The notes beneath the pieces are model-generated. The model was given only the letters and a program-made list of their open reading frames with translations. It did not search any database and had not been told where the DNA came from. A program made the translations under genes and the position numbers. Below are positions 1 to 64,000 of a stretch of DNA of 64,000 nt, in pieces. Within the stretch, counting starts at the first letter, position 1. The number at the start of each line of letters is the position of its first letter. Source of the stretch: a virus; the IMG/VR virus record IMGVR_UViG_3300037468_000262, positions 1 to 64,000 of that record; one strand, 5' to 3'.

Positions 1-1183
1 CATTGGAGCTAAGCTAGTAAGCCTGATTCCTCAATATGGCCGCTGGGACGACCTTGTCGTCCTTGAAGGAACCCTAGTTTGGAATGTTGCACTTGAGGCA
101 ATCAAGGCACAGCTGAACGCTGACTTGAACACCGAAGTTGGCAACTCCGTGTCATTGCTTGCAAAGTGGTTGCCTTCCATCAATGCCTCAAGCAAGGAGT
201 CTAAGCGAGTTGGCCGTCTTATCGCTAAGGCAATGGGCTGGAATGAGCGTCAATACCGCAAGGCTCTGACTGCTCTTAGGACACAAATCAAGATTGTCGA
301 ACAGGCAATGTGTGCCCGTGAGTGGGACGCCATTGATTATAGCAAGTTGCCTTCTCGTGCAGGATTCATGTATCGTAAAGCCTTCGCTAACCGCGACGGC
401 GTCCGTTACCAATCCTACCTGAACGCTGTTCAAAAGGGAGAAGCGAAGATTAATGCTGGTACAATTTACCCCTACGAAATCGTTGACAAGTACCTTTATA
501 AGGGGGAAAGGAGCGATCAAACCCTAAACCTAATGTGGGAGGCTTTGCCGAACTACATGGAAGGTAAGGAATTGAACGGGTTGGTCGTTGCCGACGTTTC
601 AGGTTCTATGGAGATGTACGACGGTATGCCCATGGCAGTATCCATCTCCCTGGCAATGTACATCTCAGAGCGTAACACCGGTATCTGGAAGGATAAGTTC
701 CTCACTTTCTCTGCAACTCCCGAACTGCAAAATGTTACGGGATCTACGCTCTCTCAGAGAATTACAAACCTGTCTCAAGCATCCTGGAGTATGAACACGA
801 ACCTTCAAGCTGTCTTTAACCTTGTGTTGAACACGGCGGTTAAGTACCGTGTCCCTGAAGGAGAAATGCCGCGCAAGCTCATCATTGTCTCCGACATGCA
901 GTTTGACAGCTGCTGCCATGGCGCGTCAGTAACTAACTTTGAAGCCATCCGCATCAAGTACGCCCAAGCTGGATATTCCATGCCGGAACTTGTTTTCTGG
1001 AATGTGAAAGATAGCGGCAACGTACCTATGAAGATGCACGACACCGGTACCTGCCTTGTATCCGGTTGCAGCCCTTCGATCCTGAAGGCTGTTCTTACCG
1101 ACGGAGTTATCACTCCGGTTGGTGTGATGAGGGATGCTGTCTATACCGAAAGGTATGACGCTGTGGGTGCTGTCTTTAACTGA
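1..1183 (+). CDS. DUF2828-family vWA-domain protein (5' partial)
   Basis: The frame is open from base 2, so the gene starts outside the window. Upstream residues reading IPQYGRWDDL and the later DVSGSM motif (near base 595) fit DUF2828, a family with a C-terminal von Willebrand A fold distantly like the Ro60/TROVE proteins. DVSGSM is a MIDAS-type metal site (DxSxS). A second acidic strand, LIIVSDMQFD, lies near base 880. Ro-type proteins bind small RNAs, but no RNA-binding role can be shown here. The TGA stop overlaps the next ATG. Confidence 0.8.
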   Translation, partial: IGAKLVSLIPQYGRWDDLVVLEGTLVWNVALEAIKAQLNADLNTEVGNSVSLLAKWLPSINASSKESKRVGRLIAKAMGWNERQYRKALTALRTQIKIVEQAMCAREWDAIDYSKLPSRAGFMYRKAFANRDGVRYQSYLNAVQKGEAKINAGTIYPYEIVDKYLYKGERSDQTLNLMWEALPNYMEGKELNGLVVADVSGSMEMYDGMPMAVSISLAMYISERNTGIWKDKFLTFSATPELQNVTGSTLSQRITNLSQASWSMNTNLQAVFNLVLNTAVKYRVPEGEMPRKLIIVSDMQFDSCCHGASVTNFEAIRIKYAQAGYSMPELVFWNVKDSGNVPMKMHDTGTCLVSGCSPSILKAVLTDGVITPVGVMRDAVYTERYDAVGAVFN

Positions 1184-1359
1184 TGGAATTAAGGACCCTC
1201 GTAACTACGTTAATGTCAGCCCAGGGACTTCTCCTTGGGTTGAAGTTAACGGGGCAAATAGCCTGGCCGTGGCTATCGGTTTTTAGCCCTAGTTTAATTG
1301 TGATCTTCGGGTTGGGGTTATTCACTCTAGTTCTCATTGTGGGACTGATGGATAAGTAA
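1183..1359 (+). CDS. Small membrane protein, 58 aa
   Basis: The ATG overlaps the stop of the vWA gene (TGATG), a typical coupled start. The product has two hydrophobic stretches, roughly residues 9-22 and 36-55, and ends LMDK. No family recognised; the tight coupling and membrane character support a real gene. Confidence 0.55.
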   Translation: MELRTLVTTLMSAQGLLLGLKLTGQIAWPWLSVFSPSLIVIFGLGLFTLVLIVGLMDK

Positions 1360-1441
1360 GCAGACCCGTAAGATGGTTCAGCGATCAAACCCTTTCTTTG
1401 CAACAGAAAAACCAACCATCATGTTTTAATAAAGTTAGCTT

Positions 1442-1460
1442 CCCTGGTAGTTCACCAGGG
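1442..1460. other. Hairpin just upstream of the first tRNA
   Basis: CCCTGGT (1442-1448) pairs perfectly with ACCAGGG (1454-1460) around a 5-nt loop, 6 nt before the tRNA. No T tract follows, so it is not a standard terminator. It could be a processing signal for the tRNA 5' side. Confidence 0.45.
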
Positions 1461-1466
1461 CAACAA

Positions 1467-1584
1467 AGGGGAATGGTGCAGTGGTAGCACACGTAATTAA
1501 CGGTTACCTTGTACAAGGTACAGACAGCAATTACAAAAATCCCATCATACGGACGTGACGGAGGTTCGATTCCTTCTTCCCCAA
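1467..1584 (+). tRNA. tRNA-Met(CAT) with a 47-nt insert in the anticodon stem
   Basis: Acceptor strands are AGGGGAA (1467-1473) and TTCCCCA (1577-1583), six pairs plus an A1:A72 mismatch. The D arm is GTGC/GCAC and the T arm has loop TTCGATT. The anticodon stem forms only if 1495-1541 is removed: CGT (1492-1494) plus CC (1542-1543) then pairs with GGACG (1551-1555) around loop ATCATAC, with T33 and anticodon CAT at 1546-1548. No CCA is encoded. The 1:72 mismatch recalls initiator tRNA, but the GGG/CCC anticodon-stem signature of initiators is absent. Confidence 0.8.
1495..1541 (+). other. tRNA intervening sequence I1 (47 nt)
   Basis: The insert sits between tRNA positions 29 and 30. It holds hairpin TACCTT-GTAC-AAGGTA (1505-1520), then CAGA, then CAGCAAT (1525-1531), then an A-rich run to the 3' junction. 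From the end of CAGCAAT to the conserved GGA (1551) is 19 nt, exactly as in I3. It is far too short for a group I or II intron. Boundaries come from restoring the anticodon stem, not from known splice signals. Confidence 0.7.
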
Positions 1585-1610
1585 TTTGACAAACTGAAAC
1601 TTCCAAAGAC

Positions 1611-2429
1611 ATGACTAACTTTAGTGACAACTTAAATATTCTCCTAGACTTTTACTATGAGTTGAATGAAGTTAGGTTCAAGCTGGGCGACAATATTCGC
1701 ACACCTCACGCATGGGATAACGTAGCTGGCAATTTTGTACCCTTATTTGAAGAAACTCCCCAAATACCTTTGGAGTCCGAAATTGTAGAAATGCGAAATA
1801 AGGTACTTAATTTCTTTAGTTCTACAAAACGGTTTTTCTGGCGGGATGGTGATCGGGTTGTGCAAGATGGATTGAACCCAAATCTATCCTATGGCGGGGT
1901 AAGCCCTTTTCTTTTTGGGGATTGTTCCAACTTAATTGGTTACATCAATCATGAACTTACAGGAGATATAACTTACTTGTCGGGAGAGTTGAGTCAGGGC
2001 TTAAAAGGTAGAGTTTTGCCTTCGTTGAAAGGAGACATTTCTAATTTATATGGAAATTTGGGGCTGGGTATTGACCCACATGAGCGCCTATCTGGAATCC
2101 TTAACGAAAGTCTAACGGGCAATCTTAGCGGGTTGCGAGGAACAATTAACATCAAATTAAGGGGAGACTTGTCAGGTATCACAGGGACTATCAGCCCCAA
2201 CTTAACAGGTGACTGCTCCGGTTTAAGAGGCTTTATCTCAGGTCTCACAGGTGACTGCTCCGGTTTAAGCGGTAGATTGATCAACTTAGTTGGGGATTGC
2301 TCCGGTCTGTCAGGAGACTGTACAGGGGTGGAGGGAGATTGTACTAGCGTACCAGGTAATTTAGGTAATATTCCCTATGATCTAAGACCCACCAGACTTG
2401 AGTATGTTCTAAACAAACTTAACCCTTAA
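1611..2429 (+). CDS. Repeat protein with GDCSGL/LSG-type repeats
   Basis: A 272-residue protein. The first 100 residues are ordinary; from about residue 105 it is a string of degenerate repeats of the form (L)xGD(C/L/I)SGLxG. Such short-period Gly/Leu repeats suggest a beta-solenoid, as in phage fibres or surface proteins. No catalytic motif is seen. The ATG lies 27 nt after the first tRNA. Structural role is inferred from composition and from the collagen-like gene nearby. Confidence 0.6.
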   Translation: MTNFSDNLNILLDFYYELNEVRFKLGDNIRTPHAWDNVAGNFVPLFEETPQIPLESEIVEMRNKVLNFFSSTKRFFWRDGDRVVQDGLNPNLSYGGVSPFLFGDCSNLIGYINHELTGDITYLSGELSQGLKGRVLPSLKGDISNLYGNLGLGIDPHERLSGILNESLTGNLSGLRGTINIKLRGDLSGITGTISPNLTGDCSGLRGFISGLTGDCSGLSGRLINLVGDCSGLSGDCTGVEGDCTSVPGNLGNIPYDLRPTRLEYVLNKLNP

Positions 2430-2434
2430 AATCA

Positions 2435-2611
2435 ATGAAATCATCTCATCTTTACACTTTGATCGGTGTTGTAGCAGCGTGGTTTGTATTAACCTTGACA
2501 CTAATTCTCAAGGGGAACTATCAAGGTGCTATCGGAACTGGAATTGCTCTTTTCTTTTCCTCAGCCGGTACGATGAGTATTGTTGCCCATTTTGAAGGGA
2601 GCAGACGGTAA
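2435..2611 (+). CDS. Small membrane protein, 58 aa (paralogue of 5189-5374)
   Basis: Starts MKSSHLYTLIG and ends AHFEGSRR, matching MKSTHFNTLIG and CHFEGMGKDRR in the later gene. Two hydrophobic segments, about residues 6-26 and 32-50, make it a two-helix membrane protein. The paralogy supports both genes and fixes their starts. Function unknown. Confidence 0.7.
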   Translation: MKSSHLYTLIGVVAAWFVLTLTLILKGNYQGAIGTGIALFFSSAGTMSIVAHFEGSRR

Positions 2612-2700
2612 GCCCCCTTACCGTACCAACTGGAACTTTTTAAGTGCAAACTTAAGTAAAGAAAGGTTCGGGTTCGCCCTAGCCTTTTTCCACATTAGGG

Positions 2701-2711
2701 TATAATACTGA
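2701..2711 (+). promoter_or_regulatory. Promoter -10 with GTG at +1
   Basis: TATAAT at 2701-2706 is followed by 5 nt and then GTG (2712), so transcription should begin at about the start codon. No clear -35 hexamer is seen. The geometry matches the leaderless modules elsewhere in the window. Confidence 0.5.
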
Positions 2712-3749
2712 GTGACGTCGACAAAACGTCAACCAAGATGGAATCCTATAGAGCTGCATTGTCAGAGTTATAAAATTCCTTCTAACAACTCACCGCGCAC
2801 AATAGCGATGTTAGACCCTAGTCAAGCTAACTTGGGGCAAGGGCCACTCAATATGCCTCAACCTAAGGTTCAGGAAGCTAGTACAATACCTTCAAAACCT
2901 ATCGCAGAAGAGAGATTAGTTTCTACTGCAAAAAATTCGATTGCGCAAAAAACAGATACACCCAAACCAGTACTTAATTCCTTAATAGAAAATACCATGG
3001 AAATCGATTCAACAGACATTCTAAATCTGTATCGCGACCACTCCGACATTCGTCGTGATGTTGCTAAAGAATCCTCTGACATTCGTCATGAAGACGCCAA
3101 AGGTTTCGGAGACACCCGGTACGCCATTGCTACTGGCAATTGTGCTATCGGACGAGACGTTATGAGCACTGCTCATGACACTTCGGACAAAGTTGACGAA
3201 GCCGCTGACAAAATCCAGCAACGTGCGGCCGACTTTTACATCGCTGGACAAGCGAGAGATTTCGATAACGCCCGTGATCTCGCTACCCTTAGGGCAACTA
3301 CAGATCTTGCTGCTCAGAGACTCAGCCAGGAAATCCTTCTTGCTTCTGAGAAGAACGCTGCTGCTACTGCCCTTGAGTCTGCTAAGGTCGCTGCTGCCGT
3401 GGCACTTGGCCAGTCTGGTTTGAGCAAGGAAATTGCTGAAAGCAAATATGACCTCAGCAAGCAAGTTGCTTACGAAAATGAGAAGACCCGTGATCTCGTC
3501 AATTCTCTCAAGAATGATGAACTCAATCGTCTTCTTATTGAGCGTAACACAGACCTGACTCACTGCCGCCACGACTATTGGGGCGCCCGTGATGGCTTGT
3601 TCAATACCCAGTTCGCTGCGCTTACCTCGCAGGTTAATTCGCAATTTAACGCTCTGAATAGCCAAGTTGCCGAGACTCGTCAAGGCATGGTTAACTTCGG
3701 AACAATGGCCGGTGTGGGGCAATCCTCAACCAGCAACGCTGTGCGCTGA
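2712..3749 (+). CDS. Alanine-rich coiled-coil protein, possibly structural
   Basis: A 345-residue protein with a disordered, Pro/Ser-rich first 80 residues, then repeated helical units (DIRRDVAKES, DIRHEDAKGF, RDLATLRATTD) and a long heptad-like helix rich in Ala, Glu and Lys. The C-terminus repeats QVNSQFNAL. The GTG at 2712 sits at the predicted transcription start; ATG 2808 is an alternative. A strong terminator follows. No family recognised; a filament or fibre-associated role is a guess. Confidence 0.6.
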   Translation: MTSTKRQPRWNPIELHCQSYKIPSNNSPRTIAMLDPSQANLGQGPLNMPQPKVQEASTIPSKPIAEERLVSTAKNSIAQKTDTPKPVLNSLIENTMEIDSTDILNLYRDHSDIRRDVAKESSDIRHEDAKGFGDTRYAIATGNCAIGRDVMSTAHDTSDKVDEAADKIQQRAADFYIAGQARDFDNARDLATLRATTDLAAQRLSQEILLASEKNAAATALESAKVAAAVALGQSGLSKEIAESKYDLSKQVAYENEKTRDLVNSLKNDELNRLLIERNTDLTHCRHDYWGARDGLFNTQFAALTSQVNSQFNALNSQVAETRQGMVNFGTMAGVGQSSTSNAVR

Positions 3750-3771
3750 TCTAGTTCAGTAGTTAATAAAC

Positions 3772-3796
3772 GGGGGAGTTAACTCCCCCTTCTTTT
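3772..3796 (+). terminator. Intrinsic terminator
   Basis: GGGGGAGTTAACTCCCCC (3772-3789) is a perfect inverted repeat followed by TTCTTTT. It separates the coiled-coil gene from the collagen-like gene. Confidence 0.85.
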
Positions 3797-3809
3797 AAGG
3801 GGACTAACT

Positions 3810-4364
3810 ATGGACACAGCCGAAAGAAAACTCATTGACTTATATAATCTTCTTGCCATTCACCAAAGGGTGGAGGATCCCGATGTTCTTGAAAACATTC
3901 AAACAATTCGTACCGAAATCACCAAGCTACTAAACCATAGCGGCGGCGGAACTAACAATATCAACATTGTTATAGACGATGATGATTGCCCTGAGGAGTG
4001 CCCACCTGGCCTACCAGGGCCACCCGGAGAACCGGGGGAGCCAGGCCCACCAGGGCCACCAGGACCACCGGGTACCTGCTTACACCCTTGCATACTCGTC
4101 TCCGAGGACTATACAGCTACTGACTTCGATTATTACATCGGCGTGAACAGCGAAAAACCAGTGACCGTTACTCTTCTAAGCTACGTAGATAGCTGCACTG
4201 AGTACACAATCAAAGCTGAAATGGGTCCCCCGTTAGGGAACCGTAAAGTGACAATAAAACCCGAGGGGTCAGCTCTTATAGATGGGGATGAGGAATATAT
4301 ATTAACTTCCCCGTATGAAGCAGTCACAGTGCTGTTTCGGGGTGGAAACTGGCACATTGTATGA
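3810..4364 (+). CDS. Collagen-like repeat protein, 184 aa
   Basis: The N-terminal 65 residues are helical and acidic. A Gly-X-Y run of about eight triplets (GLPGPPGEPGEPGPPG and on) occupies residues 67-90, flanked by cysteines (ECPPG, GTCLHPC). A roughly 90-residue beta-rich domain with LLSYVDSCTEYTIK and ending FRGGNWHIV follows. The layout of trimerising helix, collagen stalk and beta head is typical of phage fibre or surface-decoration proteins. Confidence 0.7.
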   Translation: MDTAERKLIDLYNLLAIHQRVEDPDVLENIQTIRTEITKLLNHSGGGTNNINIVIDDDDCPEECPPGLPGPPGEPGEPGPPGPPGPPGTCLHPCILVSEDYTATDFDYYIGVNSEKPVTVTLLSYVDSCTEYTIKAEMGPPLGNRKVTIKPEGSALIDGDEEYILTSPYEAVTVLFRGGNWHIV

Positions 4365-4372
4365 AAGTTTAC

Positions 4373-4489
4373 GCGGCGTTTACACAGCGTTTACACAGCG
4401 AATGAGGTTCCTATTCCTCAATTACCACTTAAGGGGGAAAGTATAATTAGGGTGGTTCTTCGAAGGATCACCCATTAACACTATGTGTC
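4373..4489 (+). promoter_or_regulatory. Intergenic promoter region with leader hairpin
   Basis: A GCGTTTACACA direct repeat (4374-4398) is followed by TATAAT at 4442-4447 and a leader in which GGGTG and CACCC can pair around CTTCGAAG. The -35 is not clear. The leader is about 36 nt, unlike the leaderless modules. Confidence 0.4.
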
Positions 4490-4864
4490 ATGAAACCTTA
4501 CAATTATTACACTTCTTTTACAGTTGACTTTCCTGATAAATCTAACTACACCTTAAAATATTACTACAGAAAAGGTAAGCTCATGTGTATCAAGAAACCT
4601 TTTTGTGATCTCAAAGAAATCCCTATCAATGCTGTGGAAGAAACTGTTTTTGACGAGGACGGGTTCAAGTTGCACGAAAAGGCATGGCTCTCTGAGAAGA
4701 TAAAATTAGAGGAAGAATTCAAGGAAGACCTTATTAGAGAAGAGGGCCTCTCCCCTTCAGAAAAAGTTGATATATGCTTCTCCCTGGCGTGGGACTACGG
4801 TTGTTCCCAAGGTCTCAAAGAGGTACACGATTATTTTAGAGAACTTTCACAACTTGTAAAATAG
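4490..4864 (+). CDS. Hypothetical protein, 124 aa
   Basis: Tyr-rich beta-like N-terminus (residues 1-40) followed by a charged helical half rich in Glu and Lys. No motif recognised. It begins a short operon with the next two genes. Confidence 0.6.
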   Translation: MKPYNYYTSFTVDFPDKSNYTLKYYYRKGKLMCIKKPFCDLKEIPINAVEETVFDEDGFKLHEKAWLSEKIKLEEEFKEDLIREEGLSPSEKVDICFSLAWDYGCSQGLKEVHDYFRELSQLVK

Positions 4865-4880
4865 TTACAGTTAAACTACC

Positions 4881-5192
4881 ATGCTTACAACGCCAAACAC
4901 ACCGGTGCTTTCAGCTCACCAAGAAAAGAATACCGCTATAACAGGGTCGCCTTCAGAGACTGCGTCTAGTACACACTCGGGTGGTACACAAAAGGAATTT
5001 TCTGCAATTGCAATCGTAAAAATTCCCTTACAGTTCTCGGAAGAAAAGGTTAAAATCTTGATGGGAAGCATGGAAGCACAATTCGAAGGAACCGGGCACA
5101 AAGTAATATTCGTTCCTGAAGAAGTTGACATTAGCGTTGTGGGGTGTCCCCCTCTACCTGTAAACAACAAGAAGAGTCTACGGCAAAGATGA
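4881..5192 (+). CDS. Hypothetical protein, 103 aa
   Basis: The first 35 residues are Ser/Thr-rich and probably disordered; residues 40-90 look like a compact alpha/beta domain (IVKIPLQFSEEKVKIL, HKVIFVPEEVDISVV). Stop and next start overlap as ATGA. Confidence 0.5.
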   Translation: MLTTPNTPVLSAHQEKNTAITGSPSETASSTHSGGTQKEFSAIAIVKIPLQFSEEKVKILMGSMEAQFEGTGHKVIFVPEEVDISVVGCPPLPVNNKKSLRQR

Positions 5193-5374
5193 AATCAACT
5201 CACTTTAACACCTTAATTGGCATTTCAATAGCATGGTTTACCATAACGCTAACTGCCATTTTGAAGAGTAATCTACCAGTTGCCGCCTATGGTTTTTTGA
5301 TGAGTTCGTTGATGTCAGCGTTTATAATTGGAGCCGTTTGTCACTTTGAGGGCATGGGCAAGGATCGGAGGTGA
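5189..5374 (+). CDS. Small membrane protein, 61 aa (paralogue of 2435-2611)
   Basis: The start at 5189 is chosen because it overlaps the upstream stop and because MKSTHFNTLIG aligns with the start of the paralogue. Two hydrophobic helices, then CHFEGMGKDRR. Function unknown. Confidence 0.7.
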   Translation: MKSTHFNTLIGISIAWFTITLTAILKSNLPVAAYGFLMSSLMSAFIIGAVCHFEGMGKDRR

Positions 5375-5412
5375 ACCGCCCATATGGTTCGGTCTTTTTG
5401 CAGTAGCAAAAA

Positions 5413-5485
5413 GGTTCGGTAAACCGAACCGATCCGTTCGGTTCTCACCCTTGCTTCTGCAAGGCAGAAACGCTATGATTATAGC
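5413..5485 (+). promoter_or_regulatory. Stem-promoter module 1 (leaderless)
   Basis: GGTTCGGT/ACCGAACC (5413-5430) forms an 8-bp stem. It is followed by -35 TTGCTT (5451-5456), a 17-nt spacer containing CTGCAAGGCAG, and -10 TATGAT (5474-5479). Six nt separate the -10 from ATG 5486, placing +1 on the A of the start codon. This is the clearest template for the module repeated through the window. Confidence 0.8.
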
Positions 5486-5929
5486 ATGAACCGAGAGACC
5501 TTCTTCCCCTGCTCCCGCCAGATCGAGATCCTCGATCAGCACGACAACGCCAACGAGATTCCCCCGTACGTTGATTACCTGGTGCGGTTTGAGAATTCCT
5601 ACGGCGGAGAAAGCGTCGGAGTGGTAATTGAGCCCAACTCCAAAGGTGTCGAAGAAGTCTACACCAACCAGAAATTCCCGGTAGCTTCCATGCTTCCCGG
5701 TCAATCTGAAAATGACGAGCTTCTGCTGAACCTTTTCCGGACCTGGGTGTTGACTCCGCCAATGTTTACGCAAGTCACTGTTCGCCGACAGCCTGACAAG
5801 TTCTACACCTTGAGTTTCCACAATCAGCACTGGAATTTCCACTCTCGTTCCAAGAACCTTTCATACATCAAAGGAAAGATTCGGGACCTGGCGAAGTCCC
5901 GTGATGTGAAGGTCACCTGGGAGGTTTGA
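5486..5929 (+). CDS. Hypothetical protein, 147 aa
   Basis: Soluble, mixed alpha/beta composition with a basic C-terminus (HSRSKNLSYIKGKIRDLAKSR). No recognised domain. GC content and codon use are higher than in the small neighbouring genes, as for most genes directly behind a stem-promoter module, suggesting strong expression. Confidence 0.65.
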   Translation: MNRETFFPCSRQIEILDQHDNANEIPPYVDYLVRFENSYGGESVGVVIEPNSKGVEEVYTNQKFPVASMLPGQSENDELLLNLFRTWVLTPPMFTQVTVRRQPDKFYTLSFHNQHWNFHSRSKNLSYIKGKIRDLAKSRDVKVTWEV

Positions 5930-6006
5930 CTCCAAGTTTACCTCCCTCCCCGGGACCTATACTGTTTTTGAGGTGAGTCAGCGCTCACCTCGTTCACAAA
6001 CGAAAC

Positions 6007-6130
6007 CGAAGAGTAGCCAAGTGGATAGGCAGCGGTCATGCAAAAAAGATCACCTAGTTTAGGTGATTCAGCAATACCCCAATACGCTAAAGGAAACCGC
6101 CATACGCAAGTTCGAATCTTGCCTCTTCGA
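6007..6130 (+). tRNA. tRNA with about 52-nt insert; proline-like acceptor end, anticodon unresolved
   Basis: Acceptor CGAAGAG/CTCTTCG pairs fully, the D arm is GCC/GGC and the T arm is GCAAG TTCGAAT CTTGC. Anticodon stem GCGGT (6032-6036) pairs with ACCGC (6096-6100), but 59 nt lie between them instead of 7. C1-G72 with A73 is the bacterial tRNA-Pro pattern, and several cut choices give an AGG or TGG anticodon. Every simple excision leaves A rather than T at position 33, so the mature form is uncertain or the gene is defective. Confidence 0.65.
6037..6095 (+). other. tRNA intervening sequence I2 (about 52 of these 59 nt)
   Basis: AAAAAAG (6042-6048) leads into hairpin ATCACCTA-GTT-TAGGTGAT (6049-6067), then T, then CAGCAAT (6069-6075) and a tail with AAAGGAAAC. 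The order matches I1 and I3, and the tail resembles the orphan copy I4. Exact borders cannot be set from the sequence. Confidence 0.65.
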
Positions 6131-6133
6131 TTG

Positions 6134-6199
6134 TTTCTCTACGAGAAACGTAGATAGTTCAGCAATTTACCCTAACTCAACAAGGAAAACAACTATCTA
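6134..6199 (+). other. Orphan copy of the tRNA-insert element (I4)
   Basis: Just after the second tRNA, TCTACG-AGAAA-CGTAGA (6138-6154) or the alternative TTTCTC-TAC-GAGAAA forms a hairpin. It is followed by CAGCAAT (6160-6166) and a tail with ACCCTAA and AAGGAAA like I2. The core is enclosed by a perfect 9-bp stem, TAGATAGTT (6151-6159) with AACTATCTA (6191-6199). No D or T arm flanks it, so it is not inside a tRNA. It lies in the leader of the gene at 6225. Confidence 0.6.
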
Positions 6200-6224
6200 G
6201 TTTAACTCTGACTTTGTCAACAGA

Positions 6225-6548
6225 ATGAAAGTAAAAGACTTGAAAGAAAGACTGAACGACTTCCCGGATAATATGGAAGTTGTTGTTAGTGCGAATTACA
6301 CTCTGCCTCCTGAAAATGTGCCTCTAACTAAAGTAGAAGGAAAAATTAGCATTAAGGAGGACTTTGTAGCAGTTCTCGAGCCCGAAGACGAGCAGGATCT
6401 TCCGAGCTACTATTACGACAATTGTTTCTATGCGGACCCTAAAAATCAAACTGGTGCGAAACTCCATCCTTGCTATTTTCCCGGTGAGAATCTTCCAAAA
6501 AGAAAAGTGTTGATGTTAGATGTTTATTTAAGCGCAGGTGTGCTCTGA
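6225..6548 (+). CDS. Small phage protein with KxxDLxExLxxFPDxxEV motif, 107 aa
   Basis: The start KVKDLKERLNDFPDNMEVVV is a motif I know from many small phage proteins of unknown function, and recurs in the gene at 40042. The rest is acidic and Tyr-rich. It ends just before the third tRNA. Confidence 0.65.
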   Translation: MKVKDLKERLNDFPDNMEVVVSANYTLPPENVPLTKVEGKISIKEDFVAVLEPEDEQDLPSYYYDNCFYADPKNQTGAKLHPCYFPGENLPKRKVLMLDVYLSAGVL

Positions 6549-6611
6549 TAGCCAAGAGGGTTAAACCTAACCCTGTTTAATCTTGTTTCAAACTGTTTGC
6601 GAAGCAAACAA

Positions 6612-6726
6612 GGGACCGTAGCTCAACTGGTAGAGCGCTAAAAAAGTTATCTTGACAAAGATACATCAGCAATTAAAAATTCCTATTTTAAAGGAGAGGT
6701 TTCAGGTTCGAGTCCTGCCGGTCCCC
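6612..6726 (+). tRNA. tRNA-Lys(TTT) with a 42-nt insert in the anticodon stem
   Basis: Acceptor GGGACCG/CGGTCCC, D arm GCTC/GAGC and T loop TTCGAGT are clear. Removing 6640-6681 joins CT (6638-6639) to CCT (6682-6684), which pair with AGGAG (6692-6696) around loop ATTTTAA. This restores T33, anticodon TTT (6687-6689) and A37. No CCA is encoded and base 73 is C. Confidence 0.8.
6640..6681 (+). other. tRNA intervening sequence I3 (42 nt)
   Basis: The insert lies between tRNA positions 28 and 29, or one base earlier because a T is ambiguous. It contains AAAAAAG, hairpin TATCTT-GACA-AAGATA (6648-6663), then CAT and CAGCAAT (6667-6673), then an A/T run. The 19-nt spacing to GGA equals that in I1. 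Confidence 0.7.
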
Positions 6727-6740
6727 TTTAAATTTTTCTT

Positions 6741-7085
6741 ATGACTAACAGTACGACCCCGTTTCTCTTAACTCAAAACCACCTGAAACTGCTGAGGCGA
6801 ATGTTCGTCGGGTGGAGCGACTGTGAATTCGGTGCTCCGGAGATAAACCCGAAAAGACCGTACGGGAACAGTTGGGTGCTTGGCGACATACACGAGATTC
6901 TGACTGGGGAAGACCCAGAGGAGCTGACCGAATCACAGGAAGAGGAGTATAGGCAGCTTCACCGAGAAACTCAAACAGCCCTCCAGATTATTCTCTCAGT
7001 TGGTAAGTTTGAGGAAGGTTGGTATAAACTCACACGACCCTATTCTTCCACATGGGTGCCGTGCAGCACTATACTAGAAAGCTGA
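6741..7085 (+). CDS. Hypothetical protein, 114 aa
   Basis: An acidic central segment (LTGEDPEELTESQEEEYRQLH) sits between two aromatic, possibly beta-rich parts. No family recognised. It follows the tRNA-Lys gene by 14 nt. Confidence 0.6.
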   Translation: MTNSTTPFLLTQNHLKLLRRMFVGWSDCEFGAPEINPKRPYGNSWVLGDIHEILTGEDPEELTESQEEEYRQLHRETQTALQIILSVGKFEEGWYKLTRPYSSTWVPCSTILES

Positions 7086-7089
7086 CAAA

Positions 7090-7257
7090 ATGAACAGAGT
7101 CTCAATTGCTATGTTAATACTTTGTCCCGTTTTGTTTGGCAGCGAGGCTTTATGCAAGACTCAAGTACAAAGAAATGCGTTCAGGGCCAAAATGAGCTAC
7201 CCGCTCAGACCGATAAAGTGCAGCCAACGCTGCTCCCAATTATGGGAACGTGATTGA
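7090..7257 (+). CDS. Small secreted Cys-rich protein, 55 aa
   Basis: The N-terminus MNRVSIAMLILCPVLFGSEA looks like a signal peptide or lipoprotein signal, followed by a short basic, Cys-containing tail (KCSQRCSQLW). The ATG begins 4 nt after the previous stop. A periplasmic or membrane role is plausible but unproven. Confidence 0.45.
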   Translation: MNRVSIAMLILCPVLFGSEALCKTQVQRNAFRAKMSYPLRPIKCSQRCSQLWERD

Positions 7258-7299
7258 GCCTTCTGTTACTACAGAAAGGTTCGGTCTTTGCTGCTCAAA

Positions 7300-7371
7300 G
7301 GGCGGTAAACCGCCCTGAACCGTTCGGTTTTCACCCTTGGCCTTTGCCCGCAAAGGCGCTATAGTATTAGT
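7300..7371 (+). promoter_or_regulatory. Stem-promoter module 2 (leaderless)
   Basis: Stem GGGCGGT/ACCGCCC (7300-7315), -35 TTGGCC (7337-7342), 17-nt spacer with palindrome CCTTTGC/GCAAAGG, -10 TATAGT (7360-7365), 6 nt, ATG 7372. The palindrome differs in sequence from module 1 but keeps its position. Confidence 0.8.
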
Positions 7372-7542
7372 ATGGAAATTTTCGCTGTTATGATCGAGCT
7401 CTACGGGTTCGTTAATCGCTTCGACTTTGATGATGCTCGCTTGCGGCTTTTCGTCCACGAAAAAGATGCGCAGGCGTACCGTGAAGAGCTTGTGGATGAA
7501 GGCTGGGATGGCGTTCTCATTGAACGTCGACCGGTCCTCTAA
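7372..7542 (+). CDS. Small acidic protein, 56 aa
   Basis: Begins MEIFAVMIELYGF and contains DDARLRLFVHEKDAQAYREELVDEGW, reminiscent of short phage proteins with one helix-strand unit. Its start is exactly at the predicted +1 of module 2 and its stop lies at the edge of module 3, which strongly supports it. Confidence 0.7.
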   Translation: MEIFAVMIELYGFVNRFDFDDARLRLFVHEKDAQAYREELVDEGWDGVLIERRPVL

Positions 7543-7563
7543 GGGCGGTCTTTGCTGCTCAAA

Positions 7564-7629
7564 GGGCGGTAAACCGACCCGAACTGTTCGGTTCGCTCCC
7601 TTGTTTCTACCCAGCAGAAACGCTAAGAT
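7564..7629 (+). promoter_or_regulatory. Stem-promoter module 3 (with 38-nt leader)
   Basis: GGGCGGTAAACCGACCC stem, -35 TTGTTT (7601-7606), 17-nt spacer with TTTCTACCCAGCAGAAA, -10 TAAGAT (7624-7629). Unlike most copies the next ATG is at 7668, so this mRNA has an A/C-rich unstructured leader. Confidence 0.75.
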
Positions 7630-7667
7630 ATATACAGTTCAAAGAAACCACTTCACAAACAAACAAA

Positions 7668-8495
7668 ATGCCCGCATTTGCAGTCACAGACAACCTCAAC
7701 TGGGAAGTTGAGCAGCGTCCCGTCTTCTTCCCTGATTCCCAGGGCAATCCCGTCCGCTTTGAAGACCGGGTCGCTATTGTCCGCAGCGACAACGAGTTCC
7801 CCCTGGGTATCGTGTCTGAGGATTACGAAACGGTTCAGAACAAAGACCTGCTCGGTCTCATTAACCCCATGGTTGAAGAAGGCCTGCTGACCATTGAAAA
7901 CATGGGTTATCTAGCCCACGGCGCCAAAGTGTTTGCCCAAGCCAGGATTAACCAAGAATTTCGTGTGATCGGCGAAGATTACAGAGCTTTCATCACCCTG
8001 CTTAACGGTCACGTGGGTAATGCCTCTGTGGCTATCGGTCCGGTGGCCACCCGCGTTATTTGCGGTAATACTTTCTCCATGGCATATTCCAACATTGGGG
8101 AAAAGTTCCGCCACTCTCTGGGTGTGAACGAGCGCATTCTTGAGAGCACCGCAGTGCTTGACTTTGTGAATAGCGCCATGAAGAAGTACTCCGAAAACGT
8201 TGAAACCATCGCCTCGGCGACTTGCACTTCCGCTCAGTTCCGCACCTTCCTGGAAGCAACCTACAAGAAGGAAGCTGACAAGATGCGCAATGTGAACGTT
8301 CTCAACGACCTGTTCTACAACGGCGCTGGCAACGAAGGTCATACCTTCTACGACGCCATGAATGCGGTCACGGACTTCAGCTCTAACCGCAGCCGAAAGA
8401 CTTCCTCTGGCCGCTTCGGCTACGCCAACTTCGGTCAAGGTGCCTCCATCAACCAACGGGCGATGCGAGTGGCCCTGGAGATGGCTGCTGTCTGA
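7668..8495 (+). CDS. DUF932 family protein, 275 aa
   Basis: The opening LNWEVEQRPVFF, followed by EDRVAIVRSDNEFPLGIV and later YRAFITLLNGHVGNASVAIG and TRVICGNTFSMA, is the characteristic pattern of DUF932, a family widespread in phages and plasmids with no firmly known role. The full domain appears present. Codon use and GC are higher than in the neighbours, suggesting high expression behind module 3. Confidence 0.85.
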   Translation: MPAFAVTDNLNWEVEQRPVFFPDSQGNPVRFEDRVAIVRSDNEFPLGIVSEDYETVQNKDLLGLINPMVEEGLLTIENMGYLAHGAKVFAQARINQEFRVIGEDYRAFITLLNGHVGNASVAIGPVATRVICGNTFSMAYSNIGEKFRHSLGVNERILESTAVLDFVNSAMKKYSENVETIASATCTSAQFRTFLEATYKKEADKMRNVNVLNDLFYNGAGNEGHTFYDAMNAVTDFSSNRSRKTSSGRFGYANFGQGASINQRAMRVALEMAAV

Positions 8496-8601
8496 ATTCC
8501 CTGGGGGTTGACTTTAGGGTTGGCCCCCTTAGTTTCAGTCTGGGTACGGAGATTAAAACATTTCTCCTTACTTCATTAGAAAAATCACCGTAAACCTTAA
8601 C

Positions 8602-9042
8602 ATGGATTGTTCTAGTCTTAATCAACAAATTCAAGAAACCGAGAGACAACTTGAAATCCTGAAGCAAAGGCTACTCAATTACAAAATTATTGAAGGAGCC
8701 GGAGTAGGAGATGAAATTGAGGACGGGAGCATCGTCTTGGCCAAAGGAGAAAATCACGCTATCGTCGTTTGCCCCAAAGAAAGAGAGTTTCAATCTAATT
8801 GGGATGGTATGAAGTGTAGGGCCGGACGAACATTCGACCCCGAATGGTTCATTCCGTCAAAAGATCTGCTGCTACTGGCACACAAACGGATTCCGCAATT
8901 TTTCGGTAAGCATCGCTATTGGAGTTCATCAGAGTTTAATTTTCTTGACGCTCATATAGTGAATGTTAACGAAGGGTTTACAAACGTCTTCCCTAAAAAC
9001 ACTGTGTGCAATGTACGTCCTTTTAATGTCTTAACGTTCTAA
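8602..9042 (+). CDS. Hypothetical protein with N-terminal coiled coil, 146 aa
   Basis: Residues 3-28 form a coiled coil (LNQQIQETERQLEILKQRL); the rest is a beta-rich domain with several aromatic residues. No family recognised. Four nt separate it from the zinc-finger gene that follows. Confidence 0.6.
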   Translation: MDCSSLNQQIQETERQLEILKQRLLNYKIIEGAGVGDEIEDGSIVLAKGENHAIVVCPKEREFQSNWDGMKCRAGRTFDPEWFIPSKDLLLLAHKRIPQFFGKHRYWSSSEFNFLDAHIVNVNEGFTNVFPKNTVCNVRPFNVLTF

Positions 9043-9045
9043 ACT

Positions 9046-9657
9046 ATGGATATTGAAATACTAGAAAAGTTCTGTTCGTCTTGGAGAACAAACTTCGAGA
9101 AACCCTTCGTCTACGGGAGAAAAACTTATTCAACTGATGGACACATTCTCCTCCGCATCGAGGAGGTACTAGAAGGTGTTGAAGAAAATCCCGGCTTCCC
9201 TTACGATGGGATCAAGGATAGCTTTGAAGGACCCTTCTTGAACCCTTATCCCTTGGTCAACTATCGCACCGAGGAGAAGACAAAGATTTGTCCCGAGTGC
9301 AATGGCAAAGGATTCGTGTCGACTTGCCCCGAATGTGAGGGAAGTGGCGAGGTAGAATGGGACTCCGGATGGAACTACTACTCCGCTGAATGTCAATCTT
9401 GTGAAGGCACAGGGACCCTCTCTGATGGGAATTCGGGAGATGAATGTGATAACTGCGGCGGGAAAGGAGTGGTTGCAGTGAGCGAGAAAGTTCAGATTGG
9501 CAACTCAACTTTCAGCAATCTCCTGATCAACAAACTTCTGAACAATTTGCCAGAAGGTCTTGAGATCCTCCCGAGTACGGAGATACGAAAGCCAGCACTC
9601 CTGCGTTGGAACGGGGGAGACGGTCTGCTTATGCCCCTTTTCGAATACTCTTACTAA
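9046..9657 (+). CDS. DnaJ-type zinc-finger protein, 203 aa
   Basis: Four CxxCxGxG-like units (CPECNGKG, CPECEGSG, CQSCEGTG, CDNCGGKG) at about residues 84-144 form a complete DnaJ cysteine-rich domain binding two zinc ions. No J domain is present. The flanking parts contain FVYGRKTYSTDGHILLRIEE. Phage proteins of this shape are common and of unknown use; a protein- or nucleic-acid-binding role is likely. Confidence 0.75.
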   Translation: MDIEILEKFCSSWRTNFEKPFVYGRKTYSTDGHILLRIEEVLEGVEENPGFPYDGIKDSFEGPFLNPYPLVNYRTEEKTKICPECNGKGFVSTCPECEGSGEVEWDSGWNYYSAECQSCEGTGTLSDGNSGDECDNCGGKGVVAVSEKVQIGNSTFSNLLINKLLNNLPEGLEILPSTEIRKPALLRWNGGDGLLMPLFEYSY

Positions 9658-9681
9658 ACCCACATTATCCACAAACACAAA

Positions 9682-10129
9682 ATGACAACTACCACTCTTT
9701 CCTTGACTGAAACCACTCGCCTTAACCTCCAGAACCTGGACATTGTATCTGGTCTCCCCCCCACTGCCTCACATTCCTGAGAGCCTAGATATTCTGCTCA
9801 CCCCTGAACAACAAGAGGCTAACCTCCTGCACGTTGCTCTATGGATTGTAGAGCGTGACCAAGAAAACTTCAGAATGAGAGATTGGCACAAAAGATGGGC
9901 TGAATTACTTTTCAATATAAGTATCCGTGGTGAACAAGCCCATACTAATTGCGGTACAACTCACTGCATTGCAGGATTCTCTCAAGTAATGGCCGGAAAA
10001 AGGGGGTTTACGGAAAGCCCTTGGAAAGCCGGAACATTTTTGCTTGGGCAGGAAGCCCGCTGCCACTTTTGGGACAGTGATGAAGCGGGTATGGACTTTT
10101 TGAAAGAAGTTATTACCAGGAATTCTTAA
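9682..10129 (+). CDS. Hypothetical protein, about 149 aa, frameshifted at a C7 run
   Basis: ATG 9682 starts a frame that stops at 9780. Reading one C fewer in the seven-C run (9756-9762) fuses its first 27 residues to the frame running to 10129, giving SGLPPLPHIPESLDILL. The downstream part has NCGTTHCIAGFSQVMAG, a Cys/His pattern I have seen in small phage proteins. Either a base-call error, a mutation or slippage at the homopolymer is involved. Confidence 0.6.
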
Positions 10130-10130
10130 A

Positions 10131-10475
10131 ATGACTGTAAACCTCCGCCCCCAGACATTCCTGCAATCCGTACGATTCATCGAGAGGGGTGGCACCGTTT
10201 TATTGCCGAATGACTTAACCAGGGTCACAAACGCAAACATCCGCTTTCTACTAAAGAATCAAAAATGCAAATTACATACAAGGCCCCAACTGCCATTGAA
10301 CGCACAGTCGAACTTGACGAGTCCGAGTTACCATCCTTATATGCTGCAATCCGAGATTGCTTCTTACAACGTCTCAGAACCTTTGGATTGGCGGACCCGT
10401 ACCTACCCTTCGAAGAGGCAGCGATTGAAGTCTGCCGCAAAGTGGGTGTGGACCCGGCTAACCGCTTCGATGTAG
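10131..10475 (+). CDS. Possible small protein, only the first ~44 codons convincing
   Basis: Starts 1 nt after the previous stop with MTVNLRPQTFLQSVRFIERGG. From 10265 on it overlaps a better-looking frame and its composition becomes shadow-like. It may be a short or damaged gene. Confidence 0.25.
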   Translation: MTVNLRPQTFLQSVRFIERGGTVLLPNDLTRVTNANIRFLLKNQKCKLHTRPQLPLNAQSNLTSPSYHPYMLQSEIASYNVSEPLDWRTRTYPSKRQRLKSAAKWVWTRLTASM

Positions 10476-10555
10476 TTGCGTTTTTCGAGGGTTTCCTCAT
10501 TTGTAATGGGCCAGAAAATTCGGAGCAGGATGGCAATGAACACTCAAATAACTAG
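10265..10555 (+). CDS. Hypothetical acidic protein, 96 aa
   Basis: Helical and acidic, with LPSLYAAIRDCFLQRLRTFGL and VCRKVGVDPANRFDVVAFFEGF. No family recognised. It overlaps the next gene by about 26 nt. Confidence 0.6.
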   Translation: MQITYKAPTAIERTVELDESELPSLYAAIRDCFLQRLRTFGLADPYLPFEEAAIEVCRKVGVDPANRFDVVAFFEGFLICNGPENSEQDGNEHSNN

Positions 10556-10976
10556 CTTAAGGGTAATTGAGAAGGTCACGAAATCCACGGGCAAGTTCCC
10601 GGACATCCCCTACCTAATAGCCAATATAACTTGGCAAGTTCCCACCGATAGTTTTTACTTCTCAAGGTTTCTCCGAGACTCAAAGGAAGTTGTGGAAGAA
10701 CTGGCGATTGATAACCCTTCATCTTATGGTGATACTCGGGGGAACCCACCAAAGTACACAAAGGTTTGGACACCTCACGACCCAAAGTGGGAGTACCTGG
10801 AGAAGTTCCAGACTTTTTGGATGAAAACATGGGTTTCCGATTGTCCTGTAGTTAGGTCTGTGTTAGATGAACTGAAGCACTTTGAGCAAGCTGGGGAGTT
10901 CTCATCTGTATACAGGTTCCACAAAGAGTCTACTCTCCATACCCATCTGTCTACTTTGGACTCTTTTACGGATTAA
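10530..10976 (+). CDS. Hypothetical protein, 148 aa
   Basis: The start at 10530 (or 10536) follows GGAGCAGG, a usable ribosome site. Residues are mixed with many Trp and Phe (DPKWEYLEKFQTFWMKTW). No motif recognised. Confidence 0.6.
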   Translation: MAMNTQITSLRVIEKVTKSTGKFPDIPYLIANITWQVPTDSFYFSRFLRDSKEVVEELAIDNPSSYGDTRGNPPKYTKVWTPHDPKWEYLEKFQTFWMKTWVSDCPVVRSVLDELKHFEQAGEFSSVYRFHKESTLHTHLSTLDSFTD

Positions 10977-11002
10977 ACAGGGTAAAATCAGCTAGGTCAA
11001 CT

Positions 11003-11293
11003 ATGGAAAACTTGGATAAGAACAACGAAAGTCCAGAATGTTGCCGCCGCAGTTTCGGAGCCTCTATTAAGGATACCGCTGCCAGATTGCTGGCTGACCC
11101 CACAATTGCTCCTCGCCAAGTTGCGAAAGACAGGTTAGCGATTTGCGAAAGTAACGTTTGCGGGGCATTTAACGAAAAGAGTTCAACTTGTGAGCAATGT
11201 GGGTGCTACCTGCCATTAAAAACGACGATGGCGAACATGAGATGCCCACGAGATTATTGGACCGAATGGAAGAGGGAGAAAAGTGAAGATTGA
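11003..11293 (+). CDS. Small zinc-binding protein, 96 aa
   Basis: The pattern RLAICESNVCGAF...CEQCGCYLPLKTTMANMRCP matches a small phage family with four to six metal-binding cysteines and an ending like CPRDYW. Probably binds one zinc. Role unknown. Its end overlaps the next gene by 11 nt. Confidence 0.65.
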   Translation: MENLDKNNESPECCRRSFGASIKDTAARLLADPTIAPRQVAKDRLAICESNVCGAFNEKSSTCEQCGCYLPLKTTMANMRCPRDYWTEWKREKSED

Positions 11294-11570
11294 GCGACTG
11301 ATTTACAAGGTTTGGCCTCCTGAGTTCGTAAAAGACTTCTTACAAGTAGACAACGAAGTGAGAACACCCTGGTTGCAAAGGCAACCTGGTTTCCTGAACA
11401 AAACTTCCGAGTTCAAGTCAAATGGTGAAGTTTCTATATTGATTTTCTGGAAAAGTGATTCAGACTGGTTCGAAGCTAAGAACAAAGTTCTCGAGTTGAA
11501 AAACGTAGAGCGTTTACTGAAACAACGCTCTCCGGGTTCTTTTAGACTCATAAGTTCACTTTCTATCTGA
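11283..11570 (+). CDS. TIGR03792-like dimeric alpha/beta-barrel protein, 95 aa
   Basis: IERLIYKVWPPEFVKDFLQVD, then WLQRQPGFLNKTSEF and VSILIFWKSDSDWFE, resemble TIGR03792, a small cyanobacterial family of the ABM/ferredoxin-like fold. The order of elements and the length agree. The reaction, if any, is unknown. Its presence supports a cyanobacterial host and points to gene capture. Confidence 0.6.
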   Translation: MKIERLIYKVWPPEFVKDFLQVDNEVRTPWLQRQPGFLNKTSEFKSNGEVSILIFWKSDSDWFEAKNKVLELKNVERLLKQRSPGSFRLISSLSI

Positions 11571-11615
11571 CCTTGAGTTTACTTAGTTTCGGCCTACGCT
11601 AAGCTAAATGTGAAT

Positions 11616-11687
11616 GCCCTGGTAGCTCAGTGGAAGAGCAGCGACCTTCTAAGTCGTCGGTCGGGGGTTCAAATCCCTCTCAGGGTG
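11616..11687 (+). tRNA. tRNA-Arg(TCT)
   Basis: GCCCTGG/TCAGGGT acceptor, D arm GCTC/GAGC, anticodon stem GCGAC/GTCGT with loop CTTCTAA giving TCT, and T loop TTCAAAT. No insert and no encoded CCA. It decodes AGA/AGG, which are often rare host codons. Confidence 0.9.
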
Positions 11688-11727
11688 TCGGTTGCCTTGG
11701 CAACCTTATCAAACAACAGCATAACAA

Positions 11728-11880
11728 ATGGCAAACCTTTCACTGACGGCAAGAGCTGCGAGGATCTCCACCAAGAGTCCTTCCGGCGCTACCCTCCTTT
11801 TAAAGCTTAGCGAAGCCAAATCAAACTCCGAGATTCAAAGAGCCTTGGAAGAATACGACCAGGTTTCAGCTTCAACCTGA
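11728..11880 (+). CDS. Small protein, 50 aa
   Basis: MANLSLTARAARISTK, a basic N-terminus, followed by a helix LSEAKSNSEIQRALEEYDQV. It sits between two tRNA genes and is followed by a terminator-like hairpin. Unknown function. Confidence 0.5.
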   Translation: MANLSLTARAARISTKSPSGATLLLKLSEAKSNSEIQRALEEYDQVSAST

Positions 11881-11888
11881 TAAACTCT

Positions 11889-11926
11889 AGGGTTGCCGAT
11901 ATCAAAGCAACCCTGACATTTAATTT
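11889..11926 (+). terminator. Likely intrinsic terminator
   Basis: AGGGTTGC (11889-11896) pairs with GCAACCCT (11907-11914), followed by an A/T stretch including TTTTT. It is just after the small gene and just before the next tRNA, so it might also insulate or process that tRNA. Confidence 0.55.
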
Positions 11927-11928
11927 TT

Positions 11929-12018
11929 GGGCGTGTGGTGTAAGGTAGCACAGGGTCCCTTATACAGACCTCTCCGGCAGATTACCGGCTAGTTAGGGTT
12001 CGATTCCCTACGCGCCTA
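11929..12018 (+). tRNA. tRNA-like gene with enlarged anticodon-variable region; identity unresolved
   Basis: Acceptor GGGCGTG/CGCGCCT, D arm GTGT/GCAC and T arm TAGGG TTCGATT CCCTA are clear. Between D and T arms lie 41 nt plus base 26, instead of about 22. GGGTC can pair with GACCT around a 9-nt loop, or GGTCC with AGACC around CTTATAC (anticodon TAT). An extra hairpin CCGG-CAGATTA-CCGG precedes the T arm. It may be an unusual long-variable-arm tRNA or another insert type; CAGCAAT is absent. Confidence 0.6.
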
Positions 12019-12109
12019 TTTTATATTGGGTAATAATGACCAGGGTTTAGGCCCTTCTCACTAACACCCTATTACCACTCTAAAAATAACAACAATTAAA
12101 ACATAAAAA

Positions 12110-13468
12110 ATGGCAAACACCAAGCTAATTAAAGAACTAACTAATAAGTGGTCTCAGCCTGAAGGTATGCCAGGCAAAGGATACGAACTGGTGAGAGAGG
12201 AAAAAGGTCTCAGCCCTTGTGCCCAAAGTGAAGCGATTATGCTTTCCAAAGGCATAGGGGTTATGGACTTTCAGGCTCTTTGGATAGGGGGTCCGCAAAA
12301 TGAAAAAAGTTTGAATTTCGGTGAGAAAACAAATCTTGATAAAATTACAGCTAAAGCCCTAGGAATAAGTGTAGTTCACTCTGTACTTTTACGGAGGTTT
12401 AATGATCTTTCAAGCCAAAGTCCGGCCATCGTACTCAACGAACCTGAGAAGGTCTTGGGCAGGAATTGGGATAAGGTCTTAGAATTTTGGCACTTTATTG
12501 ACTCCCTTACTCAGGGGCAATGGAAAGAATTGCAGAAGGAACTGACTATCAATAATGTAACAAAAGAATACGAATCGAAGAAGAGAGACTTAAAGCTTCT
12601 AACTGAAACACTAGATGTTATTATTCCGGACTTGTACTATACGATGGATTCTTCAAAGCCCTTAGACCCTGCCCTCATAGAGAGACAAACTGAAGAGGGG
12701 GTAGCTGAGATAGTCCCTGAGTTTAAAGTTTCCTACTCTAGCAACCAACATGCACCCCGTATCCTGCCTAAATCAACCAGAAATGTAATAGTGGTAGGTG
12801 ACTATTCCCGTGCGTATTTCGGTTGGATTGCCGCTTCTGATTATGCTCGTTCCGACATTTTCCCAGTCGGACTCAGCTCAAGGGCACTGCAAGTCTTACT
12901 CGCTTGTGCAACGAACGAGATCCAAACCTTAAAGAAAGGTCAAAGTTATGAAGACCTTTACTTTTGTAAAATCATCGGTTACAATCCCACCAAAGGTAAC
13001 ACTCTTAGAAAAGTCAAGCGAAAAGCCCAAGAATACAAACAGTCTTTGTTGTACAATCTAACCAGGTTATACCGCATTACGGATAATCTCATTTTCAGCA
13101 ATTTGTCCAAAGACACCAATGTTAAGCAAGCTCCAACGAAAGAGATGGTTGAGGGTGTCTTGGACTTGACTGTAGATGACATAGTTAACGAACTGGCTTG
13201 GAAAAAGATTCGGGAAACATACGAAGTTGGTAAAGGGAGATTTTTCGGAACTTTACGGATTCGAGTGCCTAAACTGGGACCTGACACAGAAGCAGATAAA
13301 AAGTTCTACGAACTGGTGAATGCCCTAAAGCAGGATTATTATGTACAGCCTTTGTCATTTTGCGATGTGGACGATTCATCCTCAAAAGAAGGGGCTGAAT
13401 GGGCCGTTACTTCCAAGAAAGAGAAGTCTAAGCCAAGATTCAACGCACCAACTGGTTACAAATCCTAA
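12110..13468 (+). CDS. Hypothetical protein, 452 aa
   Basis: A large soluble protein with no motif I recognise. A central segment (NVIVVGDYSRAYFGWIAASDYARSD) near residue 225 looks like a folded alpha/beta core; the C-terminal 40 residues are charged and Ser/Lys-rich. Preceded by an A-rich leader with no clear Shine-Dalgarno site. Confidence 0.7.
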   Translation: MANTKLIKELTNKWSQPEGMPGKGYELVREEKGLSPCAQSEAIMLSKGIGVMDFQALWIGGPQNEKSLNFGEKTNLDKITAKALGISVVHSVLLRRFNDLSSQSPAIVLNEPEKVLGRNWDKVLEFWHFIDSLTQGQWKELQKELTINNVTKEYESKKRDLKLLTETLDVIIPDLYYTMDSSKPLDPALIERQTEEGVAEIVPEFKVSYSSNQHAPRILPKSTRNVIVVGDYSRAYFGWIAASDYARSDIFPVGLSSRALQVLLACATNEIQTLKKGQSYEDLYFCKIIGYNPTKGNTLRKVKRKAQEYKQSLLYNLTRLYRITDNLIFSNLSKDTNVKQAPTKEMVEGVLDLTVDDIVNELAWKKIRETYEVGKGRFFGTLRIRVPKLGPDTEADKKFYELVNALKQDYYVQPLSFCDVDDSSSKEGAEWAVTSKKEKSKPRFNAPTGYKS

Positions 13469-13472
13469 GACA

Positions 13473-13781
13473 ATGTCACTAATCTCCAAGCAAGATAAAG
13501 AACTAGCCATCGAAGCTCTTGACTTTTACGCATCAGAGTTAATTTTAGAGAGAGAATTTCTCACCTCAGAGGCAGATTCTGACCTTGGGTACGTCTCTGC
13601 AGGTTATGATTCTGATAAAAACGACATTTTTCTAGATAGGAGGGTTATATCAATATTTGAGGTTGGCATTCATCACGAAAGCTCAGATGCTCGTACAGTC
13701 TTGTCTAACAAGATTCGAAGCGTTCAAACCTTGAGAAACTGGATCGCATTGGACCTTGCCAAGTCTAATTTGAAAGGTTAA
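13473..13781 (+). CDS. Hypothetical acidic protein, 102 aa
   Basis: Start chosen at ATG 13473, 4 nt after the previous stop. Mostly helical with DAR-TVLSNKIRSVQTLRNWI near the end. No family recognised. Confidence 0.6.
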   Translation: MSLISKQDKELAIEALDFYASELILEREFLTSEADSDLGYVSAGYDSDKNDIFLDRRVISIFEVGIHHESSDARTVLSNKIRSVQTLRNWIALDLAKSNLKG

Positions 13782-13827
13782 TGCACTAAGGGTAAAATCG
13801 AGGGTAGGTCTACCCCTCCCTTCAGCC

Positions 13828-14718
13828 GTGAAACTCGAAGCTGTTATTGTTTGCGTCAACTACTCTGACTTTTTGGCTCATACCCTACCAAGCACTCGAA
13901 ATCAGTTTAATAAGTTTGTAGTCGTTACCGATACTAAGGATAACGATACTAAGAAGCTATGCGAATACTACAACGTAGAATGTGTTCAGACAGACGTATT
14001 CTATGAAGGTAGAGACGCATTCAATAAAGGCAAAGGAATCAATGCCGGTTTAGAACGATTGGACCTTGACGGCTGGGTCATTCACTTAGATTCAGATATT
14101 TACTTACCGCCTCAAACACGGTCAATTCTGGAGAATTTGCCCCTAGAGAATGGGAAAATCTACGGGGCTGACCGTCTAATGTGCCCTGGCTACGAAGAGT
14201 GGTTGAGATTTCTAGATAAACCCTCCCCTATCCAAGACTCTTGGATTTTTATCCACCCGACTAGGTTCCCAGTCGGAGTCCGAATAGCAGAATACAAATC
14301 TTGGCACGGAGGTTATGAGCCCATTGGTTACTTCCAGTTATGGAATCCAAACGGATCAGAAATTTACAGTTACCCAGATAAGCATGGATTTGCCGACCGC
14401 ACAGATGTTCTGCACTGCAAAAAGTGGCCCCGAGAAAAAAGGGAATTGCTTCCTGAAATTCTCGTTATTCACTTAGAAAGCGAAGCCGGAATCGGCCTAA
14501 ACTGGAAGGGCAGAAAGACCCCTATGTTCGGTCCCAAGGTTTCCTTACCTGTCTTATCTTGGTTGGACAAATTATTCTTATTCCTGGATAAATTAAGTAA
14601 GTGTGGTTACAAGGCTAACCTTAAAGCTTCAGGGAAATCAAAGAAAGGGAAACCAAGTGAGTTGAAACGGGGGGGTCCATTAGATAAATCATTGGAAGAG
14701 TGGCTGAGCGGCCGATAG
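13828..14718 (+). CDS. GT-A fold glycosyltransferase-like protein, 296 aa
   Basis: EAVIVCVNYSDFLAHTLPST at the N-terminus is the first strand-loop of a family 2-like fold, and VIHLDSDIYLPP at residues 85-100 is the DxD metal/nucleotide-sugar motif. GGYEPIGYFQLW and VIHLESEAGIGLNWKGRKT follow. The start is GTG behind a TAAAAT -10 and a GAGGG/CCCTC hairpin. Acceptor unknown; in a phage with base-modifying enzymes, a hydroxymethylated base is one possibility. The last eight codons overlap tRNA-Ser. Confidence 0.7.
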   Translation: MKLEAVIVCVNYSDFLAHTLPSTRNQFNKFVVVTDTKDNDTKKLCEYYNVECVQTDVFYEGRDAFNKGKGINAGLERLDLDGWVIHLDSDIYLPPQTRSILENLPLENGKIYGADRLMCPGYEEWLRFLDKPSPIQDSWIFIHPTRFPVGVRIAEYKSWHGGYEPIGYFQLWNPNGSEIYSYPDKHGFADRTDVLHCKKWPREKRELLPEILVIHLESEAGIGLNWKGRKTPMFGPKVSLPVLSWLDKLFLFLDKLSKCGYKANLKASGKSKKGKPSELKRGGPLDKSLEEWLSGR

Positions 14719-14778
14719 CAGCAGTTTCGAAAACTGCCGAGGGTGAAACCTCCGGGGGTTCGAATCCCTCTTCTTCCT
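14694..14778 (+). tRNA. tRNA-Ser(CGA)
   Basis: GGAAGAG/TTCTTCC acceptor, anticodon stem GCAGT/ACTGC with loop TTCGAAA (anticodon CGA), a long variable arm with GAGG/CCTC, and T loop TTCGAAT. Its 5' end lies inside the 3' end of the glycosyltransferase gene, so that gene's last residues (LEEWLSGR) are tRNA sequence. Confidence 0.9.
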
Positions 14779-14847
14779 TTACGGTTTCCCCGAGGAATAA
14801 TAATAAGTTCAGCGGTGCTGAAGAAACCGTCTTATACAAAATTTAAC

Positions 14848-15090
14848 ATGACAATTGAAAACAAAACAGAATTTGTGAACGAAGTAATTTCACGAGTGCT
14901 TAGCAATGCCCCTGTGAGCGAAGTTATGAGAGTTTATTCTCTATCAGTACAGGCAGCAATCGAAGAACTAGACGACGAAGGATTCCTTCAAGCAGTTCTT
15001 AACGCTGGGTTTACAGACCTGATTGAAAAGTATGTCGAACCCGAAGACTTCTTCGAAGAAGAAGATCTCGAGCTTGCAGAGGTAGTCTAA
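14848..15090 (+). CDS. Hypothetical acidic protein, 80 aa
   Basis: Start ATG 14848. Helical, with SVQAAIEELDDEGFLQAVLN and a strongly acidic tail (EDFFEEEDLELAEVV). Unknown function. Confidence 0.65.
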   Translation: MTIENKTEFVNEVISRVLSNAPVSEVMRVYSLSVQAAIEELDDEGFLQAVLNAGFTDLIEKYVEPEDFFEEEDLELAEVV

Positions 15091-15095
15091 AGAGA

Positions 15096-15158
15096 CGGTT
15101 AACCGAACGGAAGCCGACGGCTTCCACCCTTGTTTTCGCTGAGCGAAACCGCTATAGT
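15096..15158 (+). promoter_or_regulatory. Stem-promoter module 4
   Basis: GGAAGCC-gac-GGCTTCC stem (15109-15125), -35 TTGTTT (15130-15135), 17-nt spacer with TTTCGCTGAGCGAAA, -10 TATAGT (15153-15158). The ATG is 28 nt on (15187); the leader starts with a GTAGG/CCTAC hairpin. Confidence 0.8.
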
Positions 15159-15186
15159 AGGTTCATAAACGAGCCTACTTTTTCGT

Positions 15187-15684
15187 ATGAAGAGAGCCAT
15201 ACTGGTCGAAGGAAGGGTCTCTCTACCAGAGGACACTCTTCACCGATTGTTTAAAATTGCGAACGAAATTGTTGTTCCTTCCAGTTGGACCCTCGGTGAA
15301 GTAGGTGCTAGAGCCCAACCCACTTGGCTTCTACCTCAAATGGAAGAAGCTTTGGTGAGGTTAAACTCACAAGGATCTCGTAAGTTTAGATTCCTTGATA
15401 AGGATTCCCCTGTCATGAGAGAAATCTCCGCAATTGCTTATGGGAAAGGTTCCGTACCTACACACACTGACCACATCTCTGGGTTGTCCCTGCTGACTTT
15501 CCTCGGTGGATCCCTTGAAGACAGCGACGGAGCCCACCTTGTGGCAGAAGGAGAGTTTTATGCTGGAGGGCAAATGGTAACACTCAAGGCCGGAGAGTCG
15601 ATTGTTTTCGACGACAGTGAACCTCACTCTTGGATGCACAACGGTTACTGGTTTTTCGCTGTTAATGCCCTTGAGAAAGTTTAG
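15187..15684 (+). CDS. HxD/H double-stranded beta-helix protein, 165 aa
   Basis: PTHTDHISGLSLLTFL near residue 97 gives an HxD pair, and KAGESIVFDDSEPHSWMHNG near residue 140 gives the distal His, the arrangement of Fe(II)/2-oxoglutarate oxygenases and cupin-like enzymes. No arginine follows the distal His, so 2OG binding is uncertain. A divergent paralogue lies at 16359, with a primase-like gene between them. Confidence 0.55.
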   Translation: MKRAILVEGRVSLPEDTLHRLFKIANEIVVPSSWTLGEVGARAQPTWLLPQMEEALVRLNSQGSRKFRFLDKDSPVMREISAIAYGKGSVPTHTDHISGLSLLTFLGGSLEDSDGAHLVAEGEFYAGGQMVTLKAGESIVFDDSEPHSWMHNGYWFFAVNALEKV

Positions 15685-15732
15685 CATGGAAAAGCACTAC
15701 GAAAATTTCAACCATCACGCATAAACCACTGA

Positions 15733-16314
15733 ATGAAAACGAACAGCGTTCTCTGCCAAATTGACCATCGCGGTCGCTTGACCAAGCCCGAAACTCTGAA
15801 AGAGTATGGTAAACTCCGAGACCACATGATTCAGAGACCTTGGGAGTTGCTGAGCGACGAGACTTTTATAGACTTAATCACTGAAAAGGGTTGTACCTTC
15901 TACGGGTGCTTGTTCAAAGGTCTTGATCTCATGGAGCTACAGTACCAGCGTCTATGCTGGCACACGCAAACCCTCATCGGCGTAGATTTCGACGAATGCG
16001 AAGTTGATCCGGAGGAAATGGTAGACCTTCACTCTCACTTGGGCTATCAACCTTGGCTCGCCTATCGGACGTTTTCTGATGGGGAATTTCAGGGGAGAAA
16101 TTCTTACCGCCTACTGTGGAAAGCTCGCGTTAACTTGAATGTTTCCTACGAACGGACTCACGCTTTTATTAAAGCTTTTGCTGCACTTGCCGGAGAAGGA
16201 TTGGCTGACAAGCACAGTATGGACCCGAATCGAATGTGGCAGGGTAGTCGAAAAGGCTTCACCCATTACGACCCGGAATCCCCTTCACTAGACCTGCAAT
16301 GCTCAGTACTTTGA
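15733..16314 (+). CDS. Primase/Rep-like (AEP-type) protein, 193 aa
   Basis: LIGVDFDECEVDPEEM gives an acidic strand pair like the catalytic DxD of archaeo-eukaryotic primases, and AYRTFSDGEFQGRNSYRLLW followed by MDPNRMWQGSRKG resembles the second half of Rep/primase domains (YxTxS...RxRLxW...R.W.G). It is short for a full primase and lacks a helicase. Function is inferred from these motifs only. Confidence 0.5.
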   Translation: MKTNSVLCQIDHRGRLTKPETLKEYGKLRDHMIQRPWELLSDETFIDLITEKGCTFYGCLFKGLDLMELQYQRLCWHTQTLIGVDFDECEVDPEEMVDLHSHLGYQPWLAYRTFSDGEFQGRNSYRLLWKARVNLNVSYERTHAFIKAFAALAGEGLADKHSMDPNRMWQGSRKGFTHYDPESPSLDLQCSVL

Positions 16315-16358
16315 CCTAAATCTCCGTAGTTCCCCAAGGTTTTCACGTCACAAGTGAG

Positions 16359-16805
16359 ATGGCCGAGGACATTGTCAAGGAAGCAGGAAGTCCCCCGGAA
16401 GAGTGGTTATTCGGGGCTGTCGATGTGGCGAAACTTCCGGAGTCTTGCCTGCATTTGGGGCAACAAGCGATTGCTTCTTTGAACGAAGTGACGAAAGATT
16501 TCACATGGAGTCTCGGCGGTCAATCACATGCAAAACCAGCAATGGCGTTTGGTCGTGGAAGCATCCCTTTTCATATTGATGAAATTACAGGGTTGACTTT
16601 GCTGATTCTCCTATATTGCCGCCCTTGGCAGTTAGTCCATGATCTAGCAACCTCCGGTCAATTTTTATCTGAAGACGGGTACACCTCATTGACCTTGGGA
16701 AAAGCCCTAGTCTTTAATGATTGCCAGTTTCACGCCTGGTTGACAAACTCGGCCTGGGCCTTCGCGACGTTCCCAATCGTAAAGGAGCGCAGGCACGCTC
16801 CCTGA
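16359..16805 (+). CDS. HxD/H beta-helix protein, 148 aa (paralogue of 15187)
   Basis: FHIDEITGLTLLILL and LTLGKALVFNDCQFHAWL align with THTDHISGLSLLTFL and LKAGESIVFDDSEPHSWM of the earlier gene. HxD and distal His are both kept. The final residues run into a GC-rich palindromic element. Confidence 0.5.
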   Translation: MAEDIVKEAGSPPEEWLFGAVDVAKLPESCLHLGQQAIASLNEVTKDFTWSLGGQSHAKPAMAFGRGSIPFHIDEITGLTLLILLYCRPWQLVHDLATSGQFLSEDGYTSLTLGKALVFNDCQFHAWLTNSAWAFATFPIVKERRHAP

Positions 16806-16890
16806 GGCTCTGTAAGAGCCTTCGCTCCGCTCCGGGCCCAACCCCTTGACCCCGCTCCGACGCTCCCCTCTCGGCCTTCTGGGCCCCTCT
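16786..16890. repeat. GC-rich palindromic island A
   Basis: About 100 nt of sharply higher GC than the flanks, dense in short inverted repeats such as AGGCTCT-GTA-AGAGCCT (16805-16821). It covers the end of the beta-helix gene and the gap before 16920. Similar islands lie inside genes at about 47990 and 59470. Confidence 0.5.
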
Positions 16891-16919
16891 TACGGAGTTC
16901 ACTTTACAACCTTAAACCA

Positions 16920-17442
16920 TTGAGAAGCAAAGTTGCTTTAACCTTCGGTCGATTTAACATAGGCCACTCCGGTCATATTGAGCTGATTGAAAAGTTGCTC
17001 ACCCACGGCGACATTGCCAAAGTATACGTATCGTCGGGCGGGAAGAACAACGACTGGAACCTTCGCGTTCTCCTACTCCGTACGTTATGTCGCCAAGCTA
17101 AAGTCGACCTAAACAGGGTATCATTTCTCAAGGCTATCAATCCCTTTAGAGCTCTTTCTGAGACCTTGGGGGGAGGAACACCCAGAGGACATTTCTCTGG
17201 TCTTAGGCTCGGATCAAACTCACATGGGCAGAGAACTTTCTCAAAAGTTCGACGTTTTCTTCTTTGAGAATAGAAGGAGTAATTCAAGTAGCGAAGTTAG
17301 AAAAATCTTGGACAAAGGTGAGACTCCGGACCCCTACAAAGAAAACAGGTATGCCTTCAAACTTTCAAAACTTTTGAGACACGAGGAAGCTTCAAATGAA
17401 AAGTTCAGAAAAGCTCAAAGAAAAACTAAGACTGCTGCTTAA
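16920..17442 (+). CDS. Nucleotidyltransferase (NMNAT/cytidylyltransferase-like), frameshifted at a G6 run
   Basis: LTFGRFNIGHSGHIELIEKL is the GxFxxxHxGH ATP-binding motif. The first frame ends near 17267, while residues of the second half, SLVLGSDQTHMGREL and NSSSEVRKIL (the SSTxxR-type motif), are in the +1 frame. Removing one G from GGGGGG near 17167 joins them as ETLGEEHPEDISLVLG. The start is TTG 16920. The family makes NAD or CDP-type intermediates. Confidence 0.65.
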
Positions 17443-17617
17443 GGGCTATCCTGGACTTAAAGTCAGTTCCCGCTGGCCTTGGGGGGAGCAAACCTTTCAG
17501 GAAATTGCCTGGGTAGTTCAAGACTATGTAAATAACAGTGGGGACGTAATAAACGAAGACCCTCTTCAGGAATGGGTAGAGGAGTATAACTTTTTCCAAT
17601 TCGAGGTTAAAAAGTAA
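17396..17617 (+). CDS. Hypothetical protein, 73 aa
   Basis: Basic helix MKSSEKLKEKLRLLLKGYPG followed by WPWGEQTFQEIAWVVQDYV. Overlaps the previous gene by 47 nt. Its stop is at the edge of a promoter module. Confidence 0.55.
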   Translation: MKSSEKLKEKLRLLLKGYPGLKVSSRWPWGEQTFQEIAWVVQDYVNNSGDVINEDPLQEWVEEYNFFQFEVKK

Positions 17618-17621
17618 GCTC

Positions 17622-17693
17622 GGGCGGTAAACCGAACCCAAACCGACGGTTGCCACCCTTGGCTTAGCCGAGCGAAACAGGTATAGTTATTCT
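17622..17693 (+). promoter_or_regulatory. Stem-promoter module 5 (leaderless)
   Basis: GGGCGGTAAACCGAACCC and ACCGACGGT stems, -35 TTGGCT (17659-17664), 17-nt spacer with TTAGCCGAGCGAA, -10 TATAGT (17682-17687), 6 nt, ATG 17694. Drives the kinase-phosphatase pair. Confidence 0.8.
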
Positions 17694-18155
17694 ATGAACG
17701 AACTCGAAGCCTACGTGATGGTCGGTGCCCCTGGCTCCGGCAAGTCAACCCAAGTTTCCAAGCTGGTAGCGTCTCACCCAGATGCCGTTGTGATTTCCGG
17801 TGATGACATCCGCGCTGAACTCTACGGCGACGCAGACGTCCAAGGCAACTACGTCGAAATTCACGACCGGATGCTGGAAATTCTCGAAGAGAATGTCGGC
17901 CGCACCGTGATCATGGATGGCACCCACTACAGGGCAGCTTACCGCAAGGAAGCTATCGATATGCTGAACTCATACGGGTACAACAAAGTTGTTGCGGTAG
18001 TAGTCGACAAACCTCTTGCTGTTTGTTTGCGGCAGAACTCTTTGCGGGACCGTAAAGTTCCCGAGCATGTGATTGAGCTCATGCACAACTCTTTGCAAGC
18101 TTCCCTCAAGAATATTACCAACGAGCCCTTCCACCGCATTGACTTCGTCTACTAA
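17694..18155 (+). CDS. Polynucleotide kinase-like P-loop protein, 153 aa
   Basis: GAPGSGKST at residues 11-19 is the P-loop; SGDDIRAELYGD (about 36-47) and IMDGTHYRAAYRKEAI (about 76-91) match the acceptor-binding DD and lid regions of the Pnkp/T4 Pnk kinase family. That family moves ATP phosphate onto 5'-OH ends of RNA or DNA. At 153 residues it equals an isolated kinase domain. It is 6 nt upstream of a PPP-type phosphatase, the same order as in fused bacterial Pnkp. Confidence 0.75.
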   Translation: MNELEAYVMVGAPGSGKSTQVSKLVASHPDAVVISGDDIRAELYGDADVQGNYVEIHDRMLEILEENVGRTVIMDGTHYRAAYRKEAIDMLNSYGYNKVVAVVVDKPLAVCLRQNSLRDRKVPEHVIELMHNSLQASLKNITNEPFHRIDFVY

Positions 18156-18161
18156 ACTACC

Positions 18162-18881
18162 ATGATCACCTATGATGACAAACTTCAGCCGGGGGACGTA
18201 GTCGCCCTCGGAGACATTCACGGAACCTGGAATCTCTTCGAGCAGTTCTTGGAGTGGGTCGAAGGTAATCAAGCGACCGTTGTCTTACTGGGCGACATGA
18301 TTGACCGTGGAGGCCAAGACTTGGAGGTCTTGAAAGCAACCAAGCAACTGCTGGATGACCCCGAGCATCGCGGACTTCAAGCTTTTTATGCTCTGATGGG
18401 CAACCACGAGAGGATGTTTCTTGACGCCATGTTGGTTGACCCGTATGGTCAAGGTTACCATCTGTGGATTCAAAACGGGGGTAATTTCGATCAGGCACCT
18501 GAGATGGTGAAAGAGCACGCAGCCTGGGTGAAAGAGTTACCGATCTATATGGTAATCGGGGATACAATGTTTGTTCACGGGGGTATTTACCCTGGTCACG
18601 ACCCAGCTAAAGCTGTTGCGGAGAAGCGAGGAGATGCCCTTCTGTGGATGCGCCAACCTTTCCTCACGTTTGGCCCTGAGTTTGAGCGTTGGAACCCTAA
18701 CTTAAAAAGGGTTGTTCACGGTCACACCCCTACAGTTTATGAAGAAGGTGGTCGAGACCGAGTGCCAATTCACAAAGGCGACAGGGTGAACATTGACACC
18801 GGTGCTTACGTTCGTGAGGGGTGCCTCACTGCCTACAACGTAACTCGAAACACTTTTCACCAGTTTATAAAACCTAAATGA
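18162..18881 (+). CDS. PPP-type metallophosphatase, Pnkp phosphatase-like, 239 aa
   Basis: GDIHG (about 17-21), GDMIDRG (about 44-50), GNHE (about 80-83) and VHGHTPTV (about 186) are the metal-binding motifs of calcineurin-like phosphatases. The family includes lambda-type protein phosphatase, ApaH and the central 2',3'-phosphatase of bacterial Pnkp. Adjacency to the kinase favours an RNA/DNA end-healing role; a protein phosphatase remains possible. Confidence 0.8.
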   Translation: MITYDDKLQPGDVVALGDIHGTWNLFEQFLEWVEGNQATVVLLGDMIDRGGQDLEVLKATKQLLDDPEHRGLQAFYALMGNHERMFLDAMLVDPYGQGYHLWIQNGGNFDQAPEMVKEHAAWVKELPIYMVIGDTMFVHGGIYPGHDPAKAVAEKRGDALLWMRQPFLTFGPEFERWNPNLKRVVHGHTPTVYEEGGRDRVPIHKGDRVNIDTGAYVREGCLTAYNVTRNTFHQFIKPK

Positions 18882-18945
18882 AAGTATACTAACTTCAGGT
18901 GGTAAGAGTCTCACCGCTGCTTCTCAAAAGTCACCCAAGCTTATT

Positions 18946-19599
18946 ATGGACTACTTCGACCTGTACTACTCATACCTTTCCAAGTGTGAAAAGAGTAATT
19001 GGATGAATCTTAGGGACCCTAATCATGACGATATGGAGTGGAATCACACTCTGCCCCAGTGCATATTCAAGGGTCATGGACCAGGTCAGTGGCTAACTAT
19101 GGAGCAACATGCAATTGCTTCGGCGTTGCAGACGTTGGCGTTTGAGCATGACGTGATTTGTGGTTGGCACTGGAAATACTTGCCGGAAGAACTGAGAAAG
19201 AAAACAAAAGAGGTGGTTAGCCGCGTAAAAAGCGAACGCATAACAGGAATAAATAATCACCAATACGGGAAACCTCACACACAAGAAACGAAAGAAAAAA
19301 TAGCAAGAACCCTTTCCAATGGGGCGGCAGACGGTTTCAATCGAAAAGGTAAGCTTCACCCCATGTACGGAAAAAGCCATAATCCCGAGTCGAAAAGAAA
19401 AATCTCTGAATCCATGAGAGGAGATAAAAACCACAATTACGGTAAACAAATGTCTCAAAAGCAGAAAGACGAAATTTCCCTAACGAAAAAGAAAAGGTTT
19501 AAATGTTTAGTTACAGGATTTATTAGCAGTTTTTCGGGTTTATCTAAATACCAGAATAGTAGGAGGATAGACACTTCACTTCGCATTCAAATCAACTAG
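18946..19599 (+). CDS. Free-standing homing endonuclease with NUMOD3 repeats, 217 aa
   Basis: Residues 27-65 (MEWNHTLPQCIF, then LTMEQHAIAS) look like an HNH/His-Me core. The remainder carries three NUMOD3-type DNA-binding repeats, GINNHQYGKPHTQETKEKI, HPMYGKSHNPESKRKIS and NHNYGKQMSQKQKDEIS. Its A-rich base composition differs from the neighbours, consistent with a mobile gene between the phosphatase and the exonuclease. Confidence 0.8.
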   Translation: MDYFDLYYSYLSKCEKSNWMNLRDPNHDDMEWNHTLPQCIFKGHGPGQWLTMEQHAIASALQTLAFEHDVICGWHWKYLPEELRKKTKEVVSRVKSERITGINNHQYGKPHTQETKEKIARTLSNGAADGFNRKGKLHPMYGKSHNPESKRKISESMRGDKNHNYGKQMSQKQKDEISLTKKKRFKCLVTGFISSFSGLSKYQNSRRIDTSLRIQIN

Positions 19600-19600
19600 T

Positions 19601-20521
19601 ATGAAACGTCTTTTATTGATTGACACCTCTGCGTTATTTTTCCGCTCTCGCTCTGCGTTGACGCGAACAATGGGAGAAATGGTCACAACATACGGGTCCC
19701 CGGTCACCGGAACGTTCGGTTTCCTAAACTCTTTATTTGCCATACTTGCAAAGTACGATTACTCTTCGGTTGTACCTTGCGCTGAAGGAGGGAATAACTG
19801 GAGAAAACGTGAATCTAACACCTACAAGGTTAATCGGGATACTGCAGGTGCTGTACATTATACTGATCAAAGTTTGTTACTTGAAGAAGTTCTGCCCACC
19901 CTTGGTATGAATGTGTCGAAAGTTGAGGGGTTTGAAGCGGATGATGTGATTGCTCACATTTCAAGAAACTCGTCAGCATACGATGAAGTTCATGTGTGCA
20001 GTTGCGATCGTGACCTGCTACAACTTGTTACCAACAGAGTGAAAGTTTTGTTGTTCAGCTCCTCTAAAAAAATGGAGTTAGTGGACATTGATTGGGTGTT
20101 GAATAATGAGGGTGTGTACCCCTCAGAAATTAAGTTCAAAAAATCTCTGTGTGGTGATAAATCAGACAACGTTTCAGGTATCCCTAAAATCGGGAACAAG
20201 ACCGCTGTGAAAATTATCGAGGAGTGCCGCTCTGAAGGGCCCAGAGAAGGCTTCTCGATCGCAGATCGGATCACTTTCCATCCGAAAGTTGTATCAAACG
20301 CCTCAACTTTCCTCGGAAATTTGCGTCTCGTTACCTTAGAAAACGATGTTCCAGATCTCTCGTGGTACGCTTCGTCCCCTCCTATTGAATCACACGTTAA
20401 AGCGTTATTTGAAGGGCTTGAGTTCAAGTCATATTTGAAACCTACCCGGTTGGGTAAAATCTTGAAAGCCCTCAAGGTTTTGACGAATGAGACTAGTAGC
20501 AGTTCAGCTCCTAACCCATGA
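19601..20521 (+). CDS. 5'-3' exonuclease / flap endonuclease, 306 aa
   Basis: LLLIDTSALFFRSRSAL starts the PIN-like N domain; KVEGFEADDVIAHIS (about 106-120) and VHVCSCDRDLLQLV (about 128-141) carry the acidic metal ligands, and CGDKSDNVSGIPKIGNKTA (about 184-202) is the helix-hairpin-helix. This matches the PolA N-terminal or T4/T5 exonuclease that removes RNA primers and flaps. It would complement the Pol gamma-like polymerase, which lacks this domain. Confidence 0.85.
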   Translation: MKRLLLIDTSALFFRSRSALTRTMGEMVTTYGSPVTGTFGFLNSLFAILAKYDYSSVVPCAEGGNNWRKRESNTYKVNRDTAGAVHYTDQSLLLEEVLPTLGMNVSKVEGFEADDVIAHISRNSSAYDEVHVCSCDRDLLQLVTNRVKVLLFSSSKKMELVDIDWVLNNEGVYPSEIKFKKSLCGDKSDNVSGIPKIGNKTAVKIIEECRSEGPREGFSIADRITFHPKVVSNASTFLGNLRLVTLENDVPDLSWYASSPPIESHVKALFEGLEFKSYLKPTRLGKILKALKVLTNETSSSSAPNP

Positions 20522-20621
20522 CAAACAAGTCACCTGGTATCATATCCCGTGGGGGGAAAAGTACCTTGACGATCTGCGTAAGAAAGGTCACATCCTTCAG
20601 ACTCAGGTTTACTATGAGTGA
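20487..20621 (+). CDS. Small protein, 44 aa, overlapping the exonuclease end
   Basis: MRLVAVQLLTHDKQVTWYHI, then PWGEKYLDDLRKKG. It overlaps the exonuclease by 35 nt and the next ATG by 8 nt, a chain of coupled starts. Unknown function. Confidence 0.4.
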   Translation: MRLVAVQLLTHDKQVTWYHIPWGEKYLDDLRKKGHILQTQVYYE

Positions 20622-20832
20622 GTTGCGAGTACTCGGCAACTTCGCTCTAATTGTTGGTCAATTTATTCTACTTTTCAAGAGTAGGCAGATCGGACTCCTG
20701 ACACTTCTCCTTGGTAGTAGCCTCAGCCTCCCTTACTTTCTGAATCAGAAGCAATGGGATGTTGTTGCGGTTATCGTGATGGGAATCACCCTTAACCTCA
20801 CCGGTCTTTTCATAAACCCTTTTCACTCTTGA
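20614..20832 (+). CDS. Small membrane protein, 72 aa
   Basis: From ATG 20614 the product has three hydrophobic segments (about 5-20, 24-38 and 48-66), so it is probably a three-helix membrane protein. Unknown family. Confidence 0.5.
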   Translation: MSELRVLGNFALIVGQFILLFKSRQIGLLTLLLGSSLSLPYFLNQKQWDVVAVIVMGITLNLTGLFINPFHS

Positions 20833-20840
20833 GTGTAGAG

Positions 20841-20910
20841 TCGGACAACCGAACCACTGAGGCCGGTTTCCACCCTTGCCCCTACAGGGAAGACACGCTA
20901 AGATTATAGT
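20841..20910 (+). promoter_or_regulatory. Stem-promoter module 6 (leaderless)
   Basis: -35 TTGCCC (20876-20881), 17-nt spacer, -10 TAAGAT (20899-20904), 6 nt, ATG 20911. The upstream stem and spacer palindrome are more degenerate than in other copies. Confidence 0.7.
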
Positions 20911-21048
20911 ATGGAAAACGACTCGATTCGCTGTAAACTCGGACCTCGTGAGAAAGGTCGGAAACACAAGGGCAAAGTTAAGCCCCAAGCTCTACGGCAA
21001 GCCAAGGCTCGCCGGACTGCTCTCGTTCAAAAGCTCGCTTCAAAATGA
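20911..21048 (+). CDS. Small basic protein, 45 aa
   Basis: Very rich in Lys and Arg (REKGRKHKGKVKPQALRQAKAR), so probably nucleic-acid binding. Its ATG is at the predicted +1 and its stop overlaps the next ATG. Confidence 0.55.
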   Translation: MENDSIRCKLGPREKGRKHKGKVKPQALRQAKARRTALVQKLASK

Positions 21049-21308
21049 CAACCCTTCCTGTAATTCACTTGAACGGCACCGGAGCCGCTCCACTCACTGC
21101 CGAGTACGAGGATGCCTACAGAGCCCTCCAGACGGCTCAGAGCAAGCTAGCCGAAGCTACCTGTCATCCTCGAGACTTCTATCCCCTCGGAGATCAAGTC
21201 TGGCTTCAAGCTCGCGAAGAGCGCGAAATTGCACTCATGAAACTCCGTGATGTAAAAGAGTACTTAGGTGACTGGGCGAACCATTGCTCCGAACACATTC
21301 GAAAATGA
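21045..21308 (+). CDS. Small phage protein with HLNGTG motif, 87 aa
   Basis: VIHLNGTGAAPLTAEYEDAY, then CHPRDFYP and a helix, is a recurring pattern of small phage proteins without known role. Overlaps both neighbours by 4 nt. Confidence 0.65.
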   Translation: MTTLPVIHLNGTGAAPLTAEYEDAYRALQTAQSKLAEATCHPRDFYPLGDQVWLQAREEREIALMKLRDVKEYLGDWANHCSEHIRK

Positions 21309-21649
21309 GTTTTAACATGACCGCAGATAGCAACCTGAGCAAAATCAAACCGAAGCTGAGGACAGAGGGTCGAGTATCTGGTAACTTCGGCAGAAATAAA
21401 GTTGAAGGGAAAAGGCAAACTCTGGACCTGAGCTCCAACACCCTGAACAAAGACAGTCTAAGAATTCCTGATCCCCGAGAAGTTTACGAAAGGCTAGAAC
21501 AAGCCTATACTATTACAACAGACCCCGAGCTGAAGGCTTTTTTAGCTGAGATGTTGAAAAAGCGTAAAGCAACAACCCAGACGAGAGCAGTAGAAAAAAC
21601 TACTCGCTCCCGGTCCGAATACTGGGAGGAAGTTAACCGTGTACGGTGA
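21305..21649 (+). CDS. Hypothetical basic protein, 114 aa
   Basis: ATG 21305 overlaps the previous stop. Disordered basic N-terminus, then helix DPREVYERLEQAYTITTDPE and a Lys/Arg/Thr-rich tail. Unknown. Confidence 0.6.
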   Translation: MSFNMTADSNLSKIKPKLRTEGRVSGNFGRNKVEGKRQTLDLSSNTLNKDSLRIPDPREVYERLEQAYTITTDPELKAFLAEMLKKRKATTQTRAVEKTTRSRSEYWEEVNRVR

Positions 21650-21878
21650 TCCAGTGACTTACAAATCGCCCCTTAGAATATACGAAAACTTTCCCAGCCT
21701 TGTAGTTTACAAGTGCTCTAAAACAGAGGCTGTAGTTGGTAAAATTTATAAGACGTTTGAAGGGAAGTGGTTTTTGGCGACACGCTACATCGGTCACTGG
21801 CAACCCATTGAAGTTTTCACCAAGTACCAAGGTTTCCTTTTTCTAAACGAACTTCACAAACAACGCACTCAAATCTGA
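21639..21878 (+). CDS. Hypothetical protein, 79 aa
   Basis: GTG start overlapping the previous gene by 11 nt. Beta-rich with EGKWFLATRYIGHWQPIEVF. A GGCTGC-TTCG-GCAGCC hairpin (21891-21906) follows its stop. Confidence 0.5.
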   Translation: MYGDPVTYKSPLRIYENFPSLVVYKCSKTEAVVGKIYKTFEGKWFLATRYIGHWQPIEVFTKYQGFLFLNELHKQRTQI

Positions 21879-22000
21879 GTCAAACGTTCAGGCTGCTTCG
21901 GCAGCCCGGAAGTAGGTGACAAAGGAACGCATTCGTTCAGTCTTTTTACAGACCGGGATTGTCTCCAAAGGAACGCGCAAAGCAACCCTAGGAGAACACA

Positions 22001-22120
22001 ATGACTAACACTTCAGACAATTCAACCAAAAGTCTCAACCCTTTGTATCTTATCAAGAAAAGCCTCATCAAAGAAGGCAAACTAAAAGAAGCACAGCTTG
22101 AGATGGCCAAGAAACCTTAA
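22001..22120 (+). CDS. Small basic protein, 39 aa
   Basis: Preceded by a clear GGAG ribosome site 8 nt before the ATG. A short helix (LYLIKKSLIKEGKLKEAQLE). The 120 nt upstream of it hold two AAAGGAACGC repeats and a short hairpin but no other gene. Confidence 0.55.
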   Translation: MTNTSDNSTKSLNPLYLIKKSLIKEGKLKEAQLEMAKKP

Positions 22121-22131
22121 ACCCTCAAAAA

Positions 22132-22392
22132 ATGAGCTATACCCCTATTTTAGTGTTGCTTCCCGAACCGGAAGCCGAAGAAATTCACCGAGCTGTAAGT
22201 CTTTCTAACCAGGAATGGCTTGTTCTTTCTCACTGCGCCGAATCTTTTTCGGCCACTTACCGGGAAAGTCACAGTCAAGTGATTGCAACCTATGTAACCC
22301 GTGGACAGCTTGATTTAGCTGTAGAAGAAGCGGCAAAAATGAACGTTTTGCTACTGCAACTCGATAAAATTCAAGCCAAACTTATATCTTGA
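22132..22392 (+). CDS. Hypothetical protein, 86 aa
   Basis: LPEPEAEEIHRAVSLSNQEW followed by a helical C-terminus. Unknown function. Confidence 0.55.
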   Translation: MSYTPILVLLPEPEAEEIHRAVSLSNQEWLVLSHCAESFSATYRESHSQVIATYVTRGQLDLAVEEAAKMNVLLLQLDKIQAKLIS

Positions 22393-22400
22393 CGAATCGA

Positions 22401-22799
22401 ATGCTCAGCAACGTCCCTCCTGTCGTGTTTGACATTGACATGACATTGACCAGCGAATGGTACTACAATGAAGATGTTACTAGGCTTAGAGTCAACAAAC
22501 CGCTCGTGCAACTTGCGAGAGCACTTGTTGACTCGGGAGTCCCAGTTGTGATTTCAACCGCTCGACCTGAACGTTTAAGAATTGACTCACAAGTTTGGCT
22601 TCGAGGTATTGGTCTTCGCTACGAAGCCTTATATATGAGGGAAGACGGCGACGATCGGCCAGACCACTACGTAAAAACTAAACAAGCACTTTCGATTATT
22701 GAAGACTTCGGTCGCCCTATATTGTGGTATGACGACAACGTAGACAACTGCAAAGTTGTTAAAAACTTAGGTATACCTTGCATACAAGTCACCCAATGA
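22401..22799 (+). CDS. HAD phosphatase, Pnkp 3'-phosphatase-like, 132 aa
   Basis: FDIDMTLTS (about 10-18) is the catalytic DxDxT loop, VVISTAR (about 49-55) motif II, and WYDDNVDNCKVVKNLGI (about 112-128) the acidic metal site. Length and order resemble the C-terminal 3'-phosphatase domain of T4 polynucleotide kinase. It may be another nucleic-acid end-healing enzyme or a 5'-nucleotidase. TTG 22389 is an alternative start. Confidence 0.7.
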   Translation: MLSNVPPVVFDIDMTLTSEWYYNEDVTRLRVNKPLVQLARALVDSGVPVVISTARPERLRIDSQVWLRGIGLRYEALYMREDGDDRPDHYVKTKQALSIIEDFGRPILWYDDNVDNCKVVKNLGIPCIQVTQ

Positions 22800-23017
22800 A
22801 AAAGAATCGAAAAGAAATAAGTTTAGACCGTCAGGTTAAAATTGACCCGAAAGAGTCTCAAAACCGCAGGGATTTGATGGCGACAATGGCAGAGATGAGC
22901 CAGCACTTGCCTAACGTTTCAATGGAGAAACAAGAGCTGGTAGCCCAGTTTATGGTGGAACAACTCCGTGGGGCGGCCAACCGAACCGAACCGTTCGGTT
23001 CAAACCCTAAACCCTAA
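22796..23017 (+). CDS. Hypothetical protein, 73 aa
   Basis: Starts on the upstream stop (ATGA). Basic N-terminus, helical middle; its last codons read through an ACCGAACCG/CGGTTC stem like those of the promoter modules. Confidence 0.5.
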   Translation: MKKNRKEISLDRQVKIDPKESQNRRDLMATMAEMSQHLPNVSMEKQELVAQFMVEQLRGAANRTEPFGSNPKP

Positions 23018-23060
23018 AGAGAGATTCAAGCTAAACTAAAATTACCTAAACAACCCCCCA

Positions 23061-23297
23061 ATGGAAACCAAGTCCGAAATCTCCATCCCGCTCAGCAGCG
23101 AATCTTGGCAACTTTTGCACGACCTTTTGAAGGTGCGGCAATATTCTCTCGAGCGCGACATTGCTCGGGCAGACGAGACTGACTCTATGGACTACGCACA
23201 AATTCTCCTAGACGAAGCTGTCGAATGCAAGAAGATTTCCGACCGGATTTCTTTTAACCTCACTCTCACTAGCCTGTCGGAAGTCCTTGCAAAGTAA
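23061..23297 (+). CDS. Hypothetical protein, 78 aa
   Basis: Starts with a beta strand (KSEISIPLSSESWQLLHDLL) and continues helical. A TAAACT -10 lies upstream near 23032. Unknown family. Confidence 0.55.
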   Translation: METKSEISIPLSSESWQLLHDLLKVRQYSLERDIARADETDSMDYAQILLDEAVECKKISDRISFNLTLTSLSEVLAK

Positions 23298-23329
23298 GGC
23301 AAAGTTCACTGTTAACCCGCGACGCTTTC

Positions 23330-23638
23330 ATGCTATCTACGAATACCCGGCTAAGGCTGGTGATTATTGCAGACAAGATCTCAAAAAGTGAGGAAGTTTC
23401 CTTCGAGGAAGCAGCCTTCATTCAAAAGTGGGCAAGCCACAATCGTCATGCCTATGGGATTCTTCAGAAGGCTAGGCGGAGGGCAATCTCGGGGGAGCCT
23501 GAGCCGGGGTCGCTTGACGATCTTATCGACGGTATGAACCTCGGCTTTGCAGATCCTTCCTCTCACTTAATCGGTCCTCAATCTCCAAACGACCTGGCAA
23601 ACTTTTTTCAAAGCACCACCGTGGCTCAAAATGACTGA
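23330..23638 (+). CDS. Hypothetical protein, 102 aa
   Basis: Helical, with LVIIADKISKSEEVSFEEAA and KARRRAISGEPEPGSLDDLI. Overlaps the next gene by 8 nt. Unknown function. Confidence 0.55.
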   Translation: MLSTNTRLRLVIIADKISKSEEVSFEEAAFIQKWASHNRHAYGILQKARRRAISGEPEPGSLDDLIDGMNLGFADPSSHLIGPQSPNDLANFFQSTTVAQND

Positions 23639-23861
23639 CAACCTCCCAGAAGAAAGCCCTGAGCTCTACGACGATTGCTTCCGCGTAGAACAAAGTGCGC
23701 GAAAAACCTGGAACTCTCTGGACAAAGATGGAACCAAACTGGTCACCTCGCTGTCGAAAGAACTCTGCATTGACGCAACCCGTTTCTACCTGAAGGGCAA
23801 ACAGGAAGCTTCCCTAGAAAATGTTAAAACTTACGAAGGAACTGTCGGAGGGAAACTTTGA
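23631..23861 (+). CDS. Hypothetical protein, 76 aa
   Basis: Acidic, with a helix LVTSLSKELCIDATRFYLKG. Overlaps both neighbours. Unknown. Confidence 0.55.
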   Translation: MTDNLPEESPELYDDCFRVEQSARKTWNSLDKDGTKLVTSLSKELCIDATRFYLKGKQEASLENVKTYEGTVGGKL

Positions 23862-24010
23862 CTACTGAGAGTAAACTCGAAACCTTGGACCCCTCAACAC
23901 CCTGGTACGAGTTTCTTTCATACTGTGAAGTTTGTAGGAGTTTAGGGGTGACTCCGTCTGTTGGTCGTTTCACCCGGTATCGAAACTACTTAAAATCTCT
24001 TCAATCATGA
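23858..24010 (+). CDS. Small protein, 50 aa
   Basis: TTG start on the previous stop; TPWYEFLSYCEVCRSLGVTP is a compact Cys-containing segment. Its TGA overlaps the dTMP kinase ATG, so it lies in the same coupled operon. Confidence 0.45.
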   Translation: MTTESKLETLDPSTPWYEFLSYCEVCRSLGVTPSVGRFTRYRNYLKSLQS

Positions 24011-24681
24011 TTTCTAAACACAGAGGACAACTAATAACCTTTGAAGGTATCGACGGCTGCGGAAAGACTACCCAATTGAAGGCTGTTGCCGAATGGTTGC
24101 CTACGAGCGGATTACTTCCGGAAGGAGCCGGAGTTGTAACAACTAGAGAGCCAGGGTGCATTCCTGGTATTAGACAACTTCTTAAAGACCCGGACACTGT
24201 GATCACATCTAGGGCAGAGCTTCTGCTTTTGATGGCAGACCGGGCTCAGCATGTTGAAACCGTGATTAAGCCTGAACTTGAAAAGGGAAGCTGGGTGTTG
24301 TGCGACCGCTTCTACGCAAGTACCCTGGCCTACCAAGGTTGGGGGCGAGCATTAGGGTGGCAAGCAGTCAAGCAAGCTCATGAACTTGCTTCAGGGCTGT
24401 TGTACCCAGATCTGGAACTATTCTTCGACGTTCCAGCCGACGAAGCCTTGGCAAGGTTGAAGCGTAGAGAAGGCAGCGAATTTGCCGGCGACCGGTTCGA
24501 AGTGCAGGGACGACCTTTCGTTGATCGCTTAGTAGACGGGTTTGATACTTCTACTAAATTACCCTTCCTTAAGGAATACCCTCACACTACGATCGACGGG
24601 TGTCGTAAACCTGAAGAGGTTACTGCCGAGTGTATTCAGACAATTTCGAGGTTAGGCCGCCTCTGGGGGTCTCAGCTATGA
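24007..24681 (+). CDS. tmk: Thymidylate kinase
   Basis: TFEGIDGCGKTTQL (about 10-23) is the P-loop, TTREPG (about 48-53) the DR(E/Y)-type loop and CDRFYASTLAYQGWGR (about 99-114) the dTMP-binding and lid region. It phosphorylates dTMP to dTDP. Full family length at 224 residues. In a phage with thymine-modifying enzymes it may secure the dTTP supply or act on a modified dUMP. Confidence 0.9.
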   Translation: MISKHRGQLITFEGIDGCGKTTQLKAVAEWLPTSGLLPEGAGVVTTREPGCIPGIRQLLKDPDTVITSRAELLLLMADRAQHVETVIKPELEKGSWVLCDRFYASTLAYQGWGRALGWQAVKQAHELASGLLYPDLELFFDVPADEALARLKRREGSEFAGDRFEVQGRPFVDRLVDGFDTSTKLPFLKEYPHTTIDGCRKPEEVTAECIQTISRLGRLWGSQL

Positions 24682-25040
24682 AGCCTTTCCTACATGGGCG
24701 AAAACACGCCAAGAAGTACGGCGGGTCGCCAGACGATTACGCTGACATCGACGACTTCATCGACAGCAGCAAGATTGCGTTTCCGGACATTCGGCACCGT
24801 GCGCTGTTGCACTCTTCTTTCGGGTGTTTCGTCGTCGAGCAAATGTTCGGACGCACTCGTGTAAACTCTGCGGGAGTGACTTACTCTCCGCGAGACATTG
24901 CCGAAGACCACATCATTCAAGATCTGGGTTTTATCCCCACAGTCGAGAAATACCTGAACAATATGGAAATTCAACCGTGGATGTCAGGTACCAACAAATC
25001 ACCAAACAAACGAACCAAATTCATTCCAATCGGAGACTAA
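24678..25040 (+). CDS. DUF6915-like protein, 120 aa
   Basis: HGRKHAKKYGGSPDDYADID and HRALLHSSFGCFVVEQMFG, with further conserved His, resemble a small family of metal-binding-looking proteins found in phages and bacteria. Role unknown. ATGA overlap with the kinase gene. Confidence 0.55.
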   Translation: MKPFLHGRKHAKKYGGSPDDYADIDDFIDSSKIAFPDIRHRALLHSSFGCFVVEQMFGRTRVNSAGVTYSPRDIAEDHIIQDLGFIPTVEKYLNNMEIQPWMSGTNKSPNKRTKFIPIGD

Positions 25041-25043
25041 ACC

Positions 25044-25520
25044 ATGTCACAATCCCTTGACTCTCTCATTCAAGATTTCATCTCTTACCAAGAGCAATTC
25101 AGGAAAGCAGCTACGGAAAAACTTAAAGAATTCTTCGTAAAATTCTGGGAAGAGAACCCTGCTATCAAAGCTGTAACTTGGGTCCAATACGCTCCTTACT
25201 TCAACGACGGAAACGCTTGTGAGTTTAGTGTAAATGACCCTTACTTCACGAATGCCGAAGGAAAAGACCTTGAAGAAATCGACTGTTGGGGTGGATACGA
25301 AGGGGGAAAAGAGGACATTTGGTCTGAGTGCTCGTTCTCAGGTCGATATGGCGGGGTTATCCCTGAAGGAGTAGACCCGGTCTCAACGAAATCTCTTTCT
25401 TCTCTTTTAACCTCGGAGGTGATGAAACCGATTATGGAGGAAACATTCGGGTCAGACAACACTGTAATTGCAACACGAGAAGGGTTCCAGGTGGAGGATT
25501 ACTCAGGGAGTCATGACTGA
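25044..25520 (+). CDS. Hypothetical acidic protein, 158 aa
   Basis: Aromatic and acidic with VTWVQYAPYFNDGNACEFSV and a Gly-rich centre. No motif recognised. Confidence 0.6.
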   Translation: MSQSLDSLIQDFISYQEQFRKAATEKLKEFFVKFWEENPAIKAVTWVQYAPYFNDGNACEFSVNDPYFTNAEGKDLEEIDCWGGYEGGKEDIWSECSFSGRYGGVIPEGVDPVSTKSLSSLLTSEVMKPIMEETFGSDNTVIATREGFQVEDYSGSHD

Positions 25521-25551
25521 GCTTGTCAAGAGATAGGCTCTAAGAAAAAAA

Positions 25552-25626
25552 GGGGGGCGGTTAACCGAACCGAAACGTTCGGTCTCCGCCCTTGTTTTCG
25601 CGGAGCGAAAACGCTATAGTAAGAGC
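25552..25626 (+). promoter_or_regulatory. Stem-promoter module 7 (leaderless)
   Basis: GGCGG/CCGCC outer pairing with inner ACCGAAC/GTTCGGT, -35 TTGTTT (25592-25597), spacer with TTTTCGCGGAGCGAAAA, -10 TATAGT (25615-25620), 6 nt, ATG 25627. Confidence 0.85.
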
Positions 25627-26232
25627 ATGGAACTCAAGTCTACCCTCTCCTCCTCGTTCTTTCGCCGGTTCTGCCCCGACCCTACGGTGATGTACGACCT
25701 CGGCGACCTCCACGCTGAGTTAAACGCTCGCTTCTTCAACGGTGAACTGCCTGTCCTTCCGTCCGACACTTACACGGACAAGAACGGCGAGACCCGCACC
25801 CGCTATGGCACCTTGAAGTGGGATGGCCGCATGGGACAGCGCACTCTGGGCACCTACAAGGCGTCGAGCCGCCGTGGGAACGGAACCATTCGCCTCTCTC
25901 GTCGTATTGCTTCCGACCCTGTGAAGACCCGCAGTGTTCTCCTGCACGAGATGCTTCACAAATACCTCGACCTTAAGAGTATGGACGACGGTATTCTCGG
26001 CCACGGTGAGAACTTCGTGTCTGAAGCAAAGCGCATCAATGAAGCTTGCGAAAAGAGCGGCGTTGAGTATCGTATCCACTTCTATGACGAAGCGGTCACC
26101 CGGGACGAACCCTTTGTGATTTCTGATCTTACTAAGAAAGAGATTTACTGCGGTAAAGATCTAGATATAGCCAGAAACATGCAGGCGGTTGTGAGAGCCG
26201 CGTTTGACCAAAAGTTCGAATACTTCCAGTGA
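25627..26232 (+). CDS. SprT-like zinc metalloprotease, 201 aa
   Basis: LHAELNARFFNGELPVLPSD at residues 27-46 is the SprT-family entry, and LLHEMLHKYLDL (about 105-116) is the HExxH zinc site. A third ligand is probably the His in GHGENF near residue 125. SprT/Spartan proteins cut DNA-bound proteins; in phages the role is not settled. Confidence 0.8.
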   Translation: MELKSTLSSSFFRRFCPDPTVMYDLGDLHAELNARFFNGELPVLPSDTYTDKNGETRTRYGTLKWDGRMGQRTLGTYKASSRRGNGTIRLSRRIASDPVKTRSVLLHEMLHKYLDLKSMDDGILGHGENFVSEAKRINEACEKSGVEYRIHFYDEAVTRDEPFVISDLTKKEIYCGKDLDIARNMQAVVRAAFDQKFEYFQ

Positions 26233-26255
26233 GACCTTCGGGTCTCTTTTTATTT
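26231..26255 (+). terminator. Intrinsic terminator
   Basis: GAGACC-TTCG-GGTCTC followed by TTTTTATTT immediately after the protease stop. Confidence 0.85.
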
Positions 26256-26271
26256 CACTTGAGCACTTACA

Positions 26272-26634
26272 ATGAAACCTACAAAAGACCAGTTAAGCGA
26301 ATGGACAGAGCACTACTTTTCGCCTGGAGCTGACCTTCTAACTATTCGAGAAACCATTATGCCCAACTTAGTTCAAGACGTGGTAGAGTGGGTCACCGAA
26401 GAGATTGCACAGGAGTTTGACAGGAAAGAACGAGGAGGAGCGAAAGGTTACGGACTGAGTGTTCCAGCTAAGATAGTACGAGAGTTAGGAACCTCTGCTG
26501 GACCTACCTTAAAGGAAATGTGTCTCCGTGCTCTTGAGGACATGGTCCCTCCCGAACAAAGAGAAGCAAGTTCTTACAAACTACTTAAAACTGTTCTGTC
26601 AAACATCCCTGAATCACCAACCAATACTAGATGA
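26272..26634 (+). CDS. Hypothetical acidic protein, 120 aa
   Basis: Helical; LVQDVVEWVTEEIAQEFDRK and KEMCLRALEDMVPPEQ. Unknown function. Confidence 0.6.
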   Translation: MKPTKDQLSEWTEHYFSPGADLLTIRETIMPNLVQDVVEWVTEEIAQEFDRKERGGAKGYGLSVPAKIVRELGTSAGPTLKEMCLRALEDMVPPEQREASSYKLLKTVLSNIPESPTNTR

Positions 26635-26679
26635 AGGGTGGGTGAGACACTGCCATACCAACCTACATAAGAAATTACT

Positions 26680-28161
26680 ATGGTAATAGAAAATGCAAGG
26701 CAGACCGCTGCGGCAGTCTGTGATAAAAATATCGAATGCGACAATAGCTGCTCGGTTAGTGAAACCGTTCTCTGTGACTTGCGTTCTCGCCCCGCCCCAC
26801 GCAGGATCAACCTCGACGCACTTTACAAATGCGACCCGAAAGATTACATCGGCTATTTTGCTGACGAAACTTCATACGACAATCTCATTCAAGAAGACTG
26901 CGACGTTTACGTTGCCGGAGTCAAAGTTGTCGCCTTCCGTAAGTCCCTGTTCCCGAAGCTGAAGGAAGGTTCCAAGGGCGATCCGAAGACTTGGGAATAC
27001 TTTCGCTGGGCAGCTCGCGATCTTTACTCGGACCAGCGCGGTCTTGTTGCCGGTCGAGAACTTACCACGGATCTTGAAATCAGGGTCACGAACGGAATCG
27101 TGAACTTTCTTAAGAAGGCCATGGCTGGTCAAGTTACCGAAGTTGAAGAGGCTCTGAAAATTGTTAGCCTCTCCCCAGACCATGGTAAGCTCACGGTTAG
27201 AATCACAGAAGTCAAGAAAGACTACCCGGAAATTGCCAAAGCTCTTGAACCTATCGAGGCAGAACTTCGCAAGAAAGCAACAACCGAAGAAAGAAAAGTA
27301 GAGCTGAAGAAGGCGAAGGGAGAAGAACTTGCAAAGTGGTTCCCAACCTGGCTGTCGCAAACCTGGGCTGGTGCGAAGGATAAAGAGGCTGAAGCCAAGA
27401 GAGCTGATGACAGGTACATTAGCAAGCAGCTACGCTCAAACAAATGCTATTCTAACGTTCTTGGGGCTTTCGATAGAGGGGCAAGAAACCCTTACGGTCG
27501 CTTGACCGCTACCACCCTTAAAAACTACGATGGTTTCGTGGGCCATACAGACATTTATCAGACTGCGTGTGCAGCACTGAAGGAAACCCTGAACACCGAG
27601 GAAAACCCTCGCTGGGATCGCCTTCACAACCGATTCGGCAACGTGAAAGACCCGCACTACAACCTTTTCGGTACGGTGTTTACCGCCCTGACACTAAACT
27701 GGAACTTCCGCTGTGCAATGCACTATGACGGGAACAATTGCGAAGGGGGTATTGCCGTTCTTACTGCAATGACTCAGGGCGAATACGACGGTCATTACCT
27801 GGTGTTCCCAGAAATCCGCTGCGCCTTTGACCTTCGTGACGGGGACTTCATTGCCGGTGACAACCAAGGTTTGATCCATGGTAACACAGCGATGATTCCG
27901 AAAACCTCTGACGCTGAACGGGTCTCTTTCGTTTTCTATTCTCGTGAGCGTATGACCCTGCTTGATGATATGAAGTGCGAAGATTGCCGCCGCGATTTCA
28001 TGAAGTACGCCGCTGAAAACTATACTCAGTACGGCAAGGGACACAAAACCTGGAACGGCGTGTGGCAAGGAATGTGGAAGTCTTCAGAATGGATGAAATT
28101 CAAAGTATTTAATGGAGCGGAGCGTTGCTCAAACACCAACTACTGGGGAACTGAAAATTAA
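26680..28161 (+). CDS. TET/JBP-family dioxygenase, copy 1 (493 aa)
   Basis: MHYDGNN near residue 347 gives the HxD pair, EYDGHYLVFPEIRCAFDLR follows, then RDGDFIAGDNQGLIHGN with the distal His near 400 and AERVSFVFYSR with the 2-oxoglutarate-binding Arg. This is the JBP/TET signature of Fe(II)/2OG enzymes that hydroxylate the methyl of thymine or 5-methylcytosine in DNA. The N-terminal 140 residues are extra to the core, and CEDCRRDF may bind metal. A second, shorter copy follows at 29164. Confidence 0.8.
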   Translation: MVIENARQTAAAVCDKNIECDNSCSVSETVLCDLRSRPAPRRINLDALYKCDPKDYIGYFADETSYDNLIQEDCDVYVAGVKVVAFRKSLFPKLKEGSKGDPKTWEYFRWAARDLYSDQRGLVAGRELTTDLEIRVTNGIVNFLKKAMAGQVTEVEEALKIVSLSPDHGKLTVRITEVKKDYPEIAKALEPIEAELRKKATTEERKVELKKAKGEELAKWFPTWLSQTWAGAKDKEAEAKRADDRYISKQLRSNKCYSNVLGAFDRGARNPYGRLTATTLKNYDGFVGHTDIYQTACAALKETLNTEENPRWDRLHNRFGNVKDPHYNLFGTVFTALTLNWNFRCAMHYDGNNCEGGIAVLTAMTQGEYDGHYLVFPEIRCAFDLRDGDFIAGDNQGLIHGNTAMIPKTSDAERVSFVFYSRERMTLLDDMKCEDCRRDFMKYAAENYTQYGKGHKTWNGVWQGMWKSSEWMKFKVFNGAERCSNTNYWGTEN

Positions 28162-28181
28162 CCTTTAAGATACCGGGAGGG

Positions 28182-28213
28182 GCGGAGTAAACGATGGTAT
28201 ACTCCGCTTTTAT
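28182..28213 (+). terminator. Intrinsic terminator
   Basis: GCGGAGT (28182-28188) pairs with ACTCCGC (28201-28207) around a 12-nt loop, followed by TTTTAT. Confidence 0.75.
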
Positions 28214-28249
28214 ACAGCTACACTAGAACTGAAGTTTAATACGAGGAAC

Positions 28250-28552
28250 ATGTCAAGCTTTGATGACCTATTTGAAGCAACAGAATCTATATTGTCCGAC
28301 TTGTCTAGAAATATGAACGACATACGGGATGAAACTGAAGGACTTGCAAGAGAATATGAGGAACTGCTCACCTTATTGGGAGTTTCTGATCACAAGTCAG
28401 CGGTAGAAGCAATTCATAAGTTGAAATCTGACCCTTGCACTGCCTCGGCTACTGAAAAAATCAAGGTGATTTTTGCAGAGTCTATCTCAAAAGCCCTGGA
28501 AGCTGAGTTTTCTAAAGCCAAAACGTTCCGTGACATTGCAGGCTTAGCTTGA
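28250..28552 (+). CDS. Hypothetical coiled-coil protein, 100 aa
   Basis: Acidic helices throughout (SILSDLSRNMNDIRDETEGL). Lies between the two dioxygenase copies. Unknown. Confidence 0.6.
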   Translation: MSSFDDLFEATESILSDLSRNMNDIRDETEGLAREYEELLTLLGVSDHKSAVEAIHKLKSDPCTASATEKIKVIFAESISKALEAEFSKAKTFRDIAGLA

Positions 28553-28582
28553 ACTTTTCAAATCCTCTACCACACAACAAAT

Positions 28583-28882
28583 ATGACAACTGACAACCTA
28601 GAACAAGCCCCACAGCAAACACAATTTACTGAAGTCACGATTAATTTGCCGACAGACTTTGCTGAGGCTTTGAACTCGCTGGCAGAACGAGAAGGGCTGA
28701 CTGCAGATGCTTTGGTAATGCGATCGCTTGGCCTTTACTCCATGGCATCACAAGCCGAGAGTGGTGGCCACGGTCTAACGTTCACTCGTATCGAAGGTAC
28801 CAACGATTTAACAGTTAAGGAGATGATTCGTATCGAAGATGAGCCCGAATCTAACTTGTTTATTCCAGGTAAGAGGAAATGA
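28583..28882 (+). CDS. Ribbon-helix-helix-like protein, 99 aa
   Basis: TEVTINLPTDFAEALNSLAE followed by LTADALVMRSLGLYSMA fits the beta strand and two helices of CopG-type regulators. A C-terminal extension with LTVKEMIRIEDEPE is shared with the next gene. It could regulate the dioxygenase genes; target unknown. Confidence 0.6.
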   Translation: MTTDNLEQAPQQTQFTEVTINLPTDFAEALNSLAEREGLTADALVMRSLGLYSMASQAESGGHGLTFTRIEGTNDLTVKEMIRIEDEPESNLFIPGKRK

Positions 28883-29100
28883 CTCGAGAAGCAATAGCGA
28901 AAGAATTGCGGGCTACTGATGAATTTCTTGGTGCTCTAGATGGCTTGGCATCGAAAGAAAACCTTTCTAGAGCTGATATTATTCGAAGGGGAGTTGGCCT
29001 TTATGCGCGCATGATCGTAGAGAAGGAGCAAGGGCGTTTTTTTGCTGTTGTTGCAGTAGAAAACGGGGGGTTAACCGTAAAAGAAGTCGTCCAGCCATAG
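28879..29100 (+). CDS. Ribbon-helix-helix-like protein, 73 aa (paralogue of 28583)
   Basis: DEFLGALDGLASKENLSRAD, IIRRGVGLYARM and LTVKEVVQP align with the previous protein. ATGA overlap. The strand part is poorly conserved. Confidence 0.55.
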   Translation: MTREAIAKELRATDEFLGALDGLASKENLSRADIIRRGVGLYARMIVEKEQGRFFAVVAVENGGLTVKEVVQP

Positions 29101-29163
29101 AATTTTGATTAGGCCGTAGTCATTGCAGTCGCGTCCGTCCGTGCCAGCGCTCACGAGTCTTTC

Positions 29164-30342
29164 GTGGAATTTCGGCTAGGATCTCGTTTAACTAAGGGGC
29201 AAGTTGCCTTCTTCGCCGGTGCTTCTGTGGGTTTGATTACCACGCTTGCCCAAGCGCGAGAGGCCCTAGAAAGCTCGGATGAACTTACTAGCAAGACGCT
29301 CAAGATCAAGTACATAAAGAAAGACTATCCAGAACTCGCGGAAAGAATGAAACCCTTGGAGGCAGAAATTCGAACCCTAGGCGCTGACGACCCCAGACTA
29401 GAAAGTCTGAGAAACCAGAGAAGAGATCAACTTTGGAGCTGGTTTGAGCCTTGGTTGTTGGAAACCTGGTTGCCCTCAGAAAACAAAGTAGAAGAAGTTA
29501 AAAAGGTTCTAAGCACGTACATAAGTTCCCAGTTGAACTTTAACCACTGCTACAGTAACGTCCTTGGGGCGATTGACCGTGGGGCGAGATTTCCCTACGG
29601 TCGTTTGAGCGGAACCACTCAAAGGTACTACGAACAGTTCTCAAAGTACAGGGACATTTATTACGAAGCTTGCGAAGGTTTCCGGCATACTTTCCCGGAA
29701 ACATGGAGCAAAGTTAAGGAAGTAATTTCGAGGGTTAAAGATCCCAACTACAACTTGTTCGGCACTGCCTTTACGAGTGTGACTCTAAACTTCAATTTCA
29801 AGACTGCCTACCACGTTGACAAGAACAATTTGAAAGGAGGTCTGGCCGTCTTAACTGCTTTCACAAAGGGTGTTTATGAAGGCCACTACTTGGTGTTTCC
29901 CGAAGTGAGATTGGCCTTCAACTTAAGAGATGGGGACTTTATCGTAGGGGACACTCAAACCTTGCTTCATGGTAACAGCCCCATGACAAAACTTACTGAA
30001 GATGCTGAGCGGGTTTCTCTGGTTTTCTACTCACGAGAGAACATGACCCGATTGGACGATCTTGAGTGCGAAGAATGCCGAAAACAGTTCATGAAGTTTT
30101 CACTTCAGACTCTGAAAGAACGAGGCAAAGATCACAAAGATTGGAGGGGCGTGTGGCAAGGAATGTGGACTTCTCAAGAATGGCTAGACTTTCGAAAAGA
30201 AAGAAACTTGGAATACTGTTCAAACTCCAATTGGCAGCTTTCCTCGCCGTACGAGAACGAAGTTACGAAAGAGGTGAAGCTGTTCAAGGATGATCCCGGC
30301 GAAGGATGGAAACTCGTACAAGTGTTTACACAAGGTCGGTGA
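29164..30342 (+). CDS. TET/JBP-family dioxygenase, copy 2, N-terminally shortened (392 aa)
   Basis: Every core element of copy 1 is present: YHVDKNN (HxD), VYEGHYLVFPEVRLAFNLR, RDGDFIVGDTQTLLHGN and AERVSLVFYSR. The first recognisable match begins at about residue 115 of copy 1, because a TAG (29110-29112) closes the frame upstream and GTG 29164 is the likely start. The catalytic core looks intact, so it may be active with a different target. It ends inside module 8. Confidence 0.75.
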   Translation: MEFRLGSRLTKGQVAFFAGASVGLITTLAQAREALESSDELTSKTLKIKYIKKDYPELAERMKPLEAEIRTLGADDPRLESLRNQRRDQLWSWFEPWLLETWLPSENKVEEVKKVLSTYISSQLNFNHCYSNVLGAIDRGARFPYGRLSGTTQRYYEQFSKYRDIYYEACEGFRHTFPETWSKVKEVISRVKDPNYNLFGTAFTSVTLNFNFKTAYHVDKNNLKGGLAVLTAFTKGVYEGHYLVFPEVRLAFNLRDGDFIVGDTQTLLHGNSPMTKLTEDAERVSLVFYSRENMTRLDDLECEECRKQFMKFSLQTLKERGKDHKDWRGVWQGMWTSQEWLDFRKERNLEYCSNSNWQLSSPYENEVTKEVKLFKDDPGEGWKLVQVFTQGR

Positions 30343-30405
30343 ACCGCCCGGAAGCCTTCGGCTTCTCCCCTTGTTTCTGCTTCGCATAAGCGCTAAACTT
30401 GATTT
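30334..30405 (+). promoter_or_regulatory. Stem-promoter module 8 (leaderless)
   Basis: GAAGCC-TTC-GGCTTC stem (30351-30365), -35 TTGTTT (30371-30376), 17-nt spacer, -10 TAAACT (30394-30399), 6 nt, ATG 30406. The stop of the dioxygenase lies in the 5' part of the module. Confidence 0.8.
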
Positions 30406-30621
30406 ATGACCGAACCGACTGACAAAGCAATGACCCCTGACGAGCGTTATCTGAGCATTGCTCAAGAAGTTTACCTGCATGCTGTTAAGACTTACAGTTC
30501 TTCTTATAATCTCCTGGATATTAATTCCACTCTATTACGAACAGAATTTGATGGCATAGCGGCTATGGCAGACGAGGCAGCTGCTGCATTTAACGATCGC
30601 TTCTTGACCGGACACGAATAA
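30406..30621 (+). CDS. Hypothetical protein, 71 aa
   Basis: Acidic, helical, with ERYLSIAQEVYLHAVKTYSS. Its stop overlaps the next ATG (TAAATG). Unknown function. Confidence 0.6.
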   Translation: MTEPTDKAMTPDERYLSIAQEVYLHAVKTYSSSYNLLDINSTLLRTEFDGIAAMADEAAAAFNDRFLTGHE

Positions 30622-31206
30622 ATGGAAATCTACTTTAGCACAGACGTTGAAACTGACGGGCCGATTCCTGGTCCCAACAGCATGCTCTCCCTGGGGTCAG
30701 CTGCGTTCTCCTCTTCAGGAAAGCTGCTAGCAACCTTCTCGGTGAACCTGGAGACCCTCCCCGGAGCCGAGGCGGACCCCTCTACCCAAGCGTGGTGGGA
30801 GGCCCACCCAGAGGCTTACAGAGCCTCCAGAGAAGGGACCCTACCCCCGGATCAAGCCATGCTTGCCTTTTCACAGTGGGTCACTGCTACGGTTAGTTCG
30901 TACACTCAAGCGACTGGTCGAAGAGTTTCTCCAGTATTCGTCGGGTTCCCTGCAGGTTTTGACTTCTTGTTCGTGTACTGGTACCTCATCAAATTCACAG
31001 GGCAGTCGCCATTCAGCTTCTCTGCTCTTGACGGTAAGACCTATGCCATGGCACTTCTTAAGAAAGGCTACCGGCAATCTACAAAAAGGAATTACCCAAA
31101 AGAATGGTTTCCTCTCAAGGACAAACACACCCACATTGCTCTGGAAGATGCAATTGAGCAGGGTCGTATTTTCTGCAACATGCTGGCCGCAAATGGACAA
31201 TCTTGA
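30622..31206 (+). CDS. DEDDh 3'-5' exonuclease, RNase T-like, 194 aa
   Basis: [20 protein letters not shown] at residues 5-24 contains the DxE motif Exo [11 protein letters not shown] region the second Asp, and [13 protein letters not shown] near 172-184 the Exo III H...D. The family trims 3' ends of RNA or DNA. With phage tRNAs that lack CCA, tRNA 3' maturation is one possible job. Confidence 0.75.
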
Positions 31207-31543
31207 AATTTACAACCGTAAGCTCAAGCTCGTGGTAGAACTGAGGGAACAAGGCGAAGAAGAAGCTGAAGATAGCCTGCTGGAGGAGTTGGACGATCTC
31301 TGGCATACGTTGTACGAATCCGACCGGGCCCAGGCCCAGGCTTTCACCTATACTCTACTTTACGGAACAAACTTCTTCAACCCTATGGGCACTCTTTCAG
31401 AAAAGATGATAGAATACTCTCAGAAAGTTAATGCGTCTTTTAAGGCGCGACTAGAGGGAGATATTCAGACCAGTGAGGCTCTGCTCAAAGAAGTCAAATC
31501 ACTGTGGGAAGAATTAATCTCAGATGAGTTCCAAGAAGAATGA
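31193..31543 (+). CDS. Hypothetical coiled-coil protein, 116 aa
   Basis: ATG 31193 overlaps the exonuclease by 14 nt. Very acidic helices ([20 protein letters not shown]). Unknown. Confidence 0.6.
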
Positions 31544-31605
31544 TAGAGATTTTGGCCGCATTCATAGCCGTTGGTTTACTCATGTTTGTATTATCTGTCC
31601 TTTAA
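31540..31605 (+). CDS. Single-helix membrane peptide, 21 aa
   Basis: [20 protein letters not shown] is one hydrophobic helix; the ATG lies on the previous stop. Too short to be sure, but the coupling is suggestive. Confidence 0.3.
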   Translation: MIEILAAFIAVGLLMFVLSVL

Positions 31606-31617
31606 CTCTTGGCCGCA

Positions 31618-32385
31618 ATGAAAGACCCAACCTTCCTTCTTCAATCCGGTGGCCCGCTACCAACCGAAAAAATTGCCTGCAGCTTCTCGTGTTACCCTAT
31701 AAAGTATTGCTCTTTTACAGACATTGAGAAGTTGGACCCTAAGGAATCCTTGACTCGATTCGTTCCAGTCGGATCCGTAGAGTTCGTTAAAGCCTACAGC
31801 CAGCATATTGGAATTAGACTACCTGAGGACTTCTCCTACGGGATTTGCGATGGTCAACTTGACCAGTTCCTAATGAGGCCTATCCGAAAAGGCACTTACG
31901 GCGAGGCAACTCTAACTGATTTCGTCAAGCCTATTGCAATTAAGATGTTTACAGGCAATGTTAAGGGTCACATTGAGCTAAGTTCAGCGTGCCCCTCCCC
32001 TTCTGAGGATACCCCCGTTTGGATTTCCCCAGCCGTACCATTTGGAGCTGAGTTCCGCTTCTACATTCACGATTTTATCAGGGGTGGTAAAATTCAAGGG
32101 TGGTCTCGATACGATGATTCAAACATGGAATGTCCGGAGCCTGACATCGGCCTGGTTGAAGCCGTAATGAAAGAGTTGGAAGAAAACATTGCTCCGGGTG
32201 CGTACACGGTGGACATCGGATGGAGACCCGACTTGGAACGCTATTGCTTGGTAGAAATCAATGATGCGTGGGCGCTCGGTTTGTATGAAAACTCAGATTT
32301 CCAGTCGAACCCTCCAACCCGACAGCAGTACGCTGACATGTTGGTTTCCCGTTGGAGACAAATTCTTTTCTGTAGCTTGGTATAA
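31618..32385 (+). CDS. R2K-clade ATP-grasp ligase, 255 aa
   Basis: FGAEFRFYIHDFIRGGKIQG near residue 140, YTVDIGWRPDLERYCLVEIN near 200 and the arginine/lysine pattern in MRPIRKGTYGEA fit the R2K group of ATP-grasp enzymes (DUF4343-type). They form amide or peptide bonds through an acyl-phosphate. It is the first of four overlapping genes with a glutamine amidotransferase and two amidoligases, a combination known from predicted peptide-tagging operons. Confidence 0.7.
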   Translation: MKDPTFLLQSGGPLPTEKIACSFSCYPIKYCSFTDIEKLDPKESLTRFVPVGSVEFVKAYSQHIGIRLPEDFSYGICDGQLDQFLMRPIRKGTYGEATLTDFVKPIAIKMFTGNVKGHIELSSACPSPSEDTPVWISPAVPFGAEFRFYIHDFIRGGKIQGWSRYDDSNMECPEPDIGLVEAVMKELEENIAPGAYTVDIGWRPDLERYCLVEINDAWALGLYENSDFQSNPPTRQQYADMLVSRWRQILFCSLV

Positions 32386-33044
32386 TGTGCGCCTTATTTG
32401 GATGTGACCTGGAAGAAGTCACTCAAGACAACATTCAAACAATACAACGCATCGCCCTTGAATCCCAGGTCAGGGGTAAACATGCAACAGGTATTTCCTA
32501 CATTGGGAAAAACGGTCTTGAAACAATCACTGCGCCTGTTTGTGCACAGGAATTTCTGAACATCTATGACATAAATGATTGTGTCTCAGATGACTGTTTA
32601 ACTTTGATTGGCCATTGCCGCTATTCTACCTCTGACATCAGGTACAATCAACCGCTAACGAACGGCTCTCTTGCCATCGCCCACAACGGTGTCATTGAGC
32701 AGTCGCCCCCTGAAACTTGGACAAAGTTTGGGTACGAACTTGAAACTACCAACGATTCAGAACTTGTACTTCGCGCTATCGAAAATAAAGAACAACCCTT
32801 GAAAAAGTTTCCTGAAGCTTCTATGGCTGTATTAGAGCTGAGAGAGAATGGTTCCATGCGCTATTATCGCAATGGAAAAAGACCTTTGTGGAAAAGTGAA
32901 GTCGAAAACGGTTTCTTCCTCACCTCAACGAAAGACATTGCCTTGAGGGCGGGATTGAAGAATCCAGTCCGCTGCCTTCCGGGTTTCCTTTACCAGGGCA
33001 AGGCTGCAACTAAAATAATTGAAGTTGAAGAGCTGATCGCATGA
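32385..33044 (+). CDS. Class II glutamine amidotransferase (Ntn hydrolase), 219 aa
   Basis: Cys2 directly after the initiator Met (MCALFG) is the nucleophile. GHCRYSTSDIRYNQPL near 68-83 and LAIAHNGVIEQ near 88-98 are the glutamine-binding motifs seen in PurF, GlmS and AsnB. There is no synthetase domain, so it probably hands ammonia to, or trims amides for, the flanking ligases. Start and stop overlap its neighbours. Confidence 0.8.
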   Translation: MCALFGCDLEEVTQDNIQTIQRIALESQVRGKHATGISYIGKNGLETITAPVCAQEFLNIYDINDCVSDDCLTLIGHCRYSTSDIRYNQPLTNGSLAIAHNGVIEQSPPETWTKFGYELETTNDSELVLRAIENKEQPLKKFPEASMAVLELRENGSMRYYRNGKRPLWKSEVENGFFLTSTKDIALRAGLKNPVRCLPGFLYQGKAATKIIEVEELIA

Positions 33045-33919
33045 CTTACGACCCTCGAAAGTTTACATACGGGTACGAAATTGAGTGGGGGGACATACCG
33101 AGAGATTTCAACATACCTGAGCACTTGGGAACTTGGGAACATGCGGAAACCGACATCCTTAATTTGCACGGGGACTACGCTCTTAGAGCTGTAGATCCTT
33201 TGGGAACTGACCCACCCATGGGCGGTGAAATAAATACCAAGCCGACGCATACCTGGAAAGAGCAAGTTGAGAGAATCTTAGAAATTCGCGATATGTTCAT
33301 CAACGTCGGACACACTCCGACTGCATCTTTGGTGAACCACGGTCACTTACATGTCTTCGTGCCAGGACTGAAGGAAGACTTGTCAAGCCTACGAAAACTG
33401 GTCTCTTACGTTCGAGATAACCAACAACTAACCGTTGAAAAGTGTTACGGCTACTATGATGACCCGGACATGAAGGGGGCAGTCAGAGGAGCCAAGTCTT
33501 ACCTGAAGCTCGATGGGGGTAGGTTAATGCCCCAGTACATGATCGACAACATATTAAACTTGTCCACGGACTTCAACCACTTGATTAAGTTGCACGCTGC
33601 AGGGAAAGACGGCGTGTCAATGGGACGACCGTTCAGATATGCAATAAACATCTACTGCATGAAACACACAGGTACTGTTGAGTTCCGTTGTTTCAGATCC
33701 AGCGTAAATCGCCGGGAGATCGAAGACCAGTTCCGCTTCGTAGAGGCATTCATTGATGCCGCCCTTAACGACGGCCCACCTGTTGAGACTATTCTCAAAG
33801 AGAACAACTATCAGTTTCCTCCTTATGTCTGGAACAAGGAACACTGGAACGCTTGGGCGCTCACCAAGTGGGACAAGTCCAGGGGCAAAAAAGTCAGAAA
33901 TTACTACGAGGTTCAATGA
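33041..33919 (+). CDS. Amidoligase-like protein 1, 292 aa
   Basis: FTYGYEIEWGD at the N-terminus, GGEINTKPT (about 66-74), HGHLHVFVPG (about 102-111) and GTVEFRCFRSS (about 211-221) follow the order of metal and ATP motifs in the amidoligase (GCS-like COOH-NH2 ligase) superfamily. It likely joins a carboxylate to an amine. The substrate is unknown. It overlaps the next, homologous gene by 4 nt. Confidence 0.7.
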   Translation: MTYDPRKFTYGYEIEWGDIPRDFNIPEHLGTWEHAETDILNLHGDYALRAVDPLGTDPPMGGEINTKPTHTWKEQVERILEIRDMFINVGHTPTASLVNHGHLHVFVPGLKEDLSSLRKLVSYVRDNQQLTVEKCYGYYDDPDMKGAVRGAKSYLKLDGGRLMPQYMIDNILNLSTDFNHLIKLHAAGKDGVSMGRPFRYAINIYCMKHTGTVEFRCFRSSVNRREIEDQFRFVEAFIDAALNDGPPVETILKENNYQFPPYVWNKEHWNAWALTKWDKSRGKKVRNYYEVQ

Positions 33920-34866
33920 TTGAGGCTACTTTCGGAGCTGAATATGAACTCGGAGACGTTAACCGCTTGCTGGAACTACCTGCTGGGGCAAATTGGAACT
34001 TTAAAGATCACAGCATTGCCAATTCTACGGGTATCGCAAATGATGAAAAAGCCAAGTTGTACACCATTGGTGGTGAGATAAACTCTGACCCAACCAGTAC
34101 AATCGAAGGGCAGTTGAGAATATGGGAATCTATAAGGGATTCCCAAAGTCAGATTCACATTAATCACAGGACCAATTTACACTTGCACATTCATGTGCCA
34201 GGGTTGAGAGAAGACCTTGATCCGTTGAAGCGTCTAATGCAATACGTTCAAGAACAACAAGACAGGGTCTATCACTTGATTGAACCCCTGAATCCACCCG
34301 AGAAAGTAAATTACAAAACAGCAGCATCTTTTAAGGGTGCTATGGATCGTTACAAGCGTCGTTTAGTCAGCCACCAAAACAGACTCAGGCCTGCGCAGGT
34401 TAAGTCTTGTATGGAAGCAGTGACTGCTGAAGAGTTTATCAACGGTCACGCACCGAAAAACAAGAAGGGTGAACCCTTGTGGGCCTTGGCAATTAGAGGT
34501 GGAATTAATATATCACAACTTCGCGAAACCAATACAATCGAATTCCGACATTTCACTCCCACTGTAGACATCGAAGAGCTAGAGTGTTGCTTCTCATGGA
34601 TCCATGAATTTATGAACGCAGCATTGGTTACAGGTGAATCTGTCGATAGCATCTACTCAAGAAAGCCCTGGAAGTTCCCACCGTTCGCTGCCTACGACCA
34701 CGACATTGATGTGGTCTTTCGTTGGACAGACTTGGAGAAGAACAAACGTTCCGAAGTGAAACAACGTCTTGATCGTTTGACCGAACACTTTGATATTTAT
34801 TCCCAACCGGCGAGGGATATGTCAGAATTTGTCAGCTTAGAAAGTGGTGGAAAATTAGCTCTTTAA
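33916..34866 (+). CDS. Amidoligase-like protein 2, 316 aa
   Basis: ATFGAEYELGD, IGGEINSDPTST, NLHLHIHVPG and NTIEFRHFTPT line up with the same motifs of the preceding protein, so the two are paralogues that may form a heterodimer or act in sequence. Start ATG 33916 overlaps the upstream stop. The 3' end converges with, and overlaps by 35 nt, the antisense phosphatase gene. Confidence 0.7.
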   Translation: MIEATFGAEYELGDVNRLLELPAGANWNFKDHSIANSTGIANDEKAKLYTIGGEINSDPTSTIEGQLRIWESIRDSQSQIHINHRTNLHLHIHVPGLREDLDPLKRLMQYVQEQQDRVYHLIEPLNPPEKVNYKTAASFKGAMDRYKRRLVSHQNRLRPAQVKSCMEAVTAEEFINGHAPKNKKGEPLWALAIRGGINISQLRETNTIEFRHFTPTVDIEELECCFSWIHEFMNAALVTGESVDSIYSRKPWKFPPFAAYDHDIDVVFRWTDLEKNKRSEVKQRLDRLTEHFDIYSQPARDMSEFVSLESGGKLAL

Positions 34867-35248
34867 TCTGCTGGGCTACTGCGCGATGCACTTCTTCACC
34901 CTTGTGCCTGAACGGATCTTCAACGTTCCAGTTTCGAACCTTCAAGGGATCAACAAAGAAGTTCTTATTTATGCGGTCTACATGCAAATGAGACATGCAA
35001 ATGACTTGATCAGCCCAGTCCAACAATTCTTGGGAGTAAGGTTGTGCGATGTGTTGCTCACCACTGTAACCCATCTCTGCCAAAACCCGTCTCATTTTAG
35101 GAGCCATTCTTGAGTGGTCCACGGCTTGTTTTGAAGTCCCACACGAATCTACTTTGTACAAACCCGTATTATGAAAACTAAGGATAACATGAGCAGCAGC
35201 GCTTCTATTTATATTACCGGTGCAACAAAACAAAACATTAGAGACCAT
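34832..35248 (-). CDS. Low-molecular-weight protein tyrosine phosphatase-like, 138 aa
   Basis: VLFCCTGNINRSAAAHVIL (about 5-23) is the CX5R phosphate loop with the nucleophilic Cys, and NVEDPF near 108-113 holds the general-acid Asp. VDSCGTS and the remaining layout agree with LMW-PTP. Targets include phosphotyrosine and arsenate in other members. It is the only convincing minus-strand gene in the window and overlaps genes on both sides. Confidence 0.8.
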   Translation of the reverse strand: MVSNVLFCCTGNINRSAAAHVILSFHNTGLYKVDSCGTSKQAVDHSRMAPKMRRVLAEMGYSGEQHIAQPYSQELLDWADQVICMSHLHVDRINKNFFVDPLKVRNWNVEDPFRHKGEEVHRAVAQQIKELIFHHFLS

Positions 35249-36250
35249 GTTGATTACCGATTGTTAGAGAATAGAAGGGAGGGTTTTTTGCAGTGGTGGA
35301 TTACCTCAACGGCGGCACTCGACACAGACCCTAGTCTATGGATGATGCGGTACTTGAACGACCGTTATGAGCATAGCACCGAAGAGAAACTTTGGTTCGC
35401 TTGGCTGTTCCACACATATAATTTACCCACATCATGGACAGTTAAGCAGGAATTTCCTGATGAAGAGTTAGCAAGTGTAGAAAGATTCGACACTTTCGTT
35501 GGTGAAAATTACCCCAGAATTCGTCATGAAAAAGACACTAAGTGGTCGCGTGGACACCTGGCAGCAATGTATGCGAGCTACCACGATTGGGTTGGTGAGA
35601 GTACTCAGAGAGACAAATTCTGGGAACTGTGCCAAGGCTCCCCCGAAGAAAACTTCTGGCGTCTTTGGAACTTAGTCATAGAGAAATTCTTCAAGTTCGG
35701 TCGGTACACCACCTTCTTTTACTTACAAACTCTTAAGCAAACGTGTAATTTGCCGTTAGACTGCCCCTCTCTATTTCTGAGCGATTACTTAGGTAGTAAA
35801 AGCCATAGAAACGGTCTTTGCTTCGCGGCTGGAAAAGATGACTGGGTCAATCAAAAGTTGACTCCGGCAGAGTACGCTTGGCTAGAGGGCTTCGGTGCTG
35901 ACTTGCTTGTAGAAGCACATTCGCGGTGGCCCGACTTCAAAGGAGACATGGACAACTTCGCCCTTGAAACCTGTCTGTGCTCCTACAAAAAAGTTTTCCG
36001 GACAGCTAACGGCCGTTATATCAATTATTACAACGATCGAGTCTCTGAGCAAATTGCCAAGGCAGAAGGAGATGGTTGGTCAGGTATCGATTGGAATGTT
36101 TTGCATCAGTGCCGCAGCGAGTGCTCTAACGGGCGTCTTCGTAAAGAAGACAAAATTGACAAAACAAAAATGCACCTCTTCGTTGATCAAGGAACTTTTC
36201 ACTTCCTTTGGCATGGCAGCGAACTAACTCCGCTTACTGGGAACCTGTAG
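35171..36250 (+). CDS. Amino acid:DNA transferase-like (ADDT-type) protein, 359 aa
   Basis: REGFLQWWITSTAALDTDPS, then LNDRYEHSTEEKLWFAWLF and YNLPTSWTVKQEFP, resemble the ADDT/glutamyl-putrescinyl thymine transferase group of phage hypermodification enzymes (compare EExxWFAFL...TS). These replace a phosphate on 5-hydroxymethyluracil in DNA with an amino acid or polyamine. The kinase expected to make that phosphoryl-hmU lies directly downstream. Recognition is from motif memory, so family assignment is moderate. Start could be ATG 35171 or 35189. Confidence 0.6.
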   Translation: MKTKDNMSSSASIYITGATKQNIRDHVDYRLLENRREGFLQWWITSTAALDTDPSLWMMRYLNDRYEHSTEEKLWFAWLFHTYNLPTSWTVKQEFPDEELASVERFDTFVGENYPRIRHEKDTKWSRGHLAAMYASYHDWVGESTQRDKFWELCQGSPEENFWRLWNLVIEKFFKFGRYTTFFYLQTLKQTCNLPLDCPSLFLSDYLGSKSHRNGLCFAAGKDDWVNQKLTPAEYAWLEGFGADLLVEAHSRWPDFKGDMDNFALETCLCSYKKVFRTANGRYINYYNDRVSEQIAKAEGDGWSGIDWNVLHQCRSECSNGRLRKEDKIDKTKMHLFVDQGTFHFLWHGSELTPLTGNL

Positions 36251-36283
36251 GGCTATACTCATCTTGTAACACACTCACACACA

Positions 36284-36771
36284 TGAAACTAACTCACTAC
36301 TTTGGAGTGCCCGGTTCCGGGAAGACGACGTTGATGCGACAAAAACTCGAAATTCTCCGTTCCGTTGAAGCAGACGAGTTTGTCAAAGAGGGTTTCATAG
36401 CCTACCATAAATTCACCCAACAAAAAACTATCGTCCTAGGGTGCTACGACGAAAGAACTTTTTCTGGCACTGACACGTGGTCGAAATCGGCTGGCCCCAA
36501 GTTTCGCCAATGGCTACTCGATAATTCTGAAAGGTATGTGGGTTGGGAGGTCTTTTCGGAAGGAGAGAGGCTGTCGAACAGCCCTACCTTAGATGCAATG
36601 TTCGCCACGGGGGACATGACGCTTGTTCTTGTTCAAGTTAGCGACGAAGAACTTGAGAAAAGAAGAGCAGCCAGGAATAACACCCAAAACGAGACTTGGA
36701 TGAAAGGTATGCAAACTCGGATGAACAACCTTGCCCAAAAGTACACTCATACCGTACTCATCAACGATTGA
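36284..36771 (+). CDS. 5-hmU DNA kinase-like P-loop protein, 162 aa
   Basis: YFGVPGSGKTTLM (about 6-18) is the P-loop; FSGTDTWSKSAG (about 61-72), EVFSEGERLSN and the C-terminal RAARNNTQNETWMKG...RMNNL follow the pattern of the 5-hmdU DNA kinase family (GTD-S and EGDR motifs, with RRxxR-N near the end). That family phosphorylates 5-hydroxymethyluracil in DNA. It sits 33 nt after the ADDT-like gene. Confidence 0.65.
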
Positions 36772-36779
36772 AATCGACA

Positions 36780-37295
36780 ATGTCAAATTCTCAAGAGATT
36801 ATCGAAAAGCTGAAAGACCAGATCGCTTTTCTGACTGCCGAACTCAATAGAGTTGAGCAAAAGTCCAATTCTTTGTGGAGTCAACTACAAGACGCTTTCC
36901 TTCAGGAAGGAAACGACTCGGAAAATGCGGACTTTTGGGCCGACCGGATTTCACAGATTTTTTCTACCTGGGTTCACAATCAGAGAACCAACCTCACTCA
37001 GAGAATAATGTCAACGGGCGTAATGCCTCCCTACACGGACTGCCTTAACGATCTTGTCGTAAGTATCTCTCCTCCAGGGTCAACGCCACCAAGTTTGCCT
37101 CCTGAGTTTGCGGAATTGGCCAATACCTCTGTAGTTGGTCCCACCCTTTTAAGCCCCGGACTTGATCAACCCGCCTATCAAGGGCTTTCAGCAGACGCTC
37201 AGGTTGGACCCCCGAAGCAACGGAAGATAGGAGTCCCAACTCCCATTCCGGGGGCAGTTCCTCTGCCGTTACCTCCCTTGACTGAGCAGAGTTGA
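36780..37295 (+). CDS. Hypothetical protein with coiled coil and proline-rich tail, 171 aa
   Basis: Residues 5-40 form a coiled coil; from about residue 95 the chain is Pro/Gly/Leu-rich and probably disordered. Unknown function. Confidence 0.6.
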   Translation: MSNSQEIIEKLKDQIAFLTAELNRVEQKSNSLWSQLQDAFLQEGNDSENADFWADRISQIFSTWVHNQRTNLTQRIMSTGVMPPYTDCLNDLVVSISPPGSTPPSLPPEFAELANTSVVGPTLLSPGLDQPAYQGLSADAQVGPPKQRKIGVPTPIPGAVPLPLPPLTEQS

Positions 37296-37312
37296 AGGTG
37301 ATTTCTGTTGGG

Positions 37313-37377
37313 GCCGGTTAACCGAACGGAAGCCGACGGCTTCCACCCTTGTTTCTGCTCGGCAGAAACGGTATAGT
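37313..37377 (+). promoter_or_regulatory. Stem-promoter module 9
   Basis: GGAAGCC-gac-GGCTTCC (37328-37344), -35 TTGTTT (37349-37354), spacer TTTCTGC-TCG-GCAGAAA, -10 TATAGT (37372-37377). The ligase ATG is 24 nt further on, so this copy has a short leader. Confidence 0.85.
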
Positions 37378-37401
37378 AAGTTCAAGACCAGAGACACTGA
37401 C

Positions 37402-38034
37402 ATGGAAGCCTACACCAAGTATCCTCGGACTTTTCACTTCCCGTGGTCCGAAGCTGTCACGTCTGACGACAAGGTTGTTCCTTCTGTCGCCCATTTAGAG
37501 GGCCGCCAAGTGATTGTAACCGAGAAGATGGATGGCGAAAATACGACCATGTATCGGCATCACATTCACGCCCGCAGTCTTGACAGCAAAGGTGGTGAGG
37601 ACCGTGCCTGGGTCAAGCAGTTCTGGGCGTCGATCCGTGGTGAAATCCCTGAAGGGTGGCGAATCTGCGGTGAGAACCTTTGGGCGAAACATTCTGTTTC
37701 CTACACCAACCTTCGGTCATACTTTTACGGGTTTAGCATCTGGGACGCAGATAACCAGGCACTGTCTTGGGAGGATACTGTGGACTACTTTGCAATGTTG
37801 GGCATTACTCCCGTTCCCATGCTTTATTCTGGAGTTTGGGATGAGGTTGTTATCCGCAATTTGTCCAAAAGTCTTAACTTAGTTGAGGCCGAAGGCTATG
37901 TCGTTCGCCTTGCCGATTCCTTTCACTACGACAACTTTAGCACTTCCGTGGCAAAGTTTGTTCGCAAGGGTCATGTTCAGACTGACAAGCACTGGCGATC
38001 ACAGCAGTTTGTCCCCAATGGCCTGGCTACCTGA
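37402..38034 (+). CDS. RNA ligase (covalent nucleotidyltransferase), 210 aa
   Basis: TEKMDGEN (about 40-47) is motif I with the lysine that becomes adenylated. FYGFSIWD (about 110) is motif III/IIIa, EGYVVRL (about 164) motif IV and VAKFVRKGH (about 182) motif V. All five nucleotidyltransferase motifs are in order, and HFPWS before motif I is common in this RNA-ligase group. It seals 5'-phosphate to 3'-OH ends. Same promoter type as the kinase-phosphatase pair at 17694. Confidence 0.85.
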   Translation: MEAYTKYPRTFHFPWSEAVTSDDKVVPSVAHLEGRQVIVTEKMDGENTTMYRHHIHARSLDSKGGEDRAWVKQFWASIRGEIPEGWRICGENLWAKHSVSYTNLRSYFYGFSIWDADNQALSWEDTVDYFAMLGITPVPMLYSGVWDEVVIRNLSKSLNLVEAEGYVVRLADSFHYDNFSTSVAKFVRKGHVQTDKHWRSQQFVPNGLAT

Positions 38035-38060
38035 CTACCTCCCAACTTCAATCTAACCGA

Positions 38061-38603
38061 ATGGCAACCACATACAAACCCCCCGCATCATTCACCCCTG
38101 CAATTCAATCCCAAAAATTCAGCGTTTTTCTAGCAGGCTCTATAGAAATGGGCACCGCACCTGACTGGCAAGCCGAGGTAGAAAATCAGTTGGCAGATCT
38201 CGATATGGTCATCTACAATCCGCGCCATGAAGACTGGGACCCAACTTGGGTTCAAAGCGCAGATAATCCCCAATTCCGTGAACAAGTGGAGTGGGAACTT
38301 AGTGCTTTAGATATCGCTGACTTGATCTTGATTTACCTGGCCCCAGGTACAGTGTCCCCAATATCTTTACTTGAGTTGGGTATTCACGCCGCTAAAAGAT
38401 ACTATACTCGTGAAAAGCAGCCGAGTTTCCGACATGAAAATACCATATTGTGCTGCCCCGAAGGGTTCCAGAGAAAGGGCAACGTAGACATTATCTGCGA
38501 GCGTTACGGTGTTGAACAAGTCAAAGACTTAGCTAGCCTATCAGACAGTGCTCGACATTGGTATAAGAACTGGGAATACAACACGAAGTTACACTCTAAC
38601 TAA
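38061..38603 (+). CDS. Nucleoside 2-deoxyribosyltransferase-like protein, 180 aa
   Basis: SVFLAGSIEMGTAPDWQAEV (about 22-41), then NPRHEDWDPTW and FREQVEWELSALDIADLILI match the Nuc_deoxyrib_tr_2 group, which exchanges bases on deoxynucleosides. The catalytic Glu is probably in WELSAL. A role in recycling or editing modified nucleosides fits the context. Confidence 0.75.
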   Translation: MATTYKPPASFTPAIQSQKFSVFLAGSIEMGTAPDWQAEVENQLADLDMVIYNPRHEDWDPTWVQSADNPQFREQVEWELSALDIADLILIYLAPGTVSPISLLELGIHAAKRYYTREKQPSFRHENTILCCPEGFQRKGNVDIICERYGVEQVKDLASLSDSARHWYKNWEYNTKLHSN

Positions 38604-38972
38604 ATGACCACCACATTAAACCACCCACCTCACCTCCCTGACTTCGATGACATGGACCCTGATGGTGCAATTGAAATTTTGTTGGGGGAAGACGAGGATG
38701 GCTATCAACATCTAGACTATCAGCATGTTTGTCACTACAGGGACGATTGCTCTAACCTAGGTAGGTACAGACCGTGGCGTCGTACTACGGACTGGATCCC
38801 TCGCCAAGATTACTCCGAGGCTGACTTTGCATGGGCATTGGGAAAAATCTTGCGTAACCTGAATTCCTCTCGGGACTTGAAAAGTTTGAGACTGGGCCTG
38901 ACGGATAAAGAATGCCGTCGCATCTATTCAATGAGAGATCAGGCCATGGGCAAAAGTAAGCAGGGCGGTTAA
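38604..38972 (+). CDS. Hypothetical protein, 122 aa
   Basis: Acidic first half with several His, basic second half. Its stop (TAA) lies inside the GGTTAACC stem of the next module, so terminator stem and coding end overlap. Confidence 0.6.
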   Translation: MTTTLNHPPHLPDFDDMDPDGAIEILLGEDEDGYQHLDYQHVCHYRDDCSNLGRYRPWRRTTDWIPRQDYSEADFAWALGKILRNLNSSRDLKSLRLGLTDKECRRIYSMRDQAMGKSKQGG

Positions 38973-39028
38973 CCGAACGGAAGCCGACGGCTTCCACCCT
39001 TGTTTCTGCGCTGCAGAAACTCTATACT
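38963..39028 (+). promoter_or_regulatory. Stem-promoter module 10
   Basis: Stem GGAAGCC-gac-GGCTTCC (38979-38995) identical to modules 4 and 9, -35 TTGTTT (39000-39005), spacer TTTCTGC-GCT-GCAGAAA, -10 TATACT (39023-39028). Leader of about 19 nt to ATG 39053. Confidence 0.85.
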
Positions 39029-39052
39029 AACAATGTAATCCCCTTCCGATCC

Positions 39053-39520
39053 ATGACCGCCAACGGCCAACTCCTTGACAAAATGCTTGTCCTTGCCACT
39101 AATGCCCACGCTGGACAATACGACAAGGGCGGCAAACCCTACATCCTTCACCCCCTCAAAGTGCTTCACTACCTGAAGACCGAAGACGAGGAACTTCAGT
39201 GCATTGCGCTGGGTCACGATATCATTGAAGATACCAAAGTTACTTACGCGGATCTTCGAGAGCAAGGGTTCACTCACCGGGTAATCGAAGGGATCCGCGC
39301 CCTCACCAAACAGCCTGGCGAAACCTACGACGAGTACAAGCACCGTGTGTTTGCCAATGAAGATGCAATGCGTGTCAAGCTGTGCGACTTGAGGCATAAC
39401 ACTGATGTGCGCCGCCTGAAAGGTGTGACCGATAAGGACATTGCCCGAATGGCAAAGTATCACCTGTTTTATATGGAAATTCAAGCACGGTTGCAAAGTG
39501 CCAATGGTGACGATCAGTGA
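39053..39520 (+). CDS. SpoT/MESH1-type HD hydrolase, 155 aa
   Basis: ATNAHAGQYDKGGKPYILHP (about 15-34), LGHDIIEDTKVTYADL (about 59-74) and KLCDLRHNTD (about 106-115) are the HD-domain metal motifs of (p)ppGpp 3'-pyrophosphohydrolases. No synthetase domain. Phage versions may clear the host stringent-response alarmone; related NADPH or nucleotide substrates are possible. Confidence 0.8.
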   Translation: MTANGQLLDKMLVLATNAHAGQYDKGGKPYILHPLKVLHYLKTEDEELQCIALGHDIIEDTKVTYADLREQGFTHRVIEGIRALTKQPGETYDEYKHRVFANEDAMRVKLCDLRHNTDVRRLKGVTDKDIARMAKYHLFYMEIQARLQSANGDDQ

Positions 39521-39848
39521 GGCAAAACCCGAATGTTATAGCCCCGGCAGGACAAAGTCCTGTGTCGAAATTGCAGAGAACGATTGCTTTACGTGCCCTG
39601 AAAGAGTAACTTGCCTCGAATTTGTTGCTGAAGTTAAGGAAATGGATGCTACCGGAGTGTCAACCAGTCACCGTCCCCCACCATTGCCCACCCCTGAGCA
39701 AATCATTTCGCTGGCTGCTTCAACGGATCTAGCCCACGAGGATATTTACGGAAACGTTTATTCCCCTTACGTTGAAGACACCGACATTCGAGACATCATA
39801 GTAGACTTTGCCACCAAACTTCTATACACTTACGGCAACCTACCATGA
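39504..39848 (+). CDS. Hypothetical Cys-containing protein, 114 aa
   Basis: CVEIAENDCFTCPERVTCLE could bind a metal; the second half, PTPEQIISLAASTDLAHEDI to FATKLLYTYGN, is duplicated as the next gene. Start ATG 39504. Confidence 0.6.
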   Translation: MVTISEAKPECYSPGRTKSCVEIAENDCFTCPERVTCLEFVAEVKEMDATGVSTSHRPPPLPTPEQIISLAASTDLAHEDIYGNVYSPYVEDTDIRDIIVDFATKLLYTYGNLP

Positions 39849-40045
39849 CAATTGAAAAAGAAGCGCAACTAACATTACCAACCGTAGAGGAAATTATGAC
39901 TTTAGCTTGTCAAACCGAGTTGGTATATGGCCCGCAACCTTGCGGTGGCACTTACTTTACAAACATTTACCCAGGGATTGATATTACACCTGCGCTAGTT
40001 AACTTTGCCACGGAACTCTTGAACAAGTACGGTAACACAAAATGA
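39845..40045 (+). CDS. Hypothetical protein, 66 aa (duplicate of the previous C-terminus)
   Basis: LPTVEEIMTLACQTELVYGP to NFATELLNKYGNTK aligns with the C-terminal half of 39504-39848, a local duplication. ATGA overlap. Confidence 0.6.
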   Translation: MTIEKEAQLTLPTVEEIMTLACQTELVYGPQPCGGTYFTNIYPGIDITPALVNFATELLNKYGNTK

Positions 40046-40245
40046 CAAAAGCAGAGCTGATTGAAGCCTTGAACGAATTCCCCGACGAGACTATGGTAGT
40101 TGTAAGAGGCTGTAGAGGAGGTTGCACTACTAATTTGGATGTTGAAATGGTGAAGTTAGAAATCAATGTCAATATTTATGATTGTGATTTAGAGCCACAT
40201 GAAGTAGACGAAGATGGTGATACCGATGCAATTTACATTTATTGA
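40042..40245 (+). CDS. Small phage protein, 67 aa (KAELIEALNEFPDE type)
   Basis: TKAELIEALNEFPDETMVVV shares the motif of the protein at 6225, followed by an acidic tail. Unknown role. Confidence 0.65.
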   Translation: MTKAELIEALNEFPDETMVVVRGCRGGCTTNLDVEMVKLEINVNIYDCDLEPHEVDEDGDTDAIYIY

Positions 40246-40247
40246 TC

Positions 40248-40460
40248 ATGATTCCAACAAGATTTAACGTAATTTTGCCACTCGACATGGCCCAAGACAT
40301 GCAAGATCTAGTGGACGAAACAGGCCATTCCCGTGGTGAAATCTTCCGCCGCGCAATGACACTCTACAAAAAGGCAATAGAGACTCGTTCAGCAGGAGGC
40401 AATGTGATTCTTCGCGATGAAGATGGCACCTTGCGTGATGTCGTGGGGCTAGGGATATGA
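40248..40460 (+). CDS. Ribbon-helix-helix regulator-like, 70 aa
   Basis: TRFNVILPLDMAQDMQDLVD and HSRGEIFRRAMTLYKKAIE match the strand-helix-helix of CopG-type proteins, similar to 28583. ATG 40248 preferred. Target unknown. Confidence 0.6.
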   Translation: MIPTRFNVILPLDMAQDMQDLVDETGHSRGEIFRRAMTLYKKAIETRSAGGNVILRDEDGTLRDVVGLGI

Positions 40461-40933
40461 CTGCGATATACCGTTGGCTCGATGCCGCAGGGATGGCGTT
40501 TGAGATAGAACTAGACCCGACGCAGGAGGCATGGCTTTTTCGTAATAAGAAAGCTCTTGCCTCTGTTAGGCGTGGCCTAGACCAAGCGAGAAAGGGAGAG
40601 TTTGTCGATCCGCCAGACCTTGATGAAGACGAAAAGCTTACCGCAATGGTCCCAGATGATGAACAGGAATTCTCTGACGAGGAAATTCGCTTAGCTATTG
40701 CTGTAGCTGATCGAGTAGAGCAAGGCAAGGAACGTGTTTTCACTCTTGAAGAGTCCGCCGAAGACATTTTCGTTGCAACCGTAAACGAGCTTGCGGTAAA
40801 GACGCAGCAAAGCAAGGCTGAGGTACTTGCAAGTGCCCTAAATTTGTACTATAGATTTGTTCACGACGAAGCACTTCGGTTCATGGTACATGGCGAGATT
40901 AGCGCCAACCCTACTAACCCCGACCACCCATAG
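40457..40933 (+). CDS. Hypothetical protein with antitoxin-like segment, 158 aa
   Basis: ALASVRRGLDQARKGEFVDP resembles the linker of small antitoxins, and the C-terminal part (VNELAVKTQQSKAEVLASAL) is a ribbon-helix-helix-like unit. No adjacent toxin is recognised. Confidence 0.5.
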   Translation: MTAIYRWLDAAGMAFEIELDPTQEAWLFRNKKALASVRRGLDQARKGEFVDPPDLDEDEKLTAMVPDDEQEFSDEEIRLAIAVADRVEQGKERVFTLEESAEDIFVATVNELAVKTQQSKAEVLASALNLYYRFVHDEALRFMVHGEISANPTNPDHP

Positions 40934-40935
40934 CT

Positions 40936-41220
40936 ATGAAAGAACCCATAGAAATCCTACTTCGAGTCTTGCTGGCAGGGCACACCGTGACAGATGTCAA
41001 TGGGGAGGAATACGGTATGGATGATGAAGGGCACCTTTGTATTAAAGCGAGTTTCTACCCCGGATATCTACCAAATGAACATCCAGAGCCAACTTGGCTA
41101 CAAGTGCCATGCGATGTGTCTGAGTTAAAGACGATCGCTGATCGCATTGGCCGCGATGCCCTTTGGTTGAAGGCTTGTGAAATTGGTTTAAGACAAGCCA
41201 ATCTGGATTTTCTGACATGA
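40936..41220 (+). CDS. Hypothetical protein, 94 aa
   Basis: Acidic, single domain, with IEILLRVLLAGHTVTDVNGE. ATGA overlap with the next gene. Unknown. Confidence 0.55.
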   Translation: MKEPIEILLRVLLAGHTVTDVNGEEYGMDDEGHLCIKASFYPGYLPNEHPEPTWLQVPCDVSELKTIADRIGRDALWLKACEIGLRQANLDFLT

Positions 41221-41372
41221 CTAAAATCCCGTATTGGCTGAAGGAGTTTCATGAAGAAACTGAGGCAATCCGAAAGCAGACTGCCGACATACAAGCAGAG
41301 ACGGAAAATCTCCGCCAGCAAAATGCCTCACTACGGGCACTCAGAGAGCTTAACCGGAGCCCGGAAAAGTAA
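41217..41372 (+). CDS. Small coiled-coil protein, 51 aa
   Basis: One long heptad helix (ETEAIRKQTADIQAETENL). Start lies on the previous stop. Confidence 0.55.
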   Translation: MTKIPYWLKEFHEETEAIRKQTADIQAETENLRQQNASLRALRELNRSPEK

Positions 41373-41410
41373 GACAAATTGTCGAAGCATCTATCATCAA
41401 ACCAACACCT

Positions 41411-41632
41411 ATGGCTGATTCCGGCCCTAAAGATTACTTCCAGTGGCAGCAAGAGCGCCAAGAGCTGAGAGAAGCCGTAGACATGCTCGGAAACTTCATT
41501 GCTAAGCACAGCAAGTTGAATTCTTTTGACTCCAGCATGTTGGCTATGCAAATCTTTGTAAATGGCGAAAGCTCCGGCTGCGTCTCTGCTGCCAGAGCTG
41601 CCCGCCTTATGGCAGAGGCCGACGATGCCTGA
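41411..41632 (+). CDS. Hypothetical protein, 73 aa
   Basis: Helical, with FQWQQERQELREAVDMLGNF and ARAARLMAEADDA. Overlaps the next gene by 8 nt. Confidence 0.5.
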   Translation: MADSGPKDYFQWQQERQELREAVDMLGNFIAKHSKLNSFDSSMLAMQIFVNGESSGCVSAARAARLMAEADDA

Positions 41633-41843
41633 TCCCACCATGCACGCATCCGACTGGGCAAACATCGCCCGTTGCGCCGGAGCCCGTTACAAGGCTGCCT
41701 ATTGGCAAGCGATGGAGACTGGCGAGAAGGCTCCCCACGGTGTCCTATGGGGGCCGCTGTATGATCTTGCCTGGCGCGAACTCAACACCTGCCTGATGGC
41801 ACGAAATATGGCATTTATCCGACGGCAGCGCTCCAATGCCTGA
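41625..41843 (+). CDS. Hypothetical protein, 72 aa
   Basis: Trp-rich helices (WANIARCAGARYKAAYWQAM). Unknown function; overlaps both neighbours. Confidence 0.5.
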   Translation: MPDPTMHASDWANIARCAGARYKAAYWQAMETGEKAPHGVLWGPLYDLAWRELNTCLMARNMAFIRRQRSNA

Positions 41844-42240
41844 AGACCCAGCCGCAATCCCTATCCTTCACCCCCGCTGCACAGTCACGATGCCCGACCC
41901 ACACAAACAAACTGGCCGAACCACAAGGATGCTAACCGAAGCGTTCAAACTAGCGAAAGAAGGAAAAGCCGTCTACGTTCTAGCCGCTAACAGCGAGCAT
42001 ATGTACTATATGGAAAGGATGGCTGACCGGCTATTCGGGTCGGGCGAAGCTAGTAGTCTAGGTGTGAAATTTGAAACGCCTACTTCATTAACAACATTCG
42101 ATTTCCGAACGATGCAACTCAAGGGTGCTCACCCCAACTGTCGCACTTTAATTGACCACTGGACCATCGAGTCAGAGTATGCTATAATGCTAAAGGAGCT
42201 GCACAGGTATGACGCCCCGACCCCTGAGACACAACCATGA
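41836..42240 (+). CDS. Possible NTPase-like protein with GRTTRML motif, 134 aa
   Basis: KQTGRTTRMLTEAFKLAKEG and AVYVLAANSEH look like a reduced P-loop followed by strand 2, a pattern seen in several small phage proteins. No Walker B is obvious. Confidence 0.5.
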   Translation: MPEDPAAIPILHPRCTVTMPDPHKQTGRTTRMLTEAFKLAKEGKAVYVLAANSEHMYYMERMADRLFGSGEASSLGVKFETPTSLTTFDFRTMQLKGAHPNCRTLIDHWTIESEYAIMLKELHRYDAPTPETQP

Positions 42241-42443
42241 ACACTGAAACGCTGCATGACCAACAGAATAACCTGAAATGTTGGTGTAATACCTGCTGTA
42301 AAAATGCGACTGGTTATCATCATTTGTTTCGCATGGTGCTATGCCCTAAATGTGGTAATAAGCGGCGCCCCAGAGCAACTAACCATATGTTAGAATGTTC
42401 AGGAAGTAATGCCCCAGGGCAGGAGGGAAGTGTATATGGATGA
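42237..42443 (+). CDS. Small zinc-ribbon protein, 68 aa
   Basis: CWCNTCC, then VLCPKCGNKRRPRATNH and ECSGSNAPGQEGSVYG; at least four Cys suit one zinc site. I recall near-identical phrases from other phage proteins of unknown role. Confidence 0.65.
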   Translation: MNTETLHDQQNNLKCWCNTCCKNATGYHHLFRMVLCPKCGNKRRPRATNHMLECSGSNAPGQEGSVYG

Positions 42444-42891
42444 TGACTTAATTATGAAAGACTTCAATAGAAAAATGCAAGACTCTCCAACAACCGTGAA
42501 TACCGAGCCCCGAAACCTAGATGAGACCGTAGAAAAGCTCAAAGTCATAAACGACACGTTGTCGCGAAACGCAGAGGCCCTGGCAGATCTGGGCGCGATA
42601 CTTACACACATTGGGCCCCTAGTTAAAAAAGCTTACCACAGGGGTGAGTGTTCCGTAGAACTAACTATCTACTGTGTTGTGGACAAAGGGAACCCAACCA
42701 CAAGAAAACCATATTATATTACTGCATTTAAACTCCTTCAAGAGTTTGGTTTCGAAGTCTCGGAGAGGGCCGTAAGAGAAGGTGATACCATGTGTACACT
42801 AAGGGTTTCTTGGCCCCACCCAGGCACAGCCAGACCCGATCCTCCTGGAATCAATGGCCATGCGCTACCGGCACGATTTCGGACTGCTTGA
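42436..42891 (+). CDS. Hypothetical protein, 151 aa
   Basis: Start ATG 42436 overlaps the previous gene. N-terminal helices ending LVKKAYHRGECSVELTIY resemble LVRTAYSHTACLKEVAWR of the gene at 42989, so the two may be distant paralogues. Confidence 0.55.
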   Translation: MDDDLIMKDFNRKMQDSPTTVNTEPRNLDETVEKLKVINDTLSRNAEALADLGAILTHIGPLVKKAYHRGECSVELTIYCVVDKGNPTTRKPYYITAFKLLQEFGFEVSERAVREGDTMCTLRVSWPHPGTARPDPPGINGHALPARFRTA

Positions 42892-42922
42892 CTCTAAGCA
42901 CCAAGCTGCTATACTAGTAACG
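42888..42922 (+). promoter_or_regulatory. Promoter, near-consensus
   Basis: -35 TTGACT (42888-42893), 16-nt spacer, -10 TATACT (42910-42915), ATG 42923 seven nt later. It lacks the upstream stem and the spacer palindrome of the modules but keeps the start codon at about +1. Confidence 0.7.
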
Positions 42923-42982
42923 ATGCGACAACTTTGGGAAGAGGTCGTTGGCCTCGGCTTCACCGACCCGACTGATCACTAA
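42923..42982 (+). CDS. Possible leaderless 19-residue peptide
   Basis: MRQLWEEVVGLGFTDPTDH begins at the predicted transcription start and ends 6 nt before the next gene. It may be a leader peptide for that gene or noise. Confidence 0.3.
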   Translation: MRQLWEEVVGLGFTDPTDH

Positions 42983-42988
42983 ACAACA

Positions 42989-43429
42989 ATGGACAACCCA
43001 GTAACAACCGGGCAACTAAACTCAAAATTCAACGAGTTTGTAGATTTGTTTCTCAATTTTAGAACACAGGACTGCGAAGCAGAGAATCTAAAAGGTCTTG
43101 CGGATCTTATAACCACCATGGAAGGGATAACCGCTCTCGTCAGAACTGCTTATAGTCACACAGCTTGCCTTAAAGAAGTCGCCTGGCGAATGGGGAAGGT
43201 TCTTATGGTGACATCAAGAAAGGAAATTACCAACGGTTGGGAATCTCATATCAACTATACTTGGAGGGCCGACAGCAAAGTCGGACAAGAACGTGCAAGG
43301 AGAGATGTTGTAAAGTTCAATTGCACAGTGTTCTTGTATACTCCAGAAACTGACACCGTCATCGATGTCACAGAATATTTCAAGGCCACCGATAATTTCA
43401 TAGATTTTTCCAACTTCCCCCTTTCTTAA
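42989..43429 (+). CDS. Hypothetical protein, 146 aa
   Basis: Helical N-terminal half, beta-rich C-terminal half. Distant similarity in order to 42436-42891. No known motif. Confidence 0.6.
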   Translation: MDNPVTTGQLNSKFNEFVDLFLNFRTQDCEAENLKGLADLITTMEGITALVRTAYSHTACLKEVAWRMGKVLMVTSRKEITNGWESHINYTWRADSKVGQERARRDVVKFNCTVFLYTPETDTVIDVTEYFKATDNFIDFSNFPLS

Positions 43430-43436
43430 ATAGAAA

Positions 43437-43817
43437 ATGCTAAAGTCCAAAGCAGTACAAATAGTTCAGCACTATGACTGGGATGAATTTGTAGAAGAAG
43501 TCTACGCAAAGACTTATAAGCTTAAGAATCAGCCTGATATGCTATTTACAACAATGCAGTATATCACTGTCCCCTTGGCGGAAGTAGAAGAGTATAAAAA
43601 TACGAAGATTCCATTAGAACCTTTTCCTCTACAGTTTGGGGTCAGTTTTGAAACCTGGAAGAATTCCACACCAGAAGATACCCTACAACACTTTAAGTTC
43701 GATTGGGATAACGATACTTTTCGGGAATGTGGATTTTTTCCACATATTCAAATGATTGCCAATGATTTACACGCCAAGGGTCTTTTAGAAGCTGGTGAGT
43801 ATGTTATTGTTTATTGA
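43437..43817 (+). CDS. Hypothetical protein, 126 aa
   Basis: Acidic and aromatic, with DWDEFVEEVYAKTYKLKNQP and HFKFDWDNDTF. Unknown family. Confidence 0.6.
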   Translation: MLKSKAVQIVQHYDWDEFVEEVYAKTYKLKNQPDMLFTTMQYITVPLAEVEEYKNTKIPLEPFPLQFGVSFETWKNSTPEDTLQHFKFDWDNDTFRECGFFPHIQMIANDLHAKGLLEAGEYVIVY

Positions 43818-43864
43818 TCCCATTAACTTAGAAATTAATTTAACTCCCTAAACCAAACAGCGAA

Positions 43865-44406
43865 ATGCAAACCGCCACCTTATACACCCTTCAATCTAAG
43901 GTTATTCCAGTCTACGATGACAAGAGTATTAGATACTTGGGCCATGTTGATGATGTGTCTCCCCTTTATATTGAGGGTGGGCACACCGTGTTTACTGACA
44001 AGGCTTTGTTTAAAGAGACCTACCTACCTTTGCACCATGTGTGTAAATCATTTAGCGTGCCCCGAGGGTGTCCTGGAATTACACCCCCGAAACCCTGGAA
44101 ATTTTTTGATTCCCAAGAAGACCGAGGATCCGGTGAACGCGAAGACACCTATCACCACCTGTTTGCCGTCGATCCGAACTAGAAAAGATCCTACGGCACG
44201 TATTCAACGGGGAGAAAGTTTCGGAAAAGATCTCAAAGTTAGAGCAAGAGAAAAAGGATGTCTTAAGCACGAACGCTTCTTTGAACGAACGATTACTTTC
44301 AACCGATGACAAACTTTATGAACTTAGACGAAAGGTTCATACATTCTGTGAGTGCAATGTCTTTAAGCGCCTATGGGTTGCATTCCACAACGATCTTGTT
44401 CCATAA
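43865..44406 (+). pseudogene. Hypothetical coiled-coil protein with two apparent frameshifts
   Basis: Three successive frames look coding. The first runs from ATG 43865 to about WKFF, the second reads IPKKTEDPVNAKTPITTCLP, and the third reads ILRHVFNGEKVSEKISKLEQ to FHNDLVP and a stop at 44404-44406. Dropping one T from the T6 run near 44102 and one A from the AAAA near 44183 makes a single protein of about 179 residues. Either the gene is broken or these are base-call errors. Confidence 0.55.
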
Positions 44407-44475
44407 GGGATACCCCATGTTAAATTCACAAATTAATGACTGACCGACACCCCCGAACCGAAACAACTGAAACCA

Positions 44476-44601
44476 ATGACAATTACCATTCCCATCTGGC
44501 TCCTATACATTGTAGGCGGCGCTGCAGTTATTGTGACGCTGGCCCTGGCCTGCTTCGGAGCGTTGGCTCTCCGGTACCTGCGATCAATTAAACTGCAATG
44601 A
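44476..44601 (+). CDS. Single-helix membrane protein, 41 aa
   Basis: MTITIPIWLLYIVGGAAVIV and on is a membrane helix with a basic C-terminus (LRYLRSIKLQ). Paralogous to 45037-45156 (MTIIIPIWLLHFAAG). Its stop overlaps the next ATG. Confidence 0.6.
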   Translation: MTITIPIWLLYIVGGAAVIVTLALACFGALALRYLRSIKLQ

Positions 44602-44951
44602 CTGACAAACACCCGATTAACCCTCCCGCCACTCTTGTGGCAGAATGGGCTAGTGAAAGCCTGTCCACTCAATTCGTATGCACCAGGGCTGCCCGATGGG
44701 GTGCCGACCATGAATTAGAAGCGTGTTGTGACATTCTGCGTGGTGAGTACAACTACCACCATCTCGCTGAACCACTCCGCCAGCTCCGCCGACCTAGACC
44801 GCTATCACAAAAAGAGCAGGCACTTTCAGGACTCGCTGCTGCTGTTGCTGCTGGGGACATCACGCCTGAACGCGGGGCAACCATTCGCCTAGCACTCGAA
44901 GCCCTGCCCGATGGGCCCAGTAATTCCAGAAACACCCAACTAACCACATGA
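44598..44951 (+). CDS. Small phage protein with ACCDxL motif, 117 aa
   Basis: ARWGADHELEACCDILRGEY and PLRQLRRPRPLSQKEQALSG are a pattern I know from several cyanobacterial-phage-type proteins. The C-terminal part of 46674-47189 is a paralogue. Function unknown. Confidence 0.6.
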   Translation: MTDKHPINPPATLVAEWASESLSTQFVCTRAARWGADHELEACCDILRGEYNYHHLAEPLRQLRRPRPLSQKEQALSGLAAAVAAGDITPERGATIRLALEALPDGPSNSRNTQLTT

Positions 44952-45040
44952 CTCCTAACAACCCTGATCTTCGCTCCGCCATGGAACACCTCTCAATACT
45001 TACCGACGAACTAGAGTCCCACCATAAGGGGAGAAAATGA
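44948..45040 (+). CDS. Small protein, 30 aa
   Basis: Short helix with SAMEHLSILTDELESHHKGRK; coupled by ATGA overlaps on both sides. Confidence 0.4.
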   Translation: MTPNNPDLRSAMEHLSILTDELESHHKGRK

Positions 45041-45156
45041 CAATTATCATCCCAATTTGGCTCCTTCACTTTGCTGCGGGGGCCGTAAGCGTTGTGGTTG
45101 TAGGTGGTGTTATCTACTTCGGATTGGCCGTCTGGGTTATGAGTCAGATACGATGA
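45037..45156 (+). CDS. Single-helix membrane protein, 39 aa (paralogue of 44476)
   Basis: MTIIIPIWLLHFAAGAVSVV, then a short basic end (SQIR). Coupled overlaps on both sides. Confidence 0.6.
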   Translation: MTIIIPIWLLHFAAGAVSVVVVGGVIYFGLAVWVMSQIR

Positions 45157-45425
45157 CTACTAAAACCGCCCGCCGCCTATGGCGAGCCATAGATAACGCA
45201 GAGAGTGAACTTCTGGCGAAAGAAAGAGAAACGGACGAGTCCTTCGACGACGCAGTATTTAATGCTGCTAGCATCCGCGCTATTCGCGACTGGCTTGTTC
45301 CAGAAGAGGAACCATTGGACCCTATTTGGTTTGGATCTTCAATGGAACATAACTACAACTTCCGACAGCAACTTCGTACCCTGCTCACGTCTGAGGCCGA
45401 CCATGCGGAGCATTACAATGACTAA
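45153..45425 (+). CDS. Hypothetical acidic protein, 90 aa
   Basis: RRLWRAIDNAESELLAKERE and NAASIRAIRDWLVPEEE. Overlaps the next small gene by 8 nt. Unknown. Confidence 0.55.
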   Translation: MTTKTARRLWRAIDNAESELLAKERETDESFDDAVFNAASIRAIRDWLVPEEEPLDPIWFGSSMEHNYNFRQQLRTLLTSEADHAEHYND

Positions 45426-45489
45426 ACCGAAGAACCACAATACTGCCGGGTGCCGTATCACCACTAATCAGGAGAGTTATGAGGTCTGA
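45418..45489 (+). CDS. Small peptide, 23 aa
   Basis: MTKPKNHNTAGCRITTNQES; its first 11 residues repeat as MSEPKYHNTAG at the start of the gene at 45699, and the DNA beneath is a near-perfect 23-bp direct repeat. Possibly a remnant of a duplication. Confidence 0.35.
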   Translation: MTKPKNHNTAGCRITTNQESYEV

Positions 45490-45706
45490 ATTGAGCCCTG
45501 CTGCCCAAGCGATTATAAATGCCATGTACGAAATCAACATGAACTCCAACTACGACAACACTTCGTTGGCCATCGTTACCCTTCGTGCCGTTGCAGATCA
45601 TGTGGCACCGCAGTGTAGCACTCGCACTAATCGTGGGGTCCAACAAATGTCAACCCGCATCAAATTACATGCCATCGCAGCCGAATTGGCAAGTTCCAAT
45701 GTCTGA
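45479..45706 (+). CDS. Small phage protein with LSPAAQAIINA motif, 75 aa
   Basis: LSPAAQAIINAMYEINMNSN and LRAVADHVAP recur in weaker form in 46113-46508 (LSPTAQAVFDAAW). Helical, unknown role. Confidence 0.6.
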   Translation: MRSELSPAAQAIINAMYEINMNSNYDNTSLAIVTLRAVADHVAPQCSTRTNRGVQQMSTRIKLHAIAAELASSNV

Positions 45707-45923
45707 ACCGAAGTACCACAATACTGCCGGACACCCTCGAATTGGTTCGAGCGCACTCACTGCCGAGTCAGAGAAACAGACTCAATCAAAGCAATGCACC
45801 ACAGAGCAACAATCCTGGGAATGCCCCAACATGGTGGAAGTCAATTCTGACTTTGATTGCGAGTACTACAAATGCAACCTATGCAACCGCACAATGACCC
45901 TTTATTATGACGATATGAAATGA
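45699..45923 (+). CDS. Hypothetical protein with CxxC pairs, 74 aa
   Basis: Begins MSEPKYHNTAG and ends with CEYYKCNLCNRTMTLYY, a possible zinc site together with the earlier WECPN. Overlaps both neighbours. Confidence 0.5.
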   Translation: MSEPKYHNTAGHPRIGSSALTAESEKQTQSKQCTTEQQSWECPNMVEVNSDFDCEYYKCNLCNRTMTLYYDDMK

Positions 45924-46120
45924 ACTTACGAAGTTGTGACAGTTGCGGAGTCGTATTAGACCTTGACAAGTTGATGTTCCCCGATCAGAAGCATTGGTGG
46001 CACGAAGACGGAAGTGTTGACGAATCCTTAGCCGGATGGAATAAGGACGCAAGCGCATGGCGAGCAAAGGTGCCGTGCCCTGTCTGTAAATCTGACATTT
46101 TTGAGAACCCCTATGACTGA
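45920..46120 (+). CDS. Small zinc-ribbon-like protein, 66 aa
   Basis: CDSCGVVLDLDKL and CPVCKSDIFENPYD provide two CxxC pairs, suited to one zinc ion. Unknown role. Confidence 0.6.
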   Translation: MNLRSCDSCGVVLDLDKLMFPDQKHWWHEDGSVDESLAGWNKDASAWRAKVPCPVCKSDIFENPYD

Positions 46121-46508
46121 CTCCCGCCACCCTAGCCAGGAACCTGGGCCACTTGACAGGTTACGAGCTGCTCTGGAATTATGGGGAGAACCACCCCGTT
46201 TCGAATACACACCCGGCCTTCAATACACAAAGAGACTCCCTTTGGACCCCACCGAAAGAAACCAACCAGTGCCCCTATCCCCCACAGCTCAGGCAGTATT
46301 CGATGCTGCGTGGACTTTGCCCGTAACTCTTCTTGACGCCATTGGTGACCAAGAGGTGATACGCCGATGCCAAATCGCTGCTTCTCTGCGCACTGCTGCC
46401 GGATGCCTACAGCCAGACCCAACTCAAAGTTCACCACTCGGTACGCTCCTTGCCTGCCAAGACCAAATCTACGCCATTGCCGACGAGTTGGATGGTGTCA
46501 ATGGTTGA
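46113..46508 (+). CDS. Hypothetical protein with LSPTAQAV motif, 131 aa
   Basis: Pro-rich N-terminus, then PLSPTAQAVFDAAWTLP and IAASLRTAAGCLQPDP, shared with 45479-45706. Start ATG 46113. Confidence 0.55.
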   Translation: MTDSRHPSQEPGPLDRLRAALELWGEPPRFEYTPGLQYTKRLPLDPTERNQPVPLSPTAQAVFDAAWTLPVTLLDAIGDQEVIRRCQIAASLRTAAGCLQPDPTQSSPLGTLLACQDQIYAIADELDGVNG

Positions 46509-46677
46509 ACCCCTTCCCAATATCCCAGCAGGCTCAAAGATTCGTCAAAACTCCGACGGATCCTGGCAGTATCAACGCCGCAGTGTTGGCCCCTGGCTGC
46601 CGATGCCCGCCCCTCAACAGTGCCTGTCATGGCAAACGCAACCGAACTTGAAACCCACTAATAACAACAACCAATGA
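46501..46677 (+). CDS. Small protein, 58 aa
   Basis: Short beta-like segment GSKIRQNSDGSWQYQRRSVG; Pro-rich tail. ATGA-type overlap with the previous and next genes. Confidence 0.45.
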   Translation: MVEPLPNIPAGSKIRQNSDGSWQYQRRSVGPWLPMPAPQQCLSWQTQPNLKPTNNNNQ

Positions 46678-47189
46678 CTACTGAACTTGAATCTACCATT
46701 GAACCTGAAATAATTGATGCCCTTTGGCAAACTACGGCAAACTATAAAACATTTGCTAGGGATATTGCAGTACTGGTGTGTTGTAGCACTAATGAGAAGG
46801 TAACAAAAAAGGTAACAAACCAGTGGGCAGAAGCACTCACAAATTTCATTGACGAAATTGGTGGTGACGGCCCTTATCTTTGGGAATGGAAAGGAATTAC
46901 TCCAACTCCAGAAAAGGTTGTGGAATATCTCCGAGAGTACATCCAGTATCTTGAGCAAAGTGCTGCCGATAGTGAACTGAATGCTTGTTGTAACGTTATG
47001 GAAATAAATGGGGCGTATGTATCTGGGAATGTTCTTCGCGCTATTCGCCGCCCAAAGCCCCCAACTCTGAACGAACTAGCTCTACAATTCCTGGGCACTA
47101 TCGAAAAAGACGGCAGATACCTGCCAGAAATCACAGACACAATTCGCAAGGCTCTGACTGCCAAGATTAACTCACCGGATGCACACTAA
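46674..47189 (+). CDS. Hypothetical protein with ACC motif, 171 aa
   Basis: N-terminal 95 residues are unique and helical; the C-terminal part, ADSELNACCNVMEINGAYVS to AIRRPKPPTLNELALQFLG, is a paralogue of 44598-44951. A modular small phage protein of unknown role. Confidence 0.6.
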   Translation: MTTELESTIEPEIIDALWQTTANYKTFARDIAVLVCCSTNEKVTKKVTNQWAEALTNFIDEIGGDGPYLWEWKGITPTPEKVVEYLREYIQYLEQSAADSELNACCNVMEINGAYVSGNVLRAIRRPKPPTLNELALQFLGTIEKDGRYLPEITDTIRKALTAKINSPDAH

Positions 47190-47191
47190 CT

Positions 47192-47587
47192 ATGCCCTAC
47201 CACATTTTCATGACGCTTGGCATACTAGCGGCCTTATCTGGCGTCTATTTGCTATACGGGAGGCAAGAACAAATCATTAGGAAGCTGCGCTCCTTGCATC
47301 CAACAACTATTTTGGACCCGGATGCCTCAGAATTGCCCGAGCTAGAAAGGAAACTCAGAGAGGCTGACCTTAGAATTGAAGCCAGTATGATTAGAATTCG
47401 AGAGCTTAAAGGTGAAACACGATTAACTTTGAACAGCTTGAGAAGTGGTGGGCAACCGGGCCCAACCCGCCAACAAGCCTTAGCCGCCCTCCACGCAATC
47501 GCATCCGGTGCGAACGACACCCGCGAACAGCACCAAGACCTTGAGACGGTACGTGATGCCTTGCTTAGACTGCCTCCGGATGTCTAG
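47192..47587 (+). CDS. Membrane-anchored coiled-coil protein, 131 aa
   Basis: Residues 5-22 form one membrane helix (FMTLGILAALSGVYLLYG); residues 45-85 are a coiled coil and the rest is helical. Shape resembles spanin-like or scaffold proteins but no specific motif is seen. Confidence 0.55.
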   Translation: MPYHIFMTLGILAALSGVYLLYGRQEQIIRKLRSLHPTTILDPDASELPELERKLREADLRIEASMIRIRELKGETRLTLNSLRSGGQPGPTRQQALAALHAIASGANDTREQHQDLETVRDALLRLPPDV

Positions 47588-47588
47588 C

Positions 47589-47650
47589 CTACGGGCACCG
47601 TTCGGTTACCCGCCCCTTTATATCCATCTGGTGACTGCTACAATAAGAAC
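47589..47650 (+). promoter_or_regulatory. Stem-promoter module 15, divergent (leaderless)
   Basis: ACCGTTCGGT stem remnant, weak -35 CTTTAT (47616-47621), 17-nt spacer, -10 TACAAT (47639-47644), 6 nt, ATG 47651. No spacer palindrome. Confidence 0.6.
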
Positions 47651-48280
47651 ATGATTGACATAAACCAAATCACCAAATCCATATGCAACGCAGTAACCAA
47701 AGCCCATTGCCTTTGGGAATGGGACAACGCCAACGACCCGCCTTGCCACCCAGACGATGAAGGCTGGAAAGGGTGCAGTTCTTGCTATGCCAATCGCGAA
47801 ATCCTTGCGGTGGCTTTTCATGTAGCTGCCGACCGTCTGATCCCTCATCCATCCAGAACCCCTTGGATTAACACCAACGACAAGGAACCTTACTTCAATG
47901 AAACCTTCGAGAATTACGAAGCCCTCGGAGAGCTAACAATCGTCGAACAACTAAGGCAAATTGCCTCCGAGCTGAGCCCAAAAATTTCGGGAGGGGGCGT
48001 AGCCCCCGACCAGGGACGGGCGCCGCAGGCGATACCCGGACCCAACCCAACCCGCCAAGACCCCCCAACCGGAATGACTACCCCCGTCTTCTTCACTACA
48101 CGGCTGCCTGATCCCGTAGACGATTGCATGTCCCCCTTCATGGAAATCTGGGTGTTTTGCGATGACGGGAATTGGGAGTTAATGCGGTATGACCACCCAA
48201 ATCTAGATTTCCGAGCCCACTATGGCCTCACTCACTGGTTACCCTGGGACAAAATCCCATACCCGTTAAACAATGACTGA
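47651..48280 (+). CDS. Hypothetical protein with GC-rich insert, 209 aa
   Basis: Residues 1-110 contain CHPDDEGWKGCSSCYANREI, a possible metal site; residues 115-140 are coded by GC-rich palindromic island B; the C-terminal part (VDDCMSPFMEIWVFCDDGNW) recalls DUF551-type domains. The insert keeps the frame. Confidence 0.6.
   Translation: MIDINQITKSICNAVTKAHCLWEWDNANDPPCHPDDEGWKGCSSCYANREILAVAFHVAADRLIPHPSRTPWINTNDKEPYFNETFENYEALGELTIVEQLRQIASELSPKISGGGVAPDQGRAPQAIPGPNPTRQDPPTGMTTPVFFTTRLPDPVDDCMSPFMEIWVFCDDGNWELMRYDHPNLDFRAHYGLTHWLPWDKIPYPLNND
47985..48045. repeat. GC-rich palindromic island B
   Basis: Contains GGGGGC-GTA-GCCCCC (47993-48007) and GGGCGCCGC. It lies in-frame inside the gene at 47651 and shares the GTA-looped stem design of island A. 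Confidence 0.5.
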
Positions 48281-48668
48281 CAAAACCCCCCTACAACAAC
48301 TCCAAGAGTGGCAAGAGCTTTCTGAGTTCTTTCATTCGTTGTACACAAAAGACTTATTCGCACCGGAAAATTCCCTATCAGTGGCTGTAGACCATTGGAT
48401 GGATCCTATGGCCTTTGACAAAAGTTTCACACTACGGGCGAGGTGGAAATTAAATGGAAAAGAAACCACTCGTGATATTACTTTTTCAATGTTTGACTCT
48501 GAAATGAGTAATGGAACTCCGGTAGTTGAAGCCGTAAAGAAACTTGCAGCGTCTATTGCTGATGATGTAACTAAGGGTCTAGAAGAGGAAATGTTGCGTT
48601 TCCTAGTCCAGAATGACCAATACAATACTGTCCGCCCATTGATTATGTCTGAACTTTACAAGCAATGA
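48273..48668 (+). CDS. Hypothetical protein, 131 aa
   Basis: Overlaps the previous gene by 8 nt. Beta-rich centre, helical C-terminus with VVEAVKKLAASIADDVTKGL. Unknown. Confidence 0.55.
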   Translation: MTDKTPLQQLQEWQELSEFFHSLYTKDLFAPENSLSVAVDHWMDPMAFDKSFTLRARWKLNGKETTRDITFSMFDSEMSNGTPVVEAVKKLAASIADDVTKGLEEEMLRFLVQNDQYNTVRPLIMSELYKQ

Positions 48669-48880
48669 TTGCAACATTTCTTTTTCTCATGGTGTACACA
48701 AGCATTGTCGGTGCCACCGGATTCTTGATAGGGAGAGTATTATACCTTAATGAAAAACAACTCCGAAATTTTCAGACTCGGCTCAGGACACACCCTGATG
48801 AAGGTTTTGCAGAAGACGCAGAGAATTTGCGTAGGGGTTGGGAGAGAGTTCTAGGGAATGTTAAGCAGCAAGGGAAATGA
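48665..48880 (+). CDS. Membrane-anchored protein, 71 aa
   Basis: One N-terminal membrane helix (ATFLFLMVYTSIVGATGFLI), then a charged tail. Coupled on both sides. Confidence 0.55.
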   Translation: MIATFLFLMVYTSIVGATGFLIGRVLYLNEKQLRNFQTRLRTHPDEGFAEDAENLRRGWERVLGNVKQQGK

Positions 48881-49377
48881 TTGAGAAGATTTGCCTCAAG
48901 TGCCGTAACGTCGCTTCCGGAGCCGAAAACAGAACGTGTTGTGGCAAATCGGTTGCGTTCGACCCCTGTGAACACGGTAAACTCTTAATCTCCGGGGCAA
49001 ACTCTTGGAATATGGTTATCAGCAGGTGGGGTGACCACCCCACTTTTGAAGCCGTCAGCGAAGACATGCTACGGGGGAATAGTGCAAGTGCTCCAGGCCA
49101 TTTGAACGAGTTTATTCGGCGTCTTCTGAGCTATAAAGAAGCATTGCTAGAGCCGAGACCTATCAAGACAGAAGGGTTGCCGTACCCTGAAGATTGCCAC
49201 CCCGAGGGTGGCTGGGCCTGGTTTGCAACTTTCGGATGTGACTGGACACAGGACACCCCTCCCGAAGACATCTCTCTTGATAAAAGATGGAACGTTGACC
49301 CTGACACAGGAATGTTCAGATACAGCCATTGGCTCCCTTACTGGGCCATTCCATCAACTGATACTTTATTAACATGA
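48877..49377 (+). CDS. Hypothetical protein with Cys cluster, 166 aa
   Basis: CLKCRNVASGAENRTCCGKS and CEHGK give a possible zinc site at residues 6-36. The C-terminal half is Trp/Pro-rich with SHWLPYWAIP, recalling the end of 47651-48280. Confidence 0.6.
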   Translation: MIEKICLKCRNVASGAENRTCCGKSVAFDPCEHGKLLISGANSWNMVISRWGDHPTFEAVSEDMLRGNSASAPGHLNEFIRRLLSYKEALLEPRPIKTEGLPYPEDCHPEGGWAWFATFGCDWTQDTPPEDISLDKRWNVDPDTGMFRYSHWLPYWAIPSTDTLLT

Positions 49378-49601
49378 GCAAAAGTTGCGGATCCTGCGTC
49401 TACTATATTAAGTGGAAAAAAGATTCCCTTGTCAAAAAAGACGGTGGCAAAGGTGGGGAGCTAGCGTCCGGATTATGCGAGTTTTTAGATCGCAGAACCA
49501 AGCCAGATTGGGGCCACTCCTGTCTTCACTGGACCGGCAAACGCTACGACCGAAACTTGCAAAAACAACTAACCAACAACGAAGTAGACAACGAAGACTA
49601 A
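49374..49601 (+). CDS. Small Cys-containing protein, 75 aa
   Basis: SCGSCVYYIKWKKD, then LCEFLDRRTKPDWGHSCLHW, is a common phage pattern with four cysteines, probably one metal site. Confidence 0.6.
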   Translation: MSKSCGSCVYYIKWKKDSLVKKDGGKGGELASGLCEFLDRRTKPDWGHSCLHWTGKRYDRNLQKQLTNNEVDNED

Positions 49602-49616
49602 ACAAATGACCTTAAC

Positions 49617-49832
49617 ATGGCCTTAACACAACCTTCATACATCCGCTGCATACGGCACACTAACGCAAACCTTTCGAAGCTGTCATGGTGTGGTCTTCCC
49701 TTAAGTAACTTTGACCTTCCTTTTGTAGACATTGACCATGCCGCCTATACTGTTAGGGACGAAGGTCGCATTGTTCCCTGCCCAGATTGCATCAATGTGA
49801 TTACCTCACTATTTGACCCGAAAGCAAAATGA
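49617..49832 (+). CDS. Hypothetical protein, 71 aa
   Basis: IRCIRHTNANLSKLSWCGLP and GRIVPCPDCINVITSLF; the Cys/His set could bind zinc. Coupled to the next gene. Confidence 0.5.
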   Translation: MALTQPSYIRCIRHTNANLSKLSWCGLPLSNFDLPFVDIDHAAYTVRDEGRIVPCPDCINVITSLFDPKAK

Positions 49833-50095
49833 CTGAACTCGACAAAATTCAGTTGGATGGGACATTCACAAAAGAACAACTTTTAGAGCTGGCCTTTGCT
49901 ATGGACGGTCAAAGTTGGGATCCTAGGCCCCATGGCATTTCCTACTCTGTAGACCCTACTCAATTCGAACATCCAGGTGGTCCCCCCGTGGTTTACACCG
50001 AGGAAATGGCTGCAGAAGACGATAAATTACTGGAAGATCTGGGTTCTGAAGGTCCACTATCCGAATTCGGTCCAGACGATATGCCCTTAGGGTAG
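49829..50095 (+). CDS. Hypothetical acidic protein, 88 aa
   Basis: Strongly acidic with a Pro-rich middle and a DDMPLG end. Unknown. Confidence 0.5.
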   Translation: MTELDKIQLDGTFTKEQLLELAFAMDGQSWDPRPHGISYSVDPTQFEHPGGPPVVYTEEMAAEDDKLLEDLGSEGPLSEFGPDDMPLG

Positions 50096-50127
50096 TTATA
50101 GTCCACATTATCCTCACAAACCCCGCA

Positions 50128-50382
50128 ATGACTGACACAGAAAGAGCCTCAAAATTGTTGCAATTGCTAGAAGCAATGGACCCAGACATAGATTGGGCAT
50201 CCGTACCTGAACTCACCCCAGAGCAAACACAACTTGTGACCGTATTAATCGAACAGCAAGTGGCATATGCTATGGACGAAGGAATGGCCCTTGCGGTTGA
50301 ACTAATCCGTTTGAGCCCTCCGCATCTTTCCAAAGATGAAATTGCCGATCTGATTGAAAGTAGTATGCAGGACTCCAAATGA
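50128..50382 (+). CDS. Hypothetical acidic helical protein, 84 aa
   Basis: TERASKLLQLLEAMDPDIDW and LVTVLIEQQVAYAMDEGMAL. Stop overlaps the next ATG. Confidence 0.5.
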   Translation: MTDTERASKLLQLLEAMDPDIDWASVPELTPEQTQLVTVLIEQQVAYAMDEGMALAVELIRLSPPHLSKDEIADLIESSMQDSK

Positions 50383-50513
50383 CTGACAAGCAGCTCTACA
50401 CTCTTTGTGGCACGATCTCATTGGCCGGGTCGTTCATCGCAAATTCCCCGTTACTTGGCATCATGGCGGTTATCTGGTTCGTTAGTGCGGTTGCCGAAAA
50501 GCGAGGCCCATGA
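50379..50513 (+). CDS. Small membrane protein, 44 aa
   Basis: Two short hydrophobic segments (TLCGTISLAGSFIA and LLGIMAVIWFVSAVA) ending EKRGP. Coupled start. Confidence 0.5.
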   Translation: MTDKQLYTLCGTISLAGSFIANSPLLGIMAVIWFVSAVAEKRGP

Positions 50514-50562
50514 CTGACTCTTTGACTTAAGCAATCTACTCCTCACAACCCACCCACCAACA

Positions 50563-50964
50563 ATGACAGAACTCACAAAAGCAGACACTTTTCAACAGCG
50601 AATGTTTGAACGCATTCGTGAATCGATGGGAGAGCTTCTTTCAGAAGACGACTTGAAAGAACTCCTGGAAAGAACTATCGAAAAGTCGTTTTTCGAAGAA
50701 CGAATTGTCCAATCTTCGAGTTATTACAGTAGCGCTCAAAAGAAACCGTCCCTATTCCAAGAACTTGTAACCGAACAAGTCCAACCCATGGTGGAAAAAG
50801 CGATCACCGTTTGGCTACAAGACAATTCAGAACAAGTCACCTCTACAATCGATGCCGTATTAAAAGATGGCCTACTGAGTGCTCTGTCAAAAGCCATCGA
50901 TTACAAAATGCAAATTCCTGTCTTAAACCTCAGGACGGAAATTTCAAACAAACTCCTTTCTTAA
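50563..50964 (+). CDS. Hypothetical helical protein, 133 aa
   Basis: Amphipathic helices (ERIRESMGELLSEDDLKELL, EQVQPMVEKAITVWLQDNSE). Unknown. Confidence 0.6.
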   Translation: MTELTKADTFQQRMFERIRESMGELLSEDDLKELLERTIEKSFFEERIVQSSSYYSSAQKKPSLFQELVTEQVQPMVEKAITVWLQDNSEQVTSTIDAVLKDGLLSALSKAIDYKMQIPVLNLRTEISNKLLS

Positions 50965-50992
50965 CCTTACAATTCCCATTTAGCTGAGTACC

Positions 50993-51316
50993 GTGAATAG
51001 AGACCCCGTAGTAATGACGAAACTCGTCTTCAATTCCCCCTACAAAACACGAATAGTCGCATACAACAACAAAAATAGACAACAAGTTGCAGTAATTACT
51101 GGCAATGCTGCAGAACCCGACGACACGACCCCCTTCATGACCGAATGGTTCTTCAAGGTTTCGGTACCGATTGAGGGTATGAATGGGTGGACAATCGAGT
51201 GCAATAACTGGCCGGGAATTTTAGCAGTCGCAACTCGGGAATGTTCCCGCCTTGGAAAATTAAGAAACCGCTTGGTTACAATCCCGATTGCCTTCTTAAG
51301 GGGCAACCTAAGCTAA
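50993..51316 (+). CDS. Hypothetical protein, 107 aa
   Basis: GTG start at 50993; beta-rich with KTRIVAYNNKNRQQVAVITG. Unknown. Confidence 0.5.
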   Translation: MNRDPVVMTKLVFNSPYKTRIVAYNNKNRQQVAVITGNAAEPDDTTPFMTEWFFKVSVPIEGMNGWTIECNNWPGILAVATRECSRLGKLRNRLVTIPIAFLRGNLS

Positions 51317-51349
51317 ACTGAAAATTCACACAAACGCTGGTAAAAAGAA

Positions 51350-51760
51350 ATGGGAACACGAGCAGACTTTTACGTTAGAAACGGAGACCAAGGGGAATGG
51401 CTTGGATCAATTGCATGGGATGGTTATGAGTGGGAAGAAGGGAATTTTCCACTAACCGAAGCCAAAACTCCCGAAGACTTCCGAGCAGCCGTTCAAGACA
51501 TTGCGAATGACCGCCAAGACTTCACCGACCCGAGCGAAGGGTGGCCTTGGCCATGGGATAACAGCCTAACTACTGACTACAGATACGTCTTCAATGAAGG
51601 GCTGGTAGAGGTTTATCGCTTCGGTCGCAAAAAACTTTCAGTCGATGGTGAAGAGGTGAATTATGCAGTCAACAAAGAAGAGTGGTTTCCCGATATGACC
51701 TCCATACAAAATGTCACTTTAGGGCCTCGGAGCGGGGTCATGCTATTTCACAGTGTGTGA
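51350..51760 (+). CDS. Widespread phage protein, MGTRADFYV family, 136 aa
   Basis: MGTRADFYVRNGDQGEWLGS, IAWDGYEW and WPWPWDNS are highly typical of a small family found in many phages and plasmids. Function unknown. Confidence 0.75.
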   Translation: MGTRADFYVRNGDQGEWLGSIAWDGYEWEEGNFPLTEAKTPEDFRAAVQDIANDRQDFTDPSEGWPWPWDNSLTTDYRYVFNEGLVEVYRFGRKKLSVDGEEVNYAVNKEEWFPDMTSIQNVTLGPRSGVMLFHSV

Positions 51761-51826
51761 GGACGGGAGCCGAATTTATAAGGTTCACACCACTGCCAAC
51801 CCGATACAAGCATTGAAACTAACGGA

Positions 51827-52339
51827 ATGATTATCTTTCTGCCAACATTTATACTCCTAACCATTGCGGCATTCTCTATAAACAGAGCAATCCAAAAGAC
51901 ACCTAAAGTACAACCCAAAGAGGGCACTGTTGAGGACCCGAAATCCCCAACCCTGCACCAAGACCTCATTCAACTTAGTCGCATTCGGAACACATACGGT
52001 GAAGCTACTGCTACTCTGGTCTCTAAGCATCATGTAAACAATCGGGGGACTAATACCGCCGAAAAGTCACAAACACTGAGAAACAACCGTACAAGTAATA
52101 ACTACACAAGAGACGAAGATAACAATACTTTCATTTATGATTTGGACTACGCATTAGTCTCGGACTACGACCTTAACTCCAAACACCTTAGTCATTCTGA
52201 TACCGGATCTAACCAAGATCATAGTTGTCATGACTCCGGACACAGCCATAGCAGCCATAACTATGGAAGCAGCCACGATTACGGTGGTCATGATTGCGGG
52301 GGTCACGACTTTGGTGGCTTTGATTGTGGCAGCGATTGA
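51827..52339 (+). CDS. Membrane-anchored protein with His/Gly/Asp-rich tail, 170 aa
   Basis: Residues 1-22 are a membrane helix. The last 50 residues are repeats of HDYGGHD, HDCGGHDFGG and SHSSHNY type, able to bind several metal ions. The middle is Asn/Thr-rich and disordered. Possibly a metal-binding or surface protein; similar tails occur in bacterial TIGR04222-type and zinc-import proteins. Confidence 0.6.
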   Translation: MIIFLPTFILLTIAAFSINRAIQKTPKVQPKEGTVEDPKSPTLHQDLIQLSRIRNTYGEATATLVSKHHVNNRGTNTAEKSQTLRNNRTSNNYTRDEDNNTFIYDLDYALVSDYDLNSKHLSHSDTGSNQDHSCHDSGHSHSSHNYGSSHDYGGHDCGGHDFGGFDCGSD

Positions 52340-52352
52340 CTGACCTCCAGCA

Positions 52353-52420
52353 GGCGGCAAACCGCCCAGAAGCCTTCGGCTTCCCTTATTTCAACTCCGC
52401 AGAAACACTATAATTAGTAC
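52353..52420 (+). promoter_or_regulatory. Stem-promoter module 11
   Basis: GGCGG/CCGCC and GAAGCC-TTC-GGCTTC stems, -35 TTATTT (52386-52391), 17-nt spacer, -10 TATAAT (52409-52414), 6 nt, ATG 52421. Here the +1 ATG opens only a 17-codon frame; the real gene begins at 52449 after GGAGGA. Confidence 0.75.
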
Positions 52421-52448
52421 ATGAACCTAAACCCACGGAGGAATTTTG

Positions 52449-52733
52449 ATGGTAAACGACGAACAACTACTTGAGGATTTCAACAGGGAAATCTACGCTG
52501 AAAATGGAGCTGACCCAGTTACGGTGGAGTACCTTATTAATACTCTTCGTACCATAAGAAAAAATAATAAAGAAGATGGCCCGAAATACAGGTCGGGGTA
52601 TCAGGAGGGTTACGATTTCGGATATAAAATGGGGGTAGAGAAAGCTGAAGCCGATACGATCATGTACGAAGACCTTCGTAAAATGACTATACAGGAACTT
52701 GCTAATTTAATCGGAGATGAAAATGCCTACTGA
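52449..52733 (+). CDS. Hypothetical acidic protein, 94 aa
   Basis: Start ATG 52449 has a strong GGAGGA site 8 nt upstream, rare in this window. YRSGYQEGYDFGYKMGVEKA near the centre is a Gly/Tyr repeat seen in tail-assembly and membrane proteins. Unknown. Confidence 0.6.
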   Translation: MVNDEQLLEDFNREIYAENGADPVTVEYLINTLRTIRKNNKEDGPKYRSGYQEGYDFGYKMGVEKAEADTIMYEDLRKMTIQELANLIGDENAY

Positions 52734-52896
52734 ATCTCTCATAACTTTCAGTCCATTTTCTCAAGCGGTTATGGACTCCCTGAACGAAGGCCACATGAGA
52801 GTTTCAGCTCTGTACCCTGACTTAAAAATTAAGTGTGGGACAAGGGGGCGGTTTACCGCCCAGAATCTTTCGGTTCCCACCCCCTTTTCCAGCTAG
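52723..52896 (+). CDS. Small protein, 57 aa, ending inside a promoter module
   Basis: MPTESLITFSPFSQAVMDSL; overlaps the previous gene by 11 nt. Its last 15 codons are the stem and -35 region of module 12, so its natural end may have been replaced by the module. Confidence 0.4.
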   Translation: MPTESLITFSPFSQAVMDSLNEGHMRVSALYPDLKIKCGTRGRFTAQNLSVPTPFSS

Positions 52897-52918
52897 GCAG
52901 AAACGCTATCATTAGTAT
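52846..52918 (+). promoter_or_regulatory. Stem-promoter module 12 (leaderless)
   Basis: GGGCGGT/ACCGCCC stem (52846-52861), weak -35 CTTTTC (52884-52889), 17-nt spacer ending GGCAGAAACGC, -10 TATCAT (52907-52912), 6 nt, ATG 52919. Confidence 0.75.
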
Positions 52919-53971
52919 ATGAACATGAAACCCACAAAGGCAACAATCCTAACTCTTACGGTTGCAATGCTGGTAACGGCATCTCCTGCTTTTGCCGCGT
53001 CTGCCGGTCGCATCAGTGGTGGCAGTTTCCGTAGCTCCCCTAGTTACAGCCGTCCAAGTTACAGCCGTCCAAGTTACAGCCGCCCCAGCTATAGCCGTCC
53101 CAGCCCTTCTCCGAGCTATAGCTATTCGCCACCGCGAGTGTACACTCCCCTGCCTACCACTAGACCTTCTTACAACCCTCCAAGTCGGTCTAGCACGAAC
53201 ATTATCGTTGTGCCAGACTTGACTCCAAATGTTGCACCGGTTATCCCCTACTCCTCGCCTTCACAGGTAACCGCAGTTAGACAAGAGCCTGCTAATCCCG
53301 CGTTCTTTTTGACGCTGCTTGTTACCATGGGTGTGACTGCTATTGCAGTCTTTCTCTTGTTCGGAGGTTGGGAAGATTTCGTAGGACCCTGGTTAAGCTC
53401 TCAAAAAGAAAAGTTCAAGAAACTAACAGTAGTGCGGCAAAGAGTGGCCCTACTCGCTTCTGCCAAAGATATCCAAACCGATTTGATTCGGATGGCTGAA
53501 CGGGGGAATACAGGTAGTTCCTACGGTCTTGCCAAGATCCTTCAAGAGACGACTCTTGCTCTTCTCCGCCACCCTGACAAAGTCGTGTACGCTTGGAGTG
53601 ACAGCCACACAGTTTCCCCTGGTGGCGCAGAGATCCTCTTTAATCAGTTCTCGATGGAAGATCGTTCCCGAGCGTCTGAAGAAACTTTGACGAATGTGGA
53701 CGGTCGTGTCTCAAAGAGTAAGGAGAAAGCACACGAAAAAACCCAAGGGAACGAATACATCCTTGTAAATGTTCTGGTGGTTACCAATGAGAATCTGAAC
53801 CTGAAGCCATCCGACTCACAAGAAAACCTGAAGTCAAATCTGGTAGCCCTGGGCTCTATTTCTCATGAGGACCTGGTCGCCCTTGAGATTATCTGGCAAC
53901 CGGAAGATGAATACGACGTTCTCTCGAAAGAGGAACTCTTGACCTTGTACCCCGACTTGAACATCCTGTGA
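52919..53971 (+). CDS. DUF1517 family membrane protein, 350 aa
   Basis: A signal peptide (to about ASPAFAAS, residue 28) is followed by five SYSRP tandem repeats and a Pro/Ser-rich stretch. A membrane helix lies at about residues 127-146 (FFLTLLVTMGVTAIAVFLLF). The cytoplasmic domain has LLASAKDIQTDLIRMA, ILQETTLALLRHPDKVVYAW, AEILFNQFSMEDRSRASEET and the YPDLNIL end, the full DUF1517 pattern of cyanobacteria and plastids. It is probably captured from the host. Confidence 0.85.
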   Translation: MNMKPTKATILTLTVAMLVTASPAFAASAGRISGGSFRSSPSYSRPSYSRPSYSRPSYSRPSPSPSYSYSPPRVYTPLPTTRPSYNPPSRSSTNIIVVPDLTPNVAPVIPYSSPSQVTAVRQEPANPAFFLTLLVTMGVTAIAVFLLFGGWEDFVGPWLSSQKEKFKKLTVVRQRVALLASAKDIQTDLIRMAERGNTGSSYGLAKILQETTLALLRHPDKVVYAWSDSHTVSPGGAEILFNQFSMEDRSRASEETLTNVDGRVSKSKEKAHEKTQGNEYILVNVLVVTNENLNLKPSDSQENLKSNLVALGSISHEDLVALEIIWQPEDEYDVLSKEELLTLYPDLNIL

Positions 53972-53978
53972 GAACCAC

Positions 53979-54051
53979 GGGGCGGTTTACCGCCCCACCC
54001 GGTTCGGTTCTCCGACTTGTTTCTACGGGGCAGAAGCGCCAGCATTAGTGC
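53979..54051 (+). promoter_or_regulatory. Stem-promoter module 13 (leaderless)
   Basis: Perfect GGGGCGGT/ACCGCCCC stem (53979-53996), -35 TTGTTT (54017-54022), 17-nt spacer, poor -10 CAGCAT (54040-54045), 6 nt, ATG 54052. Confidence 0.7.
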
Positions 54052-54114
54052 ATGAGTGAGGGTGAAATCATACTTTCAAACAACGGAAGATGGTTTGTTA
54101 CACCTACGTTATAG
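54052..54114 (+). CDS. 20-codon frame at module 13, possible interrupted gene
   Basis: MSEGEIILSNNGRWFVTPTL starts at the predicted +1. The endonuclease ATG begins 13 codons in, so this looks like the stub of a gene cut by insertion of the mobile endonuclease. Confidence 0.35.
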   Translation: MSEGEIILSNNGRWFVTPTL

Positions 54115-54896
54115 TGTTCGAAGACAGTTTCTTTTACATAGGGGTTAGAAAGTGTCCCAAAAACCTCACCCCCTTTACTGACCTGTACTCAGGCTCCCCT
54201 GTGACACACAAGGAAAAGTGGGTGAACACAACTTTCAAAAAGAAAGTTATCAGTATACACGGCACATGGAAAGAAGCCTCTTTCAAGGAAATAGAACTAT
54301 TGAACCACGTTAAATGGAACTCGAACCCTAGATGCCTAAATGAGAATAACGGGGGATGCTTCTCAGAAGAAACATGCTCCAAGGCAGGGAAAATAGGAGG
54401 AAAAACTACTATTGACAAAATGAGAAATGACCCCGATTTCGCTAAGGCTCGTAACAAGAAATTGTCGGAAAGTTTAAAAAGAAGATACAGAGAAAACCCT
54501 GAAGTTTTAGAAAAACAAAGAGTATTGGTTTTGGAAGCTTCAATGAAGTCACTGAAGTCAAGAGAAAGTTTATTAAGAAACAATCCAGATTATTATAAGA
54601 ATAACGGTCTTAAAATTTCTGAGGCTCTGAAGCTGAAAGCATCTGAAGACCCTTCTTTCAGGGAACAGCTGGCTATTAAAGCCAATAAAGCAAGTGAGAC
54701 TTACCGTAAAATGCTTAAAGAGGACCCCGAGTTTAGAGAAAAAGTTAAAGCAGGTAGGGAAAGAGCTGCCCTAAAGATTAAAAATAGTGTTTGGATAACA
54801 AACGGGCAGAAAGACAGAAGAGTAAGTGCAGATCTTCCAATTCCCGACGGATTTAGGAGGGGCAGGTCCAACAACAAGAGAAGGAGTGAACAATGA
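54090..54896 (+). CDS. GIY-YIG-type homing endonuclease, 268 aa
   Basis: CYTYVIVFEDSFFYIGVRKC at residues 3-22 gives a YxY/YIG-like pair and LYSGSP follows; KKKVISIHGTWKEASFKEIE supplies the basic and Glu region. Residues 100-250 are repeated basic helices (RNDPDFAKARNKKLSESLKR, ENPEVLEKQR, EDPEFREKV) that probably wrap DNA. A-rich composition marks it as a mobile gene. Confidence 0.75.
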   Translation: MVCYTYVIVFEDSFFYIGVRKCPKNLTPFTDLYSGSPVTHKEKWVNTTFKKKVISIHGTWKEASFKEIELLNHVKWNSNPRCLNENNGGCFSEETCSKAGKIGGKTTIDKMRNDPDFAKARNKKLSESLKRRYRENPEVLEKQRVLVLEASMKSLKSRESLLRNNPDYYKNNGLKISEALKLKASEDPSFREQLAIKANKASETYRKMLKEDPEFREKVKAGRERAALKIKNSVWITNGQKDRRVSADLPIPDGFRRGRSNNKRRSEQ

Positions 54897-55528
54897 AGAT
54901 AAGATTTATAGGAGACACCCATTGCCATTGGACTACCTACAAAAAACTCATTAAAGAGTGCGACCGCTCCTTGCAAGTTGGGGATTTTGGAGTCGGCTTC
55001 ATAAACCCTTACACCGACAAACCCTACAGCAACCCACCCTATGACCACATGGCCAAAGGCGAGCACTTCTTCATTCGGGGTAACCACGATAATCCCGGTG
55101 TTTGCAAAAGGCACCCCTTCTGGGTGAAAGACGGTGGCTCAGCATTTGGTCGCGATGACATCTTTTGTGTTGGTGGGGCTTTCTCGATTGACAAAGATCG
55201 ACGGACCGAAAACTACGATTGGTGGCATGATGAGGAGTTGTCCTATGGTCAACTTTGCAACATCATGGACACTTACGAGCTTGTGAAACCCAAGATCGTT
55301 GTCACACACGAGTGCCCAGATTCGGTTATTTCTCGAGTTTGTCAAGAAAGGGGCATGCACAAGTATGATATCCCGTCTGTGACTCGTAGATGTTTCGACA
55401 ATATGCTCGAAATCCACAAACCGGATCTCTGGATTCATGGCCACTGGCACCTAAGTGCCTGGACTATCCACAAAGGGGTGCAATTCATAGCCCTAAATGA
55501 GCTGGAATACGTAGACCTCGATGTTTAA
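54893..55528 (+). CDS. Calcineurin-like metallophosphoesterase, 211 aa
   Basis: RFIGDTHCHW (about 4-13), QVGDFG (about 28-33), IRGNHDNPG (about 59-67), VVTHECP (about 134) and WIHGHWH (about 176) are the five metal-site blocks. It hydrolyses phosphomono- or diesters; related phage enzymes act on nucleic-acid ends or cyclic nucleotides. Confidence 0.8.
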   Translation: MKIRFIGDTHCHWTTYKKLIKECDRSLQVGDFGVGFINPYTDKPYSNPPYDHMAKGEHFFIRGNHDNPGVCKRHPFWVKDGGSAFGRDDIFCVGGAFSIDKDRRTENYDWWHDEELSYGQLCNIMDTYELVKPKIVVTHECPDSVISRVCQERGMHKYDIPSVTRRCFDNMLEIHKPDLWIHGHWHLSAWTIHKGVQFIALNELEYVDLDV

Positions 55529-55742
55529 TCTTCCCTGTGAGGACTCCCCGGAATTGCTTCTTGGGGAGTTCGACTTTCAAACGTGTTATTACGAAGTGTG
55601 CTTTGAGACTATAGAGGAGCGGTACGGCTTATTTAATAACAAAATCAGAGAGGTGAATAGGTATTACATTACAGCGAATCGTAAGACTACAGGGCTTAAG
55701 AAAGAAGTCAAGACTTTGAGATTCCATTTTACAGAACTTTAG
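55521..55742 (+). CDS. Hypothetical protein, 73 aa
   Basis: Acidic N-terminus, basic C-terminus with NRKTTGLKKEVKTLRFHF. Overlaps the previous gene by 8 nt. Confidence 0.5.
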   Translation: MFNLPCEDSPELLLGEFDFQTCYYEVCFETIEERYGLFNNKIREVNRYYITANRKTTGLKKEVKTLRFHFTEL

Positions 55743-55753
55743 AGAATGACTAT

Positions 55754-55906
55754 ATGTTTCGAGTGGTGGGTCAATGTAGCGGGATACAAACTGTCTTTTG
55801 GGATAATCCTACAGATCCGATCAATTTGCTGACTTTCTTAAAAGGACGTCTGGACGAAAATTCTCACGAAGACTTCGTAATTTTCAGTTCAAAAGACTTA
55901 GAATAG
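55754..55906 (+). CDS. Small protein, 50 aa
   Basis: MFRVVGQCSGIQTVFWDN, then a helical, acidic end. Fits neatly between its neighbours. Unknown. Confidence 0.5.
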   Translation: MFRVVGQCSGIQTVFWDNPTDPINLLTFLKGRLDENSHEDFVIFSSKDLE

Positions 55907-55909
55907 ACA

Positions 55910-56095
55910 ATGTCATACCCTTCTGTCTTGAAAATTCGCAGGTGTCCCCACTGCAGTACAAATTTGGTAGCAGCCGAAGTGCTTTTGCCTGAAACTTGTG
56001 AACCTGGCGCCTTCCACTCACGCTTACTTGGTATCCTCAACGACGGCGCAGTAACCGGTTGGAAATGCCCCGACTGCGAGCACACTCTCCCTTAG
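55910..56095 (+). CDS. Small zinc-ribbon protein, 61 aa
   Basis: RRCPHCSTNLVAAEV and WKCPDCEHTLP form two CxxC knuckles. Unknown role. Confidence 0.65.
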   Translation: MSYPSVLKIRRCPHCSTNLVAAEVLLPETCEPGAFHSRLLGILNDGAVTGWKCPDCEHTLP

Positions 56096-56099
56096 CCGA

Positions 56100-56145
56100 G
56101 AGACGCTTACCGTCTAAGGCATCGGCTAAACTGGCTGTAGCGTCT
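56100..56145. other. Long-loop inverted repeat
   Basis: GAGACGCT (56100-56107) pairs with AGCGTCTC (56138-56145). The 30-nt loop contains CTAAGGCATCGGCTAAACTG. It may be a terminator stem or an operator; a TAAACT -10-like hexamer lies inside. Confidence 0.35.
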
Positions 56146-56155
56146 CACTCTTAAA

Positions 56156-56425
56156 TTGACCCCTTCTACTCTGGTATGGGTGACATTAATCGCGGTCTTC
56201 ACTTATGCTGCCTCGCGAGACTCTAATGTCATTACATACCTTTTTCTACTGTCCGAGCGGCTACGTTCTTCCGTGCTGGGATCCAAATATTACTTAACCC
56301 AGAACCCAGATCACTTCTGGGTAAGGGGGAGAATCAGTGAAAACGCAGACAAAGACGCTCGCAAACTCTCAAAAGAACTTGGTTTAGACAAAAACAAGGA
56401 CTGGTACGATGACAACGGTAATTAA
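56156..56425 (+). CDS. Membrane-anchored protein, 89 aa
   Basis: TTG start; one or two membrane helices in residues 3-34, then a soluble charged tail (ENADKDARKLSKELGLDKNK). Overlaps the next gene by 17 nt. Confidence 0.5.
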   Translation: MTPSTLVWVTLIAVFTYAASRDSNVITYLFLLSERLRSSVLGSKYYLTQNPDHFWVRGRISENADKDARKLSKELGLDKNKDWYDDNGN

Positions 56426-56978
56426 TCTTTTCGGTGGCTCAGGTTGTGGAAAGTCCACCACCGCCGCTTTACTCTTCTCCCGAATGAAACTGGCCGGAAT
56501 TCACGTAGAACTTGTAAGAGAATACGTGAAGTACTGGGCTTGGAACGACCGTAAGGTTCGAGAGTGGGACCAACTTTACTTGCTCGGTAAGCAGAGTGCA
56601 TACGAAAGCATGCTTTACGGTAAAGTAGACTACATTGTAACCGACAGCCCGATCTTACTCGCAGGGGTTTACCAGGAGTTTCGTTCCAATGGCAAAGATT
56701 CTTACGTGAGCAACGCTGCGCAAGCTTTCATGGCACACGCAGAAGAACAAGGTGTCACTTACAAGAACTTTTTCCTGAAGCGCAACAAGCCCTTCGACCC
56801 GCGTGGCCGTTATGAAACAGAGGATCAAGCTAAAGAAGTTGACCGATTTGTTTACGACTATTTGTGCAAGTATAGCGGGTTTAAGCCGATTGAAATTTCT
56901 GGTCCCGATGAGTACAGAGACGCGGAAATTCTGAGCTACCTCGGCGACATGGACTTTAAGGAGCCGCCCTCACTGTGA
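56409..56978 (+). CDS. NadR/AAA-type P-loop kinase-like protein, 189 aa
   Basis: NLFGGSGCGKSTTAALLFSR (about 6-25) is the P-loop; VDYIVTDSPILLAGVY (about 75-90) is a Walker B-type strand; FDPRGRYETEDQAKEVDRFV (about 136-155) a lid with Arg. This resembles the NadR C-terminal nicotinamide riboside kinase/AAA_28 group, so it could pair with the nucleotidyltransferase at 16920 in NAD salvage, but other nucleoside kinases fit too. Confidence 0.65.
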   Translation: MTTVINLFGGSGCGKSTTAALLFSRMKLAGIHVELVREYVKYWAWNDRKVREWDQLYLLGKQSAYESMLYGKVDYIVTDSPILLAGVYQEFRSNGKDSYVSNAAQAFMAHAEEQGVTYKNFFLKRNKPFDPRGRYETEDQAKEVDRFVYDYLCKYSGFKPIEISGPDEYRDAEILSYLGDMDFKEPPSL

Positions 56979-57193
56979 GCTTAACTTACAGAGAACTCCC
57001 GGAGTCTCTACTCTTTCTTTCAGAGGAGGACTTGGACAAAACAGTCACGGTATTAAGAGAGGATGAAGAATTCCAAGCTGTTGTTCAGTTAGAATTTTCA
57101 CCAAGTGATGACGATGTCTTAGACAGAGAACACCCCCACCTTCGACTTGACTACGTAAGTTTTCAGCTCACCGAATTGTGGCCGCCAGTGTAA
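56975..57193 (+). CDS. Hypothetical acidic protein, 72 aa
   Basis: GTG start on the previous stop. LSEEDLDKTVTVLREDEEFQ is typical of small phage proteins built around an OB- or SH3-like strand set. Its stop lies just before module 14. Confidence 0.55.
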   Translation: MSLTYRELPESLLFLSEEDLDKTVTVLREDEEFQAVVQLEFSPSDDDVLDREHPHLRLDYVSFQLTELWPPV

Positions 57194-57198
57194 GCCAG

Positions 57199-57271
57199 AG
57201 TTCGGTTTACCCTACCCCTCTTGGTTCGGCTTCCCCTTGTGTTTCCTCCGCAGAAGCGGTATACTATTAAT
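57199..57271 (+). promoter_or_regulatory. Stem-promoter module 14 (leaderless)
   Basis: GTTCGGTTTACC stem remnant, -35 TTGTGT (57237-57242), 17-nt spacer, -10 TATACT (57260-57265), 6 nt, ATG 57272. Confidence 0.8.
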
Positions 57272-57538
57272 ATGAACGACAACCGAGACTGGACCGTCCC
57301 ACCGGGCCACCTGATTGAAGAACTTCGCCAAGAGCGACGAATTTCTCTTCACGACTTTGCTGGGGAAACCGGCTTGACCGTGCCGGAAGTTTTAGAACTT
57401 GACTCGGGAGCCCTTAAAATTGACCCCCTGCTTGCTGAGCGCCTCGAGTACGTGTTCGGCATTCCAGAGAACTTCTGGCTAACTTTGCAAAGCAACTACG
57501 AAAAAGACCTTAAGAAAGGAAGAAAAATTTATGATTGA
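57272..57538 (+). CDS. HigA-type XRE regulator, 88 aa
   Basis: PPGHLIEELRQERRISLHDF, AGETGLTVPEVLELDSG and GIPENFWLTLQSNYEKDLKK are the helix-turn-helix and C-terminal helix of HigA/VapI antitoxins. No HigB toxin sits beside it, so it is probably a stand-alone regulator. It could act on the palindromic promoters, including its own. Confidence 0.7.
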   Translation: MNDNRDWTVPPGHLIEELRQERRISLHDFAGETGLTVPEVLELDSGALKIDPLLAERLEYVFGIPENFWLTLQSNYEKDLKKGRKIYD

Positions 57539-57800
57539 ACTTTGTGTATCGGAAAACAAAAGCTTCGACCCGTTTCGATTTTACCGGAATAGGGTGAGGG
57601 TGTTCCTCGACAGGGACTACCGTTACGGATTGTGGATTGACGAAGACAAGCTGTTCGATCTTCTATCTGACGAGCAGAAAAAGCAATACTTGAATGATAG
57701 ATCCACCGAAGGCATGTACTACGAAATTACGAGGGAGGTTGCTGAAGAGGTCTTAGAAACGGGGCATTCCCCTTACAAGAAACAAAAACTTCGCCCATGA
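57531..57800 (+). CDS. Hypothetical protein, 89 aa
   Basis: Charged and aromatic (FDPFRFYRNRVRVFLDRDYR). Overlaps both neighbours. Not similar to HigB. Confidence 0.5.
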   Translation: MIELCVSENKSFDPFRFYRNRVRVFLDRDYRYGLWIDEDKLFDLLSDEQKKQYLNDRSTEGMYYEITREVAEEVLETGHSPYKKQKLRP

Positions 57801-57991
57801 GTGAGATCCCCACCAGAGTTAGAGAAGCTACCGAGAAAGTTCTCGAAAGTCTTCAAGAAAGTGGCTTATCTGAATTGTACGAAGAAGGGCAAATCTCTAG
57901 AGACCTGTACGAAAAGTTCTTAAGCAAAGACTCTTGGGGCTGGACCTCTCACGACTTGTTCCAGTATTGGCAAATAAACAACTTAACTTAA
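57797..57991 (+). CDS. Hypothetical acidic protein, 64 aa
   Basis: VREATEKVLESLQESGLSEL, then YEKFLSKDSWGWTSHDLFQYW. Unknown. Confidence 0.5.
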   Translation: MSEIPTRVREATEKVLESLQESGLSELYEEGQISRDLYEKFLSKDSWGWTSHDLFQYWQINNLT

Positions 57992-58012
57992 CGTATAACT
58001 TTAATACCCGAA

Positions 58013-60034
58013 ATGACAAACACTATTAATGTAAACCTGGCACAGCAAGTCCAGGAGGATTACCTAGCTTATTCCTTAAGCGTAATCGTGGGTAGGGCAT
58101 TCCCCCGATACACAGACGGCTGTAAGACTATTTCTCGGCGTATCATGACAGCTATGAGATGGCTTAACCTAAAGCCCGAGGGACGCTATATGAAAAGCGC
58201 CAGGGTTGAGGGTGAAGTTATGGGTAAATTAAGCCCCCACGGAGGCAGTTATAGTTCCATTGTAACTTTGGCTGCCCCTTGGAATAACATGGTTCCTTTA
58301 GTGGATGGGCATGGAAATTGGGGGTCCTCGACAGACCAAGCCGCGAGTTCCAGGTACACTGAATGCAAACTATCTCCCTTCGCCTGGGACTGCCTCTTAG
58401 ACGACTCAGACACTTGGGAAACGACACCAAACTACGACGGCTCTTTGCAAGAGCCTGTGGAGCTGAATGTTAAGATCCCGTACGTTCTGCTCAATGGGCA
58501 AGAAGGCATTGGAGTAGGCTACGCCTGTAAAATAGCTTCCCACAACCTCCGATCTATTGTTGAAGCAACAAAGTTGGTGTGCGAAGACTCAGTCACAGAA
58601 AAAGCGTATGCCGAAAACCTTCGCAAAGCTCGAGAAATTCTCCTACCCGACTTCCCCACTGGCACCCAGATCGTTAAAGATGAGCAACTAGAGCAGTACT
58701 CCAAGACAGGTTCGGGTAGCATTCGTTGCATGGCGCGTGTAGAACAGGGTCTTCAAAAAAGAGATGGCAGGGCCAAAGATCGCGTTACCCTTTCTTTCAC
58801 ACACTTACCCCCCGGAACTAACCCTGAAAAACTAGGCGAACAAATTAAAAATGAGCTGGAAAAGGGTAGGATAGAGGGTGTTGCCGAGGTCAATGACCTC
58901 TCCGACCTTTCAGGAGACTGCGTTCAAATTATTGCTAAACCAGGTGTTGATGCAGAAAAACTTCGTAATCAACTCTACTCATACACAGACCTCGACACCA
59001 AGTTCTCTGCAAAAACCCTGGTGATCGATGGTATCAAACCTGTTGAGCTTTCACCAGTTCAAATTGTAGAGAAATGGGTGAGTTGGAGGCTCGACCGCCT
59101 TCAAGTGAAGTTTAGTAGAGAGCTTGACCTGAAGAGTGCTCGCTTACACATTGTTCAAGGGTTGCTCAAAGCCATTGACAAGATGGACTTGATTATCAAG
59201 AAGATCCGAGCAGCGAAGGACAAAGCCGAGGCGAAAGCTGCCCTGATGGCAACACCCTTCAAGTTCACAGACAAGCAAGCAGAAGCGATCCTAGAGATGC
59301 GTCTGAGGCAGCTTACTGGATTGGATCAGAACGATCTTACTTTTGAAGGAAACTCCCTGCAAGCGAGAATCGACGAGCTTGACGAGCTGGTTAGCGATGA
59401 AACCAGCGGCATCACCGCTCGCAAACTCTACATGCTGGAAGAGCTGAGTGAGCTCGGGAAACGACACGGAGAGGCTCGCAGGAGCCCCCTCGTGGAGCCC
59501 CCGGTGGGAGAGGTGGCCCCTAGCCCAGGCGAGAGGGCGAAGCGCCCTGCAGCCGCTCCGAAGCCCCGCTTCCTCAAGGTTGACGCCAAGAAGGGCATGG
59601 TTGAGCAAGCGAAGGGTCCTCGGGGTGCCCTCGTTGTTGATGCCAAAGAGAAAGTCATCCTCATGACTGAAGACGGAATGCTCAAGAAAGTTCCGGCAAA
59701 CTTTAAGGGAACCATCTCAACTTCTTACTCTGCCGTGTCCTTAGCTAAGCGAGAGGCCGACGTCTCCAAGCGGAAATACCTGGTTGTATTTGAACTTGAG
59801 GGGCAACTTAAGGCTCTGACTCTTAACGGCGAAGACCTTTGCAGAGCAACAAGTAAAGGCAAGAAGTGGTTACCCGAAGGTGCAACACTGAGACATTTCG
59901 GAGAAGGCGACTACACTGTGAACTGGGTGTCCACGCGGAAGAAAGCAGTGAAGCTTAACTTAAATGTTAAAGCGGGTAAGCCCGGTGGCAAAGGTGTCAA
60001 GGTCGCCAACATCTCGGAGGTGAAACTAGCCTAG
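58013..60034 (+). CDS. Type II DNA topoisomerase subunit A (GyrA/ParC/gp52-like), 673 aa
   Basis: QEDYLAYSLSVIVGRAFPRY (about 13-32) opens the breakage-reunion domain and SSRYTECKLSPFAW near 113-126 holds the catalytic Tyr. SPHGGSY, NWGSS and GIGVGYAC are conserved. DKQAEAILEMRLRQLTGLDQ near 420 is the usual end of the core. A short beta domain replaces the full GyrA propeller. Residues about 485-525 are coded by GC-rich island C. No subunit B gene is in the window. Confidence 0.9.
   Translation: MTNTINVNLAQQVQEDYLAYSLSVIVGRAFPRYTDGCKTISRRIMTAMRWLNLKPEGRYMKSARVEGEVMGKLSPHGGSYSSIVTLAAPWNNMVPLVDGHGNWGSSTDQAASSRYTECKLSPFAWDCLLDDSDTWETTPNYDGSLQEPVELNVKIPYVLLNGQEGIGVGYACKIASHNLRSIVEATKLVCEDSVTEKAYAENLRKAREILLPDFPTGTQIVKDEQLEQYSKTGSGSIRCMARVEQGLQKRDGRAKDRVTLSFTHLPPGTNPEKLGEQIKNELEKGRIEGVAEVNDLSDLSGDCVQIIAKPGVDAEKLRNQLYSYTDLDTKFSAKTLVIDGIKPVELSPVQIVEKWVSWRLDRLQVKFSRELDLKSARLHIVQGLLKAIDKMDLIIKKIRAAKDKAEAKAALMATPFKFTDKQAEAILEMRLRQLTGLDQNDLTFEGNSLQARIDELDELVSDETSGITARKLYMLEELSELGKRHGEARRSPLVEPPVGEVAPSPGERAKRPAAAPKPRFLKVDAKKGMVEQAKGPRGALVVDAKEKVILMTEDGMLKKVPANFKGTISTSYSAVSLAKREADVSKRKYLVVFELEGQLKALTLNGEDLCRATSKGKKWLPEGATLRHFGEGDYTVNWVSTRKKAVKLNLNVKAGKPGGKGVKVANISEVKLA
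59462..59570. repeat. GC-rich palindromic island C inside the topoisomerase gene
   Basis: Sharply GC-rich, with AGGGCG-AAG-CGCCCT (59534-59548) and GGCTCGCAGGAGCC. In frame, it codes a Pro/Ala/Arg linker between the core and the C-terminal domain, so it is tolerated. Confidence 0.5.
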
Positions 60035-60113
60035 AGACAGGAAACCGGGTAAAATGGTTGTGAGGCTTTACTGAAAGCCCCCCCAGCTAAACTCTAATTA
60101 GTTGAAAAGAGCC

Positions 60114-60653
60114 ATGTCCATAGTCTACCCTGTCTCTCGGTTACTCGCTAACCCTCGACTGTTTCTTGCCATCTCAAACTATCTGGGAGGAGTTTTCGAT
60201 TCGGGCGTCTTAAGAGATGTTTTTTACGATTTGTTAGAAGCAGAGGTTAATGAATTGCCCGACGAGGAATGTGAATTCTTAGCCGAAGAAGTTTGCTTTG
60301 AAGTTGAAGACGAAGGAAGGGTGTTTAACATATACTTCGATACCGGGTCTTCAATAAAAGTAGAGGCAACCGAAGAAGGTTACAAACCTCAAATCACATC
60401 GGAGTTCGAAATGGCTACTGCTTCAGCAGTTAATAATCGACTTATTTGCGCGATTGAGGAATCCCACCCAGAGCTCAAAGATGATATCGCTTTTGAGCAC
60501 CCTCCAACCCCTGGTAACGGGTTTCTGAGTTCTAAAGACGGTTTTTCCGGAAGTTTCCACCTTCGCTCAGACCCGAACAAAAAATATGCGTTTACTATAA
60601 CGATAGTAGACCCTGACACTGATCACTTAGAAGCCGAAGTTCGACCCCTTTAA
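60114..60653 (+). CDS. Hypothetical acidic protein, 179 aa
   Basis: Start ATG 60114 preferred over TTG 60102. Acidic, with beta-rich centre (DEGRVFNIYFDTGSSIKVEA). Unknown. Confidence 0.6.
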   Translation: MSIVYPVSRLLANPRLFLAISNYLGGVFDSGVLRDVFYDLLEAEVNELPDEECEFLAEEVCFEVEDEGRVFNIYFDTGSSIKVEATEEGYKPQITSEFEMATASAVNNRLICAIEESHPELKDDIAFEHPPTPGNGFLSSKDGFSGSFHLRSDPNKKYAFTITIVDPDTDHLEAEVRPL

Positions 60654-60666
60654 AGCGAAAACAACC

Positions 60667-61497
60667 ATGCAAGATAATATAGTGTTTGCGACCGATAGCA
60701 TGAGATCCTCGGTCTCTTCACTCAAGAAAAAACTATCAAACCTGAGAATTAGCGTTGAGCAACTTGGTTCCGAAGTTGAAAAGATTGAGTCCAAATTCGA
60801 CAAATTGCTCACCCAAACCGAAATCTATAAAGCCAAACTAGAACGAGAAAAAGGACGGGAAGTGCGCCGACTCGAACTCGAACTTTCGAAACTCCGGAAG
60901 CATTTGAAAGAAGTTAACCCCGTTGTGGACTCTCAGGAAGATCCGACAGAGCTTAGTATAGCTTCCACTCTAGCCGTCTTTGAGTGTCTACTTCGACACA
61001 TGTGCGAAGGCGCAGATGACTTTCGCCTCATGAGTTACGCTTTTCTGTTCCCTGCCATAATCGAAAGGGTTGTTTCTTCCGAAGACCCTGCTTACTTCAT
61101 ACAAAAGTTACCCGAGTCTTCTCAAATAGTTATCAACCGGGGTAAAGAATATGTTGCTTACCTGAGAGAAAACTGTGAAACCCATGTTACAGACCCAGAG
61201 GCGTGGGAGCAGTACATATACCAAGTTACGGACTGGTGGAGGAACGACGCTCTCCCCCTACTTTATGGTGAGAGAGACGAAGAGTGGGATTCTGATGTCC
61301 CTTTATCCCTTGTAGAGATTCTAATGTGGCGAGATGAGCCAGGAGAAAGACCGATTCACTTTTCCCCCGTGTTCGACGCTTACGAGATCTACAGAGCTCA
61401 TAAAGATGAAGTTTACAATAGTAGTGGGGTCAGGGCTTTTGACTTGAAGATGTTTAAGTTCGGCTCACCAGAACTCGATAACAAGGATCCAGGGTAG
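60667..61497 (+). CDS. Hypothetical coiled-coil protein, 276 aa
   Basis: Residues 10-90 form a long basic coiled coil (KLSNLRISVEQLGSEVEKIE); residues 100-276 are a helical globular domain. It lies just before the polymerase gene and could be a replication accessory protein, without direct evidence. Confidence 0.6.
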   Translation: MQDNIVFATDSMRSSVSSLKKKLSNLRISVEQLGSEVEKIESKFDKLLTQTEIYKAKLEREKGREVRRLELELSKLRKHLKEVNPVVDSQEDPTELSIASTLAVFECLLRHMCEGADDFRLMSYAFLFPAIIERVVSSEDPAYFIQKLPESSQIVINRGKEYVAYLRENCETHVTDPEAWEQYIYQVTDWWRNDALPLLYGERDEEWDSDVPLSLVEILMWRDEPGERPIHFSPVFDAYEIYRAHKDEVYNSSGVRAFDLKMFKFGSPELDNKDPG

Positions 61498-61574
61498 GTT
61501 CAGTTACCCCATAAAAAGACCTGAGTTTACCACACCCTAAACCAAGCTAAAATAAACCAGAACAATCAAACGAC

Positions 61575-64000
61575 ATGAGAACCAGCGAACTCGGATATCC
61601 TGTCCTTTCAAGCACTCTTCACCAGAAAGTGTTTGGCGACGAAAAGATGGCGCCCATGAGTACCTCTGCTCGCCGCAAGGCCGAGAGCCTTCTGAAGCAA
61701 TTCGACATCTCAGTTCCAGTAGATCACCCTGATAACTTGTATGATGGCCCACTGCCACTACCTAGTTTGAAGGGTGATTCTTTGCACGAGCACTTTGAGA
61801 GAATTGCAACAGAGCAAGTAGGGGTATATAAAGAACTTGGAGACAGTCTGTCCAAGTGCGTACTTCCGAAACTCCCGTCAACTTCAGACTTTGTTTATCA
61901 AGCCGGTTGGACACGCTACGAGTGGCTTGAAGAAGAAGGCAAGTTTCTGAGAGAGTCTGTGCCATTCCCCACAGAAGAAGCCTTCACATTTGACACAGAG
62001 ACCTTCGTGAAAGCAGGGGCATTCCCCATCATCGGCACTGCCCTTAGTGAAAAGGCGACTTATATTTGGCTAGCATCCGAACTCATTGACCCTACCCTAC
62101 CGGAAGAGCAGTGGGACCAACGAGACCTTATCCCTATTGGGGGAAACAGGTTTGTAGCGGGGCACAACATTAGCTACGACCGAGTGCGGTCCCGAGAAGG
62201 TTACTCTCTTGATCGCAATAAACCGGAAAACTTTTACTTCGACACCCTGTCTGCCCACATTGGGGTGTCCGGTTTGGCCGCTGGACAAAGGTGGTTGTAC
62301 CTTCTTGCTGCCAAAGACCCCGATAATCTAACAGAAGAAGAAAAGAGAAAGTTGAGGTATGCCCCGAAGTGGCTCGACGAGGGTTCCACGAACAGTCTTG
62401 TTCAATGCTACAACTTCCATGTATACGAGGTTAGGAAGTACTTTGGTGATGAGACGGTTCGCCCCCTGAACCAAGGGGACAAGAAAGTCCGAGACATATT
62501 CGTAGATGCTACACACATTTCTCAAATTACTGCTGTTCTTGAAAAAGCAGTTGAGTATGCCGTAAGAGACGCATTTTACACTGCGGAACTTTTCCAAGCT
62601 CTGTGGCCTAAATACCTTGACAGTACCCCTTCTATGGTGGGTCTTTGCGGACATTACCACTTAAACGGTTCCGTTGTCCCTCTAGTGGATGACTGGGCTG
62701 AGTGGATCCGTAATACTGAGAAAGTTTTCCACGAGCACAATCAGGAAATGACTGAGTTGTGTAGAAAACTTGTTTGGAAGACATATGAAGAGTGGAAAGG
62801 AATCTTCGAAGGTGAGGAAGATCCTGAGGAAGGGTTGAGGCAAGCTATGGCTTGGGTGAAACTTGACCCTTGGGTGTCCCAACTTAACTGGGAGGTAGCA
62901 AGTCGAAAAGGTAAGTATGCCTGGGTTCCAACTTGGATGCGCCCTTTCATAAAGGATCCTGATCAACACATCGGCGTTAAGTCTCAACTGGCCCACTTAC
63001 TATTGAGGCTTAAGTACGAAGGGTCCTACATGGTTCTCACCAAGGAAGACGGGTGGTGCTATTACGACGAGTCTCACAAACTTACTAAGATCCCCCACCC
63101 TAAGGGCAACGGAGATAATGTCGGGGGAGTTTTGTCAAAAGACTTCGTTCAAGACATGGAAACAGGTAAACTGAGTAGTGATCTACCTGAAGCGAAAAGA
63201 GCACTTGACATTTCCAACTCAATCTCTTACTGGACATCCGTTCGTAAGCGTGTGATGGATAGGATTTTCCTTGATGTTAAGAACCCTCACGGTACTGACA
63301 CCCTTGTTACTCTGCCCGAAATTCTGTGTCACGGCACCGTTACACGGAGAACGGTCGAGAGTCTCATGGCAACAATGTGTTCCACGAAAAACTGGCGCAT
63401 TGGGACCGAGCTGAAAACTAGGGTCCAGGCACCAGAAGGGTGGAAAATCGTGAGCGCTGACTACGATGGCCAAGAACTTCAAATTGCTTCCATCTACAGC
63501 GATAAATGGGAGGGAGGCTTCGTAGGCTGCTCTCCGATGGGTTATAACGTCTTGTCCGGTTCGAAGGAAAACGGAACAGATCCGCACACAGCTTTGGCCA
63601 GGGCCATTCTTCCTGAGCTGTATAAAGGTCTCGTTTGGGAAAGAAAGCTGGGCGTATGCTACAAGTTTGGAACTGAACCTCTGACAACCCCCGGTTGCGT
63701 AAAATTCAGTGACTATTGGCTTTGTCCCATTGACGACAAGAAAGACAAACTTCTGAAAAAAGCGAGAGATCTTAGCAAGATCGTTGGCTTCGCAACCCTA
63801 TACGGGGGAAGTGTAAGAGCCCTCAGCACTCCGATTCGGAGAACTTTCCCTGAAAAGAAAGAGCGAGAAGTCAAAGACTTTGCCTTGAAAGCTTTGTCTT
63901 CGAAGAAAGGAGTGTTGTCAAATGGGACTTACGAGGGAGGCTCTGACTCAGGTGCCTTCAACTTGATGGAACAAATTTCTATGAGAACGAAAGTTCCTCA
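61575..64000 (+). CDS. DNA polymerase gamma-like family A polymerase (3' partial)
   Basis: FTFDTETFVKAGAF (about 138-151) is exonuclease motif I, VAGHNISYDRVRSREGY (about 194-210) motif II with FDTLSAHIGVSGLAAGQR after it, and YAVRDAFYTAELFQAL motif III. TVTRRTVESLMATM, IGTELKTRVQAPEGW and SADYDGQELQIASIYSDKWE form motif A, and RDLSKIVGFATLYGG the O-helix motif B. Order and wording follow mitochondrial POLG rather than E. coli Pol I or T7. The motif C part lies beyond the window. Start ATG 61575. Confidence 0.9.
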   Translation, partial: MRTSELGYPVLSSTLHQKVFGDEKMAPMSTSARRKAESLLKQFDISVPVDHPDNLYDGPLPLPSLKGDSLHEHFERIATEQVGVYKELGDSLSKCVLPKLPSTSDFVYQAGWTRYEWLEEEGKFLRESVPFPTEEAFTFDTETFVKAGAFPIIGTALSEKATYIWLASELIDPTLPEEQWDQRDLIPIGGNRFVAGHNISYDRVRSREGYSLDRNKPENFYFDTLSAHIGVSGLAAGQRWLYLLAAKDPDNLTEEEKRKLRYAPKWLDEGSTNSLVQCYNFHVYEVRKYFGDETVRPLNQGDKKVRDIFVDATHISQITAVLEKAVEYAVRDAFYTAELFQALWPKYLDSTPSMVGLCGHYHLNGSVVPLVDDWAEWIRNTEKVFHEHNQEMTELCRKLVWKTYEEWKGIFEGEEDPEEGLRQAMAWVKLDPWVSQLNWEVASRKGKYAWVPTWMRPFIKDPDQHIGVKSQLAHLLLRLKYEGSYMVLTKEDGWCYYDESHKLTKIPHPKGNGDNVGGVLSKDFVQDMETGKLSSDLPEAKRALDISNSISYWTSVRKRVMDRIFLDVKNPHGTDTLVTLPEILCHGTVTRRTVESLMATMCSTKNWRIGTELKTRVQAPEGWKIVSADYDGQELQIASIYSDKWEGGFVGCSPMGYNVLSGSKENGTDPHTALARAILPELYKGLVWERKLGVCYKFGTEPLTTPGCVKFSDYWLCPIDDKKDKLLKKARDLSKIVGFATLYGGSVRALSTPIRRTFPEKKEREVKDFALKALSSKKGVLSNGTYEGGSDSGAFNLMEQISMRTKVP

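Follow-up and report, generated by a model that had tools for sequence, protein, structure and literature searches.

A POLG-type DNA polymerase in an uncultivated phage related to cyanophage S-CBWM1

The stretch of viral DNA analysed here (in the following the window, i.e., positions 1-64,000 of a viral record that is 70,656 bases long) encodes a DNA polymerase truly related to POLG, the enzyme that replicates mitochondrial DNA in animals and yeast. This is supported by the family profile, the PDB search, the predicted fold, the catalytic motifs and the tree, which all agree. Judged from its sequence, the gene very probably provides the phage's own replicative DNA polymerase, belonging to the POLG branch of family A. 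A cyanophage POLG is not new as a kind. According to PMC7156551, POLG genes were described for A-HIS1/2 (Chan 2011), S-TIM5 (Sabehi 2012), S-CBWM1 (Xu 2018) and Mic1. The same paper proposes that phage and mitochondrial POLG share a common ancestor, an idea that is also put forward in PMC4928673 and PMC3914683. The POLG link has been in print since 2011, and the present gene by itself confirms a pattern that was proposed in that year. What is added here is a grouping of eukaryotic POLG with the Mic1 enzyme (100/99), which is favoured, with phage monophyly unrejected.

The reading frame of the polymerase starts with an ATG and is still open at the last base of the window, which covers 808 amino acids (aa). 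Within the 70,656-base parent record (G000), it extends to a stop at 64,511 and shows zero internal stops, such that the full protein comprises 978 aa. All five peptides from which the sequence-only reading had recognised the gene are found in this protein (residues 196-210, 223-234, 588-595, 610-622 and 627-635). Table 1 lists the gene, its parts and selected further genes.

Table 1. Positions of the polymerase gene, of its domains and motifs, and of selected further genes within the window.
Feature	Position	Strand	Evidence or remark
POLG-type family A DNA polymerase gene	61575..64000	+	truncated by window end; full gene 61575-64511
N-terminal part and POLG-type 3'-5' proofreading exonuclease	61755..62615	+	PF18136; Exo I D140/E142, Exo II D202, Exo III Y328/D332
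Spacer/thumb, residues 374-507 (134 aa)	62694..63095	+	alignable with yeast Mip1; longer in human POLG
Polymerase motif A, IVSADYDGQELQ, catalytic D629	63447..63482	+	motif alignment
Insert between motifs A and B	63588..63764	+	61 aa, H671-R731; predicted beta strands
Polymerase motif B, ARDLSKIVGFATLYGGS, Phe739 and retained Tyr743	63762..63812	+	motif alignment
GyrA/ParC-type topoisomerase subunit	58013..60034	+	PF00521; 49% identical to S-CBWM1 gp73, same order
Conserved protein of no assigned function, 183 aa, between topoisomerase and polymerase	60102..60653	+	S-CBWM1 gp75 homologue, 27%
Conserved coiled-coil-like protein, 276 aa	60667..61497	+	S-CBWM1 gp76 homologue, 22%
Separate 5'-3' exonuclease / flap nuclease	19601..20521	+	PF02739 and PF01367

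With regard to profile matches, the Pfam profile of the mitochondrial DNA polymerase exonuclease domain (PF18136) covers residues 61-347 with 201.6 bits (E 1.9e-59, cut-off 26.7). The same profile is found in 11/11 phage records with a POLG gene, not in T7 and in 0/14 control prokaryotes. Human POLG is aligned in two stretches (E ~1e-101). In PHROGs, the protein matches phrog_22619, DNA polymerase, with 738.7 bits. The PDB sequence search returns human and mouse POLG with 334-343 bits (human 340), yeast Mip1 with 308.4 and E. coli Klenow with 17.5 bits; T7 polymerase is absent from its results at E 0.1. A BLASTP comparison gives E 4e-108 and 2e-109 for the human and yeast POLG fragments, respectively, and E 0.01 or worse for T7, SP6, BL64, HTVC041P, CVT22, ICP1, Goose and E. 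coli Pol I. When residues 60-497 are used as query, yeast Mip1 ranks first and the alignment runs uninterrupted as far as phage residue 496. Thus, the likeness extends to the stretch that links the exonuclease block with the polymerase block, as had also been proposed.

The likeness is also reflected in the catalytic motifs. When the motifs of 19 phage and two eukaryotic rows are aligned, the catalytic residues of Exo I-III and Pol A-C are all present in the window polymerase (D140, E142, D202, Y328, D332, D629, R731, K735, Y743 and H872-D873-E874) and its motifs match those of human and yeast POLG. The same alignment places the break of the split Mic1 gene inside motif A, and one viral relative (L233) carries a Phe in place of the second Tyr of motif B. 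In 9/19 phage rows, all of the S-TIM5 clade (L029, L124, L125, L130, L200, L204, L210, L233, L235), motif C reads HDS instead of HDE, which alters a conserved position of the catalytic site.

Since the human and yeast rows of this alignment are joined fragments, spacer lengths were taken from pairwise alignments. Here, 72 phage residues (432-505) stand opposite 243 human residues (473-717), such that the human spacer is about 170 residues longer. Judged by this length rather than by coordinates, a human-sized POLG2-binding element would hardly fit into the phage spacer.

Two further differences concern the polymerase domain. First, the window polymerase has Phe739 in motif B, where the human, yeast, Mic1 and S-TIM5 rows show a Tyr. 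The respective human residue is Y951, the position that governs the acceptance of chain-terminating nucleotides (ddNTP). Given Phe739 at this position, the phage enzyme should select against chain terminators. PMC7156551 already notes that the Tyr is missing from A-HIS1/2 and S-CBWM1 at this position. Second, the stretch from motif A to motif B comprises 61 aa, whereas human, yeast, S-TIM5 and several close relatives of the window polymerase have 12. Long stretches of 39-69 aa are also observed for L058, L092, S-CBWM1 and A-HIS1/2. Given this patchy distribution, the insert was probably gained or lost more than once. It amounts to about 50 residues, forms beta strands in the AlphaFold2 model and is possibly an accessory element of the fingers or palm.

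For the prediction of the fold, which had been suggested as a check of the spacer region, AlphaFold2 was supplied with 33 aligned homologues; the target was a homologous protein (L003) that is 98% identical to the window polymerase. The resulting model (pLDDT 84.1, pTM 0.83) superposes on POLG over its whole length, spacer included (about 830 residues, Z up to 39.9). Within the Foldseek results, the first 36 rows are all POLG/Mip1 chains (E 1e-48 to 7e-22), followed by the Pol I of phage G20c (9e-12). VIA-align yields Z values of 25.4-39.9 with 732-839 aligned residues for POLG/Mip1, and Z values of at most 16.2 for Pol theta, apicoplast polymerase, Klenow, T7 and Taq.

An ORF filter retained 210 ORFs (including redundant copies), which form 27 clusters at 80% identity. 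The filter missed some relatives with a differing Exo II motif, of which L200, L204 and L235 were added by hand. Our main tree took in only part of the 27 clusters and holds 24 rows, i.e., 19 phage, 2 eukaryotic and 3 T7-type sequences, where the eukaryotes are represented by human and yeast, both entered as aligned fragments that lack the human spacer. The phage and eukaryotic POLGs are split from the three T7-type outgroup rows at 100/100; a position inside T7 or Pol I clades, which had been named as the outcome speaking against a POLG link, is not seen. A quick 27-row tree with long outgroups also recovers the POLG grouping with an SH-aLRT of 100 versus eight rows that include E. coli Pol I. 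In the 24-row tree, the window polymerase is part of the S-CBWM1 clade and the relatives of S-TIM5 form a second clade. Human and yeast POLG join Mic1 (100/99), and A-HIS1/2 are the next to attach (90/51). The Mic1-eukaryote group is also found at 100/99 in an ingroup-only tree and at 93/86 in a smaller rooted tree.

On these sequence data, eukaryotic POLG would be the sister of Mic1. Since monophyly of the phage sequences could not be rejected (p-AU 0.082 for 9 and 0.124 for 19 phage rows), this placement is favoured rather than demonstrated. Our tentative interpretation, which we hold with slightly less than even confidence, is that eukaryotic POLG is nested within the cyanophage POLG diversity with the Mic1 lineage as its sister, and that the mitochondrial replicase is phage-derived and was recruited alone. 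The latter part is suggested by the 11 POLG phage records, in which neither a T7-type RNA polymerase nor a Twinkle-like helicase was matched. The gene might also have moved in the reverse direction, i.e., cyanophages could have acquired POLG from a eukaryote. This appears rather unlikely to us: the root is uncertain and the two p-AU values leave a phage clade with the eukaryotes outside unrejected, but the best trees set eukaryotic POLG within the phage diversity beside Mic1, and phage POLGs show considerable diversity and occur widely among viral contigs (183 relatives), although neither placement nor spread fixes the direction.

Phage POLGs bear on the question of where the mitochondrial DNA polymerase comes from, being the nearest relatives known for it outside the eukaryotes. 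The window record and about 180 further viral contigs extend the sampling well past the few published phages. More Mic1-like sequences together with more eukaryotes would make the nesting of mitochondrial POLG within the phages testable.

With regard to the role of the enzyme, the single chain combines proofreading (a 3'-5' exonuclease domain) with polymerisation (a palm/fingers domain), and the spacer/thumb between them is short. Given that its catalytic carboxylates are all intact, it should copy the phage DNA with proofreading, an activity we infer from the family. The polymerase has no 5'-3' nuclease domain, and primers would probably be removed by the separate flap nuclease (Table 1). Human POLG works together with POLG2. 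For the phage enzyme, the spacer is too short to accommodate the human one in full and a profile scan of the 11 POLG phage records for one POLG2 domain (see below) gave no match, such that it probably acts without a POLG2-like processivity subunit, as yeast Mip1 does.

The sequence-only reading had further stated that a separate 5'-3' exonuclease and a topoisomerase nearby complete a replication set. The topoisomerase is indeed close by, i.e., a GyrA/ParC-type subunit encoded upstream of the polymerase. The exonuclease exists as well, as its two domain matches confirm, but it is located about 41 kb upstream of the polymerase and hence not in its proximity. A complete set is not supported: profile scans of the 11 POLG phage records, several of which are fragments, yield no match to DnaB_C (PF03796; no T7 row as control), Toprim_2 and T7-type RNA_pol (PF00940; for both, the T7 control is positive), DNA_gyraseB (12/14 controls positive) or HGTP_anticodon (PF03129, only one of the POLG2 domains; controls 14/14). 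Because of these fragments, the negative profile results do not prove that the partners are absent. The window record may be a fragment as well (70.7 kb, with relatives of up to 279 kb), such that missing partners may lie elsewhere. As they stand, the 11 records give no support for a T7-like mitochondrial replisome (POLG, Twinkle and single-subunit RNA polymerase) within one phage.

The helicase result bears on the question of whether the phage carries the polymerase gene as a moron or spare copy and is replicated by the host's or another polymerase. In favour of this, the window record and its relatives yielded no replicative helicase of the DnaB or T7 gp4 type. Nevertheless, we deem it very improbable, since the catalytic residues are all intact, the gene is kept in 11/11 examined records (a set chosen for carrying it) and it is located between topoisomerase and structural genes in S-CBWM1 as well. 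We thus prefer the reading as the phage's own replicative polymerase. Finally, that it is an ordinary T7-like or Pol I-like polymerase whose POLG likeness reflects the general family A fold only can practically be dismissed: the general family A profile (PF00476) matches residues 724-890 with 41 bits and the structures of T7, Taq, Klenow and Pol theta share the core fold (Z ~15-16), but the exonuclease and spacer are POLG-specific and PDB search, BLASTP (E >= 0.01 for T7/Pol I types), structure superposition and the 100/100 tree split rule this assignment out.

A Pfam scan of the window covered 40 ORFs plus the topoisomerase and the next two genes. It reveals a putative cassette for DNA base hypermodification (26680-28161, 29164-30342, 31609-32385, 32385-33044, 35171-36250 and 36208-36771), which comprises two Tet/JBP oxygenases, an R2K ATP-grasp protein, a glutamine amidotransferase domain, an amino acid:DNA transferase (ADDT) and a P-loop nucleotide kinase. 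Tet_JBP is also found in S-CBWM1 and 4/6 large relatives, and not in S-TIM5, A-HIS1, Mic1 and T7. The window furthermore encodes a possibly host-derived DUF1517 (PF07466) protein (52919-53971) and tRNA genes for Arg(tct), Ile(tat) and Ser(cga) at 11615-11689, 11928-12019 and 14694-14778, respectively. Immediately 5' of the 5'-3' exonuclease gene, a gene with three NUMOD3 motifs, as they occur in homing endonucleases, is located (18946-19599).

A tblastn search of 50,697 phage records (E 1e-5) results in 11 matches with 97-100% query coverage each, all of them from cyanophages. Furthermore, 183 IMG/VR contigs encode a POLG relative, of which the best 80 were kept. Scans with A-HIS queries found no further A-HIS-like phages, and the three Mic1-like viral contigs are 96-98% identical to Mic1 and add no depth to the tree. 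Among bacteria and archaea, for which one genome per species was searched, the sole POLG-type match (L109:6001-6984) belongs to a metagenome bin of Microbacteriaceae, in which its contig of 9.6 kb is most likely misbinned phage DNA. Downstream of the window polymerase, PHROGs identifies a tail sheath protein, which points to a myovirus. Given this protein and the match of the polymerase and its upstream genes to S-CBWM1, the window phage is seen as an uncultivated member of the S-CBWM1 lineage. The isolate host of S-CBWM1 is Synechococcus, and the relatives suggest that the host of the window phage is probably cyanobacterial, too.

The closest named relative is S-CBWM1 gp77 (MG450654, annotated as "DNA polymerase gamma"; 2 of the 11 records), with 57.4% identity over 100% of the length. 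Both enzymes share the Phe in motif B and an insert that separates motif A from motif B (48 aa in gp77, 61 in the window polymerase), and the upstream order gyrA-gp75-gp76-polG is common to both phages. They are nevertheless separate species, and the large downstream tail gene of the window phage cannot be aligned with gp84. The DNA polymerase of S-TIM5 (5 records together with three S-TIM relatives) shows the full-length POLG architecture at 34% identity, but it lacks the palm insert and has Tyr in motif B and HDS, not HDE, in motif C. The polg of the Acaryochloris phages A-HIS1/A-HIS2 (3 records, 30-31% identity) is likewise of full-length POLG architecture and has the motif B Phe; it differs by a spacer of 156-158 aa compared with 134, and the A-HIS1 record covers only 55.7 kb. 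Microcystis phage Mic1 (ORF86/ORF85, one record, about 30% identity) also encodes the POLG architecture, but in a split gene, with Tyr in motif B and a tree position next to eukaryotic POLG. Human POLG and yeast Mip1, finally, can be aligned end to end with the window polymerase over exonuclease, spacer core and polymerase domains (28-30% identity) and have the same predicted fold, but they carry Tyr instead of Phe in motif B and no palm insert.
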